Shown piece after piece: positions 1-64,000 of a stretch of DNA of 64,000 nucleotides. Each line of letters opens with the position of its first letter. Position 1 is the first letter of the stretch. The translations under genes and the position numbers were made by a program. The notes under the pieces are model-generated. The model worked only from the letters and a program-made list of their open reading frames with translations. It had not been told where the DNA came from and did not search any database. This DNA is from Leptotrichia sp. oral taxon 498 (GTDB lineage: Bacteria; Fusobacteriota; Fusobacteriia; Fusobacteriales; Leptotrichiaceae): the NCBI RefSeq assembly GCF_002240055.1, contig NZ_CP016753.1, positions 1,860,001 to 1,924,000 on the forward strand. Reading direction: 5' to 3'.

Positions 1-654
1 CTTTATAATTTTAGGATTTAATTCATATTTAGATAATTTCTTTTCAATTTCTTCTATATTTCCTGATAAATTTGGTAATTCATAAATAAGATTTTTTAAT
101 TCGTCTGAAATGTTTTTATTATTTTTTAAAATTATTTTTATATCATGAACATTTTTATTGTTAATGTACTCAAAAATTTTTTCTTTTATTTCATATTCAA
201 GTTCTAGGTTTTCAAAAATTGAAAAAATAAATCCAGCATGAGATAATACAAGCATATTTTTTTTGCTCATAATTTCCAAACTTTTTAGTGCAAGACTCAC
301 AATTTCAAAATTTAAAAATAACGTTTCTTTCCCAATCAGTTCAACTCCCAATTGTTCTTTTTCACTATAGCCTATATATTTAGAAGTCGTATAGATATTT
401 TCCTGATAATAAACTTTATCATATTTTAATGTTTTTTCTTTTGAAATTTTTTTTGCAACTGAAAGAGTAATATCTGGTCTAAGCGCTAATAAATTCCCGC
501 TTGGATTCATAATTGTAAGTATATTTCCTAAAATAAAATCTTTATTTTCATTATACAAATCATATTCTTCAAAATTCGGAAGAGAAATTTTTTTATAGCC
601 ATAAGAATCGTACAATTTTCGCAAGTTCAATAAGACTATATTTTTTTTGCTCAT
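1..654 (-). CDS. hisZ: ATP phosphoribosyltransferase regulatory subunit HisZ-like (C-terminus outside window)
   Basis: This is the N-terminal part (about 218 residues) of a class II aminoacyl-tRNA-synthetase-like protein, cut by the left edge. A motif LALRPDITLSVAKK near residue 65 matches the motif 2 region shared by HisS and HisZ. The N-terminal RGTxD motif of true histidyl-tRNA synthetase is absent, which favours HisZ, the regulatory partner of short-form HisG in histidine biosynthesis. The ATG at 654 has no good ribosome site. In-frame GTG codons lie at 675 and 708, and an AAGGAG sits at 713-708, so the true start may be upstream, possibly at a rare codon. A divergent HisS remains possible. 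Confidence 0.66.
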   Translation of the reverse strand, partial: MSKKNIVLLNLRKLYDSYGYKKISLPNFEEYDLYNENKDFILGNILTIMNPSGNLLALRPDITLSVAKKISKEKTLKYDKVYYQENIYTTSKYIGYSEKEQLGVELIGKETLFLNFEIVSLALKSLEIMSKKNMLVLSHAGFIFSIFENLELEYEIKEKIFEYINNKNVHDIKIILKNNKNISDELKNLIYELPNLSGNIEEIEKKLSKYELNPKIIK

Positions 655-879
655 ATTGTTAATATATTTTTTCACTTTTCTTCGTATGATAATATTACTA
701 TCACACACTCCTTTCTTAATTGATGTGACAACCTTTATTTTCAAAGTCTATTCAAAATTTATTTATAACTTATTTTATCACAAAAATTTACTTAAAACAA
801 GAAAAACAAAAAAATCAAGAATAAAAATAAAAAACTTCCAAAATAACAACATTCAGAAGTTTGTAAATTTATACATTTT

Positions 880-1788
880 TCACTGTTCACTTGAAATCAT
901 AACAGTTTTTATTTTTCTATTAAATTCGTAGCTTGAATTTATTATAATCCCCCAAATAAGTTTGAAATTTTTATCTTTTATAATATTGGTAATTCCTTGA
1001 ATGATTTTCTGTATATCTAACAATGGAACGTCATTTCCCGTTGTAAAACTTATCAAAACTCTTTTTGCATCTTGAATTTGTCCTTCAAATAAATTTTTCT
1101 TTTTTATCTGTGCTAAAATATTTTCTCCCGCTGTTTCACCAAATCCTTCTCCTACACGAATAATCGTATCTCGTGAGCGGTCTAGCACTGCTCTAATATC
1201 CAATAAATCAATATTCATAAATCCAACTTCAGTCAAAATACTTACAACACTTTCAATTCCTTCTTTAATAAGCATATTAGCTTGCCAGTAAGCTGAATTT
1301 AGTGGTTCTCTTTTGTCAATATAATTATAAAGCTTTTCATTTGGAATGATGATAAGGCTATCTGTCAACTTTTCAATCTTTCTCATTCCATCATTTGCAA
1401 TTTTCATCACATCAAATCCTTCTAGAAAAAAAGGTCTAGCTATAATTGTTATTGTAAATATCTTGAGTTTCTTAGCCACTTCTAAAATAATCGGCGTTAT
1501 TCCACTCCCAGTCGCTCCGCCAACTCCAGAAATTAAAAATAGAATATTTGTATCTTTTAAAAGTTCATAAAATTGTCCATAACATTGAAATGCAATTTTT
1601 TCCACCTGTTCTCTGCTACATTTAGCAATTCCAGTATCTAAAAAGATTTTTTGATTAGCTAAGCTTGATTCAGAGTTTTTTAGATTAGTGTCTATTGTTA
1701 TATATTCAACTTTTTTAATTTTTTCTTTAATCATATAATTGATAAAGTTAATTCCCATTCCTCCAACTCCGATAATTTTTGTTATCAT
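880..1788 (-). CDS. Short, divergent FtsZ-family GTPase
   Basis: This is a 302-residue tubulin/FtsZ homologue. The nucleotide-binding GVGG lies at residues 7-10. The tubulin signature loop reads GVGGATGSG at 88-96 instead of the usual GGGTGTG. ARPFFLEG near 117 and SLIIIPNEKL near 144 match FtsZ core motifs. The T7 catalytic loop NxDxxD is intact (NIDLLD, 192-197), so GTP hydrolysis across a filament interface is plausible. The protein ends just after the core beta strand near 295. It therefore lacks the linker and C-terminal peptide by which FtsZ binds FtsA and other partners. It may be the cell-division FtsZ of this lineage or a paralogue. The start ATG is about 16 nt from GGAGG, which is long. 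Confidence 0.85.
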   Translation of the reverse strand: MITKIIGVGGMGINFINYMIKEKIKKVEYITIDTNLKNSESSLANQKIFLDTGIAKCSREQVEKIAFQCYGQFYELLKDTNILFLISGVGGATGSGITPIILEVAKKLKIFTITIIARPFFLEGFDVMKIANDGMRKIEKLTDSLIIIPNEKLYNYIDKREPLNSAYWQANMLIKEGIESVVSILTEVGFMNIDLLDIRAVLDRSRDTIIRVGEGFGETAGENILAQIKKKNLFEGQIQDAKRVLISFTTGNDVPLLDIQKIIQGITNIIKDKNFKLIWGIIINSSYEFNRKIKTVMISSEQ

Positions 1789-1902
1789 AGTATTTTTTCA
1801 TTTTCCTCCTTTCTTTATTTTTATTAAATTGATATTTTTTGATTTTTGACTATTTTATTTTATCAGAAAAATGTAGTATTTGTCTATTGTTTTTTTAATA
1901 AT

Positions 1903-1914
1903 GTCCGATAATAT
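1903..1914 (+). repeat. Copy of a GTCCGATAATAT motif
   Basis: This is the partner of the copy at 32744. It lies between the divergent FtsZ-like and membrane protein genes. Confidence 0.4.
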
Positions 1915-1976
1915 TTTTTAATATCTATTATTTAAATTTTGATGTCTATGTCTAGTAATTATTTGTAAAAATATGG

Positions 1977-1982
1977 TATAAT
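1977..1982 (+). promoter_or_regulatory. Extended -10 promoter for the membrane protein gene at 2023
   Basis: TATAAT is preceded by TGG (extended -10) 41 bases before the ATG. No convincing -35 is seen. Confidence 0.6.
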
Positions 1983-2022
1983 ACTAAAAAAGTCAAATAT
2001 GATATGAAAGGAGATAATTAAA

Positions 2023-2802
2023 ATGGATTTTGAAAATTTGAAAAATAAATTAGATAAGGGATATTTCAAACTAAGCGATTATTTTAACGATTCTTTTGAT
2101 ATTTTTAAACATCTTTTAAAAAAAGAAAAAAAATTTATTGCATTCTTTTTTGTCTCTTATTTAGTCTTACAAATTATTTTACTTTGTATTGAAAATATGA
2201 AACTAGAAATCAATGATTTTACACTTATATTTTTATTATTTTTACAAATAATTATAAATTCAGCTGGCATTCAAAAAGTTGGAAATCTTATAGAAATTAA
2301 TAACCAAAAAATTTTGTTTTTTAGAACAATTAAGAAAAGTTTTTTAATTTTCTTTTATATAATGGTAATCAGCATTATTTTAGCTTTTGTAAATATTCCT
2401 ATGATTGATATTTTAATTATTTTATTTTTATTTTTCAATTTCTTATTTTTTGTACATTTACTTTATTTAAGGGATTTAGATTTTGTTCAGACTATAAAAT
2501 ATAGTTTTTATTTGTGCAAAGGGAATCGAATTAGATTACTTGTGCCAATTATAATTTTAATTTTATTTTTTTATTTTATATTTCTACCAATAAAATTCAT
2601 TTTTGGAATAATTCCTAATACTTCTATTTTAGGATTTATTTTTAAAATTTTTTTAACTATATTCTCTAGTTCATTTAACCTGCTTCTACTTACTATGGCA
2701 ACATTAATTTTCTTGAATGTGCTTTACATGGATTTAAAAAATATAAAAAAAGAAAACTCTGTTTCTGAAATTAAAAATAAAAATGACACAGATTTTCAGT
2801 AA
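2023..2802 (+). CDS. Multi-spanning membrane protein of unknown function
   Basis: This 259-residue protein is not recognised. It has a hydrophilic N-terminus of about 38 residues, then about six hydrophobic stretches (roughly 39-57, 66-85, 105-127, 128-147, 170-192, 205-235) and a charged, Lys/Asn-rich C-terminal tail. The layout resembles YciC/DUF975-type integral membrane proteins of Firmicutes and Fusobacteria, but no diagnostic motif was seen. The ribosome site AAAGGAGAT stands 8 bases before the ATG. It is a single gene behind its own extended -10 promoter, followed by an independent promoter for the next gene. Confidence 0.7.
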   Translation: MDFENLKNKLDKGYFKLSDYFNDSFDIFKHLLKKEKKFIAFFFVSYLVLQIILLCIENMKLEINDFTLIFLLFLQIIINSAGIQKVGNLIEINNQKILFFRTIKKSFLIFFYIMVISIILAFVNIPMIDILIILFLFFNFLFFVHLLYLRDLDFVQTIKYSFYLCKGNRIRLLVPIIILILFFYFIFLPIKFIFGIIPNTSILGFIFKIFLTIFSSSFNLLLLTMATLIFLNVLYMDLKNIKKENSVSEIKNKNDTDFQ

Positions 2803-2861
2803 TAACTAAGTTTTAGTGAAAAAATCTAAGTTAATTATAATTTTTTCTTGTTATAATATAT

Positions 2862-2867
2862 TATAAG
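2862..2867 (+). promoter_or_regulatory. Extended -10 promoter for the YwqK-like gene at 2883
   Basis: TATAAT preceded by TGT lies only 16 bases before the ATG, so the 5' leader must be very short. AAAGGAGG fills most of it. Confidence 0.55.
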
Positions 2868-2882
2868 ATAAAAGGAGGAAAA

Positions 2883-3794
2883 ATGTTAAAATTTAAAAAA
2901 TCAATATTAGTTTTATTTTCATTTTTAGTGCTTGGAAGTTTTTCATTTGCCGCTTACAACACTAATGCCAGAGCTAAAAGAACCAGCGAATATTCAAGCG
3001 GTTCTGCAAGAGCTATGTCTTCATACTATGGAACAATTTCAAATGTAAATGTTTCTGGAAATACTGCCACAATAAGGGAAACGGGACAGCCTTTCACAGG
3101 AAATTACATTGAATACAGTGAAATTGGCGCAGTGAGAACTATAAGACCTTATAAAAATGGAATTTTAGATGGTGTAATGTACTTGTATTATGATAATGGA
3201 AATTTGTTAAAAGTTACAAATTACACAAATGGAAATAAAGATGGAGAAGAAATCGAGTTTTATGGAAATGGATATTCAAAATCAATAAAGATTTATAGAA
3301 ACGGTGTCCTAAATGGCATTGCTTACGATTTTGATGAGTTTGGAAGACCTGCAGGCTCAGTAGAATATGTAAACAACTTAAAAAACGGAAAAGAAGTAAA
3401 AATTTCAAACGGTGTTGTAATTGCTGAGAGTATTTATCAATATGGAAGATTAAATGGACCTGTAACTTTATACTACACAAATGGAACAGTTCGAATGACA
3501 GGAAATTACACTTCAAATTTAAGAAATGGTCAATGGACTTGGAACTATGAAAATGGTTCAAAAAGATTGATCGAAAGCTATAACAATGGAATAATTTACC
3601 AAGTTGCTGGATACAATAGGGACGGTTCAAAAGAACGTGAAATAAAATTATCTAATGGAAGTGGAGAATTTACCCAATATTATAGCAATGGAAAAGTAAA
3701 AGCAAAAGGAACTTTGAGAAATTATAAGCCTTATGGAAACTGGAATTTTTATAATAGTCAAGGTTATGTAACTGATACACAAGGGTTTTATTAA
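2883..3794 (+). CDS. Secreted YwqK/MORN-like repeat protein
   Basis: This 303-residue exported protein has a signal peptide (MLKFKKSILVLFSF, hydrophobic to about residue 22, cleavage after SFA). The rest is at least eight repeats of about 22 residues with a core of aromatic-x-NG-x-hydrophobic-x(5-7)-Y-x-NG-x-xxG, such as YYDNGNLLKVTNYTNG. These are MORN-variant repeats of the kind annotated as YwqK-family antitoxin. That label comes from a Bacillus locus and says little about function here; no toxin gene is adjacent. A surface or periplasmic binding role is a reasonable inference. AAAGGAGG precedes the ATG by 5 bases. A distant relative lies at 61306 in this window. Confidence 0.8.
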   Translation: MLKFKKSILVLFSFLVLGSFSFAAYNTNARAKRTSEYSSGSARAMSSYYGTISNVNVSGNTATIRETGQPFTGNYIEYSEIGAVRTIRPYKNGILDGVMYLYYDNGNLLKVTNYTNGNKDGEEIEFYGNGYSKSIKIYRNGVLNGIAYDFDEFGRPAGSVEYVNNLKNGKEVKISNGVVIAESIYQYGRLNGPVTLYYTNGTVRMTGNYTSNLRNGQWTWNYENGSKRLIESYNNGIIYQVAGYNRDGSKEREIKLSNGSGEFTQYYSNGKVKAKGTLRNYKPYGNWNFYNSQGYVTDTQGFY

Positions 3795-3818
3795 AAAAAT
3801 TTCATCAAAATAAATTTT

Positions 3819-3847
3819 TTGTCCTTTTTTTTAAAATATGCTATAAT
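3819..3847 (+). promoter_or_regulatory. Promoter for the small secreted protein gene at 3898
   Basis: TTGTCC (3819-3824) and TATAAT (3842-3847) are separated by 17 bases, and TGC precedes the -10, making it an extended -10. Confidence 0.65.
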
Positions 3848-3897
3848 ATATTTAAATATAATTAAAATTATTTTATATTTTAAAGGAGGATTTTAGA

Positions 3898-4248
3898 ATG
3901 AAAAAATTAATATTCTTTATTTTACTTTTTACAAGTGTTCTAACATTTTCAGAGTTAAAAGATGGAACTTATTCAGTTGAAAAAAAATATGATGCTAATT
4001 ATGCAACTTTTGTAAAATTGATAGTAAAAAACAATAAAGTCATCGGAGCTCAATATGATAAAAAAAATTCTCAAGGAAAATTATACTCAATGGACAATCC
4101 GACATTTAGAGATCAGTCACTTGCCATTTCAAGAAAATTTGTAAGTACACAAAGTGTCAATGACATAAGTGATTCAAACTTTAGAGAACTTGTAAAGTTT
4201 TTATTGGAAAAAGCAAATAACGGTCAAACAGGCGATTTTAAAAAATAG
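3898..4248 (+). CDS. Small secreted FMN_bind-like protein without an intact flavinylation motif
   Basis: This 116-residue protein has a signal peptide (residues 1-19, ending TFS). The mature part begins DGTYSVEKKYDANYATFVKLIV, and the layout of a DGxY strand, a strand KLIVKNNKVIGAQY and a downstream FR region resembles FMN_bind domains of extracellular electron-transfer and Rnf/NqrC-type flavoproteins. The usual S/T-G-A-T/S site for covalent FMN attachment is not present; the equivalent region reads STQSVNDIS. It may bind another ligand or be a structural relative only. AAAGGAGG precedes the ATG by 7-8 bases and it has its own promoter. Confidence 0.6.
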   Translation: MKKLIFFILLFTSVLTFSELKDGTYSVEKKYDANYATFVKLIVKNNKVIGAQYDKKNSQGKLYSMDNPTFRDQSLAISRKFVSTQSVNDISDSNFRELVKFLLEKANNGQTGDFKK

Positions 4249-4282
4249 CAAATTTTAAAACTTTAAAGCAAGGAGGTATTTA

Positions 4283-5188
4283 ATGAATTTAACAAATGAA
4301 GACGAATCTACTGGTTTTGCAAGTACTGTTGCAACTACAAAACTTGGTAGTGCAGTCTGCAAAACAGTTTTACCAAATGTTCCTCTTCAATCGCTTGATA
4401 TTATTGAGAGAAGCATTCAAAAAAAATATCGCTCAGAACTTTGGTCGCCATTTATTCGTGGACTAAAAGAATTTGAGCTGGTAAAAGACGGCGATAAGAT
4501 TGCTGTGGCAGTTTCTGGTGGAAAAGACAGCCTTTTACTCTCAAAATTATTTCAAGAATTAAAAAGAGCTAGTAAAACAAATTTTGAAGTCGTGTTTATT
4601 TCATTGAACCCTGGTTTTAACGAAATAAATTTGCAAAATTTTAAAAAAAATCTAAAACATTTAAATATCCCTTGTGAAATTTATGATGACAATATCTTTG
4701 AAATTGCAGAAAAAATCGCAAAAGACTATCCCTGCTATATGTGTGCTAAAATGCGGCGTGGCAGCCTTTATACAAAAGCAACTTCACTTGGCTGCAATAA
4801 ACTTGCGCTTGGACATCATTTTGACGACGTTATTGAAACAACTCTTATGAGCATGTTTTATATGGGAAAATTTGAAACTATGCTACCAAAATTAAAGTCC
4901 GATAATTTTAATATAGAATTGATCCGTCCTCTATTTTATGTTGAAGAAAAGGCAATCATAAAATGGGTAAGAAATAACGGAATCCTTCCGATGAACTGCG
5001 GCTGTACAGTCGCTGCCGAAAAAACTTCAAGCAAACGCCGTGAAACAAAGGAATTAATTGCACAGCTTGTAAAAAATAATCCAGACATAAAAAAACGAAT
5101 AATTCAATCAACACAGAATGTGAATTTGGAAAAAATATTAGGCTGGAAAGATTCAAACGGAAAATACTCGTATTTGGACAAATTTTAA
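4283..5188 (+). CDS. ttcA: tRNA 2-thiocytidine biosynthesis protein TtcA-like
   Basis: This 301-residue PP-loop ATPase is predicted to thiolate cytidine 32 of certain tRNAs, adenylating the base and using an Fe-S cluster for sulfur transfer. The PP-loop SGGKDS lies near residue 79. The cluster-ligand CxxC is in YPCYMCAKMRRG near 152-162, and GHHFDDVIET near 177 is a TtcA/TilS core motif. A third cysteine is available in NCGCTVAAEK near 240. About 60 residues precede the PP-loop, including a Ser/Thr-rich start that is longer than in E. coli TtcA. AGGAGG lies 6 bases from the ATG. The DUF4911-like gene follows after 18 bases and probably shares the transcript. Confidence 0.85.
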   Translation: MNLTNEDESTGFASTVATTKLGSAVCKTVLPNVPLQSLDIIERSIQKKYRSELWSPFIRGLKEFELVKDGDKIAVAVSGGKDSLLLSKLFQELKRASKTNFEVVFISLNPGFNEINLQNFKKNLKHLNIPCEIYDDNIFEIAEKIAKDYPCYMCAKMRRGSLYTKATSLGCNKLALGHHFDDVIETTLMSMFYMGKFETMLPKLKSDNFNIELIRPLFYVEEKAIIKWVRNNGILPMNCGCTVAAEKTSSKRRETKELIAQLVKNNPDIKKRIIQSTQNVNLEKILGWKDSNGKYSYLDKF

Positions 5189-5206
5189 GGAGAAAGGCTG
5201 AAAAAT

Positions 5207-5467
5207 ATGGAAAATAATGAAAAAGAAATGAAAAGCTGGGAATACATCATTCAAACAAAAAAAGAACATATTGACTTTATTAATAAAATCATAGAAGCAT
5301 ACGATGGCTTAGGAAATGTGAGAACTCTTGATAACCAGAACGGTTTAATAAAGATTCTTACAAATTCATATCTTTTAGATGATATGGATAAAGCGATTGA
5401 AACGTTAAAACAAAAAAATATCGAAATGGAAGTACTAGAAAAAAGAGAATGGCTTGGAGTGTTATAA
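5207..5467 (+). CDS. DUF4911-like small protein
   Basis: This 86-residue soluble protein has one predicted ferredoxin-like alpha/beta fold: a strand WEYIIQTKKEHIDFINKII, then YDGLGNVRTLDNQNGLIKI, then a helix and a final strand. The pattern fits the small DUF4911 family found in Fusobacteria and Clostridia; this is recalled by pattern, not searched. It lies 18 bases after ttcA and ends in an intrinsic terminator whose stem overlaps its last codons, so it is the last gene of the ttcA transcript. Its function is unknown. A role as an RNA-binding or regulatory partner of TtcA would be a guess. Confidence 0.65.
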   Translation: MENNEKEMKSWEYIIQTKKEHIDFINKIIEAYDGLGNVRTLDNQNGLIKILTNSYLLDDMDKAIETLKQKNIEMEVLEKREWLGVL

Positions 5468-5480
5468 TTCCAAGCCTTTT
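5451..5480 (+). terminator. Intrinsic terminator after the DUF4911-like gene
   Basis: GGCTTGGA (5451-5458) pairs with TCCAAGCC (5469-5476) and is followed by TTTT. The left arm lies inside the last codons of the gene. Confidence 0.75.
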
Positions 5481-5528
5481 ATAATTCAAATATAATAATC
5501 AAAAAATAGCTTATAAACTAAGATTAAT

Positions 5529-5732
5529 TTATTTACACTTTTTTTCTTTTTTATCTTCTACATTTTTATCATCAGCCTCTGAGTCAATTCCAGAAACTGA
5601 CTTTTTAAATTCCCGAATCATTTTTCCTATAGCCTCTCCCAGTTCAGGCAGTCTTTTAGGTCCAAAAATAAGCAATGCACCAAGTATTAGAACTATAAGT
5701 CCCGGTGCTCCTATATCTTGAAAAATTCCCAT
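5529..5732 (-). CDS. tatA: Sec-independent (Tat) translocase subunit TatA/E
   Basis: This 67-residue protein has the TatA layout: a short periplasmic N-terminus, a transmembrane helix (about 8-22, GAPGLIVLILGALLIFG), the FGPKRLPELG hinge motif, an amphipathic helix to about 45 and a Lys/Asp-rich tail. TatA oligomers form the protein-conducting path of the twin-arginine translocase. The gene follows tatC by two bases and ends the efeO-efeB-efeU-tatC-tatA operon. No separate TatB is seen, so this is a minimal TatAC system in which one TatA-type protein may do both jobs. Confidence 0.93.
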   Translation of the reverse strand: MGIFQDIGAPGLIVLILGALLIFGPKRLPELGEAIGKMIREFKKSVSGIDSEADDKNVEDKKEKKCK

Positions 5733-5734
5733 TT

Positions 5735-6448
5735 TTAATCATCCCTCCTTCTTTTGTAGACATATTTACAAACAGAAATACTCACTTCATAAAGTAAAAT
5801 TAATGGTGCCGCCATCGTTAAATCGCTTATAAAGTCAGCTGGCGTCAAAACGACTGCAATTACCAGTAAAATAAAGTAGCCATATCGCCTGTTTTTTATT
5901 AAATATTGCGGTGTCAAGATATGCAGCGATGTTAGAAATGCCACAACAACAGGCAATTCAAATATTACAGCAAGCGGTAATGATGTATGTAATACAAATA
6001 TTAAATAATTATTTGCTGTAAGCTGAATATTAAACAAATCTTTACCAAAAGATAGTAAAACATTTAGTAATGCAGGTGTTACTATAAAAAATCCAAAAGA
6101 AAGTCCTGTAACAAATAATATAAAAGTTGCAGGCACATAAGATAAAATTGCCTTAGCTTCCTTTTCCTTAAGAGCAGGACGAATAAAAGCCCATATTTGA
6201 TAACTTGTAAAAGGCAATGTCAAACTAAAAGCACATATTCCAGCCAACATTAAATAAATGCTCAAAATATCATTAGGCCCAAGAACTATGAGCTTCTGCT
6301 TAAATGAAGCCGTCAGTAATTTGTAAATATCGGAACAAAATAGCAAACTTACTAAAAAAGCTGCAATAAAAAATATAATTGTAATAATGAGTCTTTTCCT
6401 AAATTCGCTCAAATGTTCCACAAGCGTCTGTTCATCAATTTTAGCCAT
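5735..6448 (-). CDS. tatC: Sec-independent (Tat) translocase subunit TatC
   Basis: This 237-residue membrane protein has six predicted transmembrane helices. The conserved N-terminal motif LVEHLSEFRKRL (residues 10-21) is the TatC site that docks twin-arginine signal peptides, and FELPVV near 163 lies in the conserved third-periplasmic-loop region. Its position in the same operon as the twin-arginine protein EfeB suggests that this Tat system exports that peroxidase, as in other bacteria with linked efeB-tatAC genes. It lies 35 bases after efeU. Confidence 0.95.
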   Translation of the reverse strand: MAKIDEQTLVEHLSEFRKRLIITIIFFIAAFLVSLLFCSDIYKLLTASFKQKLIVLGPNDILSIYLMLAGICAFSLTLPFTSYQIWAFIRPALKEKEAKAILSYVPATFILFVTGLSFGFFIVTPALLNVLLSFGKDLFNIQLTANNYLIFVLHTSLPLAVIFELPVVVAFLTSLHILTPQYLIKNRRYGYFILLVIAVVLTPADFISDLTMAAPLILLYEVSISVCKYVYKRRRDD

Positions 6449-6483
6449 TCTATTCCTTTCCGATATTTTATCTTTTAAAATTT

Positions 6484-8184
6484 TTATTTATCTTTTCTCT
6501 TTTTTATCAATGCAGCAATCACGATAATCACAATTAAAATTAATTGACTAATAAATACTTCCATATTTGCATAAATTCCCAAAATTTCTATTGTAGGTAT
6601 AAAATGAACTACATGTAACGGTAAAATCCCCACAACTTGCAACATGTGAATACTTGTTCCAAGCATTTTAAATGCAAGGAAATAAATTGTCCACGTAAGT
6701 ACAAAAAACACTTGATGTATTTTTATTTTTGAAGAAGCGTATATTAAAACAAGTGCAATTACAATTAATATCAATACCGCACTTATAATACCGATAATCA
6801 AATTCTGCAATGAAATTAATGGTAAAATTCCTACATAAAACAATATTGTTTCTGCTCCTTCTCTAAATACCGCAAGAAAACTAAGTACAAACATTGACAC
6901 AAAACTTCCTGTACTTAATACAATATCCATTTTTCTGTCAATATAATCTTTCCAAGATTTTAAGGATGATTTACTATGCAGCCAAAATCCAATCCCAATC
7001 ATCATTATAACCGCAAAAATTCCTACAAATCCTTCCAGAATTTCACGATTTGTTCCTGAAGATACCCCAGGAAATAAAGCCTGAAGAGCAAATGCTATTA
7101 CCACACTTGCCAAAATTCCAGCAGCAGCTCCTGCGTACACCCAACGTAATCCTTTTTTCTGATTTGCAGCTTTCAGGCTGCTTACCAATGCCAGAACGAT
7201 AAGAAGTGCCTCCACACCTTCACGAAGAAGTATAAACATTGCATCAATAAACGTATATTGTGCTTTTGTATCAATTTGTGATAATTCTGTAATTAATCCT
7301 TGTAATTGTTCCTGATACTCTTTTTCGCTACCTTTTACCATGATTATTGGAGTCTGTGTTTCCACTTTTGTATATAAAGCTGAATTTCTCGTACTTACAT
7401 CGCCTTCAACCGTAGGCCATACCTGAATAAACTCTTTCACTTTTGACTGACCTTTAGATTTATTTCCATTTTTAAAGGCTTCCAACGCATCTTTCAGCAT
7501 ATCTACAGCTTCTTTTAGTGTAATTGTGCTTGAAATATTATTTTCTATCTTTTTGCCATCTAAATAGTCTTGTATTGTTGATTTCAAGTCATTAAAAGAA
7601 TTTATTGTGTTGTCATAATCAAATGGTTCCACTTCCATCGAACTTCTCAAAAACGACATCGCAGTTTCTACTTTCCCATAGTAAGGAATACTTCTGCTTC
7701 TGATAAAACTTTCATTTCTTGTCCAGACACCATTAAATTTCAAATATTCTTTTTTCATAAGTTCCACATCTTTAGATTGAATTGCTTTTTCCAGCATATC
7801 TAAAGCAGGATTCATTCTTGACTGGAATTTTTTCTTTTCTGCATTATCGTCAACAGGATTCTGCTCCTTTTCAAAAGCTAGTAATGCTATTGTAACTTCT
7901 CTCAGGTCATCTTCTGACAATACAGCTTTTTCTTTATTTAAAAGTTCCTGTACCTTTTTCCCTTGCGTAGAATCAGCATTTTTAACCTTTTTAAATTCAT
8001 CTCTTACTTCAGAAAAAAGTTTTTTTGCTTCATTTTGGTTATTATTTTTTATTGCCGTTGTTGTGTCTGTAATTTTTATGTAAAGTCCGCTATAGCTTTC
8101 TTCTGCAATAATATTCACGAAGAATAGCATAAAGCACAAAAATAGCATTGTACTTATTTTTTTATTCAAATAATTTCTGCCCAA
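6484..8184 (-). CDS. efeU: FTR1/EfeU-family iron permease with large N-terminal extracytoplasmic domain
   Basis: This 566-residue protein has a signal/anchor (residues 9-27), a helical extracytoplasmic domain of about 290 residues, then a seven-helix FTR1 permease. The two RExxE iron-binding motifs are visible as REGVE near 317 and REGAE near 442. E. coli EfeU lacks the long N-terminal domain, but Gram-positive relatives often carry one. Together with EfeB and EfeO it forms a high-affinity ferrous/ferric iron uptake system. The start overlaps the end of efeB by 23 bases, which points to translational coupling. Confidence 0.92.
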   Translation of the reverse strand: MGRNYLNKKISTMLFLCFMLFFVNIIAEESYSGLYIKITDTTTAIKNNNQNEAKKLFSEVRDEFKKVKNADSTQGKKVQELLNKEKAVLSEDDLREVTIALLAFEKEQNPVDDNAEKKKFQSRMNPALDMLEKAIQSKDVELMKKEYLKFNGVWTRNESFIRSRSIPYYGKVETAMSFLRSSMEVEPFDYDNTINSFNDLKSTIQDYLDGKKIENNISSTITLKEAVDMLKDALEAFKNGNKSKGQSKVKEFIQVWPTVEGDVSTRNSALYTKVETQTPIIMVKGSEKEYQEQLQGLITELSQIDTKAQYTFIDAMFILLREGVEALLIVLALVSSLKAANQKKGLRWVYAGAAAGILASVVIAFALQALFPGVSSGTNREILEGFVGIFAVIMMIGIGFWLHSKSSLKSWKDYIDRKMDIVLSTGSFVSMFVLSFLAVFREGAETILFYVGILPLISLQNLIIGIISAVLILIVIALVLIYASSKIKIHQVFFVLTWTIYFLAFKMLGTSIHMLQVVGILPLHVVHFIPTIEILGIYANMEVFISQLILIVIIVIAALIKKRKDK

Positions 8185-9361
8185 TGTACTCTCCCTTCTT
8201 TATCCCTCCAAAACAAGCAAAAATTCCTGTTCCAACATGAGTAATGTATTCATTCAACTTATCATCGTTTCCTAGGCTATTCTGAATCTTTATAAATTGA
8301 TCAGGATGTTTTTGGAAACATATAAATAGCAGTCCCGCGTCAAACTGTCCGCTCACTTCATCTATTCCATTAGAATAAGAAAAGGCACGGCGTGCTATTT
8401 TAACGTCAGCTTTTTTGGCAAGATAAACATGTGAATCAATTGGTAGAACTGGTTTTCCGTCTGGTCCTTTTTTATTTATGTCAATCGTTGCAAATTCGTC
8501 TGTTTCTCCAAAAGGAGCCCCGCTTTCCTTATACCTTCCAAACGTATTTTCCTGCTCCTGTAAATTAGTTCTATCCCACGTTTCAAGATGCATTTGAATA
8601 CGTCTTACAATAAGAAAAGTCCCATTTTTCAGCCAATTATTCTTATCATACCAGACAACATTTTTAAAATCATTATTATTTTTTGGATTTTCTGTTCCAT
8701 TTCCAATAGGCAAAAAGCCAGCTTGAGTCCATTTTAAAGTAATTAAGGCACGTCCTTTACGAACAAGATTTCTCACAGCGTGAAATGCTACCTGTGCATC
8801 ATCCGCACAAGCCTGAATGCAAATATCACCGCCTTTATACTTGTCCTTTATCTGGTCTCTCGGAAAATGTGGCAAATCCTTAAATTCTTCCATTTTCTTA
8901 TTATCCAGCTTCAATTTATCCAGAAAAGATGGACTTATTCCAAAAGTTATTGTCAAACGGTACGGATTTAATCCCACTGTTTCTCCTGTATCTATCGGAG
9001 GGACTAGATGATTTGCAAGTTCTGGTGCTACAAGTTCACCCTTCATAAGTTTTTCAGAATAATCTGTCCAGTCCTTAAACATCTGCTTTATTTCTTCCTT
9101 GTCCGTAGAATGTAAATCTAATACCGCAAAATAAACATTTTTCTGAACAGGAGTAGCAATTCCTGACTGATGTTCTCCATAAAATGAGATTTCTTCATTT
9201 CCAACAACCTGATTTGCTTTACCGCTAAACATATTTGCAAAAATTGCACCCGCTCCGCTCGCTCCAATTGCAGCACCTGCTCCAACCATTCCTGCTTTTT
9301 TCAAAAAATCACGACGTGATATTTTTTTATCAAACCATTTTTTATCATTTTCATCACTCAT
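8162..9361 (-). CDS. efeB: Tat-exported Dyp-type peroxidase/deferrochelatase EfeB with Asp-to-Asn change in the GxxDG motif
   Basis: This 399-residue protein starts with a twin-arginine signal (SRRDFLKK, residues 15-22, then a Gly/Ala-rich hydrophobic stretch to about 45), so it should be exported folded by the Tat genes of the same operon. The Dyp fold is clear: a proximal heme His in DSHVYL (H311), Arg residues at 324-325, and FDAGLLFICFQ near 340. The normal motif GFxDGTxNP, which holds the distal Asp used in peroxide chemistry, reads PIGNGTENP at 218-226, with Asn221 (codon AAT) in place of Asp. This suggests altered or lost peroxidase activity while heme binding may remain. The gene lies 127 bases after efeO. 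Confidence 0.9.
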   Translation of the reverse strand: MSDENDKKWFDKKISRRDFLKKAGMVGAGAAIGASGAGAIFANMFSGKANQVVGNEEISFYGEHQSGIATPVQKNVYFAVLDLHSTDKEEIKQMFKDWTDYSEKLMKGELVAPELANHLVPPIDTGETVGLNPYRLTITFGISPSFLDKLKLDNKKMEEFKDLPHFPRDQIKDKYKGGDICIQACADDAQVAFHAVRNLVRKGRALITLKWTQAGFLPIGNGTENPKNNNDFKNVVWYDKNNWLKNGTFLIVRRIQMHLETWDRTNLQEQENTFGRYKESGAPFGETDEFATIDINKKGPDGKPVLPIDSHVYLAKKADVKIARRAFSYSNGIDEVSGQFDAGLLFICFQKHPDQFIKIQNSLGNDDKLNEYITHVGTGIFACFGGIKKGEYIGQKLFE

Positions 9362-9431
9362 TATTTTACCTCTTTTTATACTGTAAGTTTTATTTAGATG
9401 TGTTCAATAATCTAAATGTTAATTTTAACAA

Positions 9432-9447
9432 AGGGAATTACTTCCCT
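9432..9447 (-). promoter_or_regulatory. Short inverted repeat in the efeO-efeB gap
   Basis: AGGGAA and TTCCCT flank a 4-base loop in the 127-base gap between efeO and efeB. No U-run follows on the minus strand, so it is more likely an mRNA processing or stability stem than a terminator. Confidence 0.35.
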
Positions 9448-9488
9448 ATTCAATAATACTTAAACATATTAGTTACCGAATAAGTATA

Positions 9489-10370
9489 TTATTTTTTAGG
9501 AGTTGCATCTATTACAATTCCCATTTGCGACAAAGGTTCTCCAAGTTTAGTAACTGCTTCAGCTAGAGCTTTTGTATCTTCTGGCTTCAATTCTGTGTAC
9601 AATTTATAATTTTTGTCATCTGTCATATATTTATCAAGAAGTGCATTTACAGCTTTAAATTCAGTATCTAAAGTTGTTACGAGCTTAGCATCTTTTTGTT
9701 CTAATTTAGGTCTAAATAGTTCAAAAATTTTCTGAGCTCCTTCGATGTTTGCTCTAAAGTCGTATAAATCAGTATGTGAGAACACTTCTTCTTCTCCAGT
9801 AATTTTTTGAGTCGAAACTTCATTTAACAGGTCAATCGCTCCTGTAACCATTAAATCAGGCGTTACTTCAATTGTAGCAATTTTTGCCTTTAGTTCCTTA
9901 ATGTCGTTTACAAGATCTTCTGCGTATTTTTCAGTTCCTTTTGTAGTGTTTTGTTCCCACAATATTTTTTCAATTCTATGAAAACCTTTCCAGCCTTCCT
10001 CATTTTTAAATTCTTCCTTGAAGTCTACAAGACGGTAATCTATCTTAATATCCGATTCTCCAAAGCTTTCAGCGATAGGCTCAGATCTTTCATAAGCCAT
10101 ACGGATTAGCGGATAAACTTTTTTAGCTTCGTCTAATTTCCCAGTCTTTAATAATTGTGCAAAATTTTCTGTATCCTTTAAAAGCATATCAATCTGACCT
10201 TCAACATACTTTTTATATTCAGCAGTTTCCTTGCTTAAATCAGTTTTCCCTTGTTCAGCTGTCTTTCCAGCTGTTGTACCAGCCTTTCCACCTTCCTTTG
10301 CTCCGGTATCTTTGCCACAGCTTATCGCCATTAATGCTCCAATAAGCAATAAAATTCCCATTTTTTTCAT
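9489..10370 (-). CDS. efeO: EfeO/EfeM-like imelysin-domain iron-uptake lipoprotein
   Basis: This 293-residue protein begins with a lipoprotein signal (MKKMGILLLIGALMAIS, then lipobox Cys18), followed by a Gly/Thr/Lys-rich linker to about 45 and one M75 imelysin-like domain. The HxxE motif of the family is visible in GFHRIEKILWEQ near 135. EfeO binds iron in the periplasm and feeds it to the EfeU permease. The N-terminal cupredoxin domain of E. coli EfeO is absent, so this is the shorter EfeM-like form. It is the first gene of the iron operon, behind a promoter with a Fur-box-like spacer. Confidence 0.88.
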   Translation of the reverse strand: MKKMGILLLIGALMAISCGKDTGAKEGGKAGTTAGKTAEQGKTDLSKETAEYKKYVEGQIDMLLKDTENFAQLLKTGKLDEAKKVYPLIRMAYERSEPIAESFGESDIKIDYRLVDFKEEFKNEEGWKGFHRIEKILWEQNTTKGTEKYAEDLVNDIKELKAKIATIEVTPDLMVTGAIDLLNEVSTQKITGEEEVFSHTDLYDFRANIEGAQKIFELFRPKLEQKDAKLVTTLDTEFKAVNALLDKYMTDDKNYKLYTELKPEDTKALAEAVTKLGEPLSQMGIVIDATPKK

Positions 10371-10401
10371 AAAAAAATTCCTCCCAATTTATATTTGCTA
10401 T

Positions 10402-10430
10402 ATTATACTCATTATTTTATTATTTGTAAA
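10402..10430 (-). promoter_or_regulatory. Promoter of the efeO-efeB-efeU-tatC-tatA operon, possible Fur operator
   Basis: On the minus strand TTTACA (10430-10425) and TATAAT (10407-10402) are exactly 17 bases apart. The spacer AATAATAAAATAATGAG is made of ATAAT-like units similar to Fur-box hexamers (GATAAT). Fur control is inferred from this and from the iron function. Confidence 0.6.
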
Positions 10431-10483
10431 GTAAAAATATTTGATTTTCAAAATTTTTTGCTAAAAAAAATTATTACGTAACT

Positions 10484-10515
10484 AAAAAAGTCCTACACAA
10501 TCTAGAGAACTTTTT
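10484..10515 (-). terminator. Intrinsic terminator after rsmA
   Basis: On the minus strand AAAAAGTTCT pairs with AGGACTTTTTT (one G-U pair) across an 11-base loop and ends in a U-run. The A-run on the other side may let it also work for the opposite strand. Confidence 0.65.
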
Positions 10516-10543
10516 ATTTTTTATTCAATAAAATATAGACAGT

Positions 10544-11362
10544 TTAACCTTCCAAAATCCTAATAAAATCAATAAATCCTTGCACAGAAAATTCTTCTGC
10601 TCTAGCCAATTCTGTTTTGCCAACTTTTTTCAAGCATTCTTTTACAAAATCTTTTGAAAATCCTAAATTCGATAAATTATTAGAAATACTTTTTCTCTTA
10701 TTTGAAAACGCTTCTCTCAAATATTTAAAATATTTTTCTTCCGAAATTTGACTTTCATACTTTTTATTTTTCAAAATTTTTATTCCTAAAAATGCTGAAT
10801 CAACTTTTGGAACAGGATCAAATTTTTCTTTTGGAACAGTAAATAAATATTCTGTTTCAGCGTAAAACTGTACTGCGTGAGTAAGCAGGCTCATATTTTT
10901 GCTGTGTGGCTTTGAGACAATCCGCTCTGCCACTTCCTTTTGCACCATCAAATAGATTTCATCAATATTTTCACGGTATTCAAGCAATTTATTAATAATT
11001 GGCGAAGTTATATAATAAGGAATATTTGCAACCACTTTCACATCTTTTTTATTTTCCAAAAATTCGGATAAGTCAACTTCCAAAAAATCTCTATGAACCA
11101 AATCAAAATTTTCATATTTCCCAAATTTTTTCTTCAAAATTGGAATCAAATCGTCGTCTATTTCAAACGAAGTCAAGAATTTAGAATTGGTTATCAATTT
11201 TTTTGTCAAAAACCCAAGTCCCGAACCTATTTCCAAGACTTCTACATTTTTATTAATACTTGCCACATCCAAAATTTTATCAGATAATGAACTGTCATTT
11301 AAAAAGTTTTGACCGTATTTTTTTTTGGTGGCATAATTTTTATTATGATTTATTTTTTTCAA
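10544..11362 (-). CDS. rsmA: 16S rRNA (adenine1518-N6/adenine1519-N6)-dimethyltransferase
   Basis: This 272-residue protein is RsmA (KsgA). It dimethylates two adjacent adenines in the 3' hairpin of 16S rRNA as a late check in 30S assembly. YGQNFLND near residue 16 is the family N-terminal motif, VLEIGSGLGFLTKKL near 42 is the S-adenosylmethionine site, and VANIPYYITSPI near 110 contains the catalytic NxPY tetrapeptide of N6-adenine methylases. A C-terminal helical domain follows. It lies 15 bases after hpt, forming a two-gene transcript that ends in a hairpin. Confidence 0.95.
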   Translation of the reverse strand: MKKINHNKNYATKKKYGQNFLNDSSLSDKILDVASINKNVEVLEIGSGLGFLTKKLITNSKFLTSFEIDDDLIPILKKKFGKYENFDLVHRDFLEVDLSEFLENKKDVKVVANIPYYITSPIINKLLEYRENIDEIYLMVQKEVAERIVSKPHSKNMSLLTHAVQFYAETEYLFTVPKEKFDPVPKVDSAFLGIKILKNKKYESQISEEKYFKYLREAFSNKRKSISNNLSNLGFSKDFVKECLKKVGKTELARAEEFSVQGFIDFIRILEG

Positions 11363-11377
11363 AATTTCTCCTTTAAA

Positions 11378-11932
11378 CTATTCAAAAACTGATGGTTCTG
11401 CAATTCCAATATATTCAAGATTTCTATATTTTTCGTCAAAATCCAGACCATATCCAACAACAAATTCATTTGGAATTTGAAATCCAACATACTGAACTTC
11501 CACTTCCACTTCTCTTCTTTCGGGTTTGTCCAAAAGTGTACAAAGTGATACTTTTTTAGGATTTCTGCTACCTAAAATTTGTAAAATTTTCTTCAATGTA
11601 AATCCTGAATCAATTATGTCTTCCACAACTAACACATTTTTCCCGCTTATCGTACTTCTCAAATCTTTTAAAATTTTAACTTCTCTAGTAGTGTGAGTTC
11701 CTTCGCCATAACTAGATGCTTCAATAAAGTCAATTTCAAGCGGCAGTTTTATCTCCCTAATCAAATCAGCCATAAATACCACCGACCCTTTTAACAGCCC
11801 AATTACTATTAGCGGAGCATCTTCGTCTTTAAAGTCACAAGTTATTTTTTCTCCCAGTTCTTTTACTTTTTTTGAAAGTTCTTCCCTAGTTATCAACTGT
11901 TTTTTTATTCCAAATTCAAAATTATTACTCAT
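11378..11932 (-). CDS. hpt: Hypoxanthine phosphoribosyltransferase
   Basis: This 184-residue protein salvages hypoxanthine and guanine to IMP and GMP using PRPP. The PRPP-binding loop is VLVVEDIIDSGFTL near residue 99, LKGSVVFMADL near 48 is the conserved HPRT loop I region, and a C-terminal VGYGLDFDEKYRNL is typical of bacterial Hpt. Length is normal for the family. It is the first gene of an hpt-rsmA pair, downstream of the ribosomal protein operon and separated from it by that operon's terminator. Confidence 0.95.
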   Translation of the reverse strand: MSNNFEFGIKKQLITREELSKKVKELGEKITCDFKDEDAPLIVIGLLKGSVVFMADLIREIKLPLEIDFIEASSYGEGTHTTREVKILKDLRSTISGKNVLVVEDIIDSGFTLKKILQILGSRNPKKVSLCTLLDKPERREVEVEVQYVGFQIPNEFVVGYGLDFDEKYRNLEYIGIAEPSVFE

Positions 11933-12017
11933 TTTTCTCCTTAATTTTATTTTTTTGTTATTATTTTTTTAATTAATTAATTAATTTTAAGTCTTTAAAT
12001 ATAAAAAATTAAATATA

Positions 12018-12041
12018 GAAAAAGGAGCAAACTATGCCCCT
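12018..12041 (-). terminator. Intrinsic terminator of the infC-rpmI-rplT operon
   Basis: On the minus strand AGGGGC (12041-12036) pairs with GCTCCT (12028-12023), with one G-U pair, and a U5 run follows. Confidence 0.7.
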
Positions 12042-12059
12042 TATTTTAAATTAAAACTA

Positions 12060-12404
12060 TTATTTAACTTTTTCTACCAATTTTGCAAATTCTGCAGGAT
12101 TGTTTAATGCTAAATCAGCTAAAACTTTTCTATCTAATTCAATACCAGCTTTTTTAAGCCCATTCATGAATCTTGAATATGAAACTCCGTTTAATCTGGT
12201 AGCGGCATTGATTCTAATAATCCATAATTCACGCATTTTTCTTTTTTTCTGTTTTCTATGTTCAGTTGCGTAAGCCATTGCTTTTTTAACTGCTTCATTA
12301 GCTTTTCTATAATTTGATTTTGTTGATCCTCTATAACCTTTTGCTTCTTTTAAAACTTTTTTATGTCTTTTTCTTCTAATTATTCCTGTTTTTACTCTTG
12401 GCAT
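12060..12404 (-). CDS. rplT: 50S ribosomal protein L20
   Basis: This 114-residue protein has the Arg/Lys-rich N-terminal helix ([18 protein letters not shown]) and the globular C-terminal half ([19 protein letters not shown]) of L20, which binds 23S rRNA domain I early in assembly. In other bacteria L20 also represses its own operon by binding a leader or intergenic RNA. That may apply here because infC has a structured leader, but no L20 site could be proven. It is the last gene of infC-rpmI-rplT. Confidence 0.97.
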
Positions 12405-12471
12405 TTTCTTTCCTCCTTGATTTCTTAAATTCAGCCTATTTTTAATCTCTTATTTATTATTTTTTAACTGA

Positions 12472-12678
12472 TTATCTTCCTTCTTGTCCAGCTAAAACTT
12501 TTTTAATTTTTCTTTCTGCACCTTTAGGAACAATCGCATCTTGTCCTAATCTTTTCTTTCTTTTGTGAGATTTTTTAGTTAAGATATGACTTTTTCCTGA
12601 ATGTTTAATAGAAATTTTTCCACTTCCTGTAACTTTTACTCTTTTTTTTGTTCCTTTATGTGTTTTCATTTTTGGCAT
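12472..12678 (-). CDS. rpmI: 50S ribosomal protein L35
   Basis: This 68-residue, very basic protein begins [20 protein letters not shown], the L35 signature, and continues with the conserved [14 protein letters not shown] segment. L35 is a late-binding protein of the large subunit. It sits between infC and rplT with gaps of 45 and 67 bases, the universal gene order, and has its own AAGGAGG site. Confidence 0.97.
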
Positions 12679-12723
12679 TTTTTTTCCTCCTTAAAAATTA
12701 AATTGCTCTTTTATTTAATTTTA

Positions 12724-13248
12724 TTATTTTTTTGGTGATAATAAAATAAATTTTTGCACTTGTTCTTTTCCATATTTTTTTTCTATAACAGCAAGTTCCT
12801 CAAAATGACTTGCAAATTCATCCAACACTTTGATTGCAGAATCTGCGTGTAATCTTTCTCTACCTGTAAGTCTTAAACTAACTTTTACTTTATGGTCTTT
12901 TTCTATAAATTTTTTAATTTGAGAAATTTTTGTTGCTTTGTCGTGTTCATCAATATGAGGTTTTATTCTAATTTCTTTCACGACAATATTTTTTTGCTTT
13001 TTCTTATTTTCTTTGTCTTTTTTTGTTTTCTCATATTTGAATTTTCCATAATCCATAATTTTGCAGACAGGCGGTGTTGCATTCGGTGAAATTTCAACTA
13101 AATCCAATTCTCTTTCTGCCGCAATTGCCAAAGCCTCACGAACAGATAAAACTCCAAATTGTTCTCCGTCATCACCAATTACTCTTATTTCCCTTGCTCT
13201 GATTCTTTCGTTCATTCTAGGTTCATCAAATTTATTAGTCCCTCTTAT
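12724..13248 (-). CDS. infC: Translation initiation factor IF-3, likely AUA start
   Basis: This is IF-3 (174 residues from the preferred start). The N-terminal domain contains NERIRAREIRVIG and the C-terminal domain contains VKEIRIKPHIDEHD. IF-3 inspects the initiator tRNA-start codon pairing on the 30S subunit. The longest frame opens with GTG at 13257, but that codon overlaps the ribosome site AGGAGGTG. The codon 8 bases after AGGAGG is ATA (13248-13246), and no ATG occurs before residue 12, inside the conserved region. Many infC genes use AUU, AUC or AUA, which lets IF-3 repress its own synthesis, so AUA is preferred. A structured leader with a terminator-like hairpin precedes it. Confidence 0.93.
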   Translation of the reverse strand: MRGTNKFDEPRMNERIRAREIRVIGDDGEQFGVLSVREALAIAAERELDLVEISPNATPPVCKIMDYGKFKYEKTKKDKENKKKQKNIVVKEIRIKPHIDEHDKATKISQIKKFIEKDHKVKVSLRLTGRERLHADSAIKVLDEFASHFEELAVIEKKYGKEQVQKFILLSPKK

Positions 13249-13480
13249 AAAGAACACCTCCTAAATTTATTAAATTTCTTAAAATTAGAATTTAATCAAA
13301 TAAAAAACAAGATATAAGAAACATCTTGCTCAAAATAGTTATTAAAATTCATATATCAAAAAATCTGATACTAAAATATATATTTAAAAAATAACTATAA
13401 ACCTAACTCATCTCAAAACTTTTTTAAATACACGATGGAAAGGTGAGAAACAATATTTCTACTTCTAATTTAATATTACT
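13249..13480 (-). promoter_or_regulatory. Structured 5' leader of infC-rpmI-rplT (candidate autoregulatory RNA)
   Basis: This leader of about 230 bases fills most of the 396-base gap between infC and tcdA. It holds a 9-base long-range pair (13390-13398 with 13335-13343), a small hairpin inside it (TATCA/TGATA, 13354-13370), then a terminator-like hairpin and a U-run before the infC ribosome site. The arrangement resembles attenuator leaders of infC operons in other bacteria, where L20 or a translation signal decides read-through. Which ligand acts here is unknown. Confidence 0.6.
13302..13328 (-). terminator. Terminator-like hairpin within the infC leader
   Basis: On the minus strand CAAGAT and ATCTTG pair around a 9-base loop and are followed by TTTTTT. 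It lies about 55 bases before the infC start, so it would act as a conditional terminator. Confidence 0.6.
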
Positions 13481-13485
13481 TAATA

Positions 13486-13514
13486 ATTTTATCATACTTT
13501 TTATATTTTTGCAA
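13486..13514 (-). promoter_or_regulatory. Promoter of the infC operon
   Basis: On the minus strand TTGCAA (13514-13509) and TAAAAT (13491-13486) are 17 bases apart, with TGA before the -10 (extended -10). The inferred transcript start near 13480 gives the long leader. Confidence 0.6.
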
Positions 13515-13579
13515 GTATTTTTTTTATATTTTGTTTTACAACTCTCAATTTTATTTTTTTATATTTAATTTTTTAGTTC

Positions 13580-13607
13580 TTTACATTTAAAAATTTTGTG
13601 ATATAAT
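13580..13607 (+). promoter_or_regulatory. Promoter of tcdA
   Basis: TTTACA (13580-13585) and TATAAT (13602-13607) are 16 bases apart, with TGA before the -10. Confidence 0.65.
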
Positions 13608-13644
13608 AAAGAAAAATTCAAAAGAAAAAAAGGAAGGTGGTCAA

Positions 13645-14400
13645 ATGAATCAAGTATTTGCAAGATTTTCGATGTTAGTTGGAGAAGATAATATAAAGAA
13701 ATTACAATATTCAAAAATTATTATATTTGGAGTTGGAGGTGTTGGCTCTTACACAGTTGAAGCTCTTGCGAGAAGTGGAGTTGGTCATATTACGATGGTC
13801 GACTTTGATGAAATTTCAGAATCTAACATAAATAGACAGCTTCATTCACTTCACAGTACAATCGGAAAATCTAAAACAGAAGTGATGAAGGCTAGAATAT
13901 TTGATATAAATCCTGAATGTGAAGTAAAGCTAATAAAACAATTAATTTACACTTATGAAGATGTAGAAAAAATATTCGAGAATCAAAAATATGATTTTGT
14001 CGTCGACGCAATTGATGTTGTTACAAGCAAAATAAATTTAATTGAGTTTTGTATAAAAAATAAAATAAAAATTATTTCTTCTATGGGATTTGGAAATAAA
14101 ATGCATCCAGAGATGATTGAGATAGCAAAAATAAAAAATACTTCAGTTTGTCCAATGGCTAGAACGATTAGAGGGATTTTGAAAAAGAAAAGAATTACAG
14201 ATGTTCCTGTTGTTTTTTCAAAAGAAATTCCACTTATTCCAAATAAATCTGAATTATTTAAAGAGGAGTTGCCGACAGAATTCAGAAAAAATAACAAAAT
14301 GCCAAGAAAATCGACTCCAGGAAGCAACGCATTTGTGCCAGGAACTGCTGGACTTGTTCTTGCATCTTATGTCGTGAGAAAAATTTTAGAGCTAAAATAA
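13645..14400 (+). CDS. tcdA: tRNA threonylcarbamoyladenosine dehydratase (TcdA/CsdL)
   Basis: This 251-residue E1-like (ThiF/MoeB superfamily) protein uses ATP to cyclise the N6-threonylcarbamoyl group on A37 of ANN-decoding tRNAs. The nucleotide-binding motif GVGGVGSYTVEALARSG is near residue 30, followed by DFDEISESNINRQ near 53 with the conserved Asp/Asn/Arg set. VCPMARTIRG near 170 matches the family. The N-terminus FARFSMLVGEDN is the TcdA type. GGAAGGTGG lies before the ATG, and the next gene starts 29 bases downstream, probably on the same transcript. Confidence 0.92.
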   Translation: MNQVFARFSMLVGEDNIKKLQYSKIIIFGVGGVGSYTVEALARSGVGHITMVDFDEISESNINRQLHSLHSTIGKSKTEVMKARIFDINPECEVKLIKQLIYTYEDVEKIFENQKYDFVVDAIDVVTSKINLIEFCIKNKIKIISSMGFGNKMHPEMIEIAKIKNTSVCPMARTIRGILKKKRITDVPVVFSKEIPLIPNKSELFKEELPTEFRKNNKMPRKSTPGSNAFVPGTAGLVLASYVVRKILELK

Positions 14401-14429
14401 AACATAATAAATATTGAGGTGATATAAAA

Positions 14430-15311
14430 TTGGAAATAAATAATAAAAAATTTAGTAAAAAAGATTTAACTATAATAATTTTAGTTGTTTTAGGAATACT
14501 TTTATGTATTTTCGGATTGATGGATAAAATTTTTGAACACACAATTTTTAATTTTTTTAAAAATCTGACTCGACCTTATTTAGATAAAACTTATAAAGAG
14601 TCGCAAAGATTGTTTTTAACTCTTTCGCTTTTAAAAGGAGCGGCAGATGTCATCGAAGGAAGTACTGTCAATGTGAATATGATTTTAGGAATGCAAATTG
14701 AAGTTGGAGATATAATTCAGCCTGTTTACGATATGATAAATATCATTTGGAAAATTTCTCTGGCAAGCGTCGTAGTTTTAAAAATTCAAACTATTTATCA
14801 AGAAATTTTTCGAGTAAAATTGGCTACAATACTTATATTTATTTCACTAGTTTCTTATTTGCCGTACACTGTTTTTAAAAATAGCATTACAGAAATATTT
14901 AAAAAAATCTCAAAATATTCTTTTTTTGTTTTAATTTATATTTATACAGTAATTCCTGGAACAATTTTTGTAAATTCTATGATTTCAAATTATTTTGAAA
15001 AAGAATATAAAACTCCAGCAATTGTCCAGTTAAATCAAAATTTAAATAGACTTAACAATGTAAAAGACAGTATGCTCTCTTTAGACCAAAACAAAAGTAT
15101 TTTTAACATTCCTGGTCAAATAGACACTGCAAAACAAAAGATTAATAATTTTTCAACAGAAATTAATAATGTTTCTCACAGCATAATGGAAAACGCACCT
15201 ATTATAATTGGAATAATTCTACTTACAAGCATTGTCTTTCCATTACTTTTGATGATTTTACTCTATAAGCTGACAAAATCTATTATTTTTGAGAAAATCC
15301 TAAAATCTTAA
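14430..15311 (+). CDS. Membrane protein of unknown function (TTG start)
   Basis: This 293-residue protein is not recognised. It has a short charged N-terminus, transmembrane segments near 14-31, 103-121, 128-147 and 162-180, then an extracytoplasmic helical, Asn/Gln-rich segment of about 75 residues (about 185-260) likely to form a coiled coil, and a last membrane helix near 255-278. Such an arrangement suggests a sensor or envelope scaffold, but this is inference. The start is TTG, 8 bases after GAGGTGAT; no ATG occurs until much later. It follows tcdA closely. Confidence 0.7.
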   Translation: MEINNKKFSKKDLTIIILVVLGILLCIFGLMDKIFEHTIFNFFKNLTRPYLDKTYKESQRLFLTLSLLKGAADVIEGSTVNVNMILGMQIEVGDIIQPVYDMINIIWKISLASVVVLKIQTIYQEIFRVKLATILIFISLVSYLPYTVFKNSITEIFKKISKYSFFVLIYIYTVIPGTIFVNSMISNYFEKEYKTPAIVQLNQNLNRLNNVKDSMLSLDQNKSIFNIPGQIDTAKQKINNFSTEINNVSHSIMENAPIIIGIILLTSIVFPLLLMILLYKLTKSIIFEKILKS

Positions 15312-15454
15312 ATTTAAAAAAATATGCTTTTGAATTTTTTATTAAAGGCGTATTTTTTATTATTTGAATTGAAAAAAAAATAAATATATATTATAATAAG
15401 ATGTAATAAAAAATAGAAAGAAAGGATAAATAAAACAGAAAGGAAAGATTTAAT

Positions 15455-16315
15455 ATGTTCATAAACACTTTAAAGACAGGTTTTTTGATGTTTACATTAG
15501 TCTTTTTATTTACATTTATTGGTGGACTTTTGGGAAATCGGCAAGGTGCTTTAATCGGTCTTTTGATTGCCGCTGCAATGAGCTTTTACAGTTACTGGTT
15601 CAGCGATAAAATGGTTATAAAAGCATATCGTGGTCAACCAGTTACAAGCGCCTCTAATCCAAGATTATATAAAATTGTTCAAAGATTAGCGCAAAATGCA
15701 GAATTGCCTATGCCTAAAATATACATTATCCCTGAAAGACAGCCAAATGCATTTGCAACTGGAAGAAATCCCCAAAATGCAGCAGTCGCCTGTACACAAG
15801 GACTTTTGGAAATAATGGATGACAACGAACTTGCAGGGGTTTTAGGACACGAACTTGGTCATATAAAACATCGTGATATTTTAATCAGTACGATAGCTTC
15901 GACTTTTGCAGGTGCCATTGCTAATATTACAAGATTTTTACCTTATTTTTCAAATTCTGGCGACAACAGAAGAAAAAATAACAATATAGGTTTAATTATG
16001 CTCGTTTCAATACTTGCGCCAATAGCTGCAATGATTATTCAAATGTCAATTTCAAGAAAAAGAGAATTTATGGCTGATGAAGCTGGAGCAGAATTTTCTG
16101 GAAATCCATTATATTTAAGAAATGCACTTATAAAATTGGAAAATTACAGTCAAGCCATTCCAATGGAAAATCAGAACCCTGCAACGGCAAACATGTTTAT
16201 AATAAACCCACTTGCAAACCTTGGAAAATTTCAAGATCTTTTTAGAACTCACCCTGCAACTGAAGATAGAATAAGAGAACTTGAAAAGATGGCAAGACAA
16301 AAAAATTTATTATAA
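15455..16315 (+). CDS. htpX: Membrane zinc metalloprotease HtpX
   Basis: This 286-residue M48B protease degrades damaged membrane proteins, usually under envelope stress. Two transmembrane helices lie at about 8-48. The zinc motif HELGH is at 132-136, the third ligand Glu lies in EFMADEAGAEF near 205, and two more hydrophobic segments follow the HExxH. Length is normal for HtpX (about 290). AAAGGAAAG precedes the ATG and the gene has its own upstream TATAAT (15392-15397). The following membrane protein may be co-transcribed (48-base gap). Confidence 0.94.
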   Translation: MFINTLKTGFLMFTLVFLFTFIGGLLGNRQGALIGLLIAAAMSFYSYWFSDKMVIKAYRGQPVTSASNPRLYKIVQRLAQNAELPMPKIYIIPERQPNAFATGRNPQNAAVACTQGLLEIMDDNELAGVLGHELGHIKHRDILISTIASTFAGAIANITRFLPYFSNSGDNRRKNNNIGLIMLVSILAPIAAMIIQMSISRKREFMADEAGAEFSGNPLYLRNALIKLENYSQAIPMENQNPATANMFIINPLANLGKFQDLFRTHPATEDRIRELEKMARQKNLL

Positions 16316-16363
16316 AATTATTTAAAATAATTAAAACAAAAATATAAAATGGAGATTTAGTTT

Positions 16364-16753
16364 ATGATTAGTACATTTGCTTTTTTATCGTTACTTTTAA
16401 TATTTGTGCGAGTTTATTCTATTTTATCATTACTATTTTTAGGTCAAAATAGAACGAGATTTGCAGAAAGAGTGACAATTTTAACATTGCTTTTTGAAGT
16501 TTTAGTAATTTTTTTATATACTTTTTTTAGCAATTCATTCAAATTTTTGCTTCCTCCAGTTTTTATGCTTATAAAAACTTCGAAGTTTTTTATATTTAAA
16601 AATTTTTCTTTATTGTTTTTAATATATTCAATAATAAATATAATTTTGATATTAACATTTAATTCTCAAAGTATATTTAAATTTATAAACAGATTTTTTG
16701 TTGGAGTTATTTTACTTACAAATATCATTTATGGATTTTTATTAATAATGTAA
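16364..16753 (+). CDS. Small hydrophobic membrane protein of unknown function
   Basis: This 129-residue protein is almost entirely hydrophobic, with four predicted transmembrane helices (about 3-22, 38-55, 78-96, 105-128) and a small charged loop containing GQNRTRFAERVT after the first. No family was recognised. It follows htpX by 48 bases and ends in a strong two-way terminator. A ribosome site TGGAGAT precedes the ATG. Confidence 0.6.
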   Translation: MISTFAFLSLLLIFVRVYSILSLLFLGQNRTRFAERVTILTLLFEVLVIFLYTFFSNSFKFLLPPVFMLIKTSKFFIFKNFSLLFLIYSIINIILILTFNSQSIFKFINRFFVGVILLTNIIYGFLLIM

Positions 16754-16757
16754 AAAA

Positions 16758-16795
16758 AATTGTCCTAAAAGTTAAACTTTTAAGACAATTTTTTT
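16758..16795. terminator. Bidirectional intrinsic terminator
   Basis: AATTGTC/GACAATT arms, extended inside by AAAAGTT/AACTTTT, are flanked by an A-run and a T-run. It serves the convergent genes at 16364 and 16809. Confidence 0.85.
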
Positions 16796-16808
16796 ATAAA
16801 ATAATTTT

Positions 16809-17036
16809 TTACATATTTTCCTGTTTTTCCAAAATTGCATTTACTTCTTCAACAATAATATCAGGATTTAATCCATGAGCTGCAATTCCTTCCCCAAGAG
16901 TTTCAGCGCTTGAAATTATGCAACCCACACATCCAAGACCATATCTCATAAGAACTTGAGCAATAATCGGATAATTTTCTACCGCTTCCATAATATTCAT
17001 ATCTGTTGTTACTTTTGGTGTTGCCATTTTTTTCAT
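16809..17036 (-). CDS. DUF1858 (hybrid-cluster-associated redox disulfide) protein
   Basis: This 75-residue protein matches the small DUF1858 family. The body VTTDMNIMEAVENYPIIAQVLMRYGLGCVGC leads to a CxxC pair (residues 36 and 39 approximately), then SSAETLGEGIAAHGL. The CxxC is thought to form a redox-active disulfide, and the family is often found with hybrid-cluster or oxidative stress proteins. Here its upstream neighbour on the same strand is superoxide dismutase, about 200 bases away behind a terminator, so they may be regulated separately. Confidence 0.85.
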   Translation of the reverse strand: MKKMATPKVTTDMNIMEAVENYPIIAQVLMRYGLGCVGCIISSAETLGEGIAAHGLNPDIIVEEVNAILEKQENM

Positions 17037-17151
17037 CTCCTTAAATAAATTATAATTTGAATTTCAAATATTTTTAAAATTATTACTTTTTTATAGTATA
17101 TCAAATAAAAATTATTAAGTCAAATAATTTTTGCATAAAATAAAAATAGAA

Positions 17152-17185
17152 ATTAAAAAGGATTGAACGAAAATCAATTCAATCC
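17152..17185 (-). terminator. Intrinsic terminator after superoxide dismutase
   Basis: On the minus strand GGATTGAA and TTCAATCC pair around a 10-base loop and are followed by TTTTT. Confidence 0.8.
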
Positions 17186-17235
17186 CACATAAATTTATTT
17201 ATATTTTTTTGCTATTTTACTAACTATCTAATTAT

Positions 17236-17874
17236 TTATTTAATTGCATCTTCATATCTTTTAGCAACTTTATCCCAATTAATTACATTAAAAAATGCAG
17301 AAATATAATCAGGTCTTCTATTTTGATAATTTAAATAATATGCATGTTCCCAAACATCAATTGCCAAAATAGGTGTTCCTTGTGAGCAGCTGCAAGGCGT
17401 AATATTAGACATAAGTGGACAATCTTGGTTTGCTGTTGAAGTAACTTTTAATTTACCTTCTCCATTTACTACTAACCAAGCCCATCCTGAACCAAATCTT
17501 GTAGCTGCAGCTTTTGAAAATTCATCTTTAAAATTTTCAAAACTTCCAAATGTTTCTTTAATTTCTTCTAATAATTTTCCTGTTGGCTTACCATCCGCAT
17601 CAGGTCCCATTATATCAAAATATAAATTGTGGTTATAAAACCCTCCTCCATTATTTCTAACAGCTATTCTGATTTCCTCTGGCAACGCATCCAAATTTTT
17701 TAAAATTTCTTCAATCGGCTTTTCTAAAAACTCAGGCGCATTATTTTTTAGAGTTTCATTTAAATTGTTTGTATATGTTGCATGGTGTTTCCCATAATGT
17801 ATTTCCATTGTCTTTGCATCTATGTTTGGTTCCAATGCGTTAAAATCATATGCTAATTCTATTTGCTTAAACAT
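17236..17874 (-). CDS. sod: Manganese/iron superoxide dismutase with a Cys-rich loop
   Basis: This 212-residue Mn/Fe superoxide dismutase has the four metal ligands H26, H82, D173 and H177. Gln150 in TANQD is the second-sphere residue typical of manganese forms, so Mn or cambialistic use is likely. The loop between Gln150 and the ligand Asp carries three cysteines (C152, C161, C163; [11 protein letters not shown]), which ordinary relatives such as E. coli SodA lack. A GTG three codons upstream extends the frame, but it overlaps the ribosome site AAGGAAGTG, so the ATG at 17874 is chosen. There is no signal peptide, so the enzyme is cytoplasmic. It protects an anaerobe or facultative anaerobe during oxygen exposure. 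Confidence 0.94.
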
Positions 17875-18002
17875 AATTATCACTTCCTTTTTTTATATCT
17901 AACATATTTTAACATATTATTTTTATAAAATCAATGAAAATTTACATTTTTTATTATTTTGTTATTATTACAGTTTTAAAACAACGAAATATTAACCATT
18001 TT

Positions 18003-18680
18003 CTATTCTTTTACAATATAACCTACACTTCTTACAGTTCTTATGATTTTTTCATCATATCCTTTGTCAATTTTTGTTCTTAAAAAGTTCACATACACAT
18101 CTACTATATTACTTTCAGAAACAAAATCAATATCCCATATTTTTTCTGAAATCATTGTTCTTGTAAGCACTCTATTTTTATTTCTCAAAAAATATTCAAG
18201 CAGTAAAAATTCTTTATTTGTTAACTCAATTTCATTTCCAGCTCTTTTTACTTCTCTATTTGCAGGATTTAGTGTCAAGTCATATGCTGTCAAAATTCCC
18301 ATTTCGTCTTCTGTTAATTTTTTATTTAAAATTCTAACAATTGACTTGAATTTTGCAGAAATTTCTTCTAATCTAAAATCATTATAAACATAATCATCTA
18401 TTCCATTTAATAATGCTTCTGTTTTTGAATATCTGTCATCTTGTTCTATTGATAAAATTATATAGCTTTGTCTTTTATATTTTAACACACTGTCGATTGA
18501 ATGCTGAAAATCTTCAAATGAATTTGTGTCTAAAAATGTTATGTCCAATGCTTCATTTTTCATAGAATCCAACAATTGTTCTTCTGTTTCTGCCAATATT
18601 ACATTGAAACTTAGTTCTTTTAATAGCTGTCCAACAACCATTCTTGTTTTCTCATTTTTGTTAAATACTAGTACTTTCAT
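18003..18680 (-). CDS. Atypical OmpR/PhoB-family response regulator with degenerate receiver
   Basis: This 225-residue protein has an N-terminal receiver domain (1-115) and a C-terminal winged-helix DNA-binding domain (about 125-225, ending RTVRSVGYIVKE). Asp51 occupies the phosphoacceptor site. However, the acidic pair near residues 7-9 is replaced by NKN, the Thr/Ser-Ala switch reads LSIEQ, and the invariant Lys-Pro reads Asn-Asp (YVYNDF). Phosphorylation by a kinase is therefore doubtful, and no histidine kinase gene is nearby. It probably works as an orphan regulator controlled by level, dimerisation or a ligand. It lies 40 bases after mrp and may share its transcript. Confidence 0.88.
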   Translation of the reverse strand: MKVLVFNKNEKTRMVVGQLLKELSFNVILAETEEQLLDSMKNEALDITFLDTNSFEDFQHSIDSVLKYKRQSYIILSIEQDDRYSKTEALLNGIDDYVYNDFRLEEISAKFKSIVRILNKKLTEDEMGILTAYDLTLNPANREVKRAGNEIELTNKEFLLLEYFLRNKNRVLTRTMISEKIWDIDFVSESNIVDVYVNFLRTKIDKGYDEKIIRTVRSVGYIVKE

Positions 18681-18720
18681 TTTTTCCTCTCGCTTTCTTT
18701 ATGTTATTTGAAATTCTTTG

Positions 18721-19521
18721 TTAGCTTGTTATTTTTTTTATAATTTTTTCAATAATATCATTCATTTTTCTTGAGGCTAATGAATCACTTGAAATAAATG
18801 GCAATCCATTATCACCTGATTCAACAATATTGGCATCTAGTGGCACAGAACCTAAGAATTCAGTTTTTGTTTCTTTTGCAACTTTTTCTATTCCACCTTT
18901 TTTAAATATATGTACTTCTTTACTACAATCAGGACACACAAATCCACTCATATTTTCAATCATTCCTAAAACTTTTAAATTAATTAATTTTGCAAATTTC
19001 AGAGCTCTTTTTGAATCCAAAATCGAAACATTTTGTGGCGTTGAAACTATCAAAGCATTTGCACCATTTATATTTTGTGCGATTGCTAATGTTTCATCTC
19101 CAGTTCCAGGTGGTAAATCAACAATTAAAAAATCTAACTCTTTCCATTCTATACCTTCCAATAGCTCCATTATGGCAGTTATTTTTTGGGGACCTTTCCA
19201 AATTACAGGATTATCATCGGGAATGAAAAAACTTAATGAAGAAATACACAAATTATCTGAAATTTTTAATGGTTCAGAAACCTTGGAAAGTTTTTTTCCT
19301 TCCACTCCAAACATAATTGGGACATTTGGACCGTGTAAATCAGCATCTAAAACACCAACTTTATATCCTTTTACTGATAACCCATAAGCTAAATTTATCG
19401 CCGTAGTTGTTTTTCCAACACCACCTTTTCCACTCATCACAACTATCTTGTGTTTAATTTTATCCATCTTGGCATCTATTTTTTTCTTTCTTTCCAGCAA
19501 AATAGCATTTTTGTCTATCAT
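18721..19521 (-). CDS. mrp: Mrp/NBP35-family ATP-binding iron-sulfur carrier
   Basis: This 266-residue P-loop ATPase (ApbC/Mrp/NBP35) loads Fe-S clusters onto target proteins. The deviant Walker A MSGKGGVGKTTTAINLAYG is near residue 29, DADLHGPNVPIMFG near 60 is the Mrp motif, and VDLPPGTGDE near 115 is typical. A C-terminal CxxC (VCPDCSKEV, near 196) is the bridging cluster site. The N-terminal DUF59 domain found in some relatives is absent. It starts the short mrp-response regulator transcript. Confidence 0.92.
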   Translation of the reverse strand: MIDKNAILLERKKKIDAKMDKIKHKIVVMSGKGGVGKTTTAINLAYGLSVKGYKVGVLDADLHGPNVPIMFGVEGKKLSKVSEPLKISDNLCISSLSFFIPDDNPVIWKGPQKITAIMELLEGIEWKELDFLIVDLPPGTGDETLAIAQNINGANALIVSTPQNVSILDSKRALKFAKLINLKVLGMIENMSGFVCPDCSKEVHIFKKGGIEKVAKETKTEFLGSVPLDANIVESGDNGLPFISSDSLASRKMNDIIEKIIKKITS

Positions 19522-19728
19522 AGTTTTTCCTCCTCTCTTTTCAATTTTATTATTAAAATCTCCTCTACTTTAATTAAACCATAAACTTAATAAAAACTCA
19601 AGTTATTTTTTCTAAAATTTGTATTTTTTTTTAATGTTTCTTTTTTTTAATTTTATAAAATAATGCTGGACTATTTTATTAGTTTTTTATATAATATTTA
19701 TATAAATTTTGGAAAGGATTTTTTATTT

Positions 19729-20307
19729 ATGAAAAATAAAATTTTTAGAAATTATAATAAAAAAATTTTACTCTTTTTTCTTTATTTTGTGTTTTCTTTA
19801 GCTTTATCAGCTCAGTCATCAGCTTCAAAATATAAGTGGTACTCCCCAAAAGAAATTATTCAGAATATGGATAAACTACAGTCTGGAGATATTCTTGTAC
19901 TATCTAAAGGTTCTAGTTTTCGTACTATGTGGGGACATGCCGCCATATTGAATGAACATAAAAAAATTGTAGAATTTCCAACATATTCAATCGGATATAG
20001 CGAAAGTCCGATTTATACTTGGCAAAATTTAAAAAGGGAAGTGGCTGTATTTAGATTAAAGAACATAGACGACAACTTTAAAAAGGCTCTTTTTCACGAA
20101 ATAGACGAGACTACCACAAAACCTTACGGAATAACCTTTGATAAAAATTTCGACAAAAGGTTGTACTGCTCACAATTTGTCTACATCGTATTTAAAAAAG
20201 CTGGACTAAAAGTCGGAAAAAATATCAATCTCGATTCAAATGGTGGCGGAATGGTTATGCCATATGATATTATGAATTCACAGCTTCTTGAAAATGTAAT
20301 TTTTTAA
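19729..20307 (+). CDS. Exported YiiX/YebB-like permuted NlpC/P60 cysteine hydrolase
   Basis: This protein (192 residues from the chosen start) has a signal peptide (MKNKIFRNYNKKILLFFLYF, cleavage after LSAQ) and a papain-like domain of the YiiX type. The order is Asp-containing SGDILVLSKG, then His in MWGHAAIL, then Cys in RLYCSQFVYIVF, which is the circularly permuted NlpC/P60 arrangement. Relatives are suspected to cleave amide bonds in cell wall or lipid-linked substrates, so an envelope substrate is inferred. An upstream in-frame ATG at 19663 adds 22 residues but lacks a ribosome site. GGAAAGGA before 19729 and the resulting clean signal peptide decide the start. Confidence 0.82.
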   Translation: MKNKIFRNYNKKILLFFLYFVFSLALSAQSSASKYKWYSPKEIIQNMDKLQSGDILVLSKGSSFRTMWGHAAILNEHKKIVEFPTYSIGYSESPIYTWQNLKREVAVFRLKNIDDNFKKALFHEIDETTTKPYGITFDKNFDKRLYCSQFVYIVFKKAGLKVGKNINLDSNGGGMVMPYDIMNSQLLENVIF

Positions 20308-20369
20308 AAAGTATTATTTTTTCACAAAGAAGCTATAAAAATAATATTATAACTAAAATTTCCAATAAA

Positions 20370-20410
20370 AAAACTGGCTTAAAATCTTAATTTTAGGTCA
20401 GTTTTATTTT
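20370..20410. terminator. Bidirectional intrinsic terminator
   Basis: AAAACTG/CAGTTTT arms with an inner TAAAA/TTTTA pair and flanking A and T runs lie between the convergent YiiX-like and metA genes. Confidence 0.8.
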
Positions 20411-20413
20411 TTA

Positions 20414-21337
20414 TTAAAGATTTTTCAATTCTCTCAAATCATACGGAGTATTTTGGTACACATGATGATTAACCCAATTTGAAAAAAGTAAATTTGCATG
20501 TCCTCGCCAAACAAATGGTGGAATTTTTGTAGGATCATCATTTGGATAATAATTAAACGGCACTTCTATTTTTTTACCCAATTTAACATCTCTTTCGTAC
20601 TCTTTTGCCAAAGTCATTCTATCATATTCCAAATGTCCCATAATAAAGACATCTCTTTTATCTTTAGTTCTTACAATGCTCACTCCAGATTCTTTTGAAT
20701 TTTCCAATATTTCCAACTCTATCACTTTTTCGATGTCTTCAGCTCTTACTTCTGTATGTCTTGACTGCGGCATATTAAAAATTTCATCAAAACCCCTTAA
20801 AAGCATAGTGTGACAAATTTTTATTTTTAGTGGATAGATTCCAAAAAGTTTCTTTTTTAATTTATATTTTTTAATTCCATAGTGATAGTATAAAGAGGCT
20901 TGTGCTCCCCAGCAAATTGAAATCGTTGAGTAAACATGCTTTTTGCTCCATTTCATAATTTTTGTAAGTTCATTCCAGTAAATTACTTCTTCAAATTCTA
21001 AATTTTCCACAGGAGCTCCTGTTATAATCAAACCATCAAAATAGTCATTTTTAATGTCGTCAAATGTTTTATAAAAATTTGCCATATGTTCTTTTGAAGT
21101 ATTTTTTGAAACATATGATGCCATTTTTAAAAATGTAACTTCAATTTGAAGCGGTGTGTTGCTAAGAAGTCTTAAAAGCTGAGTTTCTGTTTCAATCTTA
21201 GTCGGCATTAAATTTACTATCACAAATTTTAAAGGTCGAATATCTTGCGACAATGCTCTACTTTCTTTCATTACAAAGATATTCTCTTTTGCTAAAATCT
21301 CTACTGCCGGTAAATTATTAGGTATTTTTATAGGCAT
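20414..21337 (-). CDS. metA: Homoserine O-acyltransferase MetA, acetyl-CoA type predicted
   Basis: This 307-residue enzyme activates homoserine for methionine synthesis. The catalytic Cys142 is in SICWGAQA. Residue 111 is Glu ([11 protein letters not shown]); in this family Glu111 goes with acetyl-CoA use (as in Bacillus cereus MetA), whereas Gly111 goes with succinyl-CoA (E. coli). The product is therefore predicted to be O-acetylhomoserine despite the common label of succinyltransferase. Length is normal. It lies 46 bases after dnaN on the same strand, and no methionine or SAM riboswitch fits in that gap. Confidence 0.94.
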
Positions 21338-21383
21338 TGTGTATTATTCCCCTTTCTGATTAATATTTACTAAAAATTTAAAA

Positions 21384-22511
21384 TTAACTTTCTCTAAGTG
21401 CTAGTGGCATAGTAAAATAAAGTGAATTTGGATTATTTTCATCTTTTATAATAACCGAACTTTTTTCATTCAGTAATTCTAAAACTGTCACTTTTCCTTG
21501 TATTGTAGAAATATAATCAATTAAAAATTTCACATTTAATGAAATTTTTAAATTTTCTCCTTCTTGAATAATTATTATTTTTTCTTTTATTCTAGCGTTG
21601 TCATTTGTCCCTGTAAGAGTCAATTTATTATTTTCAAATTTAAAAACTGCTCCATTTCTGAATTCTTTATTTTCCTTTACAAAAATGGATGCTCTTTTTA
21701 AGACGGATAAAAAGTCTTTTGTATTTAAAAGTACTTTTTTATCGTGTTTTGAGCTATTTAAAATTGATTTATAATCTGGAAATTGCAAATCTATCGTTCT
21801 TGTCAGAATTTCTACATTAGAAAATTTAAAATAAACTTTTGAACCATCTGATTTTAACATTATTTCACTTTCTTCCACTAATTTCATAATTTTTATAAGT
21901 CCATCAATTGTTTTTAGCGGAATACTCACAATTAAGTTTTCTTTATTTCTTTGACTTTCTTCCAAATCTTCTTCAATGTAAGTAAGTCTATATGTATCCG
22001 ATGAAATTAACTTTAATTTGTTTTCTTCTATTTCTAAACGGATACAGTTTACCGCTAAGTTTTCTACATCTGTCGCAGCTGAAATTTTTACATTTTCAAT
22101 ATAATTTAATAATTTTTCTTTTAAAAACACATATTCAACTCCATTCTCAAGTTTCGATTGAATTGGATAATTTTCCGCTGAATAAAGTGAAAAATTTGCA
22201 TCAGTTGCGCTAGTTTTTATCACTAACATTCCGTCTTCTTCTGCAAGTACAATTTTTTCATCAGAAATCTGTTTCAAAAATTCTTCTATTAATTCATGTT
22301 TTATTACAATTTTCCCATGTTCTTCTATCTGAGCTTCGATTTCAGTATTTATCGACAGTTCCAGGTCAGTTCCTCTCAAAACCGCTCTATTGTCAAAAGT
22401 TTCAATGTAAATCCCAGATAAAACTTCCCTAATTTTATTTTCTGTTACAGCTTTTTCGACAATATTAATCGCTTTCAACAACGCTTTTCTATCAACCGTC
22501 ATATTTAACAT
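21384..22511 (-). CDS. dnaN: DNA polymerase III beta subunit (sliding clamp)
   Basis: This 375-residue protein is the ring-shaped processivity clamp of DNA polymerase III. It begins MTVDRKALLKAINIVEKAV and shows the three-domain pattern. SIPLKTIDGLIKIMK near 195 and the C-terminal SLYFTMPLALRES, close to the canonical MPMR-type end, are family features. It is not beside dnaA as in many bacteria; instead it lies 19 bases after a sigma factor gene, in a run with gpsA and plsY. GAGGTGG stands 5 bases before the ATG chosen. Confidence 0.93.
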   Translation of the reverse strand: MLNMTVDRKALLKAINIVEKAVTENKIREVLSGIYIETFDNRAVLRGTDLELSINTEIEAQIEEHGKIVIKHELIEEFLKQISDEKIVLAEEDGMLVIKTSATDANFSLYSAENYPIQSKLENGVEYVFLKEKLLNYIENVKISAATDVENLAVNCIRLEIEENKLKLISSDTYRLTYIEEDLEESQRNKENLIVSIPLKTIDGLIKIMKLVEESEIMLKSDGSKVYFKFSNVEILTRTIDLQFPDYKSILNSSKHDKKVLLNTKDFLSVLKRASIFVKENKEFRNGAVFKFENNKLTLTGTNDNARIKEKIIIIQEGENLKISLNVKFLIDYISTIQGKVTVLELLNEKSSVIIKDENNPNSLYFTMPLALRES

Positions 22512-22529
22512 AATTCCACCTCTTTAATT

Positions 22530-23354
22530 TTATAATATATCTTTATATTTCTTCAAATGTTCTTTCAATTTTGTTATCGCTTTTTTTTCTATTTGCCGCA
22601 CTCGTTCCCGGGTAATTCCCATCATTTCGCCAATTTCCTTCAAAGTATAAATTTTATTGTTGTAAAGTCCATATCTGTACTCCAATATTTTCTTTTCTCT
22701 TTCTGTTAAAACATTATTTAGTAATTCTCGCATTTCCAGTAATTGATCTTCTTTTATAATTTTTTCTTCGACATCATCATTTTTACCAATAACATCTTCT
22801 AAAAAAATATTATCTCCTACTACTTCATTCAACGAAATCATATCTTGAAATTCATTCATAAGTAAAACTACTTTATTTTCTTTTAAGTCAATTTTTTGGG
22901 CAATGTAGCTAGTTGATGGCATTTCGCCGTGAGTTGCCATATAATCTTTCATAACTTTGTTTACTTTGGACAGCTGTTCATATTTATACGATGGTATTCT
23001 AATGTCCCGACCGATATTTATGATTGCCTTTTTAATGGATTGTTTTATCCACCAAACCGCATATGTACTAAATCGGTGACCTTTTTCATAATCAAATTTA
23101 TTTATTGCTTTTATTAATCCTATATTTCCTTCACTTATTAAATCTATTAATGGAAGTCCATTTCCCAGAGATTTTTTGGCAGTACTTATTACTAATCTTA
23201 AATTTGATAATATTAATAACTGTCTTGCCTGTTCATCATTTTCTTCTTTTATCCGTCTTAATAAATCGTACTCCTCTTCTTTTGAAAGCAAGTTAAACTT
23301 TTGAATATCACTTAAATATAACGACATCAAATTTAAATTGTTATTTTCTTCCAT
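22530..23354 (-). CDS. Short sigma-70 family RNA polymerase sigma factor
   Basis: This 274-residue sigma factor has part of region 1.2 (LYLSDIQKFNLLSKEEEYDLLRRI), a well-kept region 2 with FSTYAVWWIKQSIKKAI (core-binding and -10 recognition), region 3, and region 4.2 with TLKEIGEMMGITRERVRQIEKKA (-35 recognition). It lacks region 1.1 and the long non-conserved insert of large RpoD proteins. It could be the primary sigma of this lineage, which seems to have short versions, or an RpoS-like group 2 factor. Region 2.4 and 4.2 resemble primary sigmas, matching the TATAAT/TTGACA promoters seen here. It lies 30 bases after gpsA and 19 bases before dnaN. Confidence 0.88.
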   Translation of the reverse strand: MEENNNLNLMSLYLSDIQKFNLLSKEEEYDLLRRIKEENDEQARQLLILSNLRLVISTAKKSLGNGLPLIDLISEGNIGLIKAINKFDYEKGHRFSTYAVWWIKQSIKKAIINIGRDIRIPSYKYEQLSKVNKVMKDYMATHGEMPSTSYIAQKIDLKENKVVLLMNEFQDMISLNEVVGDNIFLEDVIGKNDDVEEKIIKEDQLLEMRELLNNVLTEREKKILEYRYGLYNNKIYTLKEIGEMMGITRERVRQIEKKAITKLKEHLKKYKDIL

Positions 23355-23384
23355 TTCACACTCCCACTTTTTTCTTTAAAATTT

Positions 23385-24419
23385 TTAATTTGAAAATTCT
23401 GATTTTAAATCTCTACTCATAAATGTCTTCTCCAAATCGGTTACTGGTTTTCCTTTGTAAATAACTTCGTAAAGTGCTGTAAAAATAGGTGCATTTAAAT
23501 TATTTTCCTTTATAATTTTGTAAAGCGCTTTAATTGTCTCAGCTCCTTCGGACACCATTTGCATATTTTTTATTATATCTTCTATTTTCTCACCTTTTCC
23601 TAATTTTTCTCCTACGTATCTATTTCGGCTATGACGGCTTGTACAAGTTACGATAATATCTCCCAGTCCAGATAATCCCATAAATGTCTTTTGATTTGCA
23701 TTATAATATTTCGCAATTTCAAACATTTCGTTTATTCCACGAGTAATAAGCGCAGCTTTTGTATTATCTCCATAACCTAGACCGTCGGCGATTCCAGCTG
23801 CTATTGCAAGGCAGTTTTTTAATGCCCCCGCAAGTTCTGCTCCCATTAGGTCCGTCCCTGTATAAACTCTGAAATAACTATTACTAAATGTCTTCTGTAC
23901 AATTTTTGCTGAGTTTTCATCTTTTGAAACTGAAAGTATTGCTGATGGTAATCTTTGCGCTACTTCTTCTGCGTGAGTAGGCCCAGCTAATAAAACATAA
24001 TTATAATTTTTATTTTCTAATTCTTCATCAACTATTTCAGAAATTCTTTTTTTAGTAGAAATTTCCAATCCCTTTGCAACATTTACTAGTATTATATTAT
24101 AATTTAAGAAATTTTTCAATCTTTTTAAAACACCTCTTAAAAATTGCGTTGGTGTCGCAAGTAATACAATATCTATTTTTCCATATTTTTTTTCATCAGT
24201 TAAAACCTTTCCATAATCGTCTATGATATTTAATTCATCTGGCAATTTTATTCCCTTCAAAAAATTTGGATTTGTTTTTGTAGTTTTCATAACATCTCTA
24301 ACCTCTTCGTTATACTCCCACAAATAGACATTATGACCATTTTCAACTAATAATTTTGAAAGGCAGCTTCCCCAGCTCCCACCACCTATTACTAAAATAT
24401 TTTTTTTGTTTCCTGACAT
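23385..24419 (-). CDS. gpsA: Glycerol-3-phosphate dehydrogenase [NAD(P)+]
   Basis: This 344-residue cytosolic enzyme reduces dihydroxyacetone phosphate to sn-glycerol-3-phosphate, the backbone of phospholipids. The dinucleotide-binding GGGSWGSCLSKLL is near residue 12, NVAKGLE near 112 is conserved, and ELAGALKNCLAIAAGIADG near 195 contains the catalytic Lys. It lies 9 bases after plsY, which uses its product, so the two form a phospholipid entry module. Confidence 0.96.
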   Translation of the reverse strand: MSGNKKNILVIGGGSWGSCLSKLLVENGHNVYLWEYNEEVRDVMKTTKTNPNFLKGIKLPDELNIIDDYGKVLTDEKKYGKIDIVLLATPTQFLRGVLKRLKNFLNYNIILVNVAKGLEISTKKRISEIVDEELENKNYNYVLLAGPTHAEEVAQRLPSAILSVSKDENSAKIVQKTFSNSYFRVYTGTDLMGAELAGALKNCLAIAAGIADGLGYGDNTKAALITRGINEMFEIAKYYNANQKTFMGLSGLGDIIVTCTSRHSRNRYVGEKLGKGEKIEDIIKNMQMVSEGAETIKALYKIIKENNLNAPIFTALYEVIYKGKPVTDLEKTFMSRDLKSEFSN

Positions 24420-24428
24420 TGCTTTTAC

Positions 24429-25061
24429 CTACTTTCCTTTTTTATTTTTTAAGCTAAATTTCGATTCAGTCCCATTTTTTAATCTCTCAATATTGCTCTT
24501 GTGTTTTAAAATTATTAATATCGCTATTAAAATTCCCAAAAATGTGTAAATTAAAATATCTCTATACATTAAAAATATAAATATTGGAAGTAATATTGCT
24601 GCACAGATTGAAGAAAGCGACACATATCTAAAAATTGCAAAAACTATAAAAAATATAATTGCTGAAAATAATATAGCTTTTGGTACAAGTATCACAAATA
24701 CTCCCAGCGTTGTAGCAACGGCTTTTCCACCTTTAAATTTCAAAAATATGGAAAAAATATGTCCCAATATAGCACAAATTCCAACTAATACAAAATCTAT
24801 ATTTTTAATATTTGTCAGATTTTGAAAAAAGTCCATTTTCAAGCTAACTGCAATTAGTGTTGGAACAAATCCTTTTAAAATATCCAAAATCAACGTCAAA
24901 AGCCCCCATTTTGGTCCTAAAACACGAGCTGCATTTGTAGAGCCAGTATTTTTACTTCCATGTTCCCGCACGTCTATTCCACAAAAAGCTTTCCCAATCC
25001 ATAGTGCATTTGGAATACTTCCCAGCAAATAGGAAATCACCATAAGTATTATTACTCTCAT
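24429..25061 (-). CDS. plsY: Acyl-phosphate glycerol-3-phosphate acyltransferase PlsY
   Basis: This 210-residue membrane enzyme transfers an acyl group from acyl-phosphate to glycerol-3-phosphate, making lysophosphatidic acid. Three conserved loops are visible: GSIPNALWIGK near 14, GSKNTGSTNAARVLG near 35 (phosphate-binding) and KFKGGKAVATTLG near 107 (substrate site). About seven hydrophobic helices are predicted. It lies directly before gpsA and 20 bases after the MATE transporter gene. Confidence 0.95.
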   Translation of the reverse strand: MRVIILMVISYLLGSIPNALWIGKAFCGIDVREHGSKNTGSTNAARVLGPKWGLLTLILDILKGFVPTLIAVSLKMDFFQNLTNIKNIDFVLVGICAILGHIFSIFLKFKGGKAVATTLGVFVILVPKAILFSAIIFFIVFAIFRYVSLSSICAAILLPIFIFLMYRDILIYTFLGILIAILIILKHKSNIERLKNGTESKFSLKNKKGK

Positions 25062-25080
25062 AATTTTTACCTCTTTTTTA

Positions 25081-26517
25081 TTAATTTTCTCTTTTTTCTC
25101 TAATTGCTATTTTTTCATTTTCTCTTGCAGCAGTTAAATCTTTCATCTTTTTATTTTCCTTATACCAAAGCACAGCAAGTATTATAAAAAATACAAAATC
25201 TGTAAATGGCTGTGCATACCAGACACCATTTAACTTAAATACGTTTGAAAAAATTATAACGACTATTAAAAAGATGATAACTTGTCTCAATAAATTTAAA
25301 ATTACAGAATATTTAGAACGTCCTGTTGCTTGAAAGTAATTCGGTATAATGATTCCAAAAGACGACAAAATCACAAGAGAAAAATAAATTCTCATAGCCT
25401 TTTCCCCTTCCTTCAAAGCAGAAATCGTACTTTTTTCATTAAAAAATAAAACCATTTCTTTTGGAAAAATCATTACAACTGCCCAAAATATTGCAGATAA
25501 TCCAACACCAGCATACACTGCTGTAAGTAGCGATTCTCTAACTCTTTCATAATATTTTGCTCCATAATTAAACCCCACAATTGGCTGAATTGCCTGTGAA
25601 ACCGAATAGACACTCATCGTCATCAGCGGCAAATATGAATTTATAATAGTCATAATTGCAACTCCATAAGTTCCGCCATTTATATCTACAATTTTATTTG
25701 TAATCACTCCCACAAGAGAACTTGCGGCTTGTAGTAAAAATGGCGACATTCCAATTGATAAAACGTCCATTATAATTTTTTTATCCAACTTTAATTTATT
25801 AAATTGCAAAACCAATTTACTTTTTTCTTCTAGCTTAAACCCAAATAAATTAACTTTAAAAGGAAATTTTCCAGCTGTTAAAAAATATAAAACAAATACT
25901 GCTGACAGCACATTTCCTATCAATGTTGCATAAGCTGTACCTTCAATTCCAGTGTGTAAAATTATAACTGCCACATAATCTAAAATAATATTGACAACTG
26001 CACCGATTAACATTGAAAACATTGCAACGTTAGGTGCTCCTACTGAATTTAAGACATTAGTCAGTCCATAAGAGTAAAAAAGCGGTAATATTGCAAACAT
26101 AATTATTTGTAAATATGCTTTTGCATATGGCAAAGTTTCACTATTTGCTCCCGAATATGTTAAAATAGTGTTTATATTCAATATTAGCACGAGATATAAA
26201 AAAATACCAAAAACTGCAAACATTGTAATTGTATTTCCTAAAACTTTTTTTGCCGCACCTTTTTTACCTTGCCCTAACCTAAGCGAAATAATTGTCCCCG
26301 CTCCAACTCCAATTAACATTGAAAAAGCAATTATAAGCATAACTATATAAAACGCTATTCCAGCACCTGCAAGTGCTTTTTCACTAATTTTTCCAACAAA
26401 AAACCTGTCTACGATATTGTACAAAACAACCACAGCTGAACCTATAAGTGTTGGAATAAAATATTTTACAAATAATTTAAATATCGAATTATTTGACAAT
26501 TCATCTTGTTTTCCCAT
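25081..26517 (-). CDS. MATE-family multidrug/sodium antiporter
   Basis: This 478-residue protein has twelve predicted transmembrane helices in two homologous halves. The first half begins LFVKYFIPTLIGSAVVVLYNIVDRFFVG, the typical MATE start with helix 1 and the VDxxFVG motif. QPIVGFNYGAKYYERVRE near 310 is the matching signature in the second half. Members export cationic drugs or metabolites using Na+ or H+ gradients; the substrate cannot be told. It is most like the DinF/NorM-MepA branch. It may be co-transcribed with plsY-gpsA downstream. Confidence 0.9.
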   Translation of the reverse strand: MGKQDELSNNSIFKLFVKYFIPTLIGSAVVVLYNIVDRFFVGKISEKALAGAGIAFYIVMLIIAFSMLIGVGAGTIISLRLGQGKKGAAKKVLGNTITMFAVFGIFLYLVLILNINTILTYSGANSETLPYAKAYLQIIMFAILPLFYSYGLTNVLNSVGAPNVAMFSMLIGAVVNIILDYVAVIILHTGIEGTAYATLIGNVLSAVFVLYFLTAGKFPFKVNLFGFKLEEKSKLVLQFNKLKLDKKIIMDVLSIGMSPFLLQAASSLVGVITNKIVDINGGTYGVAIMTIINSYLPLMTMSVYSVSQAIQPIVGFNYGAKYYERVRESLLTAVYAGVGLSAIFWAVVMIFPKEMVLFFNEKSTISALKEGEKAMRIYFSLVILSSFGIIIPNYFQATGRSKYSVILNLLRQVIIFLIVVIIFSNVFKLNGVWYAQPFTDFVFFIILAVLWYKENKKMKDLTAARENEKIAIREKREN

Positions 26518-26568
26518 ATTTTTTCCTCTATTTTTTCCTCTTTTTTCAAAATTATACTATAAATCATA

Positions 26569-27705
26569 CTATTGAATTTTAGAAATTAAATATTCCGAAA
26601 TTTTTTCCAAAACTCCAAAATTTCCAAATTTTTCTTTTTCCAGTTTCAAACTTTGTACAATCTTTTCTTTATTTTTTTCCATTTTTTCCATTTCATCCAA
26701 AATCTTTTGAGATGAAAAATCTTCTTGCAGCAACTCTTTAAAAATTTCTTTTTCAGCGTTTAAGTTAGTTAAAGTAATATATTTTATTTTAACGATTTTT
26801 CTCGCTATAAAAGCATTTATTTTAGAAGTTTTGTAAACTACTATGACAGGCAGCCCCATAAGAGCCATTTCAAATGTGACCGTACCAGAAGTCGCAATTG
26901 CAAACTTACATTCATCTCTAATTCTTTCAACTTTTTCAAATGAAATTTCCAGATTTTTTAAGCTTTTAAAATTCATATTAAACTTTTTATTTATTTTATC
27001 AATATATTTAATATGTGATTTATCCGCAAGCTTCATTATAAATTTTTCATTTTTAACTTTTGGACTTGTCAAAACTTCATAAATCACAGGCAAATATTTT
27101 TCAATTTCCTGCTCACGGCTTCCTGGCAAAAGTAAAATTTTTTCTCCTAAATATTCACTAAACTTATATTTATCAACAAATGGATTCCCAAAATAATGAA
27201 CTTTCAAACTTCTTTTTGAATCACTTCCAAATTTTTCAAGTGTCTTGTCAAAATATTTTTTTTCAAAAGGAAAAATCGCAACGACATCATCAAAGTTTTT
27301 CAATTTTTTAATCCTACTTTTCCCCCAGGCCCAGACTTTTGGCGGAATGTAATAAATTGTTCTTATATTGGGAATTTCTTTTTTTACCAAATCAAAAAAC
27401 TTCAAATTAAAGCCACCAAAATCAACAAAAATTACTGTTTTTATTTTTTCTTTTTTTATAAATTCAATATATTCTTTCGCTTTTTTCTTAAAATACCGAT
27501 ATTTTTTCACAGCTTCTACAAATCCCATCACATCATTATTTTTTATATGATTAACTACATTCACTCCAGCTGCGATGGATTTATCACCGACAACTCCGTA
27601 AAACTCAATTTTTTCTTTTTTTTTCATCTCTTCTACAATATAGGAAGCATGTAAATCTCCCGACATTTCACCACAAGAAATAAATACTTTTTTAGTTTTT
27701 TCCAT
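26569..27705 (-). CDS. lpxB: Lipid-A-disaccharide synthase
   Basis: This 378-residue glycosyltransferase (GT19) joins UDP-2,3-diacylglucosamine and lipid X into the tetra-acyl disaccharide of lipid A. The N-terminal SCGEMSGDLHASYIV is the LpxB signature, YIPPKVWAWGKSRIKKL near 120 is conserved, and LLPGSREQEIEKYLP near 191 and ATSGTVTFEMALMGLPVIV near 272 form the donor site. It is the last gene of the lpxC-fabZ-lpxA-lpxI-lpxB run. Its presence shows that the organism has an outer membrane with lipid A. Confidence 0.95.
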   Translation of the reverse strand: MEKTKKVFISCGEMSGDLHASYIVEEMKKKEKIEFYGVVGDKSIAAGVNVVNHIKNNDVMGFVEAVKKYRYFKKKAKEYIEFIKKEKIKTVIFVDFGGFNLKFFDLVKKEIPNIRTIYYIPPKVWAWGKSRIKKLKNFDDVVAIFPFEKKYFDKTLEKFGSDSKRSLKVHYFGNPFVDKYKFSEYLGEKILLLPGSREQEIEKYLPVIYEVLTSPKVKNEKFIMKLADKSHIKYIDKINKKFNMNFKSLKNLEISFEKVERIRDECKFAIATSGTVTFEMALMGLPVIVVYKTSKINAFIARKIVKIKYITLTNLNAEKEIFKELLQEDFSSQKILDEMEKMEKNKEKIVQSLKLEKEKFGNFGVLEKISEYLISKIQ

Positions 27706-27768
27706 AATTTTACCTATTTTCTTTTTCTTTATAAAAGTAAATTTAAAATAAATTCCATAAAAATATTT

Positions 27769-28572
27769 CTAAAATTTAATTCCCACTATAAATATTTTAT
27801 TTTTATTTGCAAAATCAATCACTTCTTCTTTATCAATAAACATCATTTTGTCTGCTTCAATAACTATTCCACGCCCATTTATCTGCACCACTTTTTTCAC
27901 AGTTTCAAGACCAATTGTCGGAATGTCAATTCTATAATCTTGATCATTTCTAGCCATTTTCACAACGATACATTTTTTTCCAGCAAGTTTTCCTCCTCGC
28001 AAAATAGTCTTATCCGTCCCTTCAATTCCTTCAAGCGCAATGACAGACTGATTTTTTACGACGACAGTTTGTCCAGCATCAATACTTGTCAGCATTTTTG
28101 CTGCTTCTATTCCGATTTCTATCGTTTTTTTCTCATTTTTATCAGGACTTGCTTTTGTATAAACTTCTTCACTTGCCATAAATTCATCAAGAAGATAATT
28201 TTGCGGTAAAACTGTTATATTTTCACTTTCAATATAATCTATTATTGCTTTTAATATATTTTTATCCTTTTTATTTTTAGTTGAAAGCAAAATTTTAGTA
28301 GCCGTCAAGTCAAATTTCAAATTGGAAAAAATGAGATTTTTTTCAACTTTTCCCAGCATTATCAGATGAGAAACATTATTTTTTTTAAAATAAGAAATAA
28401 TTTTACCAACTTGTGCTACGCTATATTTTACCGAATTTTTATAATTTTTCACACTCTCTTCAACACTCTCAAACAAATAGACGCAAAATATCTCAATCCC
28501 CTTTTTTTGACAAGCATTTAAAAATAATTCTGGCAACTTGCCATTTCCGGCAATTAATCCCACTTTTTCCAT
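27769..28572 (-). CDS. lpxI: UDP-2,3-diacylglucosamine hydrolase LpxI
   Basis: This 267-residue protein matches LpxI (formerly DUF1009), the alternative to LpxH for hydrolysing UDP-2,3-diacylglucosamine to lipid X and UMP. The start VGLIAGNGKLPELFLNACQ is characteristic, and DAGQTVVVKNQSVIALEGIEGTD near 165 contains the catalytic region of the C-terminal domain. It sits between lpxA and lpxB, which fits its step in the pathway. A 188-base gap separates it from lpxA. Confidence 0.93.
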   Translation of the reverse strand: MEKVGLIAGNGKLPELFLNACQKKGIEIFCVYLFESVEESVKNYKNSVKYSVAQVGKIISYFKKNNVSHLIMLGKVEKNLIFSNLKFDLTATKILLSTKNKKDKNILKAIIDYIESENITVLPQNYLLDEFMASEEVYTKASPDKNEKKTIEIGIEAAKMLTSIDAGQTVVVKNQSVIALEGIEGTDKTILRGGKLAGKKCIVVKMARNDQDYRIDIPTIGLETVKKVVQINGRGIVIEADKMMFIDKEEVIDFANKNKIFIVGIKF

Positions 28573-28760
28573 ATTTTTTCCTCTATCTTTTTTTGTAAAT
28601 ACAAATTTATAAAAAAATTAACCCAAAATAAATACACCTAGTTAATTTTCTAAATCATTTATTTTGAGAAAATTTATATTAATTTGATTCAATAAATTTT
28701 TTTATTTATAGAAATTCGAGATTTCTCACTAAATTTCGTTAATTTTTATTTCACTAATTT

Positions 28761-29540
28761 TTATCTTGTAATTCCTCTTTTGCTCTTTCTGATAAATTCG
28801 ACTAATTTTACCACGTCTTCATTATCTTTATAATCTTTTTCCAAAATTTGCAGCGCTTTTTCCAATTTCAATTTTTTCTTAAAGATAATTTTATAAACTT
28901 CTCTTAAAGTTTTTATCTGCTCTTCAGAAAATCCTCTTCTCTTAAGCCCTACAATATTGATATAAACGGCTCTCGCTTTATTTCCTTCAGAAAGCATATA
29001 AGGAACTACATCCTGATTCACAGCTGAACATCCACCAATCATTGCATGTCTTCCAACTCTCGTAAACTGATGTATCGCCGTAAGTCCACCGACAACCGCC
29101 CAATCTTCAACTTCCACATGTCCCGCAAAAGTAGCTGCATTTGCTAGAACACAGTGATCTCCAATAATACAGTCGTGGGCAATGTGAACATATGCCATAA
29201 CAAGAGTGTCATTTCCAATTCTTGTTTCATACTTATCAGTTGTTCCTCTATGAATTGTAACAAATTCTCTAATTTTATTATTATTTCCAATTATAACTCT
29301 AGTTTTTTCGCCGTTAAATTTTAAATCTTGTGGTACTTTTCCGATTGACACAAAGGAAAAAATATAATTATTTTCTCCAATTATAGTTTCACCCTCAATT
29401 ACAACATGAGATTCTATGACTGTTCCATTTCCTATTGAAACTTCAGGACCTACTACCGAATATGGACCTATTTTTACATTTTCCCCTATTTTAGCATTTG
29501 GATCAACAATTGCCGTTGGATGTATATTATTTAAACTCAT
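28761..29540 (-). CDS. lpxA: UDP-N-acetylglucosamine acyltransferase LpxA
   Basis: This 259-residue left-handed beta-helix protein adds the first 3-hydroxyacyl chain to UDP-GlcNAc. Hexapeptide repeats start at IHPTAIVDPNAKIGENV and run to about 190, then a helical C-terminus follows. HIAHDCIIGDH near 122 contains the catalytic His, and GGLTAIHQFTRVGRHAMIGG near 152 is an LpxA signature. It lies 29 bases after fabZ, the standard order. The usual neighbour lpxD is not in this window. Confidence 0.95.
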   Translation of the reverse strand: MSLNNIHPTAIVDPNAKIGENVKIGPYSVVGPEVSIGNGTVIESHVVIEGETIIGENNYIFSFVSIGKVPQDLKFNGEKTRVIIGNNNKIREFVTIHRGTTDKYETRIGNDTLVMAYVHIAHDCIIGDHCVLANAATFAGHVEVEDWAVVGGLTAIHQFTRVGRHAMIGGCSAVNQDVVPYMLSEGNKARAVYINIVGLKRRGFSEEQIKTLREVYKIIFKKKLKLEKALQILEKDYKDNEDVVKLVEFIRKSKRGITR

Positions 29541-29569
29541 AAATTAATACCTCTCGTTTTCATTCGTCT

Positions 29570-29995
29570 TTACATATCTGTTACTGCAAATTTTAATTCT
29601 CCTTCGCTCACTACGGCTCCATCAACCAAACATTTTCCTTTAGCAACGATAATATTTCTTCTCACGCTCAATTTTTCCACTTCAAGTCTTAATTGATCCC
29701 CAGGTACAACAGGCTTTCTAAATTTACATTTGTCAATTGACATAAATAAAGGTATCTTTCCAGGTTCTAGCATAAGTAGCCCAACTGCCTGTGCAAGTGC
29801 TTCCATTTGCAATACCCCCGGCATAACAGGTTTTCCTGGGAAATGTCCTTGAAAAAATTCTTCATTCATTGTCAAATTTTTAATGGCGACCAAACTATCT
29901 GTCCCATTTTTTTCTATCACTCTATCTACCAATAAAAATGGGTATCTATGTGGCAATATTTTCATAATATCTTCTATATTCATAACTGTTTCCAT
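29570..29995 (-). CDS. fabZ: 3-hydroxyacyl-[acyl-carrier-protein] dehydratase FabZ
   Basis: This 141-residue hotdog-fold enzyme dehydrates 3-hydroxyacyl-ACP in fatty acid elongation and competes with LpxA for 3-hydroxyacyl-ACP. ILPHRYPFLLVDRV near 14 holds the catalytic His, and GHFPGKPVMPGVLQMEALAQ near 50 holds the catalytic Glu. AGGAGG stands before ATG 29995, which adds four residues to the common MNIEDIMKI start. It lies between lpxC and lpxA, as in many Gram-negatives. Confidence 0.96.
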   Translation of the reverse strand: METVMNIEDIMKILPHRYPFLLVDRVIEKNGTDSLVAIKNLTMNEEFFQGHFPGKPVMPGVLQMEALAQAVGLLMLEPGKIPLFMSIDKCKFRKPVVPGDQLRLEVEKLSVRRNIIVAKGKCLVDGAVVSEGELKFAVTDM

Positions 29996-30109
29996 CTTAA
30001 AATTCCCTCCTAATTATTTTTTTATTTAAATTATCTATATTATATTTTATTTTTTTATAAATTACAAGTTTTTTTAATAAAAATTTTTATTTTAAAAATA
30101 TAAATTTTT

Positions 30110-30955
30110 TTATATTTCAAATTTTTTTGCAATCATTTCAGTTAATTTTGCATTTATAAAATGTCCAGCTTTTATTGCAATTATATGTGCTTTAATTGGA
30201 GTTCCCAAAACATACAAATCTCCGATTATGTCCAAAATTTTATGTCGCACAAATTCATTCTCATACCGAAGCCCTTCAGGATTTAATGGTCCATCTTTGC
30301 CAATCACAATAGCATTGTCCAAACTTCCTCCAAGAGCAAGATTATTTTTTTTCAAAAAGTCTATTTCGTAGTCAAATGCAAAAGTTCTGCAACTTGCAAT
30401 TTCTTTTTCATAATTTTCTAAATTTACTTCAAATTCAAAATATTCTGATTTTAGAAATGTATGATTAAAATCTATTGTGTAAGAAATTTTAAACCCGTCA
30501 TATGGCAACGCCAAAACATATTTTCCATTTTTTTCATCAGAAAAAATAACAGGCTCAGTTATAATCAAAGGTTCTATTTCTTCTTCCAGTTCCAAAACTC
30601 CAGCACTTTTAATTTTTTCCACAAACTTAATTGAACTTCCGTCCAAAATTGGCATTTCATTTCCTTCAATTTCCACAAAAACATCAGTAATCCCACAAAC
30701 TGAAAGTGTCGACATAAAATGCTCAATTGTGTGAAGTTTTACTCCATCTTCATTTTGAATATTCGTTCCTCTCTCTAAATCAAACAAATTTTTGTAATTC
30801 ACTTTTATGATATTATTCTTATCACAGACATCCACCCTTTCAAAAACAATTCCAGTTTTTTTGCTCGCAGGCTTTAAAACCATTTTTATCTGTTTTCCTT
30901 TGTGAAGTCCAATTCCATTTATCTCAACTTGATTTTTTATAGTTTTTCTTTTCAT
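30110..30955 (-). CDS. lpxC: UDP-3-O-acyl-N-acetylglucosamine deacetylase LpxC
   Basis: This 281-residue zinc amidase carries out the committed step of lipid A synthesis. Glu78 and zinc ligand His79 lie in HTIEHFMS, and HKILDIIGD near 233 gives the other His and Asp ligands. IKAGHFINAKL near the end provides the catalytic His. It is the first gene of the lipid A operon and diverges from the NADH oxidase gene across 257 AT-rich bases. Unlike E. coli LpxC, no long C-terminal degradation tail is present. Confidence 0.96.
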   Translation of the reverse strand: MKRKTIKNQVEINGIGLHKGKQIKMVLKPASKKTGIVFERVDVCDKNNIIKVNYKNLFDLERGTNIQNEDGVKLHTIEHFMSTLSVCGITDVFVEIEGNEMPILDGSSIKFVEKIKSAGVLELEEEIEPLIITEPVIFSDEKNGKYVLALPYDGFKISYTIDFNHTFLKSEYFEFEVNLENYEKEIASCRTFAFDYEIDFLKKNNLALGGSLDNAIVIGKDGPLNPEGLRYENEFVRHKILDIIGDLYVLGTPIKAHIIAIKAGHFINAKLTEMIAKKFEI

Positions 30956-31112
30956 AATTATTAAAAATCTCCATTATTTTATTTTTCTGTTTTTTATAAA
31001 TTATAAATTTTATAAAAGCAAAATTATTACAAATTAATCTTAACATTATTTGAAAATTTTTTCAATTATATTTTTTTATATTTTTAATTGTTGTTTTTTT
31101 TAAATTTTGTAG

Positions 31113-31118
31113 TATAAT
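31113..31118 (+). promoter_or_regulatory. Probable -10 element for the NADH oxidase gene
   Basis: A TATAAT stands about 95 bases before the ATG, with a poor TTGTTT -35 16 bases upstream (31091-31096). The leader between it and the gene is AT-rich without a clear structure. Confidence 0.45.
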
Positions 31119-31212
31119 TATAATAACTACAAATTAATAAAAAAAATATTTTTATAAATATTATAATTTATTAATCGAAAAAATAATATTAATTATAAAG
31201 GAGAGGTTTTTC

Positions 31213-32553
31213 ATGAAAGTAGTCGTTATTGGATGTACTCACGCTGGAACCGCAGCTATAAAAAACTTAAAAAAATTGAATCCAAATACTAAAATTACGG
31301 TATTTGAAAGAAATGACAACATTTCTTTTTTATCTTGCGGAATCGCACTATATATTGGTGGAGTTGTCAAATATCCAAAAGGGCTTTTTTATTCTTCGCC
31401 TGAAGAATTATTTGAGCTTGGAGTTGACACTCGGATGAAGCACGATGTCACAGATGTTGACGTAAAAAATAAAAAATTAAAAGTTAGAAATTTGGAAAAT
31501 AACGAAGAATTTGAAGAAACTTATGATAAATTAATCGTTACATCAGGTTCTTGGCCAATTATTCCAAAAATTGATGGAATTGGGTTAAAAAATATTTTAC
31601 TTTGTAAAAATTATAATCATGCCAATAAAATTATTGAAAAAAGTAAGTCGTCAAAAAAAGTTGTCGTTGTCGGTGCAGGTTATATCGGTGTTGAATTGGT
31701 CGAAGCATTTAAAGAAAATGGAAAAGAAGTTGTTTTGGTTGACGCTGAAAAAAGAATTTTGAGTAAATATTTTGACAAAGAATTTACAGATGTGGCAGAA
31801 AATACATTGAAAAATAATGGAGTTACAATTGCAACGAACGAAAAAGTGCTAAAATTTATTGGAGATAATGACAATAGCAGAATTGTAACAAAAGTTATCA
31901 CTGACAAAAATGAATATGAAGCAGATTTAGTGATTATGTGTGTAGGTTTTGTTCCAAATACAAAACTTTTTGAAAATCAATTAGAAATGCTTCCAAACGG
32001 CGCTATAAAAGTTGATAGATTTATGAGAACCAGCAATAAAGATGTGATGGCTGCTGGAGACTGCTGCTCAGTTTTTTATAATCCGCTTCAAAAGGAAATG
32101 TATATTCCACTTGCGACAAATGCAGTTAGAATGGGAACTCTAGCTGGACTAAATATTTCTGAAAATAAATTTGAACATCCAGGAACACAAGGAACTTCAG
32201 GAATTAAAATTTATGAAAATAACATGGCTGCAACTGGACTTACTGAAGAAAGTGCAAGATCATTTGGATTGGATGTAGAAAGCGCAATTGCAGTCGATAA
32301 TTACAGACCTGAATTTATGCCAACTTATGAGTCTGTTACACTAAAAGTAATTTTTGACAAAAAAACAAGACAGATATTAGGAGCTCAGCTAAACTCAAAA
32401 TTCGATTTAACGCAATCAATAAACACGCTGTCTGTTTGCATTCAAAACAAAATGACAATCGACGATTTAGCATTTTTAGACTTTTTCTTTCAGCCACATT
32501 ACAACAAGCCTTGGAATTTTATAAATCTCGCTGGAATTAATAGCTTGAAATAA
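31213..32553 (+). CDS. nox: Water-forming NADH oxidase / CoA-disulfide-reductase-family flavoprotein
   Basis: This 446-residue FAD/NADH-binding protein has VVVIGCTHAGTAAIKNL as the FAD Rossmann motif, Cys42 in SFLSCGIALYIGG as the redox-active cysteine (sulfenic acid) typical of NADH oxidases, VVVGAGYIGVELVEAF near 151 as the NADH site and VMAAGDCC near 278 as the second FAD motif. A dimerisation domain follows and ends near AGINSLK. It likely reduces oxygen to water with NADH, removing oxygen and regenerating NAD+ for fermentation. A CoA-disulfide reductase role cannot be excluded. AAAGGAGAGG lies before the ATG. Confidence 0.9.
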   Translation: MKVVVIGCTHAGTAAIKNLKKLNPNTKITVFERNDNISFLSCGIALYIGGVVKYPKGLFYSSPEELFELGVDTRMKHDVTDVDVKNKKLKVRNLENNEEFEETYDKLIVTSGSWPIIPKIDGIGLKNILLCKNYNHANKIIEKSKSSKKVVVVGAGYIGVELVEAFKENGKEVVLVDAEKRILSKYFDKEFTDVAENTLKNNGVTIATNEKVLKFIGDNDNSRIVTKVITDKNEYEADLVIMCVGFVPNTKLFENQLEMLPNGAIKVDRFMRTSNKDVMAAGDCCSVFYNPLQKEMYIPLATNAVRMGTLAGLNISENKFEHPGTQGTSGIKIYENNMAATGLTEESARSFGLDVESAIAVDNYRPEFMPTYESVTLKVIFDKKTRQILGAQLNSKFDLTQSINTLSVCIQNKMTIDDLAFLDFFFQPHYNKPWNFINLAGINSLK

Positions 32554-32605
32554 GTCTACGTTATAATTTTTTTTGAAAAGTTATGAAATAATATTGTTAA
32601 TTATA

Positions 32606-32630
32606 GGAAGGGATTCTGTTTCCCTTTTTT
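32606..32630 (+). terminator. Intrinsic terminator after nox
   Basis: AAGGGA (32608-32613) pairs with TCCCTT (32621-32626) and a T-run follows. Confidence 0.75.
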
Positions 32631-32743
32631 ATTTTAATTTTTTAAGAAAAAAGATTTTAAACTTGTCGTTTAAGATATATTGTTAATTATTTATGCAAAT
32701 TTTATTTAATTTATTTGATTTATAAATTTACTATAAAAATAAC

Positions 32744-32755
32744 GTCCGATAATAT
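32744..32755 (+). repeat. Copy of a GTCCGATAATAT motif
   Basis: With its flank (AATAAnGTCCGATAATAT) it matches 1903-1914 and its flank at 17 of 18 bases. Both lie 50-65 bases upstream of an extended -10 element. Confidence 0.4.
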
Positions 32756-32802
32756 ATTCTGAATTAATACAACTTTTTGAACTTTTAAATATCTCTTTTT
32801 TT

Positions 32803-32811
32803 TGTTATAAT
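32803..32811 (+). promoter_or_regulatory. Extended -10 promoter of argH
   Basis: TGTTATAAT stands about 45 bases before the ATG. No -35 element at a normal distance is visible. Confidence 0.55.
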
Positions 32812-32855
32812 AATAGCAAAAATAATACTTTTTATAAGAAAGGAAAAATAAAATT

Positions 32856-34235
32856 ATGAAAAAAATGTGGGAAGGCCGTTTTAACAAAGAAACTGACAAA
32901 TTACTAGAAAAATTTAATGCATCTATTACTTTTGACAAAAGAATGTATGAAGAAGATATAAAAGGAAGTATCGCTCACAGCAGAATGCTTGGTAAACAAG
33001 GGATTATCTCTTCTGAAGAACAAAAAGAAATTGAAAATGGACTGCTTCAAATAAAAAACGAAATTGAAAATGGAACTTTTGAGTTCAAAATTGAAGACGA
33101 AGATATTCATATGTCAATTGAAAAAAGATTGACTGAAATTATTGGCGCTGTCGCTGGAAAACTTCACACAGCTCGGAGCCGAAATGACCAAGTGGCACTT
33201 GATGTGAGAATGTATGTGAGAAAAGAAGCTAAAAAAATTAAAAAACTTCTTGTAAATTTTGAAAATGTTATTTTGAACCTATCGGAAAAATATGAAGATA
33301 TAATAATTCCAGGTTATACGCACTTGCAAAGAGCACAGCCTATCTTGTTTTCTCATCACTTAATGGCTTATTTTCAAATGTTTAAAAGAGACATCACAAG
33401 AATTGATGACTTTTTAAAAAGAAGTGATGAAATGCCGCTTGGAGCTGGAGCACTTGCCGGAACAACTTTTGACTTAGATAGACATTTTGTTGCACAAGAA
33501 CTTGGATTTTCTAAACCGACTGAAAATAGCTTAGATTCTGTGAGCGACAGGGATTTTATAATTGAATTGGGTATGATTATTTCGGTAATTTCTATGCATC
33601 TGTCCAGATTTTCTGAAGAAATAATTATCTGGTGCACATCTGAATTTTCATTTATAAATTTGGACGACGCTTTTGCAACTGGATCTTCGATTATGCCACA
33701 GAAAAAAAATCCCGACATAGCGGAACTTGTGCGTGGGAAAACTGGAAGAATTTACGGAAATTTGATGGCAATTTTGACTACAATGAAAGCTCTTCCACTT
33801 GCTTATAATAAAGATATGCAGGAAGACAAGGAAGGAATTTTTGACTCAATTGACAACATCAAGCTTTGCATCGAAATTTTTTATTCAATGTTAAATACTG
33901 TTACAGTAAACAAAGAAAAAATCTTTGACTCAATGAAATACGGATTTTTAAATGCGACTGATGTGGCTGATTATTTGGCAAAACACGGCGTTCCATTTAG
34001 ACAGGCACACAAAATTGTTGGAGAAATCGTTTCTTACTGTGAGAATAAAAAGATTGCAATTGAAGACATGACACTTTCTGAATTTCAAAATTTTTCTGAA
34101 ATATTCAGAGAAGACATTCAAAATGAAATTACGATTGAAAACTGTGTCAATAAAAGAAACTCCTTCGGTGGAACTTCGATTCAAAATGTCAAAATGCAAA
34201 TCAAAAATGCAAAATCATTTTTAGAAACAATTTAA
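32856..34235 (+). CDS. argH: Argininosuccinate lyase
   Basis: This 459-residue member of the fumarase/aspartase superfamily splits argininosuccinate into arginine and fumarate. The start MWEGRFNKETDKLLEKFNAS is typical, TARSRNDQVALDVRMYVR near 107 and YTHLQRAQPILFSHH near 155 are conserved active-site stretches, and GSSIMPQKKNPDIAELVRG near 280 is the superfamily signature with the catalytic Ser loop. It stands alone here, without argG, so arginine genes are dispersed. It ends in a hairpin. Confidence 0.96.
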   Translation: MKKMWEGRFNKETDKLLEKFNASITFDKRMYEEDIKGSIAHSRMLGKQGIISSEEQKEIENGLLQIKNEIENGTFEFKIEDEDIHMSIEKRLTEIIGAVAGKLHTARSRNDQVALDVRMYVRKEAKKIKKLLVNFENVILNLSEKYEDIIIPGYTHLQRAQPILFSHHLMAYFQMFKRDITRIDDFLKRSDEMPLGAGALAGTTFDLDRHFVAQELGFSKPTENSLDSVSDRDFIIELGMIISVISMHLSRFSEEIIIWCTSEFSFINLDDAFATGSSIMPQKKNPDIAELVRGKTGRIYGNLMAILTTMKALPLAYNKDMQEDKEGIFDSIDNIKLCIEIFYSMLNTVTVNKEKIFDSMKYGFLNATDVADYLAKHGVPFRQAHKIVGEIVSYCENKKIAIEDMTLSEFQNFSEIFREDIQNEITIENCVNKRNSFGGTSIQNVKMQIKNAKSFLETI

Positions 34236-34247
34236 ACTAGAAAAATA

Positions 34248-34268
34248 GGGAGAAATTCAATTTCTCCC
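34248..34268 (+). terminator. Hairpin after argH
   Basis: GGGAGAAAT pairs with ATTTCTCCC around a 3-base loop. The T-run behind it is short, so termination may be weak. Confidence 0.6.
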
Positions 34269-34331
34269 TTAAATATAAATCTTTACTTCTCCAATTTATC
34301 TTGTCATTTCCTTTTTTTATTTAAAAAAATA

Positions 34332-34340
34332 TGTTATAAT
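34332..34340 (+). promoter_or_regulatory. Extended -10 promoter for the CorC-like gene
   Basis: TGTTATAAT stands about 35 bases before the ATG. Confidence 0.55.
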
Positions 34341-34375
34341 ATCGTTAATCAAAAAAATTTAGGAGGAAATTAAAA

Positions 34376-35758
34376 ATGTCCGAGGGCAATTTATTATTAC
34401 AAATAGTAATAATAATTATTTTAACTGGAATTAATGCTTTTTTTTCTGCAGCGGAGATGTCCATTGTTTCAGTCAATAAAAACAAGATAAAAATTTTAAT
34501 TGAAGAAGGAAATAAAAAAGCAATTTTATTAAATAATTTACTTAGTGAACCAAGTAAATTTTTATCAACAATTCAAGTTGGAATAACTCTTGCAAGTTTT
34601 TTTGCATCTGCATCGGCTGCGACTGGTTTATCGCACTATTTTTCTGATTTTTTTCAAAAATTTAAAATTCCTTATGCAAGTCAGTTTTCTATGATTTTAA
34701 TGACTTTCCTGCTTTCATATATAACTCTTGTTTTTGGAGAACTTATTCCAAAAAGGATCGCACTTAGGGACTCTGAAACAATTGCACTTCGTACTATCGA
34801 TGTTATTGTTTTCGTCTCAAAAATATTTTCACCGTTTGTAAAATTTTTGACACTTTCGACAAATTTAATTTTGACTATTTTGAAAATGAAAGAAGACAAT
34901 ATTGAAGAAAAAGTTTCTAAAGAAGAACTTCGTTCGCTTGTAGAAGTTGGTCAAGAACATGGTGTAATTAATGAAGCTGAAAAAGAAATGATAGAAAATA
35001 TAATTGTATTTGACGAAAAAATTGCACGGGAAATTATGATTCCGAGAACGAAAGTTTTCTTGGTTAATAAAAATATTTCGGTCAAAGAATTGTTTGAAGC
35101 AAAGGAAATCGAGCGATATTCTAGAATCCCAGTTTATGAAGAAGAAGCGGATAATATAATCGGAGTTTTAATGACAAAAGATTTGATGATCGAAGCTTAT
35201 AAAAAGGGATTTGAAAATGTAAATATTGAAAGTTTGGTACAAGAAGCCTACTTTGTGCCAGAAACTAAAAATGTGAATGAACTGTTTAGTGAAATGCAGA
35301 TGGAAAAAAAACATATTGCTATTTTAATTGATGAGTACGGTGGTTTTTCAGGAATTGTCACTTTAGAGGATTTAATCGAAGAAGTTATGGGAAATATATC
35401 AGATGAATTTGACGACGAAGATTTAATGATAACAAAATTGCCATTTTCAAAAAATAAATATTTAGTAAATGGTGAAATTTCTTTAAATGACTTAAATGAC
35501 AATTTTCATTTTAATTTGGATTCTAAATATTATGACACGCTAAGTGGATTTTTAATCGAAAAACTTGGATATATTCCAGAAGATTCTGAAAATATAGAGC
35601 CAATACAAATTGGAAAAGTTATTTTTAAACCGCAGATGGTAAAAAATAAAAAAATTGAAAAAATTATTATGACTTTGAATAACGCAGAAAATAACGAAAA
35701 CAGCGAAAAAAGTAAAAAAATTGAAAAAAATAAAGGAGATAAAAAAGAAAATGAATAA
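34376..35758 (+). CDS. HlyC/CorC-family CNNM transporter with CBS domains
   Basis: This 460-residue protein has an N-terminal DUF21/CNNM membrane domain with about four helices (residues 5-150; FFSAAEMSIVSVNKNKI and FGELIPKRIALRDSE are characteristic). A CBS pair (about 215-335; MIPRTKVFLV, IPVYEEEADNIIGVLMTKDL) and a C-terminal CorC_HlyC domain (about 350-435) follow. Members act in magnesium or cobalt efflux or sodium-linked metal balance; hemolysin is a historic misnomer. A Lys/Glu/Asn-rich tail ends the protein. The last eight bases overlap the start of the purine permease gene. Confidence 0.9.
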   Translation: MSEGNLLLQIVIIIILTGINAFFSAAEMSIVSVNKNKIKILIEEGNKKAILLNNLLSEPSKFLSTIQVGITLASFFASASAATGLSHYFSDFFQKFKIPYASQFSMILMTFLLSYITLVFGELIPKRIALRDSETIALRTIDVIVFVSKIFSPFVKFLTLSTNLILTILKMKEDNIEEKVSKEELRSLVEVGQEHGVINEAEKEMIENIIVFDEKIAREIMIPRTKVFLVNKNISVKELFEAKEIERYSRIPVYEEEADNIIGVLMTKDLMIEAYKKGFENVNIESLVQEAYFVPETKNVNELFSEMQMEKKHIAILIDEYGGFSGIVTLEDLIEEVMGNISDEFDDEDLMITKLPFSKNKYLVNGEISLNDLNDNFHFNLDSKYYDTLSGFLIEKLGYIPEDSENIEPIQIGKVIFKPQMVKNKKIEKIIMTLNNAENNENSEKSKKIEKNKGDKKENE

Positions 35759-37139
35759 TTCAAACGATATAAAATTGGAAAATCTATCAGGTCTTAAAAG
35801 GCTTTTTCCACTTTTGGCAAATAAAAATATTGACATGAAAAAAGAAATTGGTGCAGGACTTACAACTTTTCTTACAATGGCTTACATCATTGCAGTAAAT
35901 CCTGATATTTTGTCCAAAACTGGTATGAATGCAGGAGCTCTTGTTACAGCAACTTGTCTTTCAGCGGCACTTGGTTGCTTTATAATGGGACTTATCGCAA
36001 ACTTACCTTTTGCTTTAGCGTCTGGAATGGGATTAAATGCTTTTTTTGCATTTACTGTCGTCCTAAAGGGTGGAGCAACTTGGCAAATGGCTTTAACTGC
36101 AGTATTTATTGAAGGTATCATATTTATTTTACTGACAATGTTTAAAATTAGGGAAGCTGTTGTAAATTCGATTCCTGAAAACATGAAACATGCTGTTACA
36201 GGTGGAATTGGAGTTTTTATTGCATTTGTGGGATTTTCTGGAAGTGGACTTGTAGTTGCAAATGAGTCGACTAAAGTCAGCATGGGACACTTTTCACCAG
36301 CGGTGATAATTTCATTTATTGGTCTTTTCGTAATCGCCATTTTAGATAAAAAACGAGTTAAAGGTTCTATTCTTTATGGAATCGTAGTAAGTTCAATACT
36401 AGCTTGGCTATTTGCGATAATAAATCCAAAAGAAGCAGCTGAACTAAAAATCTTTTTGCCAAAAGGAATTTTTGAATTCAAGTCAATGACGCCGATTATA
36501 GGAAAATTAGATTTTTCATTTTTTAAAGACTTGAGATCATTTAGCAACTTTTTTGTCATAATTTGCACATTTTTATTTGTAGACTTTTTTGACACAGTAG
36601 GAACTCTTATTGGAGTTTGTTCAAAAGCAAATATGCTAGATGAGAATGGAAATGTACCAAATGTTGGTCGTGCCCTTATGGCTGATGCGATTGCAACAAC
36701 TTTGGGAGCAACACTTGGTGTATCGACAGTTACAACTTATGTGGAAAGTTCGACAGGCGTTCTAGCTGGAGGAAGAACTGGATGGACAGCAATTACAACA
36801 GGAGTTTTATTTTTATTTTCAATGTTTTTCTCACCAATATTTATAGCAATTCCTGCATGTGCAACTGCTCCTGCTTTAATTTATGTAGGATATTTGATGT
36901 TGAGCTCAGTTAAGCAAATTGATTTGCACGATGTTTTAGAAGGTGTTCCAGCTTTTATCACAATCACTACGATGGCACTTACATACAGCATTGGAGATGG
37001 ATTGACATTAGGAATTTTATCATATGTTTTAATAAATTTACTTTATAATTTATTTGCAAAAAAAGAAGATAAAAGACCTGTTTCAACAGTTATGGTTATT
37101 TTAGCGATTTTATTCATAATAAAATTATTATTTATTTAG
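35751..37139 (+). CDS. NCS2-family (AzgA-type) purine permease
   Basis: This 462-residue transporter has 12-14 hydrophobic segments. EIGAGLTTFLTMAYIIAVNP near the start and ASGMGLNAFFAF near 85 are AzgA-type NCS2 signatures. Likely substrates are adenine, guanine or hypoxanthine, which would feed the Hpt enzyme encoded in this window. The frame is open to an ATG at 35721, but AAAGGAG stands 9-10 bases before the ATG at 35751, which is chosen. It overlaps the end of the CorC-like gene, so translation is probably coupled. Confidence 0.9.
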   Translation: MNNSNDIKLENLSGLKRLFPLLANKNIDMKKEIGAGLTTFLTMAYIIAVNPDILSKTGMNAGALVTATCLSAALGCFIMGLIANLPFALASGMGLNAFFAFTVVLKGGATWQMALTAVFIEGIIFILLTMFKIREAVVNSIPENMKHAVTGGIGVFIAFVGFSGSGLVVANESTKVSMGHFSPAVIISFIGLFVIAILDKKRVKGSILYGIVVSSILAWLFAIINPKEAAELKIFLPKGIFEFKSMTPIIGKLDFSFFKDLRSFSNFFVIICTFLFVDFFDTVGTLIGVCSKANMLDENGNVPNVGRALMADAIATTLGATLGVSTVTTYVESSTGVLAGGRTGWTAITTGVLFLFSMFFSPIFIAIPACATAPALIYVGYLMLSSVKQIDLHDVLEGVPAFITITTMALTYSIGDGLTLGILSYVLINLLYNLFAKKEDKRPVSTVMVILAILFIIKLLFI

Positions 37140-37152
37140 TTTTAAAATTAAA

Positions 37153-37199
37153 AAAAATTACTCACTTATTTTATTATTTATTAAGTGAGTAATTTTTAT
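37153..37199. terminator. Bidirectional intrinsic terminator
   Basis: AATTACTCACTTA (37156-37168) pairs with TAAGTGAGTAATT (37182-37194), with A and T runs outside. It lies between the convergent permease and PBP1A genes. Confidence 0.85.
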
Positions 37200-37200
37200 T

Positions 37201-39252
37201 TTAAAATCTTATTCCACCTCTAAATTTATTGTCATATTCTATCGGCTCTGTTCCAGCTTTAAATAACATCGTTCTCTTATTTACGCCGTCCGTATCAAGC
37301 AGTCCATTTTCCAAGTCAATATCTCTCGTTGTCAAATCTTTTCTCTTGATGTAATCGTCAATAAACTCAAATACTCCGACATTATAATTTGGCAAATCCA
37401 CAACCGACTGCATATAGTTTTTCCAAATTGGTGCTGCAGCTGATCCTCCTGTCATTCCAGTTCCCATTGACTTGTTGTCATCATTTCCAACATACACGAC
37501 TGTCGCAAGAGTTGGTGTATAGCCTGTAAACCAAGCTGACACATAATCTGAAGTCGTTCCAGTTTTTCCAGCCATTGGAATTAACTGACCATTTTTAAAT
37601 ACTTTTGCCGATTGACCAGTTCCGTAATTTACAGCATTTTCTAGCATATATGTAAGAACTGCCACATCTTTTGAATCGTAAACTTTTTTCATTTTAGGTT
37701 TCGCTTCATAAATGACTTCACCATATTTATTTTCAACTTTGTAAATATATTGTGGCTCAACTTGATAACCTCCATTTGCAAGTGCTGCATAAAACATCGC
37801 CATATCTGAAGGTTTTGTAGAAATTGACCCTAGCGCCAATGTAAAGTTCTTAGGAAAATCTCCTCCAACCACTCCAGCATCTCGCCAGACTTTCTCAGCT
37901 TTGGAAATTCCCACATACTGCAATAATTTTACAGGAATTATGTTGTTTGAAATTTCTATTGCCTTGTCTAAAGTCATACTGTCTCTATAACTTCCATCAA
38001 AGTTTTTAGGCGACCAATTGTTGATTTTTATTGGTGAATCTTCCATCACACTTGCCATCGTCATTTTTTTCTGCAACGCTGCTAAATACACTATTGGCTT
38101 AAATGATGAACCTGGTTGCCGCAGCGAACTCACAGCACGGTTAAAGTTTCCTTTTTTATAATCCTTCCCGCCAACCATCGCTTTTACAAACCCATTGCTC
38201 GGATCTATCGAATACAGCGCTCCGTTTAACTCAGCTTTGGTTTTTAGATTGTAATTGCTGTTAAAAGCTTTGTATGCCGCTCTTTGCAAATCTAAATCAA
38301 CAGTTGCGTAAACTTTATAACCGTCAAATAAAAATTTCTGATCTTCTTCCGATATTTTCAAAATTTTTCTCAATTCACTTAACACAATTGTTGTAAACTC
38401 TGGCGCAACGTTTGAAGTTGAAATTTGCTCTTCTTCATTTCGGCTCTTTATATCCCCATTTTTAAAGACAATTTTTTCATTAATTGCATCATTATACTGT
38501 TCATCATTTATAAATCCATATTCTCTCATTTGATGCAAGACTATTTTTTGTCTTTCAAGCGCATATTTCAATTTTGAATATTTTGTTGGAGACTTTGGAA
38601 GACTTGCTAAAATTGCTGCTTGTGCAATTGTTAAATTTTTAGGTTCTCTGTTAAAATATTTGATTGCCGCATTTTTTATTCCATAGGCACCTTGTCCAAA
38701 ATAAATTGTATTTAAATAATTTTCCAAAATTTCATCTTTTGTATATTTTCTTTCAATTTCTATCGCCAAAATCGCTTCTTTTAATTTTCTTGACACAGTT
38801 TGTTCTGGTGATAAAAACGCATTTTTTGCAAGTTGCTGTGTTATTGTACTTCCACCTTCACGGCGTTTTCCTGTAACCGTCAAAAATATCGCTCTAGCCG
38901 TACGAATAAAATCTATTCCGTGATGACTTCTAAATTTTCTGTCCTCTATCGCTAAAAAAGCATTTTGTACATCTTCTGGAATATCTCCAATCCCAATTGG
39001 TGCACGATTTTGAACCATTATCGTATCAATTTGATTTCCATTCATATCATAAATAACCGATGGTGAAACTGGCGCATATCCATCTATTAAATCAACTGGC
39101 GTTTCTCTTTGCACAGTATAAACTAAATATGCTCCCGCTCCTATCCCAATTACACAAAAAAATAAAAAAACTTTTAAAAGAAAAGTACGAAGTTTAAATT
39201 TCTTTTTTGGTTTTTTTACTTTTTCTTTTTTTTCTGAATTCTCCTTTTTCAT
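37201..39252 (-). CDS. Class A penicillin-binding protein 1A
   Basis: This 683-residue bifunctional murein synthase has a Lys-rich cytoplasmic tail (1-20), a membrane anchor (about 22-46), a GT51 glycosyltransferase domain (catalytic Glu103 in AIEDRKFRSHHG; REGGSTITQQLAKN near 131) and a transpeptidase domain. That domain has SSFK (382-385), SNN near 435 and KTG near 560. It polymerises glycan strands and crosslinks peptides on the outer face of the inner membrane. An alternative label is PBP1b-like, but the organisation and motifs fit 1A better. rlmN lies 16 bases upstream on the same strand. Confidence 0.94.
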   Translation of the reverse strand: MKKENSEKKEKVKKPKKKFKLRTFLLKVFLFFCVIGIGAGAYLVYTVQRETPVDLIDGYAPVSPSVIYDMNGNQIDTIMVQNRAPIGIGDIPEDVQNAFLAIEDRKFRSHHGIDFIRTARAIFLTVTGKRREGGSTITQQLAKNAFLSPEQTVSRKLKEAILAIEIERKYTKDEILENYLNTIYFGQGAYGIKNAAIKYFNREPKNLTIAQAAILASLPKSPTKYSKLKYALERQKIVLHQMREYGFINDEQYNDAINEKIVFKNGDIKSRNEEEQISTSNVAPEFTTIVLSELRKILKISEEDQKFLFDGYKVYATVDLDLQRAAYKAFNSNYNLKTKAELNGALYSIDPSNGFVKAMVGGKDYKKGNFNRAVSSLRQPGSSFKPIVYLAALQKKMTMASVMEDSPIKINNWSPKNFDGSYRDSMTLDKAIEISNNIIPVKLLQYVGISKAEKVWRDAGVVGGDFPKNFTLALGSISTKPSDMAMFYAALANGGYQVEPQYIYKVENKYGEVIYEAKPKMKKVYDSKDVAVLTYMLENAVNYGTGQSAKVFKNGQLIPMAGKTGTTSDYVSAWFTGYTPTLATVVYVGNDDNKSMGTGMTGGSAAAPIWKNYMQSVVDLPNYNVGVFEFIDDYIKRKDLTTRDIDLENGLLDTDGVNKRTMLFKAGTEPIEYDNKFRGGIRF

Positions 39253-39268
39253 CTGTTAGTCCTACCTT

Positions 39269-40330
39269 TCAAAAAGTTATTTTGTTTTTTTCTAATTGAT
39301 TTTCAGCTCTTAATTGTCCACAAGCTGCCGCAATGTCTTGACCTTTTGTTTCCCTAAGCGTCACATTAACATTTCTATCCTTTAATATCTTATAAAATTC
39401 TCTTTGCTTTGATTTTGACGGCGTCTTATAAATTTTACCTCCAACTGGATTATATGGAATGAGATTTACAAGGCAGTTAAACGAACTTAAAAATTCCGCT
39501 AATTCTCTTGCATCTTTTGGTTCGCAATTTAACTCATCAATTAAAATATATTCAAACGTGATTCGATTTTTTGTCTTTTTCTGATACTCTAAAAGCGCTT
39601 CCTTTAATTTATTTACATTCCAAGTTTTATTTATTGGCATGATTTGATTTCTAATTTCATCTCTCACCGAATGAAGAGAAATTGCCAAATGAATTTGAGA
39701 TTCATCTACTGTAAATTTTTTTATCACTGGAACTACTCCGCTCGTCGAAATTGTAAAATTTCTTTTAGAAAAATTTTGTCCTTTTTCAGAATTTAATATA
39801 TTTATTGAGGAAAGCACGGCACAATAATTTGAAAAAGGCTCTCCCATTCCCATATAAACAACATTTCCAAGTTTTTTTCCACGCTTTAAAAGATGTTTCT
39901 GAACGTAGTAATATTGAAGCAAAATCTCTGAAACAGACAAATTGCGCTCGTAACCCATCAGAGCTGTCGCACAAAAATCACAGTTCATAAGACATCCAAT
40001 TTGCGATGAAACACAGAGCGTGTACCTATTCTTGTGAGTTATTAATACGCTCTCAATAAATTTTTTATCATTTAATTCAAAAAGAAATTTTTCCGTTTCT
40101 TTGTCTTCTGAAATTTGATGAGTTTTAAATTCTAATTTTTTCACAAAAAAGCTTTTTTTCAAAATTTCTCTATCTTTTTTTGAAATATTTGAAAAATTGT
40201 CAAAGTTAAACTCAAGTTTGCTGTGAAGCCAGTCGAATACTTGATTTGCATTAAATTTTTTGAGTCCTGCCAAAAGAAATTTTTCTTGTAACTCCTCCAA
40301 ATTTAATCCTAAAATATCAATTTTTTCCAT
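39269..40330 (-). CDS. rlmN: 23S rRNA (adenine2503-C2)-methyltransferase RlmN
   Basis: This 353-residue radical SAM enzyme methylates A2503 of 23S rRNA and A37 of some tRNAs. The Cx3CxxC cluster motif is CLMNCDFCATALMG near 115. GNVVYMGMGEPFSNY near 157 is a conserved stretch, and the C-terminal catalytic Cys is in DIAAACGQL. The N-terminal helical domain DILGLNLEELQEKFLLAG is the usual RlmN start. It precedes the PBP1A gene by 16 bases. Confidence 0.95.
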   Translation of the reverse strand: MEKIDILGLNLEELQEKFLLAGLKKFNANQVFDWLHSKLEFNFDNFSNISKKDREILKKSFFVKKLEFKTHQISEDKETEKFLFELNDKKFIESVLITHKNRYTLCVSSQIGCLMNCDFCATALMGYERNLSVSEILLQYYYVQKHLLKRGKKLGNVVYMGMGEPFSNYCAVLSSINILNSEKGQNFSKRNFTISTSGVVPVIKKFTVDESQIHLAISLHSVRDEIRNQIMPINKTWNVNKLKEALLEYQKKTKNRITFEYILIDELNCEPKDARELAEFLSSFNCLVNLIPYNPVGGKIYKTPSKSKQREFYKILKDRNVNVTLRETKGQDIAAACGQLRAENQLEKNKITF

Positions 40331-40489
40331 ATTTTTATTTTTCTCTCTCCTTTTTTACTTTTAAAACTTTCACATTTAATATCATATCACATTTTTTAAA
40401 ATATTTATACAATTTTTTAAATTTAAAAAAAATAAATAAATTACTTTGATTATCAAAATTATAAATTTTATTTTTAAAAAAAATAATTC

Positions 40490-40519
40490 TTGTAAAAAAT
40501 ATAAAAAATATGGTATTAT
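40490..40519 (+). promoter_or_regulatory. Promoter of fabV
   Basis: TTGTAA (40490-40495) and TATTAT (40514-40519) are 18 bases apart, with TGG before the -10. Confidence 0.6.
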
Positions 40520-40572
40520 TTAGATAAATGTATGAAAAATGATTTTTTTAATAATTAAATTAGGAGGAAATA

Positions 40573-41766
40573 ATGGTAATAAAACCTAGATTAAAAGGTG
40601 GATTAGCTCTGACTAATCACCCAATAGGAGCAAAAGAATTTGTAAAAAGACAAATTGACTATATAAAATCACAAGATAAATATACAGGACCAAAAAAAGT
40701 TTTAATAATAGGTTCATCGTCGGGATACGGGCTTTCAACAAGAATTTCACTAGCTTTCGGTGCTGGAGCCGAAACAATTGGAGTCGCATTTGAAAAAGGT
40801 GTTGAAGGAAAAAGAATTGGTTCTGCTGGTTGGTGGAATACAATAGCCTTTACTGAAGCTGCGAAAAAAGAAGGAATACCTGCAAAAAATTTTATTGGGG
40901 ACGCTTTTTCCAACGAAATGAAAGATGAAGTCATAAAATACATAAAAGAAGAATTTGGTGGAAAAATTGACTTAGTAATTTATAGCTTGGCAAGTGGAGT
41001 GAGAACTGACCCAAAAGATGGAAAAACTTACAGATCTGCACTAAAATCTACAAAAGAAGAAATCACAGGTCCTACAATAAATTTTGAAAAAGAAACAATG
41101 GAAGAAACTACAATGGAAATTGCCACACCTGAAGAAATTAAGAGCACAGTAAAAGTAATGGGTGGTGAAGACTGGAAACTGTGGATTGAAGCTCTTTCAA
41201 ATGCAAATGTCCTAGCAGATGGGTTTAAAACAGTAGCTTATTCATATTTAGGACCAAAAGTAACTTACGGAATTTACAAAGACGGTACAATTGGAGCTGC
41301 AAAAAGAGATTTAGAACATACAGCTGATATTTTAAATGACTATTTAAAAGAAAAAGTCAATGGAGAAGCATATGTTTCACTAAGTAAAGCGCTAATGACA
41401 AGAGCTAGTGCTGTTATTCCAATATTTCCGCTATATGCTGCATTACTTTATAAAGTTATGAAAGAAAAAGGAATTCACGAAGGAACAATTCAGCAAAAAC
41501 ATAGATTACTAAAAGATATGGTTTATGGAAATAACCGTGTAATTGATGATGAGAGAAGATTAAGACCTGACAACTTGGAAATGAGAGAAGATGTCCAAGC
41601 TGAGGTAGAAGCTTTATGGGACAAAGTAACACCTGAAAATTTTAAGGAAGTTAGTGATTACAAAGGTGCAAGAGAAGAATTCATGCAATTAAATGGATTT
41701 GATTTTGACAATGTCGACTACGATGCTGACATTGACATCGAAGAATTAGCAAAACTTCGTCCATAA
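40573..41766 (+). CDS. fabV: Enoyl-[acyl-carrier-protein]/trans-2-enoyl-CoA reductase FabV
   Basis: This 397-residue reductase belongs to the FabV/TER family, which reduces trans-2-enoyl-ACP or enoyl-CoA with NADH. VIKPRLKGGLALTNHPIG starts the family, VLIIGSSSGYGLSTRISLAF near 44 is the cofactor site, and the catalytic Y-x8-K is seen as YKDGTIGAAK near 233. FabV enzymes resist triclosan, unlike FabI. In fermenters the same family can serve butyrate-type metabolism, so whether the substrate is ACP- or CoA-linked is open. It is monocistronic behind a clear promoter, with AGGAGG before the ATG. Confidence 0.95.
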   Translation: MVIKPRLKGGLALTNHPIGAKEFVKRQIDYIKSQDKYTGPKKVLIIGSSSGYGLSTRISLAFGAGAETIGVAFEKGVEGKRIGSAGWWNTIAFTEAAKKEGIPAKNFIGDAFSNEMKDEVIKYIKEEFGGKIDLVIYSLASGVRTDPKDGKTYRSALKSTKEEITGPTINFEKETMEETTMEIATPEEIKSTVKVMGGEDWKLWIEALSNANVLADGFKTVAYSYLGPKVTYGIYKDGTIGAAKRDLEHTADILNDYLKEKVNGEAYVSLSKALMTRASAVIPIFPLYAALLYKVMKEKGIHEGTIQQKHRLLKDMVYGNNRVIDDERRLRPDNLEMREDVQAEVEALWDKVTPENFKEVSDYKGAREEFMQLNGFDFDNVDYDADIDIEELAKLRP

Positions 41767-41954
41767 TTTTAAAATAAAAATTACGCTGAAAATTTGTAAT
41801 TTTAACTTTTTAGAAGTCTGAAATTATAAATAATCAGCGATTTTTTTATCCTTTATTTTTTCATTTCATTTTTTTAATTTATCTTTTCAAAATTTTAAAA
41901 TTTAAATATTTTGATTTTAGTTCAAATTATTTTATTTTTGAGCAAAATCCAAAT

Positions 41955-42590
41955 TTATTTAACTCCCCAAGTATTTGGACTTTTACTCCATTCAAGTGCA
42001 ATTTCTGCTTCTTCTTTTGTCAAATAATCTGTATTTTTAAGTAAATTTATCAAAACATTAAAATTTGACAGGGAACTAAATTTACAGTTAAACTTGTTAT
42101 AATTTTCTTTTGCGGCATCAAATCCATAAGTAAAAATTGATTTTACTTCCATATCAGCCACTCCTTCTTTTTGAAGCACATCAACGGCAATTAAGCTGCT
42201 TTTCCCCGTCGTAATCAAATCTTCAATTACAACAACCTTTTTCCCTTTGACTTCAGCACCTTCAATCTGTTTTCCAGCTCCGTGATCTTTTGGTTTATTT
42301 CTAACATACGCAAGAGGTTTTTTCATTCTGTCCGCAATAAATGAGGCCCAAGGAATTCCCGCAGTTGCAACTCCCACAATTACATCTGCATCACTGTCAA
42401 TTGCCTGTACAAATCCATCTACAATGACATCTCTCTCATCAGAAAATCCCAAGACAAATCTGTTGTCACAATAAATTGGACTTTTTATTCCAGACGCAAA
42501 TGTAAAAGGTTCATTTACATTGATTTTCACCGCTTTTACATCAAATAACGCCTTTGCCACTCTCTCTTCCAAACTTAAATTTTTACTCAT
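41955..42590 (-). CDS. pyrE: Orotate phosphoribosyltransferase
   Basis: This 211-residue enzyme makes orotidine 5'-phosphate from orotate and PRPP in pyrimidine synthesis. The PRPP loop is VVVIEDLITTGKSSL near 120, and FASGIKSPIYCDNR near 27 binds orotate. The start overlaps the end of pyrC by eight bases, showing coupling. The downstream gap to fabV's end is AT-rich with no clear terminator. Confidence 0.95.
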   Translation of the reverse strand: MSKNLSLEERVAKALFDVKAVKINVNEPFTFASGIKSPIYCDNRFVLGFSDERDVIVDGFVQAIDSDADVIVGVATAGIPWASFIADRMKKPLAYVRNKPKDHGAGKQIEGAEVKGKKVVVIEDLITTGKSSLIAVDVLQKEGVADMEVKSIFTYGFDAAKENYNKFNCKFSSLSNFNVLINLLKNTDYLTKEEAEIALEWSKSPNTWGVK

Positions 42591-43860
42591 AAAATTCTAC
42601 TTCCCTTCCATTTTCTAACCTATCACTAAATTTTCCATTTTCAAAAACAATTTTCCCATTAACAATTGTCAAAATATTTTTGCCTTTTAATTTCCAGTTT
42701 TCATAAGGTGTCCAGCCACATTTTGATTCAATTTTGTCGTCAATTCCAACAGTCCATTCTTTAGATAAATCAACAGCTATAATATCTGCAAAATATCCTT
42801 CTTCCAACTTTCCTCTTTTTCTGATTTTCATTATTTTTGCAGGACTTTCACACATCAGTTTTTGAATTGTTTCCAATTTCACTCTTTTTTCATTATAGGC
42901 ATTTAGCATTAAAGCAAGTGAAGTTTCCACTCCTGGCATTCCAAAAGTTATCTTTTCTAATTTTTCTGAAATTAGGTGTGGTGCATGATCCGTTCCAATT
43001 GTATCAATTTCACCATTATTTAACGCTTCCCACAAAAATTCATTGTCAGCTTTTGTTCTAAGTTCTGGTTTCATTCTCAAAAGCATTTTATTTCTTTTGG
43101 TACTTTCTCTAATTTCTTCGTTCAAAAACAAGTGATGTGGTGTAACTTCTGCATAAATGGGATGCTTTTCGTTGTTAAAATCCTTATCTTTTTTCGCATT
43201 CAAAACTTTAATCAATTCTTCTTTTGACGGAATGTGGCAGACATAAAGTCCATTTCCATAATCTTTATTAAGTTTTAGTGCTTTGTCAATCATCTCATTT
43301 TCAGCATGAACCAACACTAATTTAGAATTTTCAAACACTTTTTTTAAAATTTCGTCATCTTCAATAAGCATTTCTCCTGTCGAAACATTCATAAATATTT
43401 TTACAGTATTTACTTTGCCGCTTTCAATAACTTTTTTTATTTCACTGGCGTTATTATTTTTACTTCCACCAAAATGAAATCCATAATTTACAATAGATTT
43501 TCTAGCCGCCAATTTCTTTTTTTCTTCCAGCGCTTTTAAACTTGTCGTCGTCGGAATTGTATTTGGCATATCATAAAATGTTGTAATTCCTGCTTTAGCA
43601 CATGCTCTGCTTCCTGTTGCAAAATCTTCTTTATAAGTAAATCCTGGCTCTCTCATATGCGTATGAATATCAATAACTCCTGGCATTACTAATTTCCCGT
43701 TCAAATCAATAATTTTTAGATTCTTGTTGCTATTTTCTTTCTTAAATTCTTCAATTTCACTTTCCAAAATTTTTTCGCCAACTTTAAAAATTTTATCGTC
43801 TAAAATTAAAAGCTCAATTTGTTTTCCAAAAACATCAACACCATTTTTCAAAAATAACAC
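42583..43860 (-). CDS. pyrC: Dihydroorotase (class I)
   Basis: This 425-residue zinc amidohydrolase closes carbamoyl-aspartate to dihydroorotate. The metal-binding DIHTHMREPGFTYKEDFATG is near 63, and IDTIGTDHAPHLISEK near 300 holds the catalytic Asp and further ligands. The start is GTG with AAAGGAG 6 bases upstream; the next in-frame candidate is a TTG three codons later. It precedes pyrE with an overlap. An extended -10 (TGGTAAAAT) lies 35 bases upstream. Confidence 0.94.
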   Translation of the reverse strand: MLFLKNGVDVFGKQIELLILDDKIFKVGEKILESEIEEFKKENSNKNLKIIDLNGKLVMPGVIDIHTHMREPGFTYKEDFATGSRACAKAGITTFYDMPNTIPTTTSLKALEEKKKLAARKSIVNYGFHFGGSKNNNASEIKKVIESGKVNTVKIFMNVSTGEMLIEDDEILKKVFENSKLVLVHAENEMIDKALKLNKDYGNGLYVCHIPSKEELIKVLNAKKDKDFNNEKHPIYAEVTPHHLFLNEEIRESTKRNKMLLRMKPELRTKADNEFLWEALNNGEIDTIGTDHAPHLISEKLEKITFGMPGVETSLALMLNAYNEKRVKLETIQKLMCESPAKIMKIRKRGKLEEGYFADIIAVDLSKEWTVGIDDKIESKCGWTPYENWKLKGKNILTIVNGKIVFENGKFSDRLENGREVEFYE

Positions 43861-43894
43861 TTTTTTCTCCTTTCTATCTCTATTTTGCTTTTAT

Positions 43895-43900
43895 ATTTTA
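43895..43900 (-). promoter_or_regulatory. Extended -10 promoter of pyrC-pyrE
   Basis: On the minus strand TAAAAT is preceded by TGG. No pyrimidine attenuator or PyrR-type structure is visible in the short leader. Confidence 0.45.
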
Positions 43901-43982
43901 CCACAATAAATAATTTTTGTCTTTTTATTTTTTATTTCTCGAATGATATTTCCTAATTTTTTTTATTTTCTAAATTAAAAAG

Positions 43983-44012
43983 GTTAAATTAACGAGAAAA
44001 TTGTGATATAAT
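43983..44012 (+). promoter_or_regulatory. azlC promoter with an overlapping palindrome
   Basis: TATAAT (44007-44012) is preceded by TGA. The palindrome GTTAAATTAAC (43983-43993) covers the -35 position and could be an operator. Confidence 0.5.
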
Positions 44013-44106
44013 TTTTAAATAATATTATTTATTTAATAAGAAATTTTAATATTTATTATTTAAAAAATATAAATAATAATAACTATAAATAACAGAAGGG
44101 AAAAGA

Positions 44107-44820
44107 ATGATTAACACAAAAAAATATTTAAAAGGCCTAAAAGCTGGAATTGGAATGGGAGTTGCATATATTCCATTTGGTCTGACAGTTGGGCTGATTG
44201 CTAAAAATAACGGAATGTATACGATTGTTACGGCAGCGATGTCATTTGGAATTTATGCCGGTGGCTCGGAAGCTATGCTTTTGAAAATGGTTTATGTGCA
44301 GCATTCTACAGCGATTGAAGTCATAATTTCAGTACTTATGATAAATTTGAGATATTTGCTTTTAAATTTACTAATTTTCAGGCAATTAAAAAATGGAACT
44401 AAATTATTTGAAAAAATACTTGTTGGAGTTGGACTTACTGATGAAACGATAACTTATGCGATTATAAAGGAAGAAAATTCACCTTGGTATATAATTGGGC
44501 TAAATACAATTCCATATTTATGCTATGCTGGAAGCTCTGTTCTAGGCTCACTTTTTGGAAATATGATACCTGAAGTTTTTCGTGCAAGTCTAAGTTTTAT
44601 TTTATATTCAATATATTTTAGTTTACTTGTAATGTCCCTGCAAAAATTGCCAAAATTTTTTGAAGTTGTAATTTATGTAATTGCCGCAAAACTGGCATTT
44701 ATGTATTTGCCAATTTTAAATAAAGTAAGTAGCGGATGGGCAATGATTTTAATTATGATAGGTTCAAGTTTAATTTATGCGGTAAGACATAGAAAGGATG
44801 AGGTAAAAGAAAATGAATAA
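44107..44820 (+). CDS. azlC: AzlC-family branched-chain amino acid exporter, large subunit
   Basis: This 237-residue membrane protein begins LKGLKAGIGMGVAYIPFGLTVG and has SFGIYAGGSEAML near 42, both AzlC signatures, with about seven hydrophobic helices. AzlC with AzlD exports branched-chain amino acids or their analogues, protecting the cell from excess. The stop overlaps the azlD start by eight bases, so the two are translated together. AGAAGGGAAAAGA serves as the ribosome site. Confidence 0.92.
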   Translation: MINTKKYLKGLKAGIGMGVAYIPFGLTVGLIAKNNGMYTIVTAAMSFGIYAGGSEAMLLKMVYVQHSTAIEVIISVLMINLRYLLLNLLIFRQLKNGTKLFEKILVGVGLTDETITYAIIKEENSPWYIIGLNTIPYLCYAGSSVLGSLFGNMIPEVFRASLSFILYSIYFSLLVMSLQKLPKFFEVVIYVIAAKLAFMYLPILNKVSSGWAMILIMIGSSLIYAVRHRKDEVKENE

Positions 44821-45142
44821 TTTGGAAGTTTTTAAAGTAATTGTCATTTCGGCGTTGGTAACAGTGGCTTTAAGGCTTTTGCCGCTGTTTGTAAAGATTC
44901 CAAAAAATCCGATAATGAATAAATTTTTTGAGGCATTGCCGTATTCGGTACTGGCACTTATGATTTTTCCGGATATTTTCACTTCAGGCGGTACAACTCC
45001 TTATGACATTGTAAAAATATTGATTGGAATGGGTGTCGTTGCTTTTTTATCACTAAAAAGATTTGGACTTGGAATTATTGTTTCGGTGTCGCTTGTTATG
45101 ATATTTTTATTTGATTTGGCAAAGATTTATTTGATAAAATAA
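44813..45142 (+). CDS. azlD: AzlD-family branched-chain amino acid exporter, small subunit
   Basis: This 109-residue membrane protein has about four hydrophobic helices and the AzlD pattern VTVALRLLPLFVKIPKNP near 17, followed by LPYSVLALMIFPDIF near 42. It is the small partner of AzlC, and the genes overlap. It is the last gene before a convergent unit. No strong terminator is visible in the 36 bases that follow. Confidence 0.9.
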   Translation: MNNLEVFKVIVISALVTVALRLLPLFVKIPKNPIMNKFFEALPYSVLALMIFPDIFTSGGTTPYDIVKILIGMGVVAFLSLKRFGLGIIVSVSLVMIFLFDLAKIYLIK

Positions 45143-45178
45143 AAAAGAAGCGAGATTTTTTTTTATTACTTTTTATTT

Positions 45179-46396
45179 TTATGTATGAATAACTATTTCT
45201 TCCATTGGTATATCACTCTGAACCACCCATTCAAGGCCCAATCTTGTAAAATATAAAATACTTTCATTTACAATTCTGCTGTAACCATTTAATTTTATTT
45301 CAACATTCGCCCAATTTAATCGATACATATAATCTAATACATCCAAAATCTGATTTTTGGAACGAATCTCACACTTTCTTGCAAATGATTTTAAATTTTC
45401 ATTTTCTAAAATCTCAATTATCTCCGCCAAATCAGAAAAATTATTTAAATCTGGCAATTTATCAATGGACAAAACCCATAAAAGTGTCTGCGCCGTTTCC
45501 AGTCTAAAATAAAACTCCACATTTAATTGATAATTTTCCTTTTTATTTTCCAAAAATTCTCTTTCCCGCTTTGTTAAAAATTCCTTAAACTGATATTTCT
45601 TCTCAAAAATCCCAATTATATCATTCAAATTTTTTAACATATTCTCTTTTTTCTCAAGAAATGTCTGCGATGCAATTCTAGTTATGACAATTGCCACAAC
45701 TTTTCTTATAATTTCCCATTTTTTTCTTATTTTTACATCTTTTTCAGATATATTCACTTCCATTTTATCGTAAAACGGCATTTTATCTTTTTCCATTAAC
45801 TTTATATTTCTTTCCATTCTGTCAGCATCTTCTTTTGTCTGCTCAAAATTTTCAAACATTTTTTCAGAAAGTGGCGGAATAAAATCTGAAAAATCCCATT
45901 TTTCTTCATCTCGCACAAGATTTTTTTTGTCATAATGATAATGTTTTAATCTTTTTGCTATTAAAAATTTTTGAAATCCGTAAAAAAACTCAGTTACTTT
46001 TTTTCTTAAAAGTTCATCATCGTCTCTTTTATTTTTATTTAACATTTCAACGGCTATCAATATTCTAGTATATTTTGAAATTTCTTTTTCATTCAAATTT
46101 TTAAAAGTTTCAAATTTTAACTTTTCTAAAAACAGCTCCATAAAAAATTCAGTTTCCAAAATATATTTGGGACTTGGATTTACTTGAATTGACAATTTTC
46201 TATCATTTTTTAAAACTAAAAAAAACTTTTTTGTCTTTGATGTTATCTCTTTGTCAGCTTCATTAGTAACTGACTTTATTTTATCAGCGTATGCTTCAAA
46301 AAAATTTTTTAAAATTTTCTCTTCCGTTTTATCTTTTGAAAAGCAGATAATCAATCTTTCTTTTCGTTTCTTTCTAAAAAACTCTAACACACCCAC
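45179..46396 (-). CDS. DUF4272-like protein
   Basis: This 405-residue soluble protein is rich in Lys, Glu and Phe. The C-terminal 70 residues (RSKNQILDVLDYMYRLNWA, then a segment with VNESILYFTRLGLEWVV) resemble the end of DUF4272 proteins, in which a helical domain ends with a conserved Tyr-Arg-x-x-Trp-Ala block. The N-terminal 100 residues (LIICFSKDKTEEKILKNFF) may form a separate alpha/beta domain. Its function is unknown. It is the last gene of a minus-strand run NUDIX-MgtE-136 aa protein-this gene and lies 25 bases after the previous one. Confidence 0.65.
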   Translation of the reverse strand: MGVLEFFRKKRKERLIICFSKDKTEEKILKNFFEAYADKIKSVTNEADKEITSKTKKFFLVLKNDRKLSIQVNPSPKYILETEFFMELFLEKLKFETFKNLNEKEISKYTRILIAVEMLNKNKRDDDELLRKKVTEFFYGFQKFLIAKRLKHYHYDKKNLVRDEEKWDFSDFIPPLSEKMFENFEQTKEDADRMERNIKLMEKDKMPFYDKMEVNISEKDVKIRKKWEIIRKVVAIVITRIASQTFLEKKENMLKNLNDIIGIFEKKYQFKEFLTKREREFLENKKENYQLNVEFYFRLETAQTLLWVLSIDKLPDLNNFSDLAEIIEILENENLKSFARKCEIRSKNQILDVLDYMYRLNWANVEIKLNGYSRIVNESILYFTRLGLEWVVQSDIPMEEIVIHT

Positions 46397-46421
46397 AGTA
46401 ATTTTTTTCCTTTCTTAAAAT

Positions 46422-46832
46422 TTAGTTTTCAAAATTATCCAATTCCTTTTCTAGTATAGTAATTATACTTGCTCCCGCCGGTATCATTTCCAAAATTTTT
46501 TGATAAAGTTCTTTTCTTTTATTTCGGCACGCTTTTAAAAATATAAGACAATCCTGTTTTTTTCTAAGTCTTAAATTATAACCATCGACCAAAAAAATTC
46601 TAAAATTCATAGTCTGAAAAGTTCCTCTTTTTATAAACATTCTAGTAAGTATTGCCATAGTAACTTCATTAATGTTAAAATAAATTTCTTTTTTTCTAAT
46701 CCGATTTATAAATGTAAATATAAATTCCCCATCTAACTCTTCCAATTTTTCAGATTTATATTTTATCTTTTCTGATATTTTTCTAAAAATAAAATATAAA
46801 ACATAAAATATCAATATATAAACTATTATCAC
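46422..46832 (-). CDS. Small membrane-anchored protein of unknown function
   Basis: This 136-residue protein has one N-terminal transmembrane helix (about 2-16) and a basic cytoplasmic part with FIFTFINRIRKKEIYFNINEVT and a Cys-containing helix. The C-terminus EMIPAGASIITILEKELDNF looks like a small alpha/beta domain. No family was recognised. It lies 15 bases after mgtE and 25 bases before the DUF4272-like gene, so all three probably share a transcript. Confidence 0.6.
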   Translation of the reverse strand: MIIVYILIFYVLYFIFRKISEKIKYKSEKLEELDGEFIFTFINRIRKKEIYFNINEVTMAILTRMFIKRGTFQTMNFRIFLVDGYNLRLRKKQDCLIFLKACRNKRKELYQKILEMIPAGASIITILEKELDNFEN

Positions 46833-46847
46833 AATTTTCTCCTTTTT

Positions 46848-48404
46848 CTAAACTAATCTATTCAAGAACACCGTTGCCAAACTTAAAAAAATCAAAAAGC
46901 CAAAGCAATCTGTCGCAGTTGTGAGCACGACAGCTGATGCCATCGCTGGATCAATTTTCATCGCTTTTAGTGTAATTGGAATCAAAAAACCTATCATACA
47001 GGCGATTACTAAATTTCCTACCATCGCTAAAAACACAATAAGACCCATATAAAAATTTCCACAAAATGCCCATATTATTGCGCCACACAAAATTCCTAAA
47101 AGCGCTCCGTTAATTGCTCCAACCAAAAAAGTTTTTGCGATTATTCCTATTGTATCTTTAAAATCGACTTCTCCCAATGCTAATGCCCGAATTGTTACTG
47201 AAAGTGCCTGTGTCCCTGCATTTCCACCCATTCCACTAATAATTGTCATTATTGATGACAAGATAACTACTTTTTCCACAGTTCCTGAAAATAATTTTAT
47301 AACAAACGATGCCAAGAAAGCTGTTCCTAAATTTATTACAAGCCACGGGAGTCTCTGTTTTACTGAAAACCAAAAACTTGAATAAATTTCTTCTTCTTCC
47401 GAAACTCCTCCTAATTTTAAAATATCTTCTGTATTTTCTTCTTGAATTACATCTATTATGTCATCTATCGTAATGATTCCCAAAATAATTTTTTTGTGAT
47501 TTGTAACTGGAACTACTTTTAAATCATATCTTGAAACTAGCCTTGCCACTTCTTCCTGATCCTGTTCGACATAGACATATTTGGGATTATCGTCCATAAT
47601 ATCCACTAATTTTGTGTCATCAGAAGAAATTAAAATATCTCTTAAATCTACTTCGCCTATCAGCTCTTTTTTTTTGTTTGTCACAAAAATCGTTTCTATA
47701 ACTTCAGTTCGTGGAGCAATCACTTTTAATTTTTTCATGACATCTTTCACTTCGAGATTTCCTTTAAATGCTATGTATTGAGTCGTCATAATACCTCCAG
47801 CGGTATCCTCTTCATAACCCAATAACTCTCTTATTTTATTTGCTTGTGAACGCTTCATTTTATTAAGTATCGATTTACTTTTTTGAATATCAATAAATCC
47901 CAGAATATCGGCAACATCGTCTGGTGACATATAGCTTAAAATATCAATTGCTTCTTCATCTGAAAGTAAATCTATAATTCTAGTTTGCAGCTCTTCATCC
48001 GCCTGTTCCAAAATTCCCGCTTTATTTTCATCGCTCATAAGCTCAAAAATTCTTATTAATTCATCGTCTTTAAGTTCTTCAAAACTTTCTGCAACATCAA
48101 TCGAATGATTGTCATCCAAATACTCTTCCAGCTCTTTTTCAGTTTCAATTTTCTGGATTTCCTGCGCCATTTCCTCAGGCGAAAATCTTTCCTCTTCTTC
48201 TTCAACTTCTTCATCGTCCGAAATACGCTCTCTAATTTCTTTTTTTAATTTTTCTACATCTTCTTCTGAAATTTCTGAATTTTGAAAATTTTCTAAATTT
48301 TCTTTACTTTTTTTACTCTCTTCACTACTTTCTTTATTTTTTCTATTTTCTAAACTTTCTTCAAAATCTTTTTCAAAATTTTCTTTATTTTTTACATTTT
48401 TCAT
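46848..48404 (-). CDS. mgtE: Magnesium transporter MgtE with acidic N-terminal extension
   Basis: This 518-residue protein has a Glu/Lys-rich, low-complexity N-terminal extension of about 75 residues, then the MgtE N domain (about 85-200; LSYMSPDDVADILGFID), two CBS domains (about 205-325) and a five-helix Mg2+ channel domain containing SGMGGNAGTQALSVTIRAL near 390, which lines the pore. The N and CBS domains close the channel when Mg2+ is high. Standard MgtE is about 450 residues, so the acidic extension is additional and could affect Mg2+ sensing. It follows the NUDIX gene by 35 bases. Confidence 0.93.
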   Translation of the reverse strand: MKNVKNKENFEKDFEESLENRKNKESSEESKKSKENLENFQNSEISEEDVEKLKKEIRERISDDEEVEEEEERFSPEEMAQEIQKIETEKELEEYLDDNHSIDVAESFEELKDDELIRIFELMSDENKAGILEQADEELQTRIIDLLSDEEAIDILSYMSPDDVADILGFIDIQKSKSILNKMKRSQANKIRELLGYEEDTAGGIMTTQYIAFKGNLEVKDVMKKLKVIAPRTEVIETIFVTNKKKELIGEVDLRDILISSDDTKLVDIMDDNPKYVYVEQDQEEVARLVSRYDLKVVPVTNHKKIILGIITIDDIIDVIQEENTEDILKLGGVSEEEEIYSSFWFSVKQRLPWLVINLGTAFLASFVIKLFSGTVEKVVILSSIMTIISGMGGNAGTQALSVTIRALALGEVDFKDTIGIIAKTFLVGAINGALLGILCGAIIWAFCGNFYMGLIVFLAMVGNLVIACMIGFLIPITLKAMKIDPAMASAVVLTTATDCFGFLIFLSLATVFLNRLV

Positions 48405-48439
48405 CCAGCACCTCTCTTTTTTTGTAAACTAAATTTTAT

Positions 48440-48937
48440 TTATAATTTTGAAAAATAAGTTACCGCAAGTACAGTTTTCATATCCCGTGTAACATTCAAA
48501 ATGTCTTTCACATCGACCCACAAAACTTTCAAGTCTTCTCCGTGGTCAAGTGACAGCTCTTTTGGTTTAATTTTGTCGGATTTCAATCTTGCGCCGTAAA
48601 AATGCAAACTTTCAGTCGTATATCCTGGAGATACATAAAGTCCATGCGGCAATTTTTTTATATCCGTTAAATCTTCCTTAACATATCCCGTTTCTTCTCT
48701 AAGCTCTCTAAAAACCGCTTCATCAGGGTTTTCCCCCGGATCTATCAGTCCAGCACAAATTTCTACCATATAGCCTTTTGGTCCAGGTCTATACTGTTTT
48801 ACCAAAATCACTTTTTCTTTAGTTTCATTAAACAAAACTATGCATACTGCATCAGATTTTGCCAAATACTCCAATGTTATTCCAGTTGTCGGATGTAACA
48901 TTTTTTCCCCTTTTAAAAATTTAAAACTGCTATCCAT
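48440..48937 (-). CDS. NUDIX hydrolase (ADP-ribose pyrophosphatase-like)
   Basis: This 165-residue NUDIX protein has a perfect box Gx5Ex7REUxEExGU, seen as GLIDPGENPDEAVFRELREE near residue 63. FNETKEKVILVKQYRPG near 37 is typical of the ADP-ribose pyrophosphatase (NudF-like) branch, which recycles ADP-ribose to AMP and ribose-5-phosphate. The exact substrate is not provable. Upstream and downstream genes suggest it is the first gene of a run leading into mgtE. Confidence 0.88.
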   Translation of the reverse strand: MDSSFKFLKGEKMLHPTTGITLEYLAKSDAVCIVLFNETKEKVILVKQYRPGPKGYMVEICAGLIDPGENPDEAVFRELREETGYVKEDLTDIKKLPHGLYVSPGYTTESLHFYGARLKSDKIKPKELSLDHGEDLKVLWVDVKDILNVTRDMKTVLAVTYFSKL

Positions 48938-49079
48938 TTTTATTTTCCTTTCTATAATTTATCTATAATTTTAAATTTCATTCAAAAATTTTTCTCTTTC
49001 TTATTTTATCAGTTATTCCAAAAAAAATAAAGTAATTTATTACAAAATTTAAAATTTTCTTTATTTTAAGCACTTTTTT

Positions 49080-49088
49080 TGATATAAT
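49080..49088 (+). promoter_or_regulatory. Extended -10 promoter of the ABC-F gene
   Basis: TGATATAAT stands about 45 bases before the TTG start. Confidence 0.5.
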
Positions 49089-49130
49089 ATAACTAATTAT
49101 AAAATAAAATATTAACAGGGAGGAATTTAT

Positions 49131-50750
49131 TTGATAGCTACAAGTAACTTATCAGTTCAATTTGGTTCAAGAAAACTTTTTGACGAAGTAAACATAAAAT
49201 TTACAGAAGGAAACTGCTATGGAATAATTGGTCCAAATGGAGCAGGAAAATCTACATTTTTAAAAGTTTTAACAGGAGAAATGGAATCAACTTCAGGAGA
49301 AGTTATTATAGACAAAGGAAAAAGATTATCTTTTCTGAAACAGGATCACTTCGCTTACGAAGATGAAGAAGTATTAAATGTCGTAATGATGGGACATACA
49401 AAATTATACGACATCATGAAACAAAAAGAAGCACTTTATTCAAAAGAAGAATTTACCGAAGAAGATGGAAATCTAGCTACTGAACTGGAAGGGGAATTTG
49501 CTGAATTAGATGGCTGGGACGCAGAAACAAACGCTGAAAAATTTTTAATTGGACTTGGAATCAATGCCGAATCGCATCATAAATTAATGAAAGAATTGAC
49601 GGAGCCAGAAAAAGTAAAAGTGCTATTAGCACAGGCAATTTTTGGAAATCCAGATATTTTATTATTGGATGAGCCTACAAATGGACTTGACTTACATGCT
49701 GTAAAATGGCTGGAAGACTTTTTGATGGATTTGGAAAATACGACAGTTTTAGTTGTTTCACACGACAGACACTTTTTAAATAAAGTTTGTACTCACATTG
49801 CCGATATTGATTACGGAAAAATTAAAATGTTTGTCGGAAACTATGATTTCTGGTACGAATCAAATCAACTTATGCAAGAATTAATAAGAAACCAAAATAA
49901 AAAATTAGAACAAAAGAAAAAGGAATTACAGGACTTTATTGCTCGATTTTCTGCCAACGCCTCAAAATCAAAACAGGCGACTAGCCGTAAAAAACAATTA
50001 GAAAAACTACAATTTGAAGATATGCAAATCTCAAACCGTAAATATCCGTATATTGAGTTCAAACCTGAGCGTGAAGCTGGAAACAACATGTTAAAAGTGG
50101 AAAATTTATCAAAAACTGTAGATGGGGAAAAAGTCATTGATAACATTTCATTTACAATAAATACTGGTGACAAAGTTGTAATTTTATCAAATAATGATAT
50201 TGCCAAAACTACTCTTTTCCAACTTTTAGCCGGAGAAATTGAGCCTGATGAAGGAAAAATTGAATGGGGTGTTACAACTTCTCAAAGTTATTTTCCAAAA
50301 GACAATTCCAAATACTTTGAAGGTGTGGATTTATCGCTAATTGACTGGCTAAGACAATTTTCAAATGACCAGCACGAAGAATATGTGAGAGGATTTTTAG
50401 GAAGAATGCTATTTTCTGGTGAAGAAGCTACAAAAAAAGCAAAAGTCTTATCAGGAGGAGAAAAAGTTAGATGTATGCTGTCAAAAATGATGCTATCGAA
50501 TGCCAATGTCTTACTTTTGGATAATCCGACCGACCATTTGGATTTGGAAAGTATCACTTCATTAAATAAATCTCTGGAAAGATTCCCAGGAACAATTTTA
50601 TTTACGACACACGACCATGAATTTATTCAGACAATTGCAAACAAAATAATCGAAATCACACCAAAAGGAATTCTTGAGAAAGAAATGGAATATGACGACT
50701 ATTTAAACGATGAAAACGTACAAGAAAAATTAGAAGAAATGTATAAATAG
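49131..50750 (+). CDS. YkpA/YbiT-type ABC-F ATPase with altered nucleotide sites
   Basis: This 539-residue ABC-F protein has two ATP-binding domains joined by a helical linker (about 245-300). Such proteins act at the ribosome E site and have no membrane domain. Domain 1 has Walker A GPNGAGKST (34-42) and Walker B LLLDEP (177-182), but its signature reads LTEPE (156-160) instead of LSGGE-like. Domain 2 has a good LSGGEK (440-445), but its Walker A reads SNNDIAKT (353-360), and the catalytic Glu after Walker B is Asn465 (LLLDNPTDHLD). Only part of this divergence is usual in YkpA relatives. The start is TTG after AGGGAGGAA. It is monocistronic. Confidence 0.9.
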   Translation: MIATSNLSVQFGSRKLFDEVNIKFTEGNCYGIIGPNGAGKSTFLKVLTGEMESTSGEVIIDKGKRLSFLKQDHFAYEDEEVLNVVMMGHTKLYDIMKQKEALYSKEEFTEEDGNLATELEGEFAELDGWDAETNAEKFLIGLGINAESHHKLMKELTEPEKVKVLLAQAIFGNPDILLLDEPTNGLDLHAVKWLEDFLMDLENTTVLVVSHDRHFLNKVCTHIADIDYGKIKMFVGNYDFWYESNQLMQELIRNQNKKLEQKKKELQDFIARFSANASKSKQATSRKKQLEKLQFEDMQISNRKYPYIEFKPEREAGNNMLKVENLSKTVDGEKVIDNISFTINTGDKVVILSNNDIAKTTLFQLLAGEIEPDEGKIEWGVTTSQSYFPKDNSKYFEGVDLSLIDWLRQFSNDQHEEYVRGFLGRMLFSGEEATKKAKVLSGGEKVRCMLSKMMLSNANVLLLDNPTDHLDLESITSLNKSLERFPGTILFTTHDHEFIQTIANKIIEITPKGILEKEMEYDDYLNDENVQEKLEEMYK

Positions 50751-50824
50751 TTTTTTTAATAATACCATTTCTCATTTAAACAGTAGATTTATAATAAAAT
50801 TTTTTTATAAGTAAATGAATATAA

Positions 50825-50870
50825 AAAAACTATCTCGAATCAATTGTACGAGATAGTTTATTTTTTTATT
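50825..50870. terminator. Bidirectional intrinsic terminator
   Basis: AAACTATCTCG and CGAGATAGTTT pair around an 11-base loop with flanking A and T runs, between the convergent ABC-F and rpmA genes. Confidence 0.88.
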
Positions 50871-50878
50871 TAATTTAT

Positions 50879-51172
50879 TTATGCTTCAACTCTTTCAGGG
50901 TAAATACTAACTCTTTTTTTACCTTTTCCAAATTTTTCAAATTTTACAAATCCATCTGCTACTGCAAATAAAGTGTAATCTTTTCCTAATTTTGCATTAG
51001 TTCCTGCATAAAATTTAGTTCCTCTTTGTCTTACGATAATGTTTCCTGATTTTACAGCTTCTCCATCATATTTTTTAATTCCTAAATATTTAGGATTTGA
51101 ATCTCTACCATTTCTAGTTGAACCTTGTCCTTTTTTTGAGGCAAATAACTGTAAATTTAATTTTAATATCAT
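50879..51172 (-). CDS. rpmA: 50S ribosomal protein L27 with cleavable N-terminal leader
   Basis: This 97-residue L27 has an 11-residue N-terminal extension before the mature [14 protein letters not shown]. The extension [11 protein letters not shown] fits the LxLQxFA site cut by the protease Prp, whose gene lies just upstream. Mature L27 reaches with its N-terminus into the peptidyl transferase centre, so cleavage is probably essential, as shown for Staphylococcus aureus. AAGGAGG lies before the ATG. Confidence 0.96.
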
Positions 51173-51211
51173 TTCTGACCTCCTTGTTTATTCTTTCGCT
51201 AATTTTTTAAT

Positions 51212-51541
51212 TTACTCAAATTTTACAAATTCTTTGTATTCATATGCAATATCTTTCAAATAAGAATACATTGATTCTGTCAAAATGTCGACTTTTTTAA
51301 ATTCTTCCTCTGTTAAATTAGAATTTTGCAAATCACAAATTAACTTTCCGCTCTCATCTATTTCATATTTTATTTTACCATTTAACTTCAAAATTTCTAA
51401 AATTCCATTTAAAGCCATCTGTGAAACAGATGAAACTGCTGCACACACAATATCTTCACCGCGATCAGCATAACCTGCGTGCTCACTAATTTTAAAATAC
51501 ACAATTCTATCTTTTTTTCGCTTTATTTTTATCTTTATCAT
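51212..51541 (-). CDS. prp: Ribosomal-processing cysteine protease Prp
   Basis: This 109-residue protease removes the N-terminal leader of L27. His21 (SEHAGYADRGED) and Cys33 (DIVCAAVSSVSQMA) form the catalytic pair and match the family spacing. It lies between rplU (20 bases) and rpmA (40 bases), the usual position, beside the substrate gene that carries the matching leader. Confidence 0.94.
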   Translation of the reverse strand: MIKIKIKRKKDRIVYFKISEHAGYADRGEDIVCAAVSSVSQMALNGILEILKLNGKIKYEIDESGKLICDLQNSNLTEEEFKKVDILTESMYSYLKDIAYEYKEFVKFE

Positions 51542-51560
51542 TTTTCTCTTTAAAAACTAA

Positions 51561-51863
51561 TTATATTGATTTAATTTCAATAGTTGTATATTGTTGTCTG
51601 TGACCTTTTTTTCTGTAATAAGTTTTTTTGTTGTATTTGAAGTTGATTTTTTTCTCACCTTTTCCATGTTCTTTAACTGTTGCCACAACCTTTGCACCTT
51701 CTACAAAAGGAGCACCAACTGTTACATTGTCACCTTCTCCTACCATAAGAACTTCTTTAATTTCGATTTCTGAATTAACTTCAGCTGCTAATTTTTCCAC
51801 TTTTAACACAGTTCCAACTTCTACTTTGTACTGTTTTCCACCTGTTTTAATTACTGCAAACAT
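51561..51863 (-). CDS. rplU: 50S ribosomal protein L21
   Basis: This 100-residue protein starts [20 protein letters not shown] and ends with the basic [19 protein letters not shown] stretch of L21. L21 binds 23S rRNA near L20. It is the first gene of rplU-prp-rpmA, behind a consensus promoter and a short leader with a small hairpin. Confidence 0.97.
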
Positions 51864-51904
51864 TTAAGTTCACCTCCACATTATTTTTATTTTTTTCGCT
51901 ATAT

Positions 51905-51921
51905 TTGGTATTAGCCACCAA
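51905..51921 (-). promoter_or_regulatory. Small hairpin in the rplU leader
   Basis: On the minus strand TTGGT and ACCAA flank a 7-base loop about 15 bases after the -10. Its place matches leaders that bind ribosomal proteins (L21 leader type) in Firmicutes, but the stem is short. Confidence 0.35.
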
Positions 51922-51937
51922 TTCTAAGCGTAAAAAT

Positions 51938-51966
51938 ATTTTACTACATTTTCTTTTATTTGTCAA
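51938..51966 (-). promoter_or_regulatory. Promoter of rplU-prp-rpmA
   Basis: On the minus strand TTGACA (51966-51961) and TAAAAT (51943-51938) are exactly 17 bases apart. Confidence 0.8.
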
Positions 51967-52050
51967 ACTTTTTGAAACAACATTTCCTATTTTCATAGGA
52001 TTAATAAAAATACCGTAAATATTAAAAAAACAGAAAAAATTATTTTAGTA

Positions 52051-52079
52051 TTGACATTCAAAATCAAAAATGATAATAT
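52051..52079 (+). promoter_or_regulatory. Promoter of pfkA-pyk
   Basis: TTGACA (52051-52056) and TAATAT (52074-52079) are 17 bases apart. Transcription would start near 52086, downstream of the ATG at 52070, which rules out that codon as the pfkA start. Confidence 0.8.
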
Positions 52080-52132
52080 TAAATTGTAAAGGTAAGAAAA
52101 ATAAAACTCGTTTTAGAAGGAGAGTAACTATA

Positions 52133-53095
52133 ATGAAAAGAATTGCGATATTAACAAGTGGTGGAGATTCACAAGGTATGAATACTGCTATAAGAGCCGT
52201 TACTAAAGCCGCTATAAACAAAGGAATGGAAGTTTATGGTATAAGAAGAGGATATAAAGGTATGCTTGAAGATCAAATCTTTCCATTAACATTGTTAGAT
52301 GTAAGCGGAATTGCTGATAAAGGAGGAACAATTCTACTATCAGCAAGACTTCCAGAATTTAAAGATCCTAAAGTTAGAGCAAGAGCTGCAGCTAATTTGA
52401 AGAAGTATGGAATTGACGGACTAGTTGTAATCGGCGGGGACGGTTCATTCCACGGTGCACATTACTTGTATGAAGAACATGGGATTAAAACAATCGGAAT
52501 ACCAGGAACTATTGATAATGATGTAGCTGGAACTGACTATACAGTTGGTTATGATACAGCATTAAATATTATATTGGATGCCATCTCAAAATTGAAAGAT
52601 ACTGCTACTTCTCATGAAAGAACATATTTAGTAGAAGTAATGGGAAGAAACTGTGGAGATTTAGCTCTTTATTCTGCAATAGCAGGTGGAGCAAGTGGAG
52701 TTATGATTCCAGAAACTGAAAGTTCAATTGATGACTTGGCAGAAGTAATCAAAAAAAGACGTTCAGAGGGTAAATTATACGATATAATCGTTGTTGCTGA
52801 AGGAGTAGGAAATGTTGTGCAAATTAAAGACGAATTGGCTAAAAAAGTTGATACAAGTATAAGAGTAACTATATTAGGACATATTCAAAGAGGTGGAGCA
52901 CCTACAGCATCTGATAGAATTCTAGCAACAAGATTAGGAGTTAAAGCAGTTGAATTAATAGAAGAAGGAAAAGGTGGATTGATGGTTGGAATTCAAAGTG
53001 AAGAAGTTACAACTCACAAATTATCTTACGCTTGGGAAAACTATTCAAAGGCATCTTCAGCCGACTATGTAATAGCAAATATGTTATCACTATAA
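52133..53095 (+). CDS. pfkA: ATP-dependent 6-phosphofructokinase
   Basis: This 320-residue enzyme phosphorylates fructose 6-phosphate in glycolysis. GGDSQGMNTAIRAV near residue 11 binds ATP (GGDAPGMN in most relatives), GGDGSFHGAHYL near 101 is the catalytic loop, and IPGTIDNDVAGTDYTVGYDT near 122 holds the catalytic Asp. The frame is open to an ATG at 52070, but that lies in the promoter. The ATG at 52133 follows AGAAGGAGAG and gives the standard 320-residue length. It is followed by pyk after 86 bases. Confidence 0.96.
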   Translation: MKRIAILTSGGDSQGMNTAIRAVTKAAINKGMEVYGIRRGYKGMLEDQIFPLTLLDVSGIADKGGTILLSARLPEFKDPKVRARAAANLKKYGIDGLVVIGGDGSFHGAHYLYEEHGIKTIGIPGTIDNDVAGTDYTVGYDTALNIILDAISKLKDTATSHERTYLVEVMGRNCGDLALYSAIAGGASGVMIPETESSIDDLAEVIKKRRSEGKLYDIIVVAEGVGNVVQIKDELAKKVDTSIRVTILGHIQRGGAPTASDRILATRLGVKAVELIEEGKGGLMVGIQSEEVTTHKLSYAWENYSKASSADYVIANMLSL

Positions 53096-53181
53096 TATTA
53101 GTAAATGAATTTTCCTGTGGTTTTTGCAGGATTCATTGATATAAAGACAATGAAAGATATTTTTTAGGAGGAAAAGACAAA

Positions 53182-54606
53182 ATGAAAATTAAAATGACTA
53201 AAGTTGTTTGTACAATTGGACCAAAAACTGAAAGTGTAGAAATGCTTACAAAATTGGTAGAAAGCGGAATGAATGTAATGAGATTAAACTTCTCTCATGG
53301 TGATTTTGCTGAACACGGACAAAGAATCAAAAACATCAGAGAAGTTATGAAGAAAACTGGTAAAGAAATAGGGATTTTATTAGATACTAAAGGTCCTGAA
53401 ATCAGAACAGGAAAATTAGAAGGTGGGAAAGATGTATTACTAGAAACTGGTAAAAAAGTAATTATGACAACAGATTATGATTTTGTTGGAAATGCTAGTA
53501 AATTTTCAGTTTCATATCCTGGAATCATAGACGACTTAAAAATAGGAAGTACTGTTTTATTAGATGATGGTTTAGTTGGATTAAAAGTTGAAGCTATCAA
53601 CAAAGAAGCTGGAGAAGTTGAATGTGTTGTTACAAATACTGGAGAATTAGGAGAAACTAAAGGTGTAAACTTGCCAGATGTTTCAGTTGGTTTACCAGCA
53701 TTAGCTGAAAAAGACATTGCTGACTTGAAATTTGGTTGTGAACAAGGTGTAGACTTTGTAGCAGCTTCATTCATAAGAAAAGCATCTGACGTTGCCGAAG
53801 TAAGAAAAGTATTAGATGATAATGGCGGAAAAAATATTCAAATTATTCCTAAAATTGAAAGCCAAGAAGGTGTTGACAACTTCGATGAAATCTTGGAATT
53901 AAGTGATGGAATCATGGTAGCAAGAGGAGATTTAGGAGTAGAAGTTCCTGCTGAAGAAGTTCCTTTCATGCAAAAAATGATGATCAGAAAATGTAATAAA
54001 GCTGGAAAACCAGTTATTACAGCTACACAAATGCTAGATTCAATGATTAGAAACCCAAGACCTACAAGAGCAGAAGCAGGAGACGTTGCTAACGCTATCT
54101 TAGACGGTACTGATGCTGTTATGTTATCAGGAGAATCAGCAAAAGGTAAATATCCAGTAGAAGCTGTTAAAATGATGGCTACTATTTCAAAAAGAACAGA
54201 TGAGTTTAAAAAATTCAAACCAGTTGAAACTCCAGGAGCAGATATTTCTGTTACAGAAGCAATTTCAAGCGGTGCAGTAAGTACTACACAATCATTGGAT
54301 GCTAAATTAATCGTATGTTGGACAAAAACAGGAAGATCTCCTAAGATGATTAGAAAATATGGACCAACTGTACCTATAATCGCATTAACTGACAATGAAC
54401 AAACTGCTAGACAGTTGGCATTAGTAAGAGGAGTTAGAGCTTATGTAGAAAAAGGATTAGATAAAACTGATGACTTTTTTGCAAAAGCAAGAGAAATTGC
54501 AGCTAATCACGAAGAAGCTAAAAAAGGTGATTTAGTAGTATTAGTTACTGGAATTTCTAAAGAAGGAACAACTAATACATTAAGAGTAGAAAGAGTTGGA
54601 GAATAG
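53182..54606 (+). CDS. pyk: Pyruvate kinase
   Basis: This 474-residue enzyme converts phosphoenolpyruvate to pyruvate and makes ATP. MTKVVCTIGPKTES begins the protein, NFSHGDFAEHG near 40 is in the active site, and IIPKIESQEGVDNFDEIL near 217 holds the catalytic Lys. MVARGDLGVEVPAEEVP near 244 and TATQMLDSM near 280 are further family motifs. The optional C-terminal PEP-utiliser domain of some Firmicutes is absent. With pfkA it joins two controlled steps of glycolysis in one transcript. Confidence 0.96.
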   Translation: MKIKMTKVVCTIGPKTESVEMLTKLVESGMNVMRLNFSHGDFAEHGQRIKNIREVMKKTGKEIGILLDTKGPEIRTGKLEGGKDVLLETGKKVIMTTDYDFVGNASKFSVSYPGIIDDLKIGSTVLLDDGLVGLKVEAINKEAGEVECVVTNTGELGETKGVNLPDVSVGLPALAEKDIADLKFGCEQGVDFVAASFIRKASDVAEVRKVLDDNGGKNIQIIPKIESQEGVDNFDEILELSDGIMVARGDLGVEVPAEEVPFMQKMMIRKCNKAGKPVITATQMLDSMIRNPRPTRAEAGDVANAILDGTDAVMLSGESAKGKYPVEAVKMMATISKRTDEFKKFKPVETPGADISVTEAISSGAVSTTQSLDAKLIVCWTKTGRSPKMIRKYGPTVPIIALTDNEQTARQLALVRGVRAYVEKGLDKTDDFFAKAREIAANHEEAKKGDLVVLVTGISKEGTTNTLRVERVGE

Positions 54607-54655
54607 TTAATTTCTAATTTTAAAAAATTTAAAAATTAAAATAATAATTATTTTT

Positions 54656-54690
54656 GGGGAATAGTTTTATAACTTTTTCCCTTTTTATTT
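54656..54690 (+). terminator. Intrinsic terminator after pyk
   Basis: GGGAA plus AGTT pairs with AACT plus TTCCC, and a T-run follows. Confidence 0.75.
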
Positions 54691-54768
54691 TTTTATTTAC
54701 AACTGTTTAGTATTTCAAGAATTTTAATTTATTTTTATAAAAAAATTTTGAATTTAAAAAAAATAGGA

Positions 54769-54774
54769 TATAAT
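54769..54774 (+). promoter_or_regulatory. Probable -10 element for the secreted paralogue at 54813
   Basis: TATAAT stands 39 bases before the ATG. TTGAAT lies 15 bases upstream of it, a short spacing. Confidence 0.45.
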
Positions 54775-54812
54775 TATAGTGCAATACATAAAATTTCTGG
54801 GATGTGATAAAA

Positions 54813-55694
54813 ATGAAAAAATTCTTTCTAATATTAGCAGTTTTTTTAATGAATATAAAAATTTATGGATTTACACAAAAAGAAAAAATTCAAAGCACTT
54901 TGTCAAAAATAGGGATAAAACAAGAAATTATTGACGAAACAATAAAGCTTAACTATGAAATAAGGGATACACAATATTTTGAAGATGACGAAAAAATTAT
55001 TTCGCAAAGAATTGAAAAATTAAAAAAACTTTTTGGTAAAGATGAGAGAAATTATATAATCTCACAGGATTTAATTACGATTTTTGGAGAAAAATTGGGA
55101 GAAAACTATAAACATTATTTGAATTTATTTATAAAATATACACCATATGAATATGAAAAAATTTTTTCAAAAATGATCTATTCACTCGATAACGGTGAAG
55201 TTTCAAATTTCCAAAATTATATGAACCAAATTTCTAAAACTTACAAAAATACTCCTGTAATTATTGAATTAGCAAAACTTTTTACAATAAATAACTTTGA
55301 AGAAAAACAAATCCAAACTGAAAAAGTTCTAAATTTGCTGAAGGAAGAAAAAGATAGAGAAAAAATAGGAGTTTCAGATGAAGAATATCACTTTATGCGA
55401 CTTACATATTTTTTGAACAAAATTAGAAATTATTACGATAACGGTGAAATTGAAAAAGCTGTATCAGAATATTTGAAAAATGTGAATACTACAAAAGTCA
55501 GCGATGAAGTAAAAAATTATAATCTTCGTGCAGAAGTTATATTATATTTTAATGTTGTACTAATGAACGAGCAAATTTCAGATGAACTAAAAAAAGCAGT
55601 TAATATTTCTAGTTTGGAAGACACTTGGGTTGCGTCAAAAATTAAAGAAGAAACTGAAAAAGATAGCAAATTTTTGGATAAAATGTTACAATAA
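54813..55694 (+). CDS. Secreted helical-repeat protein, first of two tandem paralogues
   Basis: This 293-residue protein (from the chosen start) has a signal peptide (MKKFFLILAVFLMNIKIYGF) and an all-helical mature part that resembles TPR-like repeats but lacks a clear TPR consensus. The first mature module (LSKIGIKQEIIDETIKLNYE) is repeated closely in the next gene (LSKIGVNKTIIDKTIELDYE). Other shared stretches are TYKNTPVI against IYNGTPVM and the region before the C-terminus, so the two are full-length homologues from tandem duplication. Function is not recognised. GTG at 54804 extends the frame by three residues, but the ATG at 54813 gives the cleaner signal. Confidence 0.72.
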   Translation: MKKFFLILAVFLMNIKIYGFTQKEKIQSTLSKIGIKQEIIDETIKLNYEIRDTQYFEDDEKIISQRIEKLKKLFGKDERNYIISQDLITIFGEKLGENYKHYLNLFIKYTPYEYEKIFSKMIYSLDNGEVSNFQNYMNQISKTYKNTPVIIELAKLFTINNFEEKQIQTEKVLNLLKEEKDREKIGVSDEEYHFMRLTYFLNKIRNYYDNGEIEKAVSEYLKNVNTTKVSDEVKNYNLRAEVILYFNVVLMNEQISDELKKAVNISSLEDTWVASKIKEETEKDSKFLDKMLQ

Positions 55695-55771
55695 AAATAA
55701 AATAAAACAAAATAAAACAAAATAAATTTTATTTATTTATGAGATAATTAAAAAATAATATTAATAAATAA

Positions 55772-55787
55772 ATTTGAGTTTAAATAA
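55772..55787 (+). repeat. 16-base motif shared with 62309-62324
   Basis: ATTTGAGTTTAAATAA is identical at both sites, each 30-50 bases before the start of a secreted protein gene. It may be a promoter or regulatory element. Confidence 0.45.
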
Positions 55788-55820
55788 CTTTAATTAATTA
55801 ATTGATTAGATGGAGGGAAA

Positions 55821-56855
55821 ATGAAAAAAAATTTTTTACTTTTAATATTTTTTATAATTAGTTTAAACGCTTTGGCTTATACAAGAGCTGAAAATATTAA
55901 AGATAAACTTTCTAAAATTGGAGTTAATAAAACAATAATTGATAAAACTATCGAGTTAGATTATGAAATAAAAGATGATTTTTCTGAAGATTTTGATGAT
56001 AAAATGGAAAAATTGCAAAATCTTTACGCACAAGATAATAAAAATTTTTATGTTAGCGATTTAATTGCAAATGGGTACATGTTTTCTGATAAAAAAGACT
56101 TTAACAAGGCAAAAGAATACTTGGAAAAAGGTGAAAAATATAACGAAAAATTTGATAATTTGCTTAATAAAGTGAATTTGTATACCGTATTTAATAAAAA
56201 GAAAGATGAAAAAAGATACAAAGATGAACTAAAAAAAATTTATAATGGAACTCCTGTTATGGATTTACTGGACTTTGTCTATTCTGGAATTGAAAATTAC
56301 AGAGATGAGAAGTTACCAAACAGCTCTGATGATTTGCCATTTGGGTCTTTTTATGATGAAAATACGGGCGAAATTATAAATGGAATTGCTAACGATGACG
56401 ATGAAAATGACAATCAAAATATGAATTTCGAAGAAAGTCTGGATGAAATTAATAAAACAATTAGAAATTCTACAAAAGAAATTGATAAAAATGTGGAAAA
56501 ATTTAAAAGAATTTTAAAATATTTTTCAAATGAAAAAAATAAACAAAAATTTTCTTTGACAGACGATATTTACAGAAATTTAGAACTTCTTGTGGAAACT
56601 AACACCATCGAAAAAATTTCAGCAAATGATGGAATCTTAAAAGCGCTGGATTACTATATAAACAATGTTTCTAATAAAGCGAAAGATAAAGAATTTGAAT
56701 TTACAAAAGATGGGGAGATGACACTTTACGCACTGCTATACATAGGTTCTGCAACAATTAAAGATGAAAAAGTTTATGAAACTTACAGAAAAAAATTAAA
56801 AGATACAAAGGTTGCAAAACTTTTGAGAGATTCTGAAGCAAAAACAAACAAATAA
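55821..56855 (+). CDS. Secreted helical-repeat protein, second of two tandem paralogues
   Basis: This 344-residue protein has a signal peptide (MKKNFLLLIFFIISLNALA) and the same opening module as its upstream neighbour. One TPR-like pair is visible (ANGYMFSDKKDFNKAKEYLEKG near 83). A middle acidic, Asp/Asn-rich stretch (about 165-200) is an insertion relative to the first paralogue, and the C-terminal third is helical. A periplasmic or surface protein-binding role is inferred from the repeat type only. GGAGGG precedes the ATG. It is 126 bases after the first paralogue, which leaves room for a promoter of its own. Confidence 0.72.
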   Translation: MKKNFLLLIFFIISLNALAYTRAENIKDKLSKIGVNKTIIDKTIELDYEIKDDFSEDFDDKMEKLQNLYAQDNKNFYVSDLIANGYMFSDKKDFNKAKEYLEKGEKYNEKFDNLLNKVNLYTVFNKKKDEKRYKDELKKIYNGTPVMDLLDFVYSGIENYRDEKLPNSSDDLPFGSFYDENTGEIINGIANDDDENDNQNMNFEESLDEINKTIRNSTKEIDKNVEKFKRILKYFSNEKNKQKFSLTDDIYRNLELLVETNTIEKISANDGILKALDYYINNVSNKAKDKEFEFTKDGEMTLYALLYIGSATIKDEKVYETYRKKLKDTKVAKLLRDSEAKTNK

Positions 56856-56919
56856 ATAAATAATATCTTAAAAATTAATAATTATAATAATTAATTAATA
56901 ATTGGTTAAAGGAATTAAA

Positions 56920-57510
56920 ATGAAAACAGTAAAAAAAGAAACTATAATCGAATTTGAAGAAAAAAAATCTAAATTTATTGGTTATATTAAGCCTATTACT
57001 ACAGTTTTGGAAGGTGAAAATTTCATAGAAAAAATTAAAAAAATGCATCCAAACGCTACTCACAATGTTCCTTTGTACCGTGTCATTGAAAATGGACAGG
57101 AATATTTTAAATACAACGACGACGGAGAACCTTCAAATACTGCTGGAAAACCTATGGCTGAAATTTTAAATATTTTAGATGTCTACAATGTGGCAATTGT
57201 CGCAACGAGATATTTTGGCGGAATAAAATTGGGAGCTGGAGGACTTATCAGAAATTATGCCAAAACAGCTAAACTTGCTGTAAATGAAGCCGAAATTGTG
57301 GAATATATACAAAAATCAACATTTATAATAGACTATAAATATGAATATACTTCAGAGATAGAACTTTTTTTGAACAGCAAAAAAGATGAATATAAAATTG
57401 AAATATTGGAAAAAAACTACTCCGACAGAGTTACTATGAAAATATTAGCAACTTCTGAAATAGAAAATGAATTGAATAATTTTCAAAATATATTAGTGAT
57501 AAAATTATAA
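56920..57510 (+). CDS. yigZ: YigZ/IMPACT-family protein
   Basis: This 196-residue protein has the N-terminal UPF0029 domain shared with eukaryotic IMPACT (EFEEKKSKFIGYIKPITT), then YNDDGEPSNTAGKPMAEIL near 65 and VATRYFGGIKLGAGGLIRNY near 95, the family hallmark, and a C-terminal DUF1949 domain. The role in bacteria is not settled; binding of nucleic acid or ribosomes is suspected. An ATG at 56902 extends the frame, but AAAGGAATTAAA stands before 56920, which is chosen. It is followed by recR after 33 bases. Confidence 0.9.
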   Translation: MKTVKKETIIEFEEKKSKFIGYIKPITTVLEGENFIEKIKKMHPNATHNVPLYRVIENGQEYFKYNDDGEPSNTAGKPMAEILNILDVYNVAIVATRYFGGIKLGAGGLIRNYAKTAKLAVNEAEIVEYIQKSTFIIDYKYEYTSEIELFLNSKKDEYKIEILEKNYSDRVTMKILATSEIENELNNFQNILVIKL

Positions 57511-57543
57511 AAATTTTTAAAAATTAAGGAGAAAAGTAAAAAA

Positions 57544-58131
57544 ATGAAAAAATTAGATGATTTGATAGATGTCTTTGCGAAACTTCCTGGAATTGGAAGA
57601 AAAAGTGCACAAAGAATAGCTTTTGACATATTGGAAAAGAGTGAAAATGAAATTGATGAAATGCTAAATACAATTAAAACTTCACATTCTGGAATTAAGC
57701 ACTGCAAAATTTGCGGAAATCTGTCAGAAAACGACATCTGTGAAATTTGTTCAGACGATAAAAGGGATAAAAATGTTATCTGTGTCGTGGAAGGTGTAAG
57801 AGATGTGATTGCTTTTGAAAAGTCGGACACTTATTTTGGACTTTATCATGTTTTAGGTGGAAAAATTGACCCGCTAAATGGAATAACTATTGAAGATTTG
57901 AATTTAAAAAATTTAATTAATAGATTAGATGGTTCTGTCAAGGAAGTTATTTTAGCTCTAAATCCAGATTTGGAAGGAGAAACGACAAATTTATATTTGA
58001 CTAAAATTTTAAAAGGAAAAAATATAAAAGTTTCAAAAATTGCAAGTGGAATCCCAATTGGCGGAAATATTGAATATACCGATATTTTAACGCTTGGAAA
58101 ATCGCTGGAAGGTAGAATTGATATAGAATAA
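57544..58131 (+). CDS. recR: Recombination protein RecR
   Basis: This 195-residue protein works with RecF and RecO to load RecA at DNA gaps. A helix-hairpin-helix (FAKLPGIGRKSAQRIAFDIL) lies near 10-30, a C4 zinc finger (CKICGNLSENDICEIC) near 55-70 and a TOPRIM domain from about 78 (CVVEGVRDVIAFEK). Length is normal (about 198). It follows yigZ closely and ends in a two-way terminator. Confidence 0.96.
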   Translation: MKKLDDLIDVFAKLPGIGRKSAQRIAFDILEKSENEIDEMLNTIKTSHSGIKHCKICGNLSENDICEICSDDKRDKNVICVVEGVRDVIAFEKSDTYFGLYHVLGGKIDPLNGITIEDLNLKNLINRLDGSVKEVILALNPDLEGETTNLYLTKILKGKNIKVSKIASGIPIGGNIEYTDILTLGKSLEGRIDIE

Positions 58132-58149
58132 AATAAAAAAAATAAAAAA

Positions 58150-58200
58150 TAAAAACTGTAATTGAATTTATTTATTAATTATTCATATACAGTTTTTATT
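58150..58200. terminator. Bidirectional intrinsic terminator
   Basis: AAAAACTGTA (58151-58160) pairs with TACAGTTTTT (58188-58197) across a 27-base loop, between the convergent recR and thrC genes. Confidence 0.7.
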
Positions 58201-58227
58201 TTCAAATTATTTAATAAACTTATTTAA

Positions 58228-59730
58228 TTATTTCAAATTTTTTATATAATTTTTCACAAATTTCTGAATATCAGCCTTATCAATCACATCTGAAAATCTA
58301 ATCTCAGAATTTCTAACTTCAGTCAATTTTTCAGGAAATTTTACTCCAGTAATTTCTGAGACTTCATCCAAAATTGCATAAGGTTCTTTTGTATCATCAA
58401 TTCCCAACGCTTTTGCAATTGGAGCTGGGAACTTGAATGGATGAGCAGTTGACATTATTACAGTGTGAATGTCTTTGTCCAGATGTTTTTCATCCAGTTT
58501 TTCGTAAACTGAATAGGCAACGGCTGTGTGGGGATCCATTAAATAGTGGTAATTTTCATAAATTTTTTTAATCGCACTTACAGTTTCTTCATCATTTGCA
58601 AATTCTCCGTAAAATTCATTTTGAATATTTTCTAGTTCTTTGTCGCTTACTGACAATTTTCCGCCTGAAAGCAAGTTTTTAATTAACTCGCTTACTCTCT
58701 TGCTGTCTTCATTTAACGCATAATATAAATATCTTTCAAAGTTTGATGAAAGAAGAATGTCCATTGATGGTGAATTTGTTGCATAAAAGTCTCTGTTTTT
58801 ATTATATGTTCCAGTTTGGAAAAAGTCAGCTAAAACTTTGTTTTTGTTTGAAGCTGAAATAAATTTTTTGATTGGTACTCCAAGTTTTTTTGCAATAAAT
58901 CCTGCTAAGATATTTCCAAAATTTCCAGTTGGAACCACTACATTAAATTCTTCCTCAGCTTTAATTGTTCCAGCATTTACCAAATTTACATAAGTTGTCA
59001 CATAATATATAATTTGCGGGAATAATCTTCCGATGTTAATTGAATTTGCACTTGAAAACATAACATCGTGTTCATTTGCATATTTTTTAAATTCATCGCT
59101 TGAAAAAATCACTTTTATAGCGCTTTGAGCATCATCAAAATTTCCATTAATCGCAACGATTTCCACATTGTTTCCAAGCTGTTTTCTCATTTGTTCTTCC
59201 TGCATTGGACTAACTCCATTTTTTGGATAAAAAACGACAATGTTAATTCCATCAACATCCTTAAATCCTTCAAGTGCCGCTTTTCCAGTATCACCAGAAG
59301 TTGCCGCTAAAATTAAGATTTTTTTGTCTTCTTTTTGTTTTTCCTTACTCAAAAGAAGTAAATATGGGAAAAGTGACAAAGCTAAATCTTTAAACGCCAG
59401 TGTTCTTCCGTGAAATAATTCTCCAAAGCTCACTTTGTCATTTAATTTGTGAACTGGAACTATGTTTTTGTCGTTAAAAGTTGTGCTGTTGTAGGCATTA
59501 TTTATGGCAGTTTTTATTTCTTTTTCTGAAAATTCTGTAAAAAATAATTTTATAATTTTTTCTGAAATTTCTTGATAAGATAAGTCTTTTAATTCATCAT
59601 AAGTCAATTTTACATCTGGCAATTTTTCTGGAATATACAATCCTCCATCTTCACAAAGTCCATGAAGTGCCGCAAAAGTAGAACTTTTTACATTATTGGG
59701 ATTAATTTCTCTCGTACTTTTATAGTTCAT
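58228..59730 (-). CDS. thrC: Threonine synthase
   Basis: This 500-residue PLP enzyme converts O-phosphohomoserine to threonine. GRTLAFKDLALSLFPYLL near 109 holds the PLP lysine, LAATSGDTGKAALEGFKDVDG near 140 is the phosphate-binding region, and VPTGNFGNILAGFIAKKLG near 265 binds the cofactor ring. Length and the N-terminal YKSTREINP match the long (E. coli-like) ThrC group. It diverges from the lipoprotein gene at 59900 across about 170 bases. Confidence 0.94.
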   Translation of the reverse strand: MNYKSTREINPNNVKSSTFAALHGLCEDGGLYIPEKLPDVKLTYDELKDLSYQEISEKIIKLFFTEFSEKEIKTAINNAYNSTTFNDKNIVPVHKLNDKVSFGELFHGRTLAFKDLALSLFPYLLLLSKEKQKEDKKILILAATSGDTGKAALEGFKDVDGINIVVFYPKNGVSPMQEEQMRKQLGNNVEIVAINGNFDDAQSAIKVIFSSDEFKKYANEHDVMFSSANSINIGRLFPQIIYYVTTYVNLVNAGTIKAEEEFNVVVPTGNFGNILAGFIAKKLGVPIKKFISASNKNKVLADFFQTGTYNKNRDFYATNSPSMDILLSSNFERYLYYALNEDSKRVSELIKNLLSGGKLSVSDKELENIQNEFYGEFANDEETVSAIKKIYENYHYLMDPHTAVAYSVYEKLDEKHLDKDIHTVIMSTAHPFKFPAPIAKALGIDDTKEPYAILDEVSEITGVKFPEKLTEVRNSEIRFSDVIDKADIQKFVKNYIKNLK

Positions 59731-59847
59731 AACATACCTCTTTTCATTTTCATTTTTTTATATGGAATAATTATACTATTATTTTTTATAATATGCAAGA
59801 TGAGGGACAAAAAAAATAAAATTTTAGCTTTTATATAAACGAAAATA

Positions 59848-59856
59848 TGGTATAAT
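59848..59856 (+). promoter_or_regulatory. Extended -10 promoter of the lipoprotein/YwqK module
   Basis: TGGTATAAT stands about 44 bases before the TTG start of the first lipoprotein gene. Confidence 0.6.
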
Positions 59857-59899
59857 TTAAGTAAAAAAGAGAATATTTTATTGGAAGGATGTGTTTTGT

Positions 59900-61303
59900 T
59901 TGAAAAAAGTATTTTTAATTTTATTGCTGCTATTTACGATTGTGTCATGTGAATTAGAAGATGCCAGAGAAGCTTATAATAAAAAGGAATATTTAAAAAG
60001 TATAGAATTAGTTTTTAATTATTTTGAAACAAATCCAAAAAAAATTAATAAAATTAAGCCTGAAATAAAAAATGAAATTATGGAGAAATTTTTGAATATT
60101 ACAAATCATTATAAAGAGATGACAGGGAGCCGTGATTTGAGCGAAAGACAGAAAGGTTATGAAGAATTGGTTAAAATTTATGCATTATTTGACACTTATA
60201 AAAACTCTTCAACTTTTTCGGATTTTCAGCAAAAATACCCTTTGGATGAATCTTTGAATAATATTGAAAAAATAATTACGCAAAGATTAAAAAATAATAA
60301 TTATAATTATGAATATTATGGTTATGACCATTTTAAAGATGTGACGAATGATATAAATAATTACTATGAAGATATCTTAAAATTTATTGATTCTATGGAA
60401 AAAAATCCAAAAATATCCAATGAAATGGCTTTAAAATATAAAGAAATAAGTAAGCAGATAAATAAAAATAAAGCTAATAAATTTATCGAATTTGCTAATG
60501 CAAGTGAAAATAAAAAAAATTATAGAGAAGCACAGAGATTTTACGAAGAAGCTGATAAACTTTTTGTAATAACTCGCCAAGATGCAAAAAAAGTCTCAAT
60601 TAAAACAAAGGAATTAAAAGAAAAGGCTGATTTGCAAGCAGCACAAAACGCATATAGTATAGCTTTATCAAGCCTTAAAAATGCTAAAACTAGAAATGAC
60701 TATAGAAACGCAGTTTGGGATTTAGAAAGAGCAAATGAACTTGTTCCAAATTATAAAGATTCTGTAAGTTTGATTTCAAAATATAAAGATAAAATTTATG
60801 TAAAATACAATATTTTTGGGTGCAGCAATAGCTGGGTTGAAAAATATCTAGATAAAAAATTGGAAAATGTCATTGGTAAGAAAACTTCTGCAAATTCTGC
60901 TGAAGTTCAAATAAATTGCAGAGTTACTGATAACTATAATATCTCTACATTTCCTAGCAATATTGAGAATCTGAGAGAAATAAGAGAAATTGTAAATAAT
61001 GCTGGTGAAAAGGTTACAAAAGAGTTTATATTTCAAAAAATTAAAAGTCTAGCGATCGAAAAAATAACTTTTAACTATGAAATAGAAGTATCAGGTCTTG
61101 TAAAACAAAGATATTCAAATAATCTTTCAGAAAAAAATGAGGTGCATTCACTCCAATATATAGGAGATATTCCAAAAGAATATAAAGATAAGGATAAAAT
61201 AGAAAAACCTTTAGGTGAAACCAAAATGAGAAATAAAATTTTAGAAAAATCTAATTTAGAAAGAGAATTAAATCAAATAATTGATGCGATGGATAGGTTA
61301 TAG
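59900..61303 (+). CDS. Lipoprotein with helical repeats and a conserved C-terminal domain, copy 1 (TTG start)
   Basis: This 467-residue lipoprotein has a signal (KKVFLILLLLFTIVS then Cys17, a clear lipobox). A first helical part (18-130) includes a stretch ending GYEELVKIYALFDTY, and TPR-like helices rich in Ala, Glu and Lys run to about 290. The C-terminal domain of about 175 residues starts at VKYNIFGCSN, with a second Cys in AEVQINCRVTDNY. All three parts recur in the gene at 62356. Upstream GTG at 59891 touches the GGAAGG site; alignment with the ATG of the second copy supports TTG 59900. Function is not recognised. The YwqK-like gene follows after two bases. Confidence 0.78.
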   Translation: MKKVFLILLLLFTIVSCELEDAREAYNKKEYLKSIELVFNYFETNPKKINKIKPEIKNEIMEKFLNITNHYKEMTGSRDLSERQKGYEELVKIYALFDTYKNSSTFSDFQQKYPLDESLNNIEKIITQRLKNNNYNYEYYGYDHFKDVTNDINNYYEDILKFIDSMEKNPKISNEMALKYKEISKQINKNKANKFIEFANASENKKNYREAQRFYEEADKLFVITRQDAKKVSIKTKELKEKADLQAAQNAYSIALSSLKNAKTRNDYRNAVWDLERANELVPNYKDSVSLISKYKDKIYVKYNIFGCSNSWVEKYLDKKLENVIGKKTSANSAEVQINCRVTDNYNISTFPSNIENLREIREIVNNAGEKVTKEFIFQKIKSLAIEKITFNYEIEVSGLVKQRYSNNLSEKNEVHSLQYIGDIPKEYKDKDKIEKPLGETKMRNKILEKSNLERELNQIIDAMDRL

Positions 61304-61305
61304 TT

Positions 61306-62304
61306 ATGAAAAATAAAATAAAAAAAATAATTTTAGTTAGTACATTTTGCTTTTTACCAATTATAGCGAAATCCCAAAGTTTGGGAAATATTTCAGGTAT
61401 TTCAAAATTGGAAAATTTTTCAAAAATAAAAAATATTGAAGCAGAAAAAATATTGGATTATGATACACAAATTGTACTAAATAATAATCTAGCTTATGAA
61501 AAAGAAAATAATAAATTATTTACTGGAGTTGCAGTTCAAAAAATAAAAGATAACATCAAAAATATAAATTTTTATGAAAACGGAAACCTCATTTCTTATT
61601 ACAAATATTTTCTGGACGGAAATATTGAAGAGGCAAAGGAGATTGACAAAGAAAAGAATCAAGTAATTATCCAAAAATATGATAAAAATAAAAAAACTGC
61701 TTCACAAAAAATTTATGAAAATGGATTTTTAAAATCAGAAAATCAATATGTCAACGGAAATTTGACCGCAGAATATAAATCTAGTGGAAAAGAAAATGGG
61801 AAATTTATTTACTATAATGGCAACAAAAAAGTTTTATCAGAAATGGAAGTTTTGCAAGCTAATAAAAAAGGACAGAGTTATCAAATACCAAAGACTATAA
61901 AAATCTTTGGAAAAAACGGGAAAATTGAGAGGGAATACACTTTTGAAAATGGAACTCTTGAAAATCAAACACAAAAAGTTTATTATCCAAATGGAAATTT
62001 GAAATATACTGGAATTGCTAAAAATAACGATATGATAAATATGGAAATAAAAGATTTGTATGAAGAATATAATTCCAATGGAACAAAAAAAATGAGTTGT
62101 AAAGAAATCGAAACTGATAAATGGAGCTGCGAATACTATAAAAAAAATGGAGAACTAAAAATTAGAAAACAAATTAAAAAGGATTTTTCTAAAAATTTAG
62201 CTACTTCAAAGTATATCTATGATAATGAGCCTGGAATGAATTTTTTAAAATCTGTGGGAGAAGGAATAGGAAATATATTTTTGATGATTTTAGAAGGAAT
62301 ATAG
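61306..62304 (+). CDS. Secreted YwqK/MORN-like repeat protein in the duplicated module
   Basis: This 332-residue protein has a signal peptide (MKNKIKKIILVSTFCFLPIIA, cleavage after AKS), a linker, then MORN/YwqK-type repeats from about 85: FYENGNLISYYKYFLDG, IYENGFLKSENQYVNG, YYPNGNLKYTGIA and YYKKNGELKIRKQI. The C-terminus ends in a short hydrophobic helix (about 318-332). It lies two bases after the lipoprotein gene, so it is translationally coupled with it, and the two products probably act together in the envelope. It is a distant relative of the protein at 2883. Confidence 0.77.
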   Translation: MKNKIKKIILVSTFCFLPIIAKSQSLGNISGISKLENFSKIKNIEAEKILDYDTQIVLNNNLAYEKENNKLFTGVAVQKIKDNIKNINFYENGNLISYYKYFLDGNIEEAKEIDKEKNQVIIQKYDKNKKTASQKIYENGFLKSENQYVNGNLTAEYKSSGKENGKFIYYNGNKKVLSEMEVLQANKKGQSYQIPKTIKIFGKNGKIEREYTFENGTLENQTQKVYYPNGNLKYTGIAKNNDMINMEIKDLYEEYNSNGTKKMSCKEIETDKWSCEYYKKNGELKIRKQIKKDFSKNLATSKYIYDNEPGMNFLKSVGEGIGNIFLMILEGI

Positions 62305-62308
62305 ATGT

Positions 62309-62324
62309 ATTTGAGTTTAAATAA
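62309..62324 (+). repeat. 16-base motif shared with 55772-55787
   Basis: ATTTGAGTTTAAATAA is identical to the copy before the gene at 55821. Here it lies about 31 bases before the second lipoprotein gene. Confidence 0.45.
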
Positions 62325-62355
62325 TAAAAAATTTTAATCGAAAGGATCTGTTCTT

Positions 62356-63741
62356 ATGAAAAAAATATTTTTAATTTTATTGCTGTTATTTACCATTGTA
62401 TCTTGTGAATTAAAAAAGGCACAAGAGGCGTATGATAATAAAGAATATATAAGAAGCATATATCTTACTTTGAGTTATTTTGAGAAACATCCAAACAAAG
62501 TTGAAAAAATTAAACCAGATATTAAAAATGAAATTATGGAAAAGTTTTCTAATATTGTAAATTATTATAAAACAGAAGCTGGAAGCAGTAATTTAGAAGA
62601 AAGACAAGATGGTTATGAAGGACTTTATAAAATTTATGCACTATTCGATGTTTACTCTCAATCTTCAAATTTTACTGATTTTTTGTCAAAATATGATGGC
62701 GATGAACTTTTAGGCGAAATTTATAAAATTATAGATGAACGTATAAAAACAGGAGAATTGGAAGGTAAATATTCTAGAGATATTATTTCAATACTTGATG
62801 AATATTACAGAAATATGATTGGTTATACTAAAGAATTAAGTGAAATAAAAAAAATAGATGAAAATAAAATTTTAAAATATGAATCAATATCAAGAAAAAT
62901 GTCTCAAGCTGAAGCTGATAAACTCATAGAATATGCCAATATAAAAGAAAAAGCTGAAGAATACCGTGAAGCACAAAAATTAAATGAAGCAGCACAAGAA
63001 ACTTATGGACAATATCAGAAAAATTATAAAAATATGTATATAAAAATTAGAGAACTCAAAAAAAAAGCTGATTATCAAGAAGCAGACAAGCTTTACCAAA
63101 GTGCTGTACGAACTTCTGGTGCTGTAACTAAACATGGATACAGAGAATCAATAGAAAAATTAAAAAAGGTACAAGAAATTATCCCTAATTTTAAAGATTC
63201 AAAAGAGAAAATTGCAGAGTATTCTAAAAAAGCCTACGTAAAATATAACATTTCTGGTTGTGATAATAGCCATGTCCCTGCATATATAAATGGTCATTTA
63301 TCCAAAGTTGGAGTTTATACAAAATATTCAAGTGAGGCTGAAGTCCAAATAAATTGTAAAGTTACAGATAATTATCAAGTTTCTACGTATCCTAGCCAAA
63401 TAAAAAATTTATCTCAAGTAAAAGATGTTAAAAATAGCGATGGACAAACGGTAAAAAAAGAATTTATATTTCAGGAAAGTAAAACTAAGTCAGTTGAAAA
63501 ACTAGATTTCAGTTATGAAATAGAACTTTCTGGATATGTGAAAAAAAAATATTCAGGTAATGCATATAAACAACACGAAATAAACTCGTTACAGTATTTA
63601 GGAAATGTTCCGTCTGAGTATTCTGGCAAAGATAAAATTGAAAAACTTTGGGGAGAAAGTGAAATGAGAAGAAAAGTTTATGATAGTGCATCTTTTTTTA
63701 AAGATCTTGAAGATATAGTTAAGGAGTTGGAAAAATTATAA
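62356..63741 (+). CDS. Lipoprotein with helical repeats and a conserved C-terminal domain, copy 2
   Basis: This 461-residue lipoprotein is a full-length paralogue of the gene at 59900. The lipobox region is nearly the same (KKIFLILLLLFTIVS then Cys17). GYEGLYKIYALFDVY and the C-terminal domain (VKYNISGCDN, AEVQINCKVTDNYQVSTYPS, SLQYLGNVPSEYSGKDKIEK) match copy 1. The middle helical part has diverged most. GAAAGGATCTGTTCTT before the ATG matches the sequence before copy 1, so the duplicated unit includes the ribosome site. Its YwqK partner is present only as a remnant just downstream. Confidence 0.8.
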   Translation: MKKIFLILLLLFTIVSCELKKAQEAYDNKEYIRSIYLTLSYFEKHPNKVEKIKPDIKNEIMEKFSNIVNYYKTEAGSSNLEERQDGYEGLYKIYALFDVYSQSSNFTDFLSKYDGDELLGEIYKIIDERIKTGELEGKYSRDIISILDEYYRNMIGYTKELSEIKKIDENKILKYESISRKMSQAEADKLIEYANIKEKAEEYREAQKLNEAAQETYGQYQKNYKNMYIKIRELKKKADYQEADKLYQSAVRTSGAVTKHGYRESIEKLKKVQEIIPNFKDSKEKIAEYSKKAYVKYNISGCDNSHVPAYINGHLSKVGVYTKYSSEAEVQINCKVTDNYQVSTYPSQIKNLSQVKDVKNSDGQTVKKEFIFQESKTKSVEKLDFSYEIELSGYVKKKYSGNAYKQHEINSLQYLGNVPSEYSGKDKIEKLWGESEMRRKVYDSASFFKDLEDIVKELEKL

Positions 63742-63848
63742 TTATATATAAAAATAGCGAATTGAAAAAATCTGACAAAAATGGGAAATTAAAATATATA
63801 AAAATAGATGGTGCACTTGAAAATAACATATCTTGCTCTTTGAATTAA
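63741..63848 (+). pseudogene. Remnant of a YwqK/MORN-like gene
   Basis: This stretch reads, without a start codon, IYKNSELKKSDKNGK followed by LKYIKIDGALENN and a stop at 63846. KNGK(L/I)x6(D/E)GxLEN matches a repeat of the intact YwqK protein at 61306 (KNGKIEREYTFENGTLEN), and YKNSELK resembles YKKNGELK. Its position just after lipoprotein copy 2 is where the second YwqK gene would be expected if the pair was duplicated. Only about 35 codons remain, so this is a decayed fragment. Confidence 0.6.
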
Positions 63849-63886
63849 TAAAACAATATTAATAGTATACTTAAAATTTATACTTT

Positions 63887-63904
63887 ACTAAAAGAGCTTT
63901 TAGT
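63887..63904. promoter_or_regulatory. 18-base inverted repeat upstream of the right-edge gene
   Basis: ACTAAAAG and CTTTTAGT flank AG. It lies 35 bases before an extended -10. No T-run follows, so it looks more like an operator or an mRNA stem than a terminator. Confidence 0.4.
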
Positions 63905-63935
63905 GAATTCATAGTAAAAAAATTTAAATGTATTT

Positions 63936-63944
63936 TGGTATAAT
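63936..63944 (+). promoter_or_regulatory. Extended -10 promoter for the gene starting at the right edge
   Basis: TGGTATAAT stands 55 bases before the edge. Confidence 0.6.
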
Positions 63945-63998
63945 GCTTGTATTTTTTTTATTAAAATGTTATCATAATAAACGGGAGAAGGACAAAAA

Positions 63999-64000
63999 AT
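63999..64000 (+). CDS. Start of a further gene, cut by the right edge
   Basis: A ribosome site GGGAGAAGGA (63982-63991) is followed by ACAAAAAAT at the last bases. The next base is probably G, completing an ATG, so another gene with its own promoter begins here. Its product cannot be seen. Confidence 0.4.

What the first reader, a model, noticed from the sequence alone, without database searches (positions are those of the whole stretch)
59848..63848. Tandemly duplicated lipoprotein + YwqK secreted-protein module with one decayed copy
Two full-length paralogous lipoproteins (59900 and 62356) share signal peptide, helical region, C-terminal domain and even the ribosome-site region. The first is followed after two bases by a secreted YwqK/MORN-like gene. 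The second is followed by a remnant of about 35 codons that reads like a YwqK repeat. This implies duplication of a two-gene unit and later loss of one partner. The lipoprotein C-terminal domain, with two conserved Cys, is not a family I recognise, so the pair may be an undescribed envelope module, for example a receptor or adhesin with a partner.
Basis: partly seen in the sequence, partly recalled or inferred. Interest (0 to 1): 0.55.

Follow-up and report, generated by a model that had tools for sequence, protein, structure and literature searches.

The report
Duplicated lipoprotein with disposable secreted partner
A bacterium related to mouth-dwelling Leptotrichia carries two tandem copies of an undescribed envelope lipoprotein, each apparently once paired with a secreted repeat-protein gene that close relatives keep, break or delete in different combinations.

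Summary
Lip1 (59900-61303) and Lip2 (62356-63741) are paralogous lipoproteins (45% identity). A secreted YwqK/MORN_2-like gene (61306-62304) starts two bases after Lip1. By sequence alone the 35-codon 'remnant' after Lip2 is not convincingly YwqK. Relatives rescue the idea: one sister species keeps an intact YwqK exactly there, two others have recognisable remnants there, and the Lip1 partner is intact in two genomes and reduced to a scar or truncated remnant in three. The ancestor of this six-species clade most likely had lip1-YwqK1-lip2-YwqK2.

The wider 'envelope module' claim is weaker. The lipoprotein is a Leptotrichiaceae family (profile match in 26 of 33 genomes), elsewhere without a YwqK neighbour where examined, and dispensable. 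Its C-terminal domain has no Pfam match; a moderate-confidence model resembles outer-membrane lipoproteins of the LptE/HpaA/CsgG/PqiC type, suggesting an outer-membrane accessory or scaffold, not specifically a receptor.

The closest relatives found for this YwqK lie in a polymorphic cluster of one other species, mostly directly downstream of effector-like genes, so an orphan-immunity origin is possible but untested. Lip2 has also moved horizontally into a distant species. New lineage-specific family, modest interest.

The parts
59900..61303 (+). Lip1: lipoprotein (lipobox IVSC, Cys17), helical middle, C-terminal alpha/beta domain; TTG start, shared with G006, where G002, G004 and G012 have ATG
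61306..62304 (+). YwqK1: secreted MORN_2/YwqK-like protein, 332 aa, starts 2 bases after the Lip1 stop
   Evidence: 96% identical orthologue in G006 at the same place
62356..63741 (+). Lip2: tandem paralogue of Lip1, 461 aa
63742..63848 (+). 35-codon open stretch after Lip2 (frame 63741-63848); probable relic of YwqK2 by position (intact YwqK in G004, remnants in G002 and G003 at this place); own sequence not significant
60782..61300 (+). Lip1 C-terminal domain (second row of the structure alignment A7)
63223..63738 (+). Lip2 C-terminal domain; predicted beta-alpha-beta-beta-beta-alpha, mean pLDDT 71, resembling LptE/HpaA-type outer-membrane lipoproteins

Best explanation
Lip1 and Lip2 belong to a Leptotrichiaceae-restricted family of outer-membrane lipoproteins: a lipid anchor, a helical (TPR-like by appearance) stem, and an LptE/HpaA/CsgG-like alpha/beta domain. 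In the ancestor of one six-species clade a unit of lipoprotein plus secreted YwqK-like gene was duplicated in tandem, giving lip1-YwqK1-lip2-YwqK2; the lipoprotein copies diverged while the YwqK copies were then lost in different combinations. Most likely the lipoprotein works as a non-essential scaffold or accessory subunit in the periplasm, and YwqK as a soluble, dispensable envelope partner translated from the same message. Shown: paralogy, positions, scars, selection, distribution. Inferred: outer-membrane location, scaffold role, partnership, shared message.
For: Paralogy 45%, E=3e-138. Family profile matches 26 of 33 Leptotrichiaceae genomes, counting one fossil and several N-terminal-only matches; the C-terminal domain profile matches 19 of 98 Fusobacteriota, all 19 in this family. 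Lip1 and Lip2 of the clade are sisters (100/99) apart from the lipoproteins of the other clade. Intact YwqK after Lip1 in G000 and G006, after Lip2 in G004. Remnants above every one of 200 shuffles: G012 after Lip1 (191 against a maximum of 48), G002 after Lip2 (71 against 54), G003 after its lipoprotein (90 against 57). Scars identical to the first 25 and 15 bases of YwqK1, starting 2 bases after the Lip1 stop, in G002 and G004. Purifying selection: dN/dS 0.16-0.25 among four Lip1 of the clade (G006 left out as frameshifted), 0.12-0.24 among Lip2 of G000, G002, G004, G005 and G006, 0.15 for YwqK G000/G006. Lipobox Cys in 15 of 15 rows. Domain model matched mainly by LptE chains in the first 20 Foldseek rows, and by HpaA (Z 7.6), LptE (6.9) and PqiC (6.2) in the second look.
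Against: The window's own remnant is not significantly YwqK-like. The linkage traces to one clade, so it is one evolutionary event, not repeated co-occurrence. Insertion of YwqK into previously empty sites is not wholly excluded. The lipoprotein has no match in G007 and G011 and is a fossil in G009, so whatever it does is dispensable. The fold match is middling: no Foldseek E at or below 0.001, Z under 8, model from two sequences. No Pfam TPR match for Lip1 or Lip2.
Confidence: 0.55

Rival explanations
1. YwqK1/YwqK2 are orphan immunity-type proteins: secreted guards against envelope-acting effectors of competitors, lodged beside a neutral lipoprotein gene and gained or lost with the local threat. 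The lipoprotein is only a neighbour, or the structure being guarded.
For: By single-sequence search of 60 genomes the closest relatives outside the locus are in G010:C75 (best E=1.8e-32), where five near-full copies exist; 3 of 5 begin within the 3' end of a 472-513 aa family gene (A8), one follows a short gene with part of that domain, one is at the contig start. The cluster holds DUF4280 (PAAR-like, PMC8651086 passages), FHA, PP2C and a gene with sub-threshold HlyD-type matches. YwqK is named an antitoxin of an LXG toxin in B. subtilis (PMC8321402 passages). Patchy retention is typical of immunity genes (general knowledge).
Against: The A8 family matches 2 of 98 Fusobacteriota (G010, plus a 32-residue hit in G003) and not the window's genome. 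A8 proteins have no Pfam match and are not shown to be toxins. Decay rather than diversification is the main pattern. The next-nearest secreted relatives in G005 and G008 are not next to A8 genes (the G009 and G010:C70 neighbourhoods were not listed).
Confidence: 0.18
2. The two genes have no functional link: YwqK entered by chance behind the lipoprotein, was copied with it by the tandem duplication and is being lost as useless baggage.
For: YwqK intact in 3 of 6 clade genomes. Lip1 or Lip2 persists without an intact one in G002, G003, G005 and G012. In the 11 other lipoprotein neighbourhoods of the 18 (outside the clade and G005) no YwqK neighbour was found.
Against: Where kept, YwqK is under purifying selection (dN/dS 0.15 G000/G006) and sits 2 bases behind Lip1, as in a translationally coupled pair.
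Confidence: 0.25
3. The lipoprotein pair is a surface adhesin or receptor, with HpaA-like exposure.
For: Best second-look match is HpaA (Z 7.6). Lipoprotein divergence can exceed that of flanking thrC: G003 lip 69% against ThrC 96%, both to G000. Lip2 moved into G005.
Against: Within the clade selection is purifying, not diversifying. LptE, CsgG and PqiC matches, which are not adhesins, are about as good.
Confidence: 0.12

Closest known systems
LptE / HpaA / CsgG / PqiC-type outer-membrane lipoproteins (structures in the PDB)
   Same: Lipid-anchored; the C-terminal domain model aligns with them over most of its length (Z 6.0-7.6)
   Different: No sequence-profile match (no LptE at E<=1; 0 of 40 genomes); long helical region before the domain; missing from some species of the genus
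YwqK / MORN_2 proteins (Pfam PF07661; B. subtilis YwqK antitoxin)
   Same: Degenerate MORN_2 repeats; relatives of the same subfamily pass the Pfam cut-off
   Different: Signal peptide by eye; linked to a lipoprotein rather than an LXG toxin; the window protein itself is below the Pfam cut-off (18.2 against 29.6)
Orphan immunity genes next to or derived from T6SS effector-immunity pairs (e.g. Bacteroidales rAID, PMC12247911, abstract and outline seen)
   Same: Patchy presence and decay; nearest homologues mostly sit downstream of effector-like genes in G010
   Different: No recombinase array looked for or seen; no A8 gene in the window's genome; function untested

Membership tests
Bacterial lipoproteins | N-terminal hydrophobic stretch followed by a lipobox Cys | tested here: met
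   Cys17 conserved in 15 of 15 rows; hydrophobic stretch read by eye; no signal-peptide program run
LptE (PF04390) | Match to the Pfam profile | tested here: not met
   No LptE match for Lip1 or Lip2 at E<=1; 0 of 40 genomes
LptE/HpaA/CsgG-like fold | Same fold of the C-terminal domain | tested here: inconclusive
   Model pLDDT 71 from two sequences; best Foldseek E 1.4e-3, best Z 7.6
DUF4136 (PF13590) | Match to the Pfam profile | tested here: not met
   No match in G000; none for Lip1 or Lip2 at E<=1
TPR proteins | Pfam TPR match in the helical region | tested here: not met
   None for Lip1 or Lip2 at E<=1; a distant relative in G018 has a sub-threshold TPR_12 match
YwqK / MORN_2 | MORN_2 repeats above the Pfam cut-off | tested here: not met
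   18.2 bits against 29.6; but homologues in G010:C75, matched at E=2.1e-25 to 1.8e-32 among others, include one at 52.1 bits
YwqK antitoxins | Neutralises a cognate toxin | not testable with these tools
   The gene's neighbours are lipoproteins, not a recognised toxin; function needs an assay
Orphan immunity genes | Homologue of an immunity gene paired with an effector elsewhere | tested here: inconclusive
   In G010 3 of 5 near-full homologues begin within the end of an A8 gene; A8 function unknown

The most novel reading that the evidence does not exclude
The secreted YwqK is an orphan immunity protein derived from a polymorphic effector cluster like that of G010. It was coupled to a lineage-specific outer-membrane lipoprotein, perhaps the structure it guards, and is repeatedly duplicated and lost, while the lipoprotein itself moves between species.
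Probability: 0.12. Interest if true: 0.65.

Novelty: new variant of a known kind. Interest (0 to 1): 0.35.

Why it matters
It defines an undescribed, family-restricted envelope lipoprotein with a possible LptE-like domain in bacteria where no Pfam LptE was detected (0 of 40 genomes), and gives a clear case history of a two-gene unit that duplicated and then lost partners in different ways in sister species. If the YwqK partner proves to be an orphan immunity factor, it would give a concrete, testable example of periplasmic defence genes in Fusobacteriota.

Tried and rejected
LptE and DUF4136 membership were tested by profile and not met. PDB sequence searches with the whole family and the domain gave only weak hits (best E 0.012 for Sel1-type helical repeats, 0.16 for S100 proteins), judged chance or composition. 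The full-length structure (pLDDT 49) was not used. The viral structure library gave nothing at or below E=0.001. Plasmids (Lip2 by tblastn) and viral contigs (alignment A1) gave no relative of the lipoprotein. The genome-contig collection gave none for A1 and one MAG for A3; records near the window may be left out there. Phase variation of Lip1 was considered: G006 has a frameshift in a poly-A run, but A/T runs of 8 or more are common in this 29% GC window (59 in 64 kb), so it is not claimed. Diversifying selection found no support in whole-gene dN/dS; no site test was run. Promoter-like sites were little above chance (37 against 29.1, sd 5.3) and terminators at chance (1 against 0.6). My first ORF filter dropped ORFs overlapping a longer one by more than 60 bases and so could hide a YwqK; the count of 3 of 18 was repeated without that filter, with the same three plus the G012 truncated gene. 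Some matches above all shuffles are not YwqK evidence: the segments after Lip1 in G002 and G004 and after YwqK1 match the leader in front of Lip2, and one segment matches itself. Literature, by listing only: Leptotrichia with lipoprotein and genome (15 of 183 listed), with MORN (10 of 264 listed; the term also fits 'morning') and with tandem duplication and lipoprotein (one paper) showed no title on this locus; other searches were made, and one passage on a YwqK-family gene in F. nucleatum was seen (PMC9239216).
Full report
What is there. The window is part of a 2.15 Mb single-contig genome (G000). Lip1 (59900-61303, TTG start) and Lip2 (62356-63741) are lipoproteins of 467 and 461 aa with 45% identity. 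YwqK1 (61306-62304) begins two bases after the Lip1 stop, and Lip2 begins after a further 51 bases. Lip1 and Lip2 are most alike in their first 120 columns (62-68%), least in the middle (29-35%) and in the last 27 columns (22%), and 48-55% alike in between. Neither lipoprotein passes a Pfam or NCBIfam cut-off. YwqK1 has only a sub-threshold MORN_2 hit, but homologues in the same subfamily pass the cut-off.

The remnant. The 35 codons after Lip2 include 'DKNGKLKYIKID', which resembles a MORN_2 repeat, but the statistics are weak: 232, 237 and 489 of 1000 shuffles reach its pairwise protein score against three YwqK proteins; a YwqK profile gives it 6.5 bits, seventh by score of 1001 sequences of which 1000 are its shuffles; and 27 of 200 DNA shuffles reach its score against the downstream YwqK of G004, 185 of 200 against YwqK1. 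By itself it would not establish a lost YwqK. G006 has nearly the same stretch, also without significant DNA similarity (107 and 91 of 200).

What relatives show. Of 13 genomes of the genus, 10 have an apparently full-length lipoprotein gene, G009 has a fossil and G007 and G011 have no match. In all 10 it lies beside threonine synthase (thrC). By the ThrC tree G000, G002, G003, G004, G006 and G012 form one clade and the other seven another (100/100). Arrangements in the first clade: G000 lip1-YwqK1-lip2-[relic]; G006 lip1 with a frameshift in a poly-A run (possibly an assembly error)-YwqK1-lip2-[same relic]; G004 lip1-[first 15 bases of YwqK1]-lip2-YwqK2 intact; G002 lip1-[first 25 bases of YwqK1]-lip2-[YwqK2 remnant]; G012 lip1-[about 145-base YwqK1 remnant], no lip2; G003 one Lip2-like gene-[YwqK2 remnant]. 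The three remnants exceed all of 200 shuffles, in a script that tested 11 segments against two queries. The simplest history is an ancestral lip1-YwqK1-lip2-YwqK2 array with independent losses. The lipoprotein tree puts Lip1 and Lip2 of this clade together (100/99; midpoint root), so the duplication followed the split from the other clade's lipoproteins; G010 has its own tandem pair, one copy on a long, uncertain branch.

Limits of the module idea. A YwqK profile run over ORFs in 18 lipoprotein neighbourhoods (16 to 19 kb each except one of 4.6 kb) finds an intact YwqK gene only in G000, G004 and G006, 3 of 18, and the truncated one in G012; the result is the same with and without an overlap filter, apart from the G012 fragment. 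Outside the clade the place after the lipoprotein holds other small secreted genes (for example G001, G005, G010) or nothing recognisable (G008). So the linkage is one event in one clade.

A horizontal move. G005 belongs to the other clade by ThrC (dS 0.96 to G000), yet its only full-length lipoprotein is a Lip2 96% identical to that of G000 (dS 0.12) and sits inside the Lip2 branch. Lip2 therefore very likely moved between clades; no YwqK remnant was detected behind it.

Distribution and selection. The family profile matches 26 of 33 Leptotrichiaceae genomes, some only in the N-terminal part; the C-terminal domain matches 19 of 98 Fusobacteriota, all in this family. Within the clade dN/dS is 0.16-0.25 for Lip1 (four genomes) and 0.12-0.24 for Lip2 (five genomes including G005; 0.39-0.40 against the diverged G003), 0.15 for YwqK G000/G006, and 0.03-0.10 over all ThrC pairs: the genes are under purifying selection, weaker than on ThrC. 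Cys302 and Cys334 come and go together (11 of 15 both, 4 of 15 neither, many rows closely related), as a disulphide would; this is inference.

Fold. With only the window's two sequences, the full-length model is useless (pLDDT 49). The C-terminal domain alone reaches pLDDT 71 (best of five models; the others 33.5-56.9) with order beta-alpha-beta-beta-beta-alpha. Of the first 20 Foldseek rows 17 are LptE structures (two of them, 4q35 and 2r76, by my recognition of the entry), best E 1.4e-3 with TM-scores near 0.3. The second look is headed by HpaA (Z 7.6), LptE (6.9) and PqiC (6.2), with CsgG near 6 and TraT, PelC and FlgT near 4.8. Z below 8 can be noise; what persuades me is that the leading rows are, by title or recognition, almost all bacterial envelope lipoproteins. 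No Pfam LptE was found in 40 genomes (the window's and 39 relatives) while 3 of 14 control genomes gave it, but absence of the lipoprotein from G007 and G011 argues against it being the LptE of these bacteria.

The YwqK partner. In 98 Fusobacteriota genomes, near-full-length matches to the secreted subfamily were listed only at this locus and in contig C75 of G010; next come partial matches in stand-alone genes of G005, G008, G009 and G010:C70 (about 118 bits against 268 and more for matches in one piece) (at most 22 candidates per genome were scored and its list is truncated at the weak end). In G010:C75, three of five near-full copies begin within the 3' end of a gene of one 472-513 aa family (A8), a fourth follows a short gene carrying part of the same domain, and the fifth is at the contig start. 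The cluster includes DUF4280, which PMC8651086 (passages read) classes with PAAR proteins, and FHA, PP2C and sub-threshold HlyD-type genes. That is the arrangement of effector-immunity pairs, but the A8 proteins have no known domain and match no other genome of 98 apart from a 32-residue hit in G003. B. subtilis YwqK is described as part of one of the LXG toxin-antitoxin pairs (PMC8321402, passages read). Note that A2 contains the window, G004, G006 and four G010 copies, so the strong profile scores of those rows are by construction; the independent single-sequence search is.

Verdict. The duplication story is right in outline and better supported by relatives than by the window. The functional story is open: an outer-membrane accessory lipoprotein with a dispensable secreted partner is my best reading.

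Noticed in passing
window 54804-56855: Another tandem pair of secreted helical proteins (35% identity over the first 150 residues, E=4e-18), also present in G006 and G012 at the same place.
   Followed up: partly
window 2883-3794: A second secreted MORN_2/YwqK-like protein, 303 aa, with clearer repeats (65 bits with the A2 profile), at a separate locus.
   Followed up: no
L055 8469-9872 (G005): Lip2 of the other clade in a distant species: synonymous distance 0.12 to G000 while flanking thrC has 0.96, so horizontal transfer is likely.
   Followed up: yes
L066 and L067 (G010:C75): Polymorphic cluster with five near-full secreted YwqK copies, three beginning within the end of a 472-513 aa gene family, plus DUF4280, FHA, PP2C and HlyD-like genes; looks like a delivery system with effector-immunity pairs.
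   Followed up: partly
L058 7908-11017 (G010): Tandem pair of the same lipoprotein family in the other clade, one copy with an extra repeat segment and without the two conserved Cys.
   Followed up: partly
L055 7800-8267; L058 6796-7746; L060 11363-11842; L124 and L128 beside thrC: A family of about 155-aa small secreted proteins downstream of the lipoprotein or in its place beside thrC in the other clade; no Pfam match above cut-off for the two scanned. Family membership read by eye.
   Followed up: no
L056 6906-8308 (G006): Lip1 orthologue broken by a frameshift in a poly-A run near codon 48; real loss, switchable expression or assembly error cannot be told apart.
   Followed up: partly
L091 2-2214 (G008): The stand-alone secreted YwqK of G008 is followed on the same strand by a different lipoprotein-like gene (read by eye), a second case of a YwqK next to a lipoprotein but of another family.
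   Followed up: no
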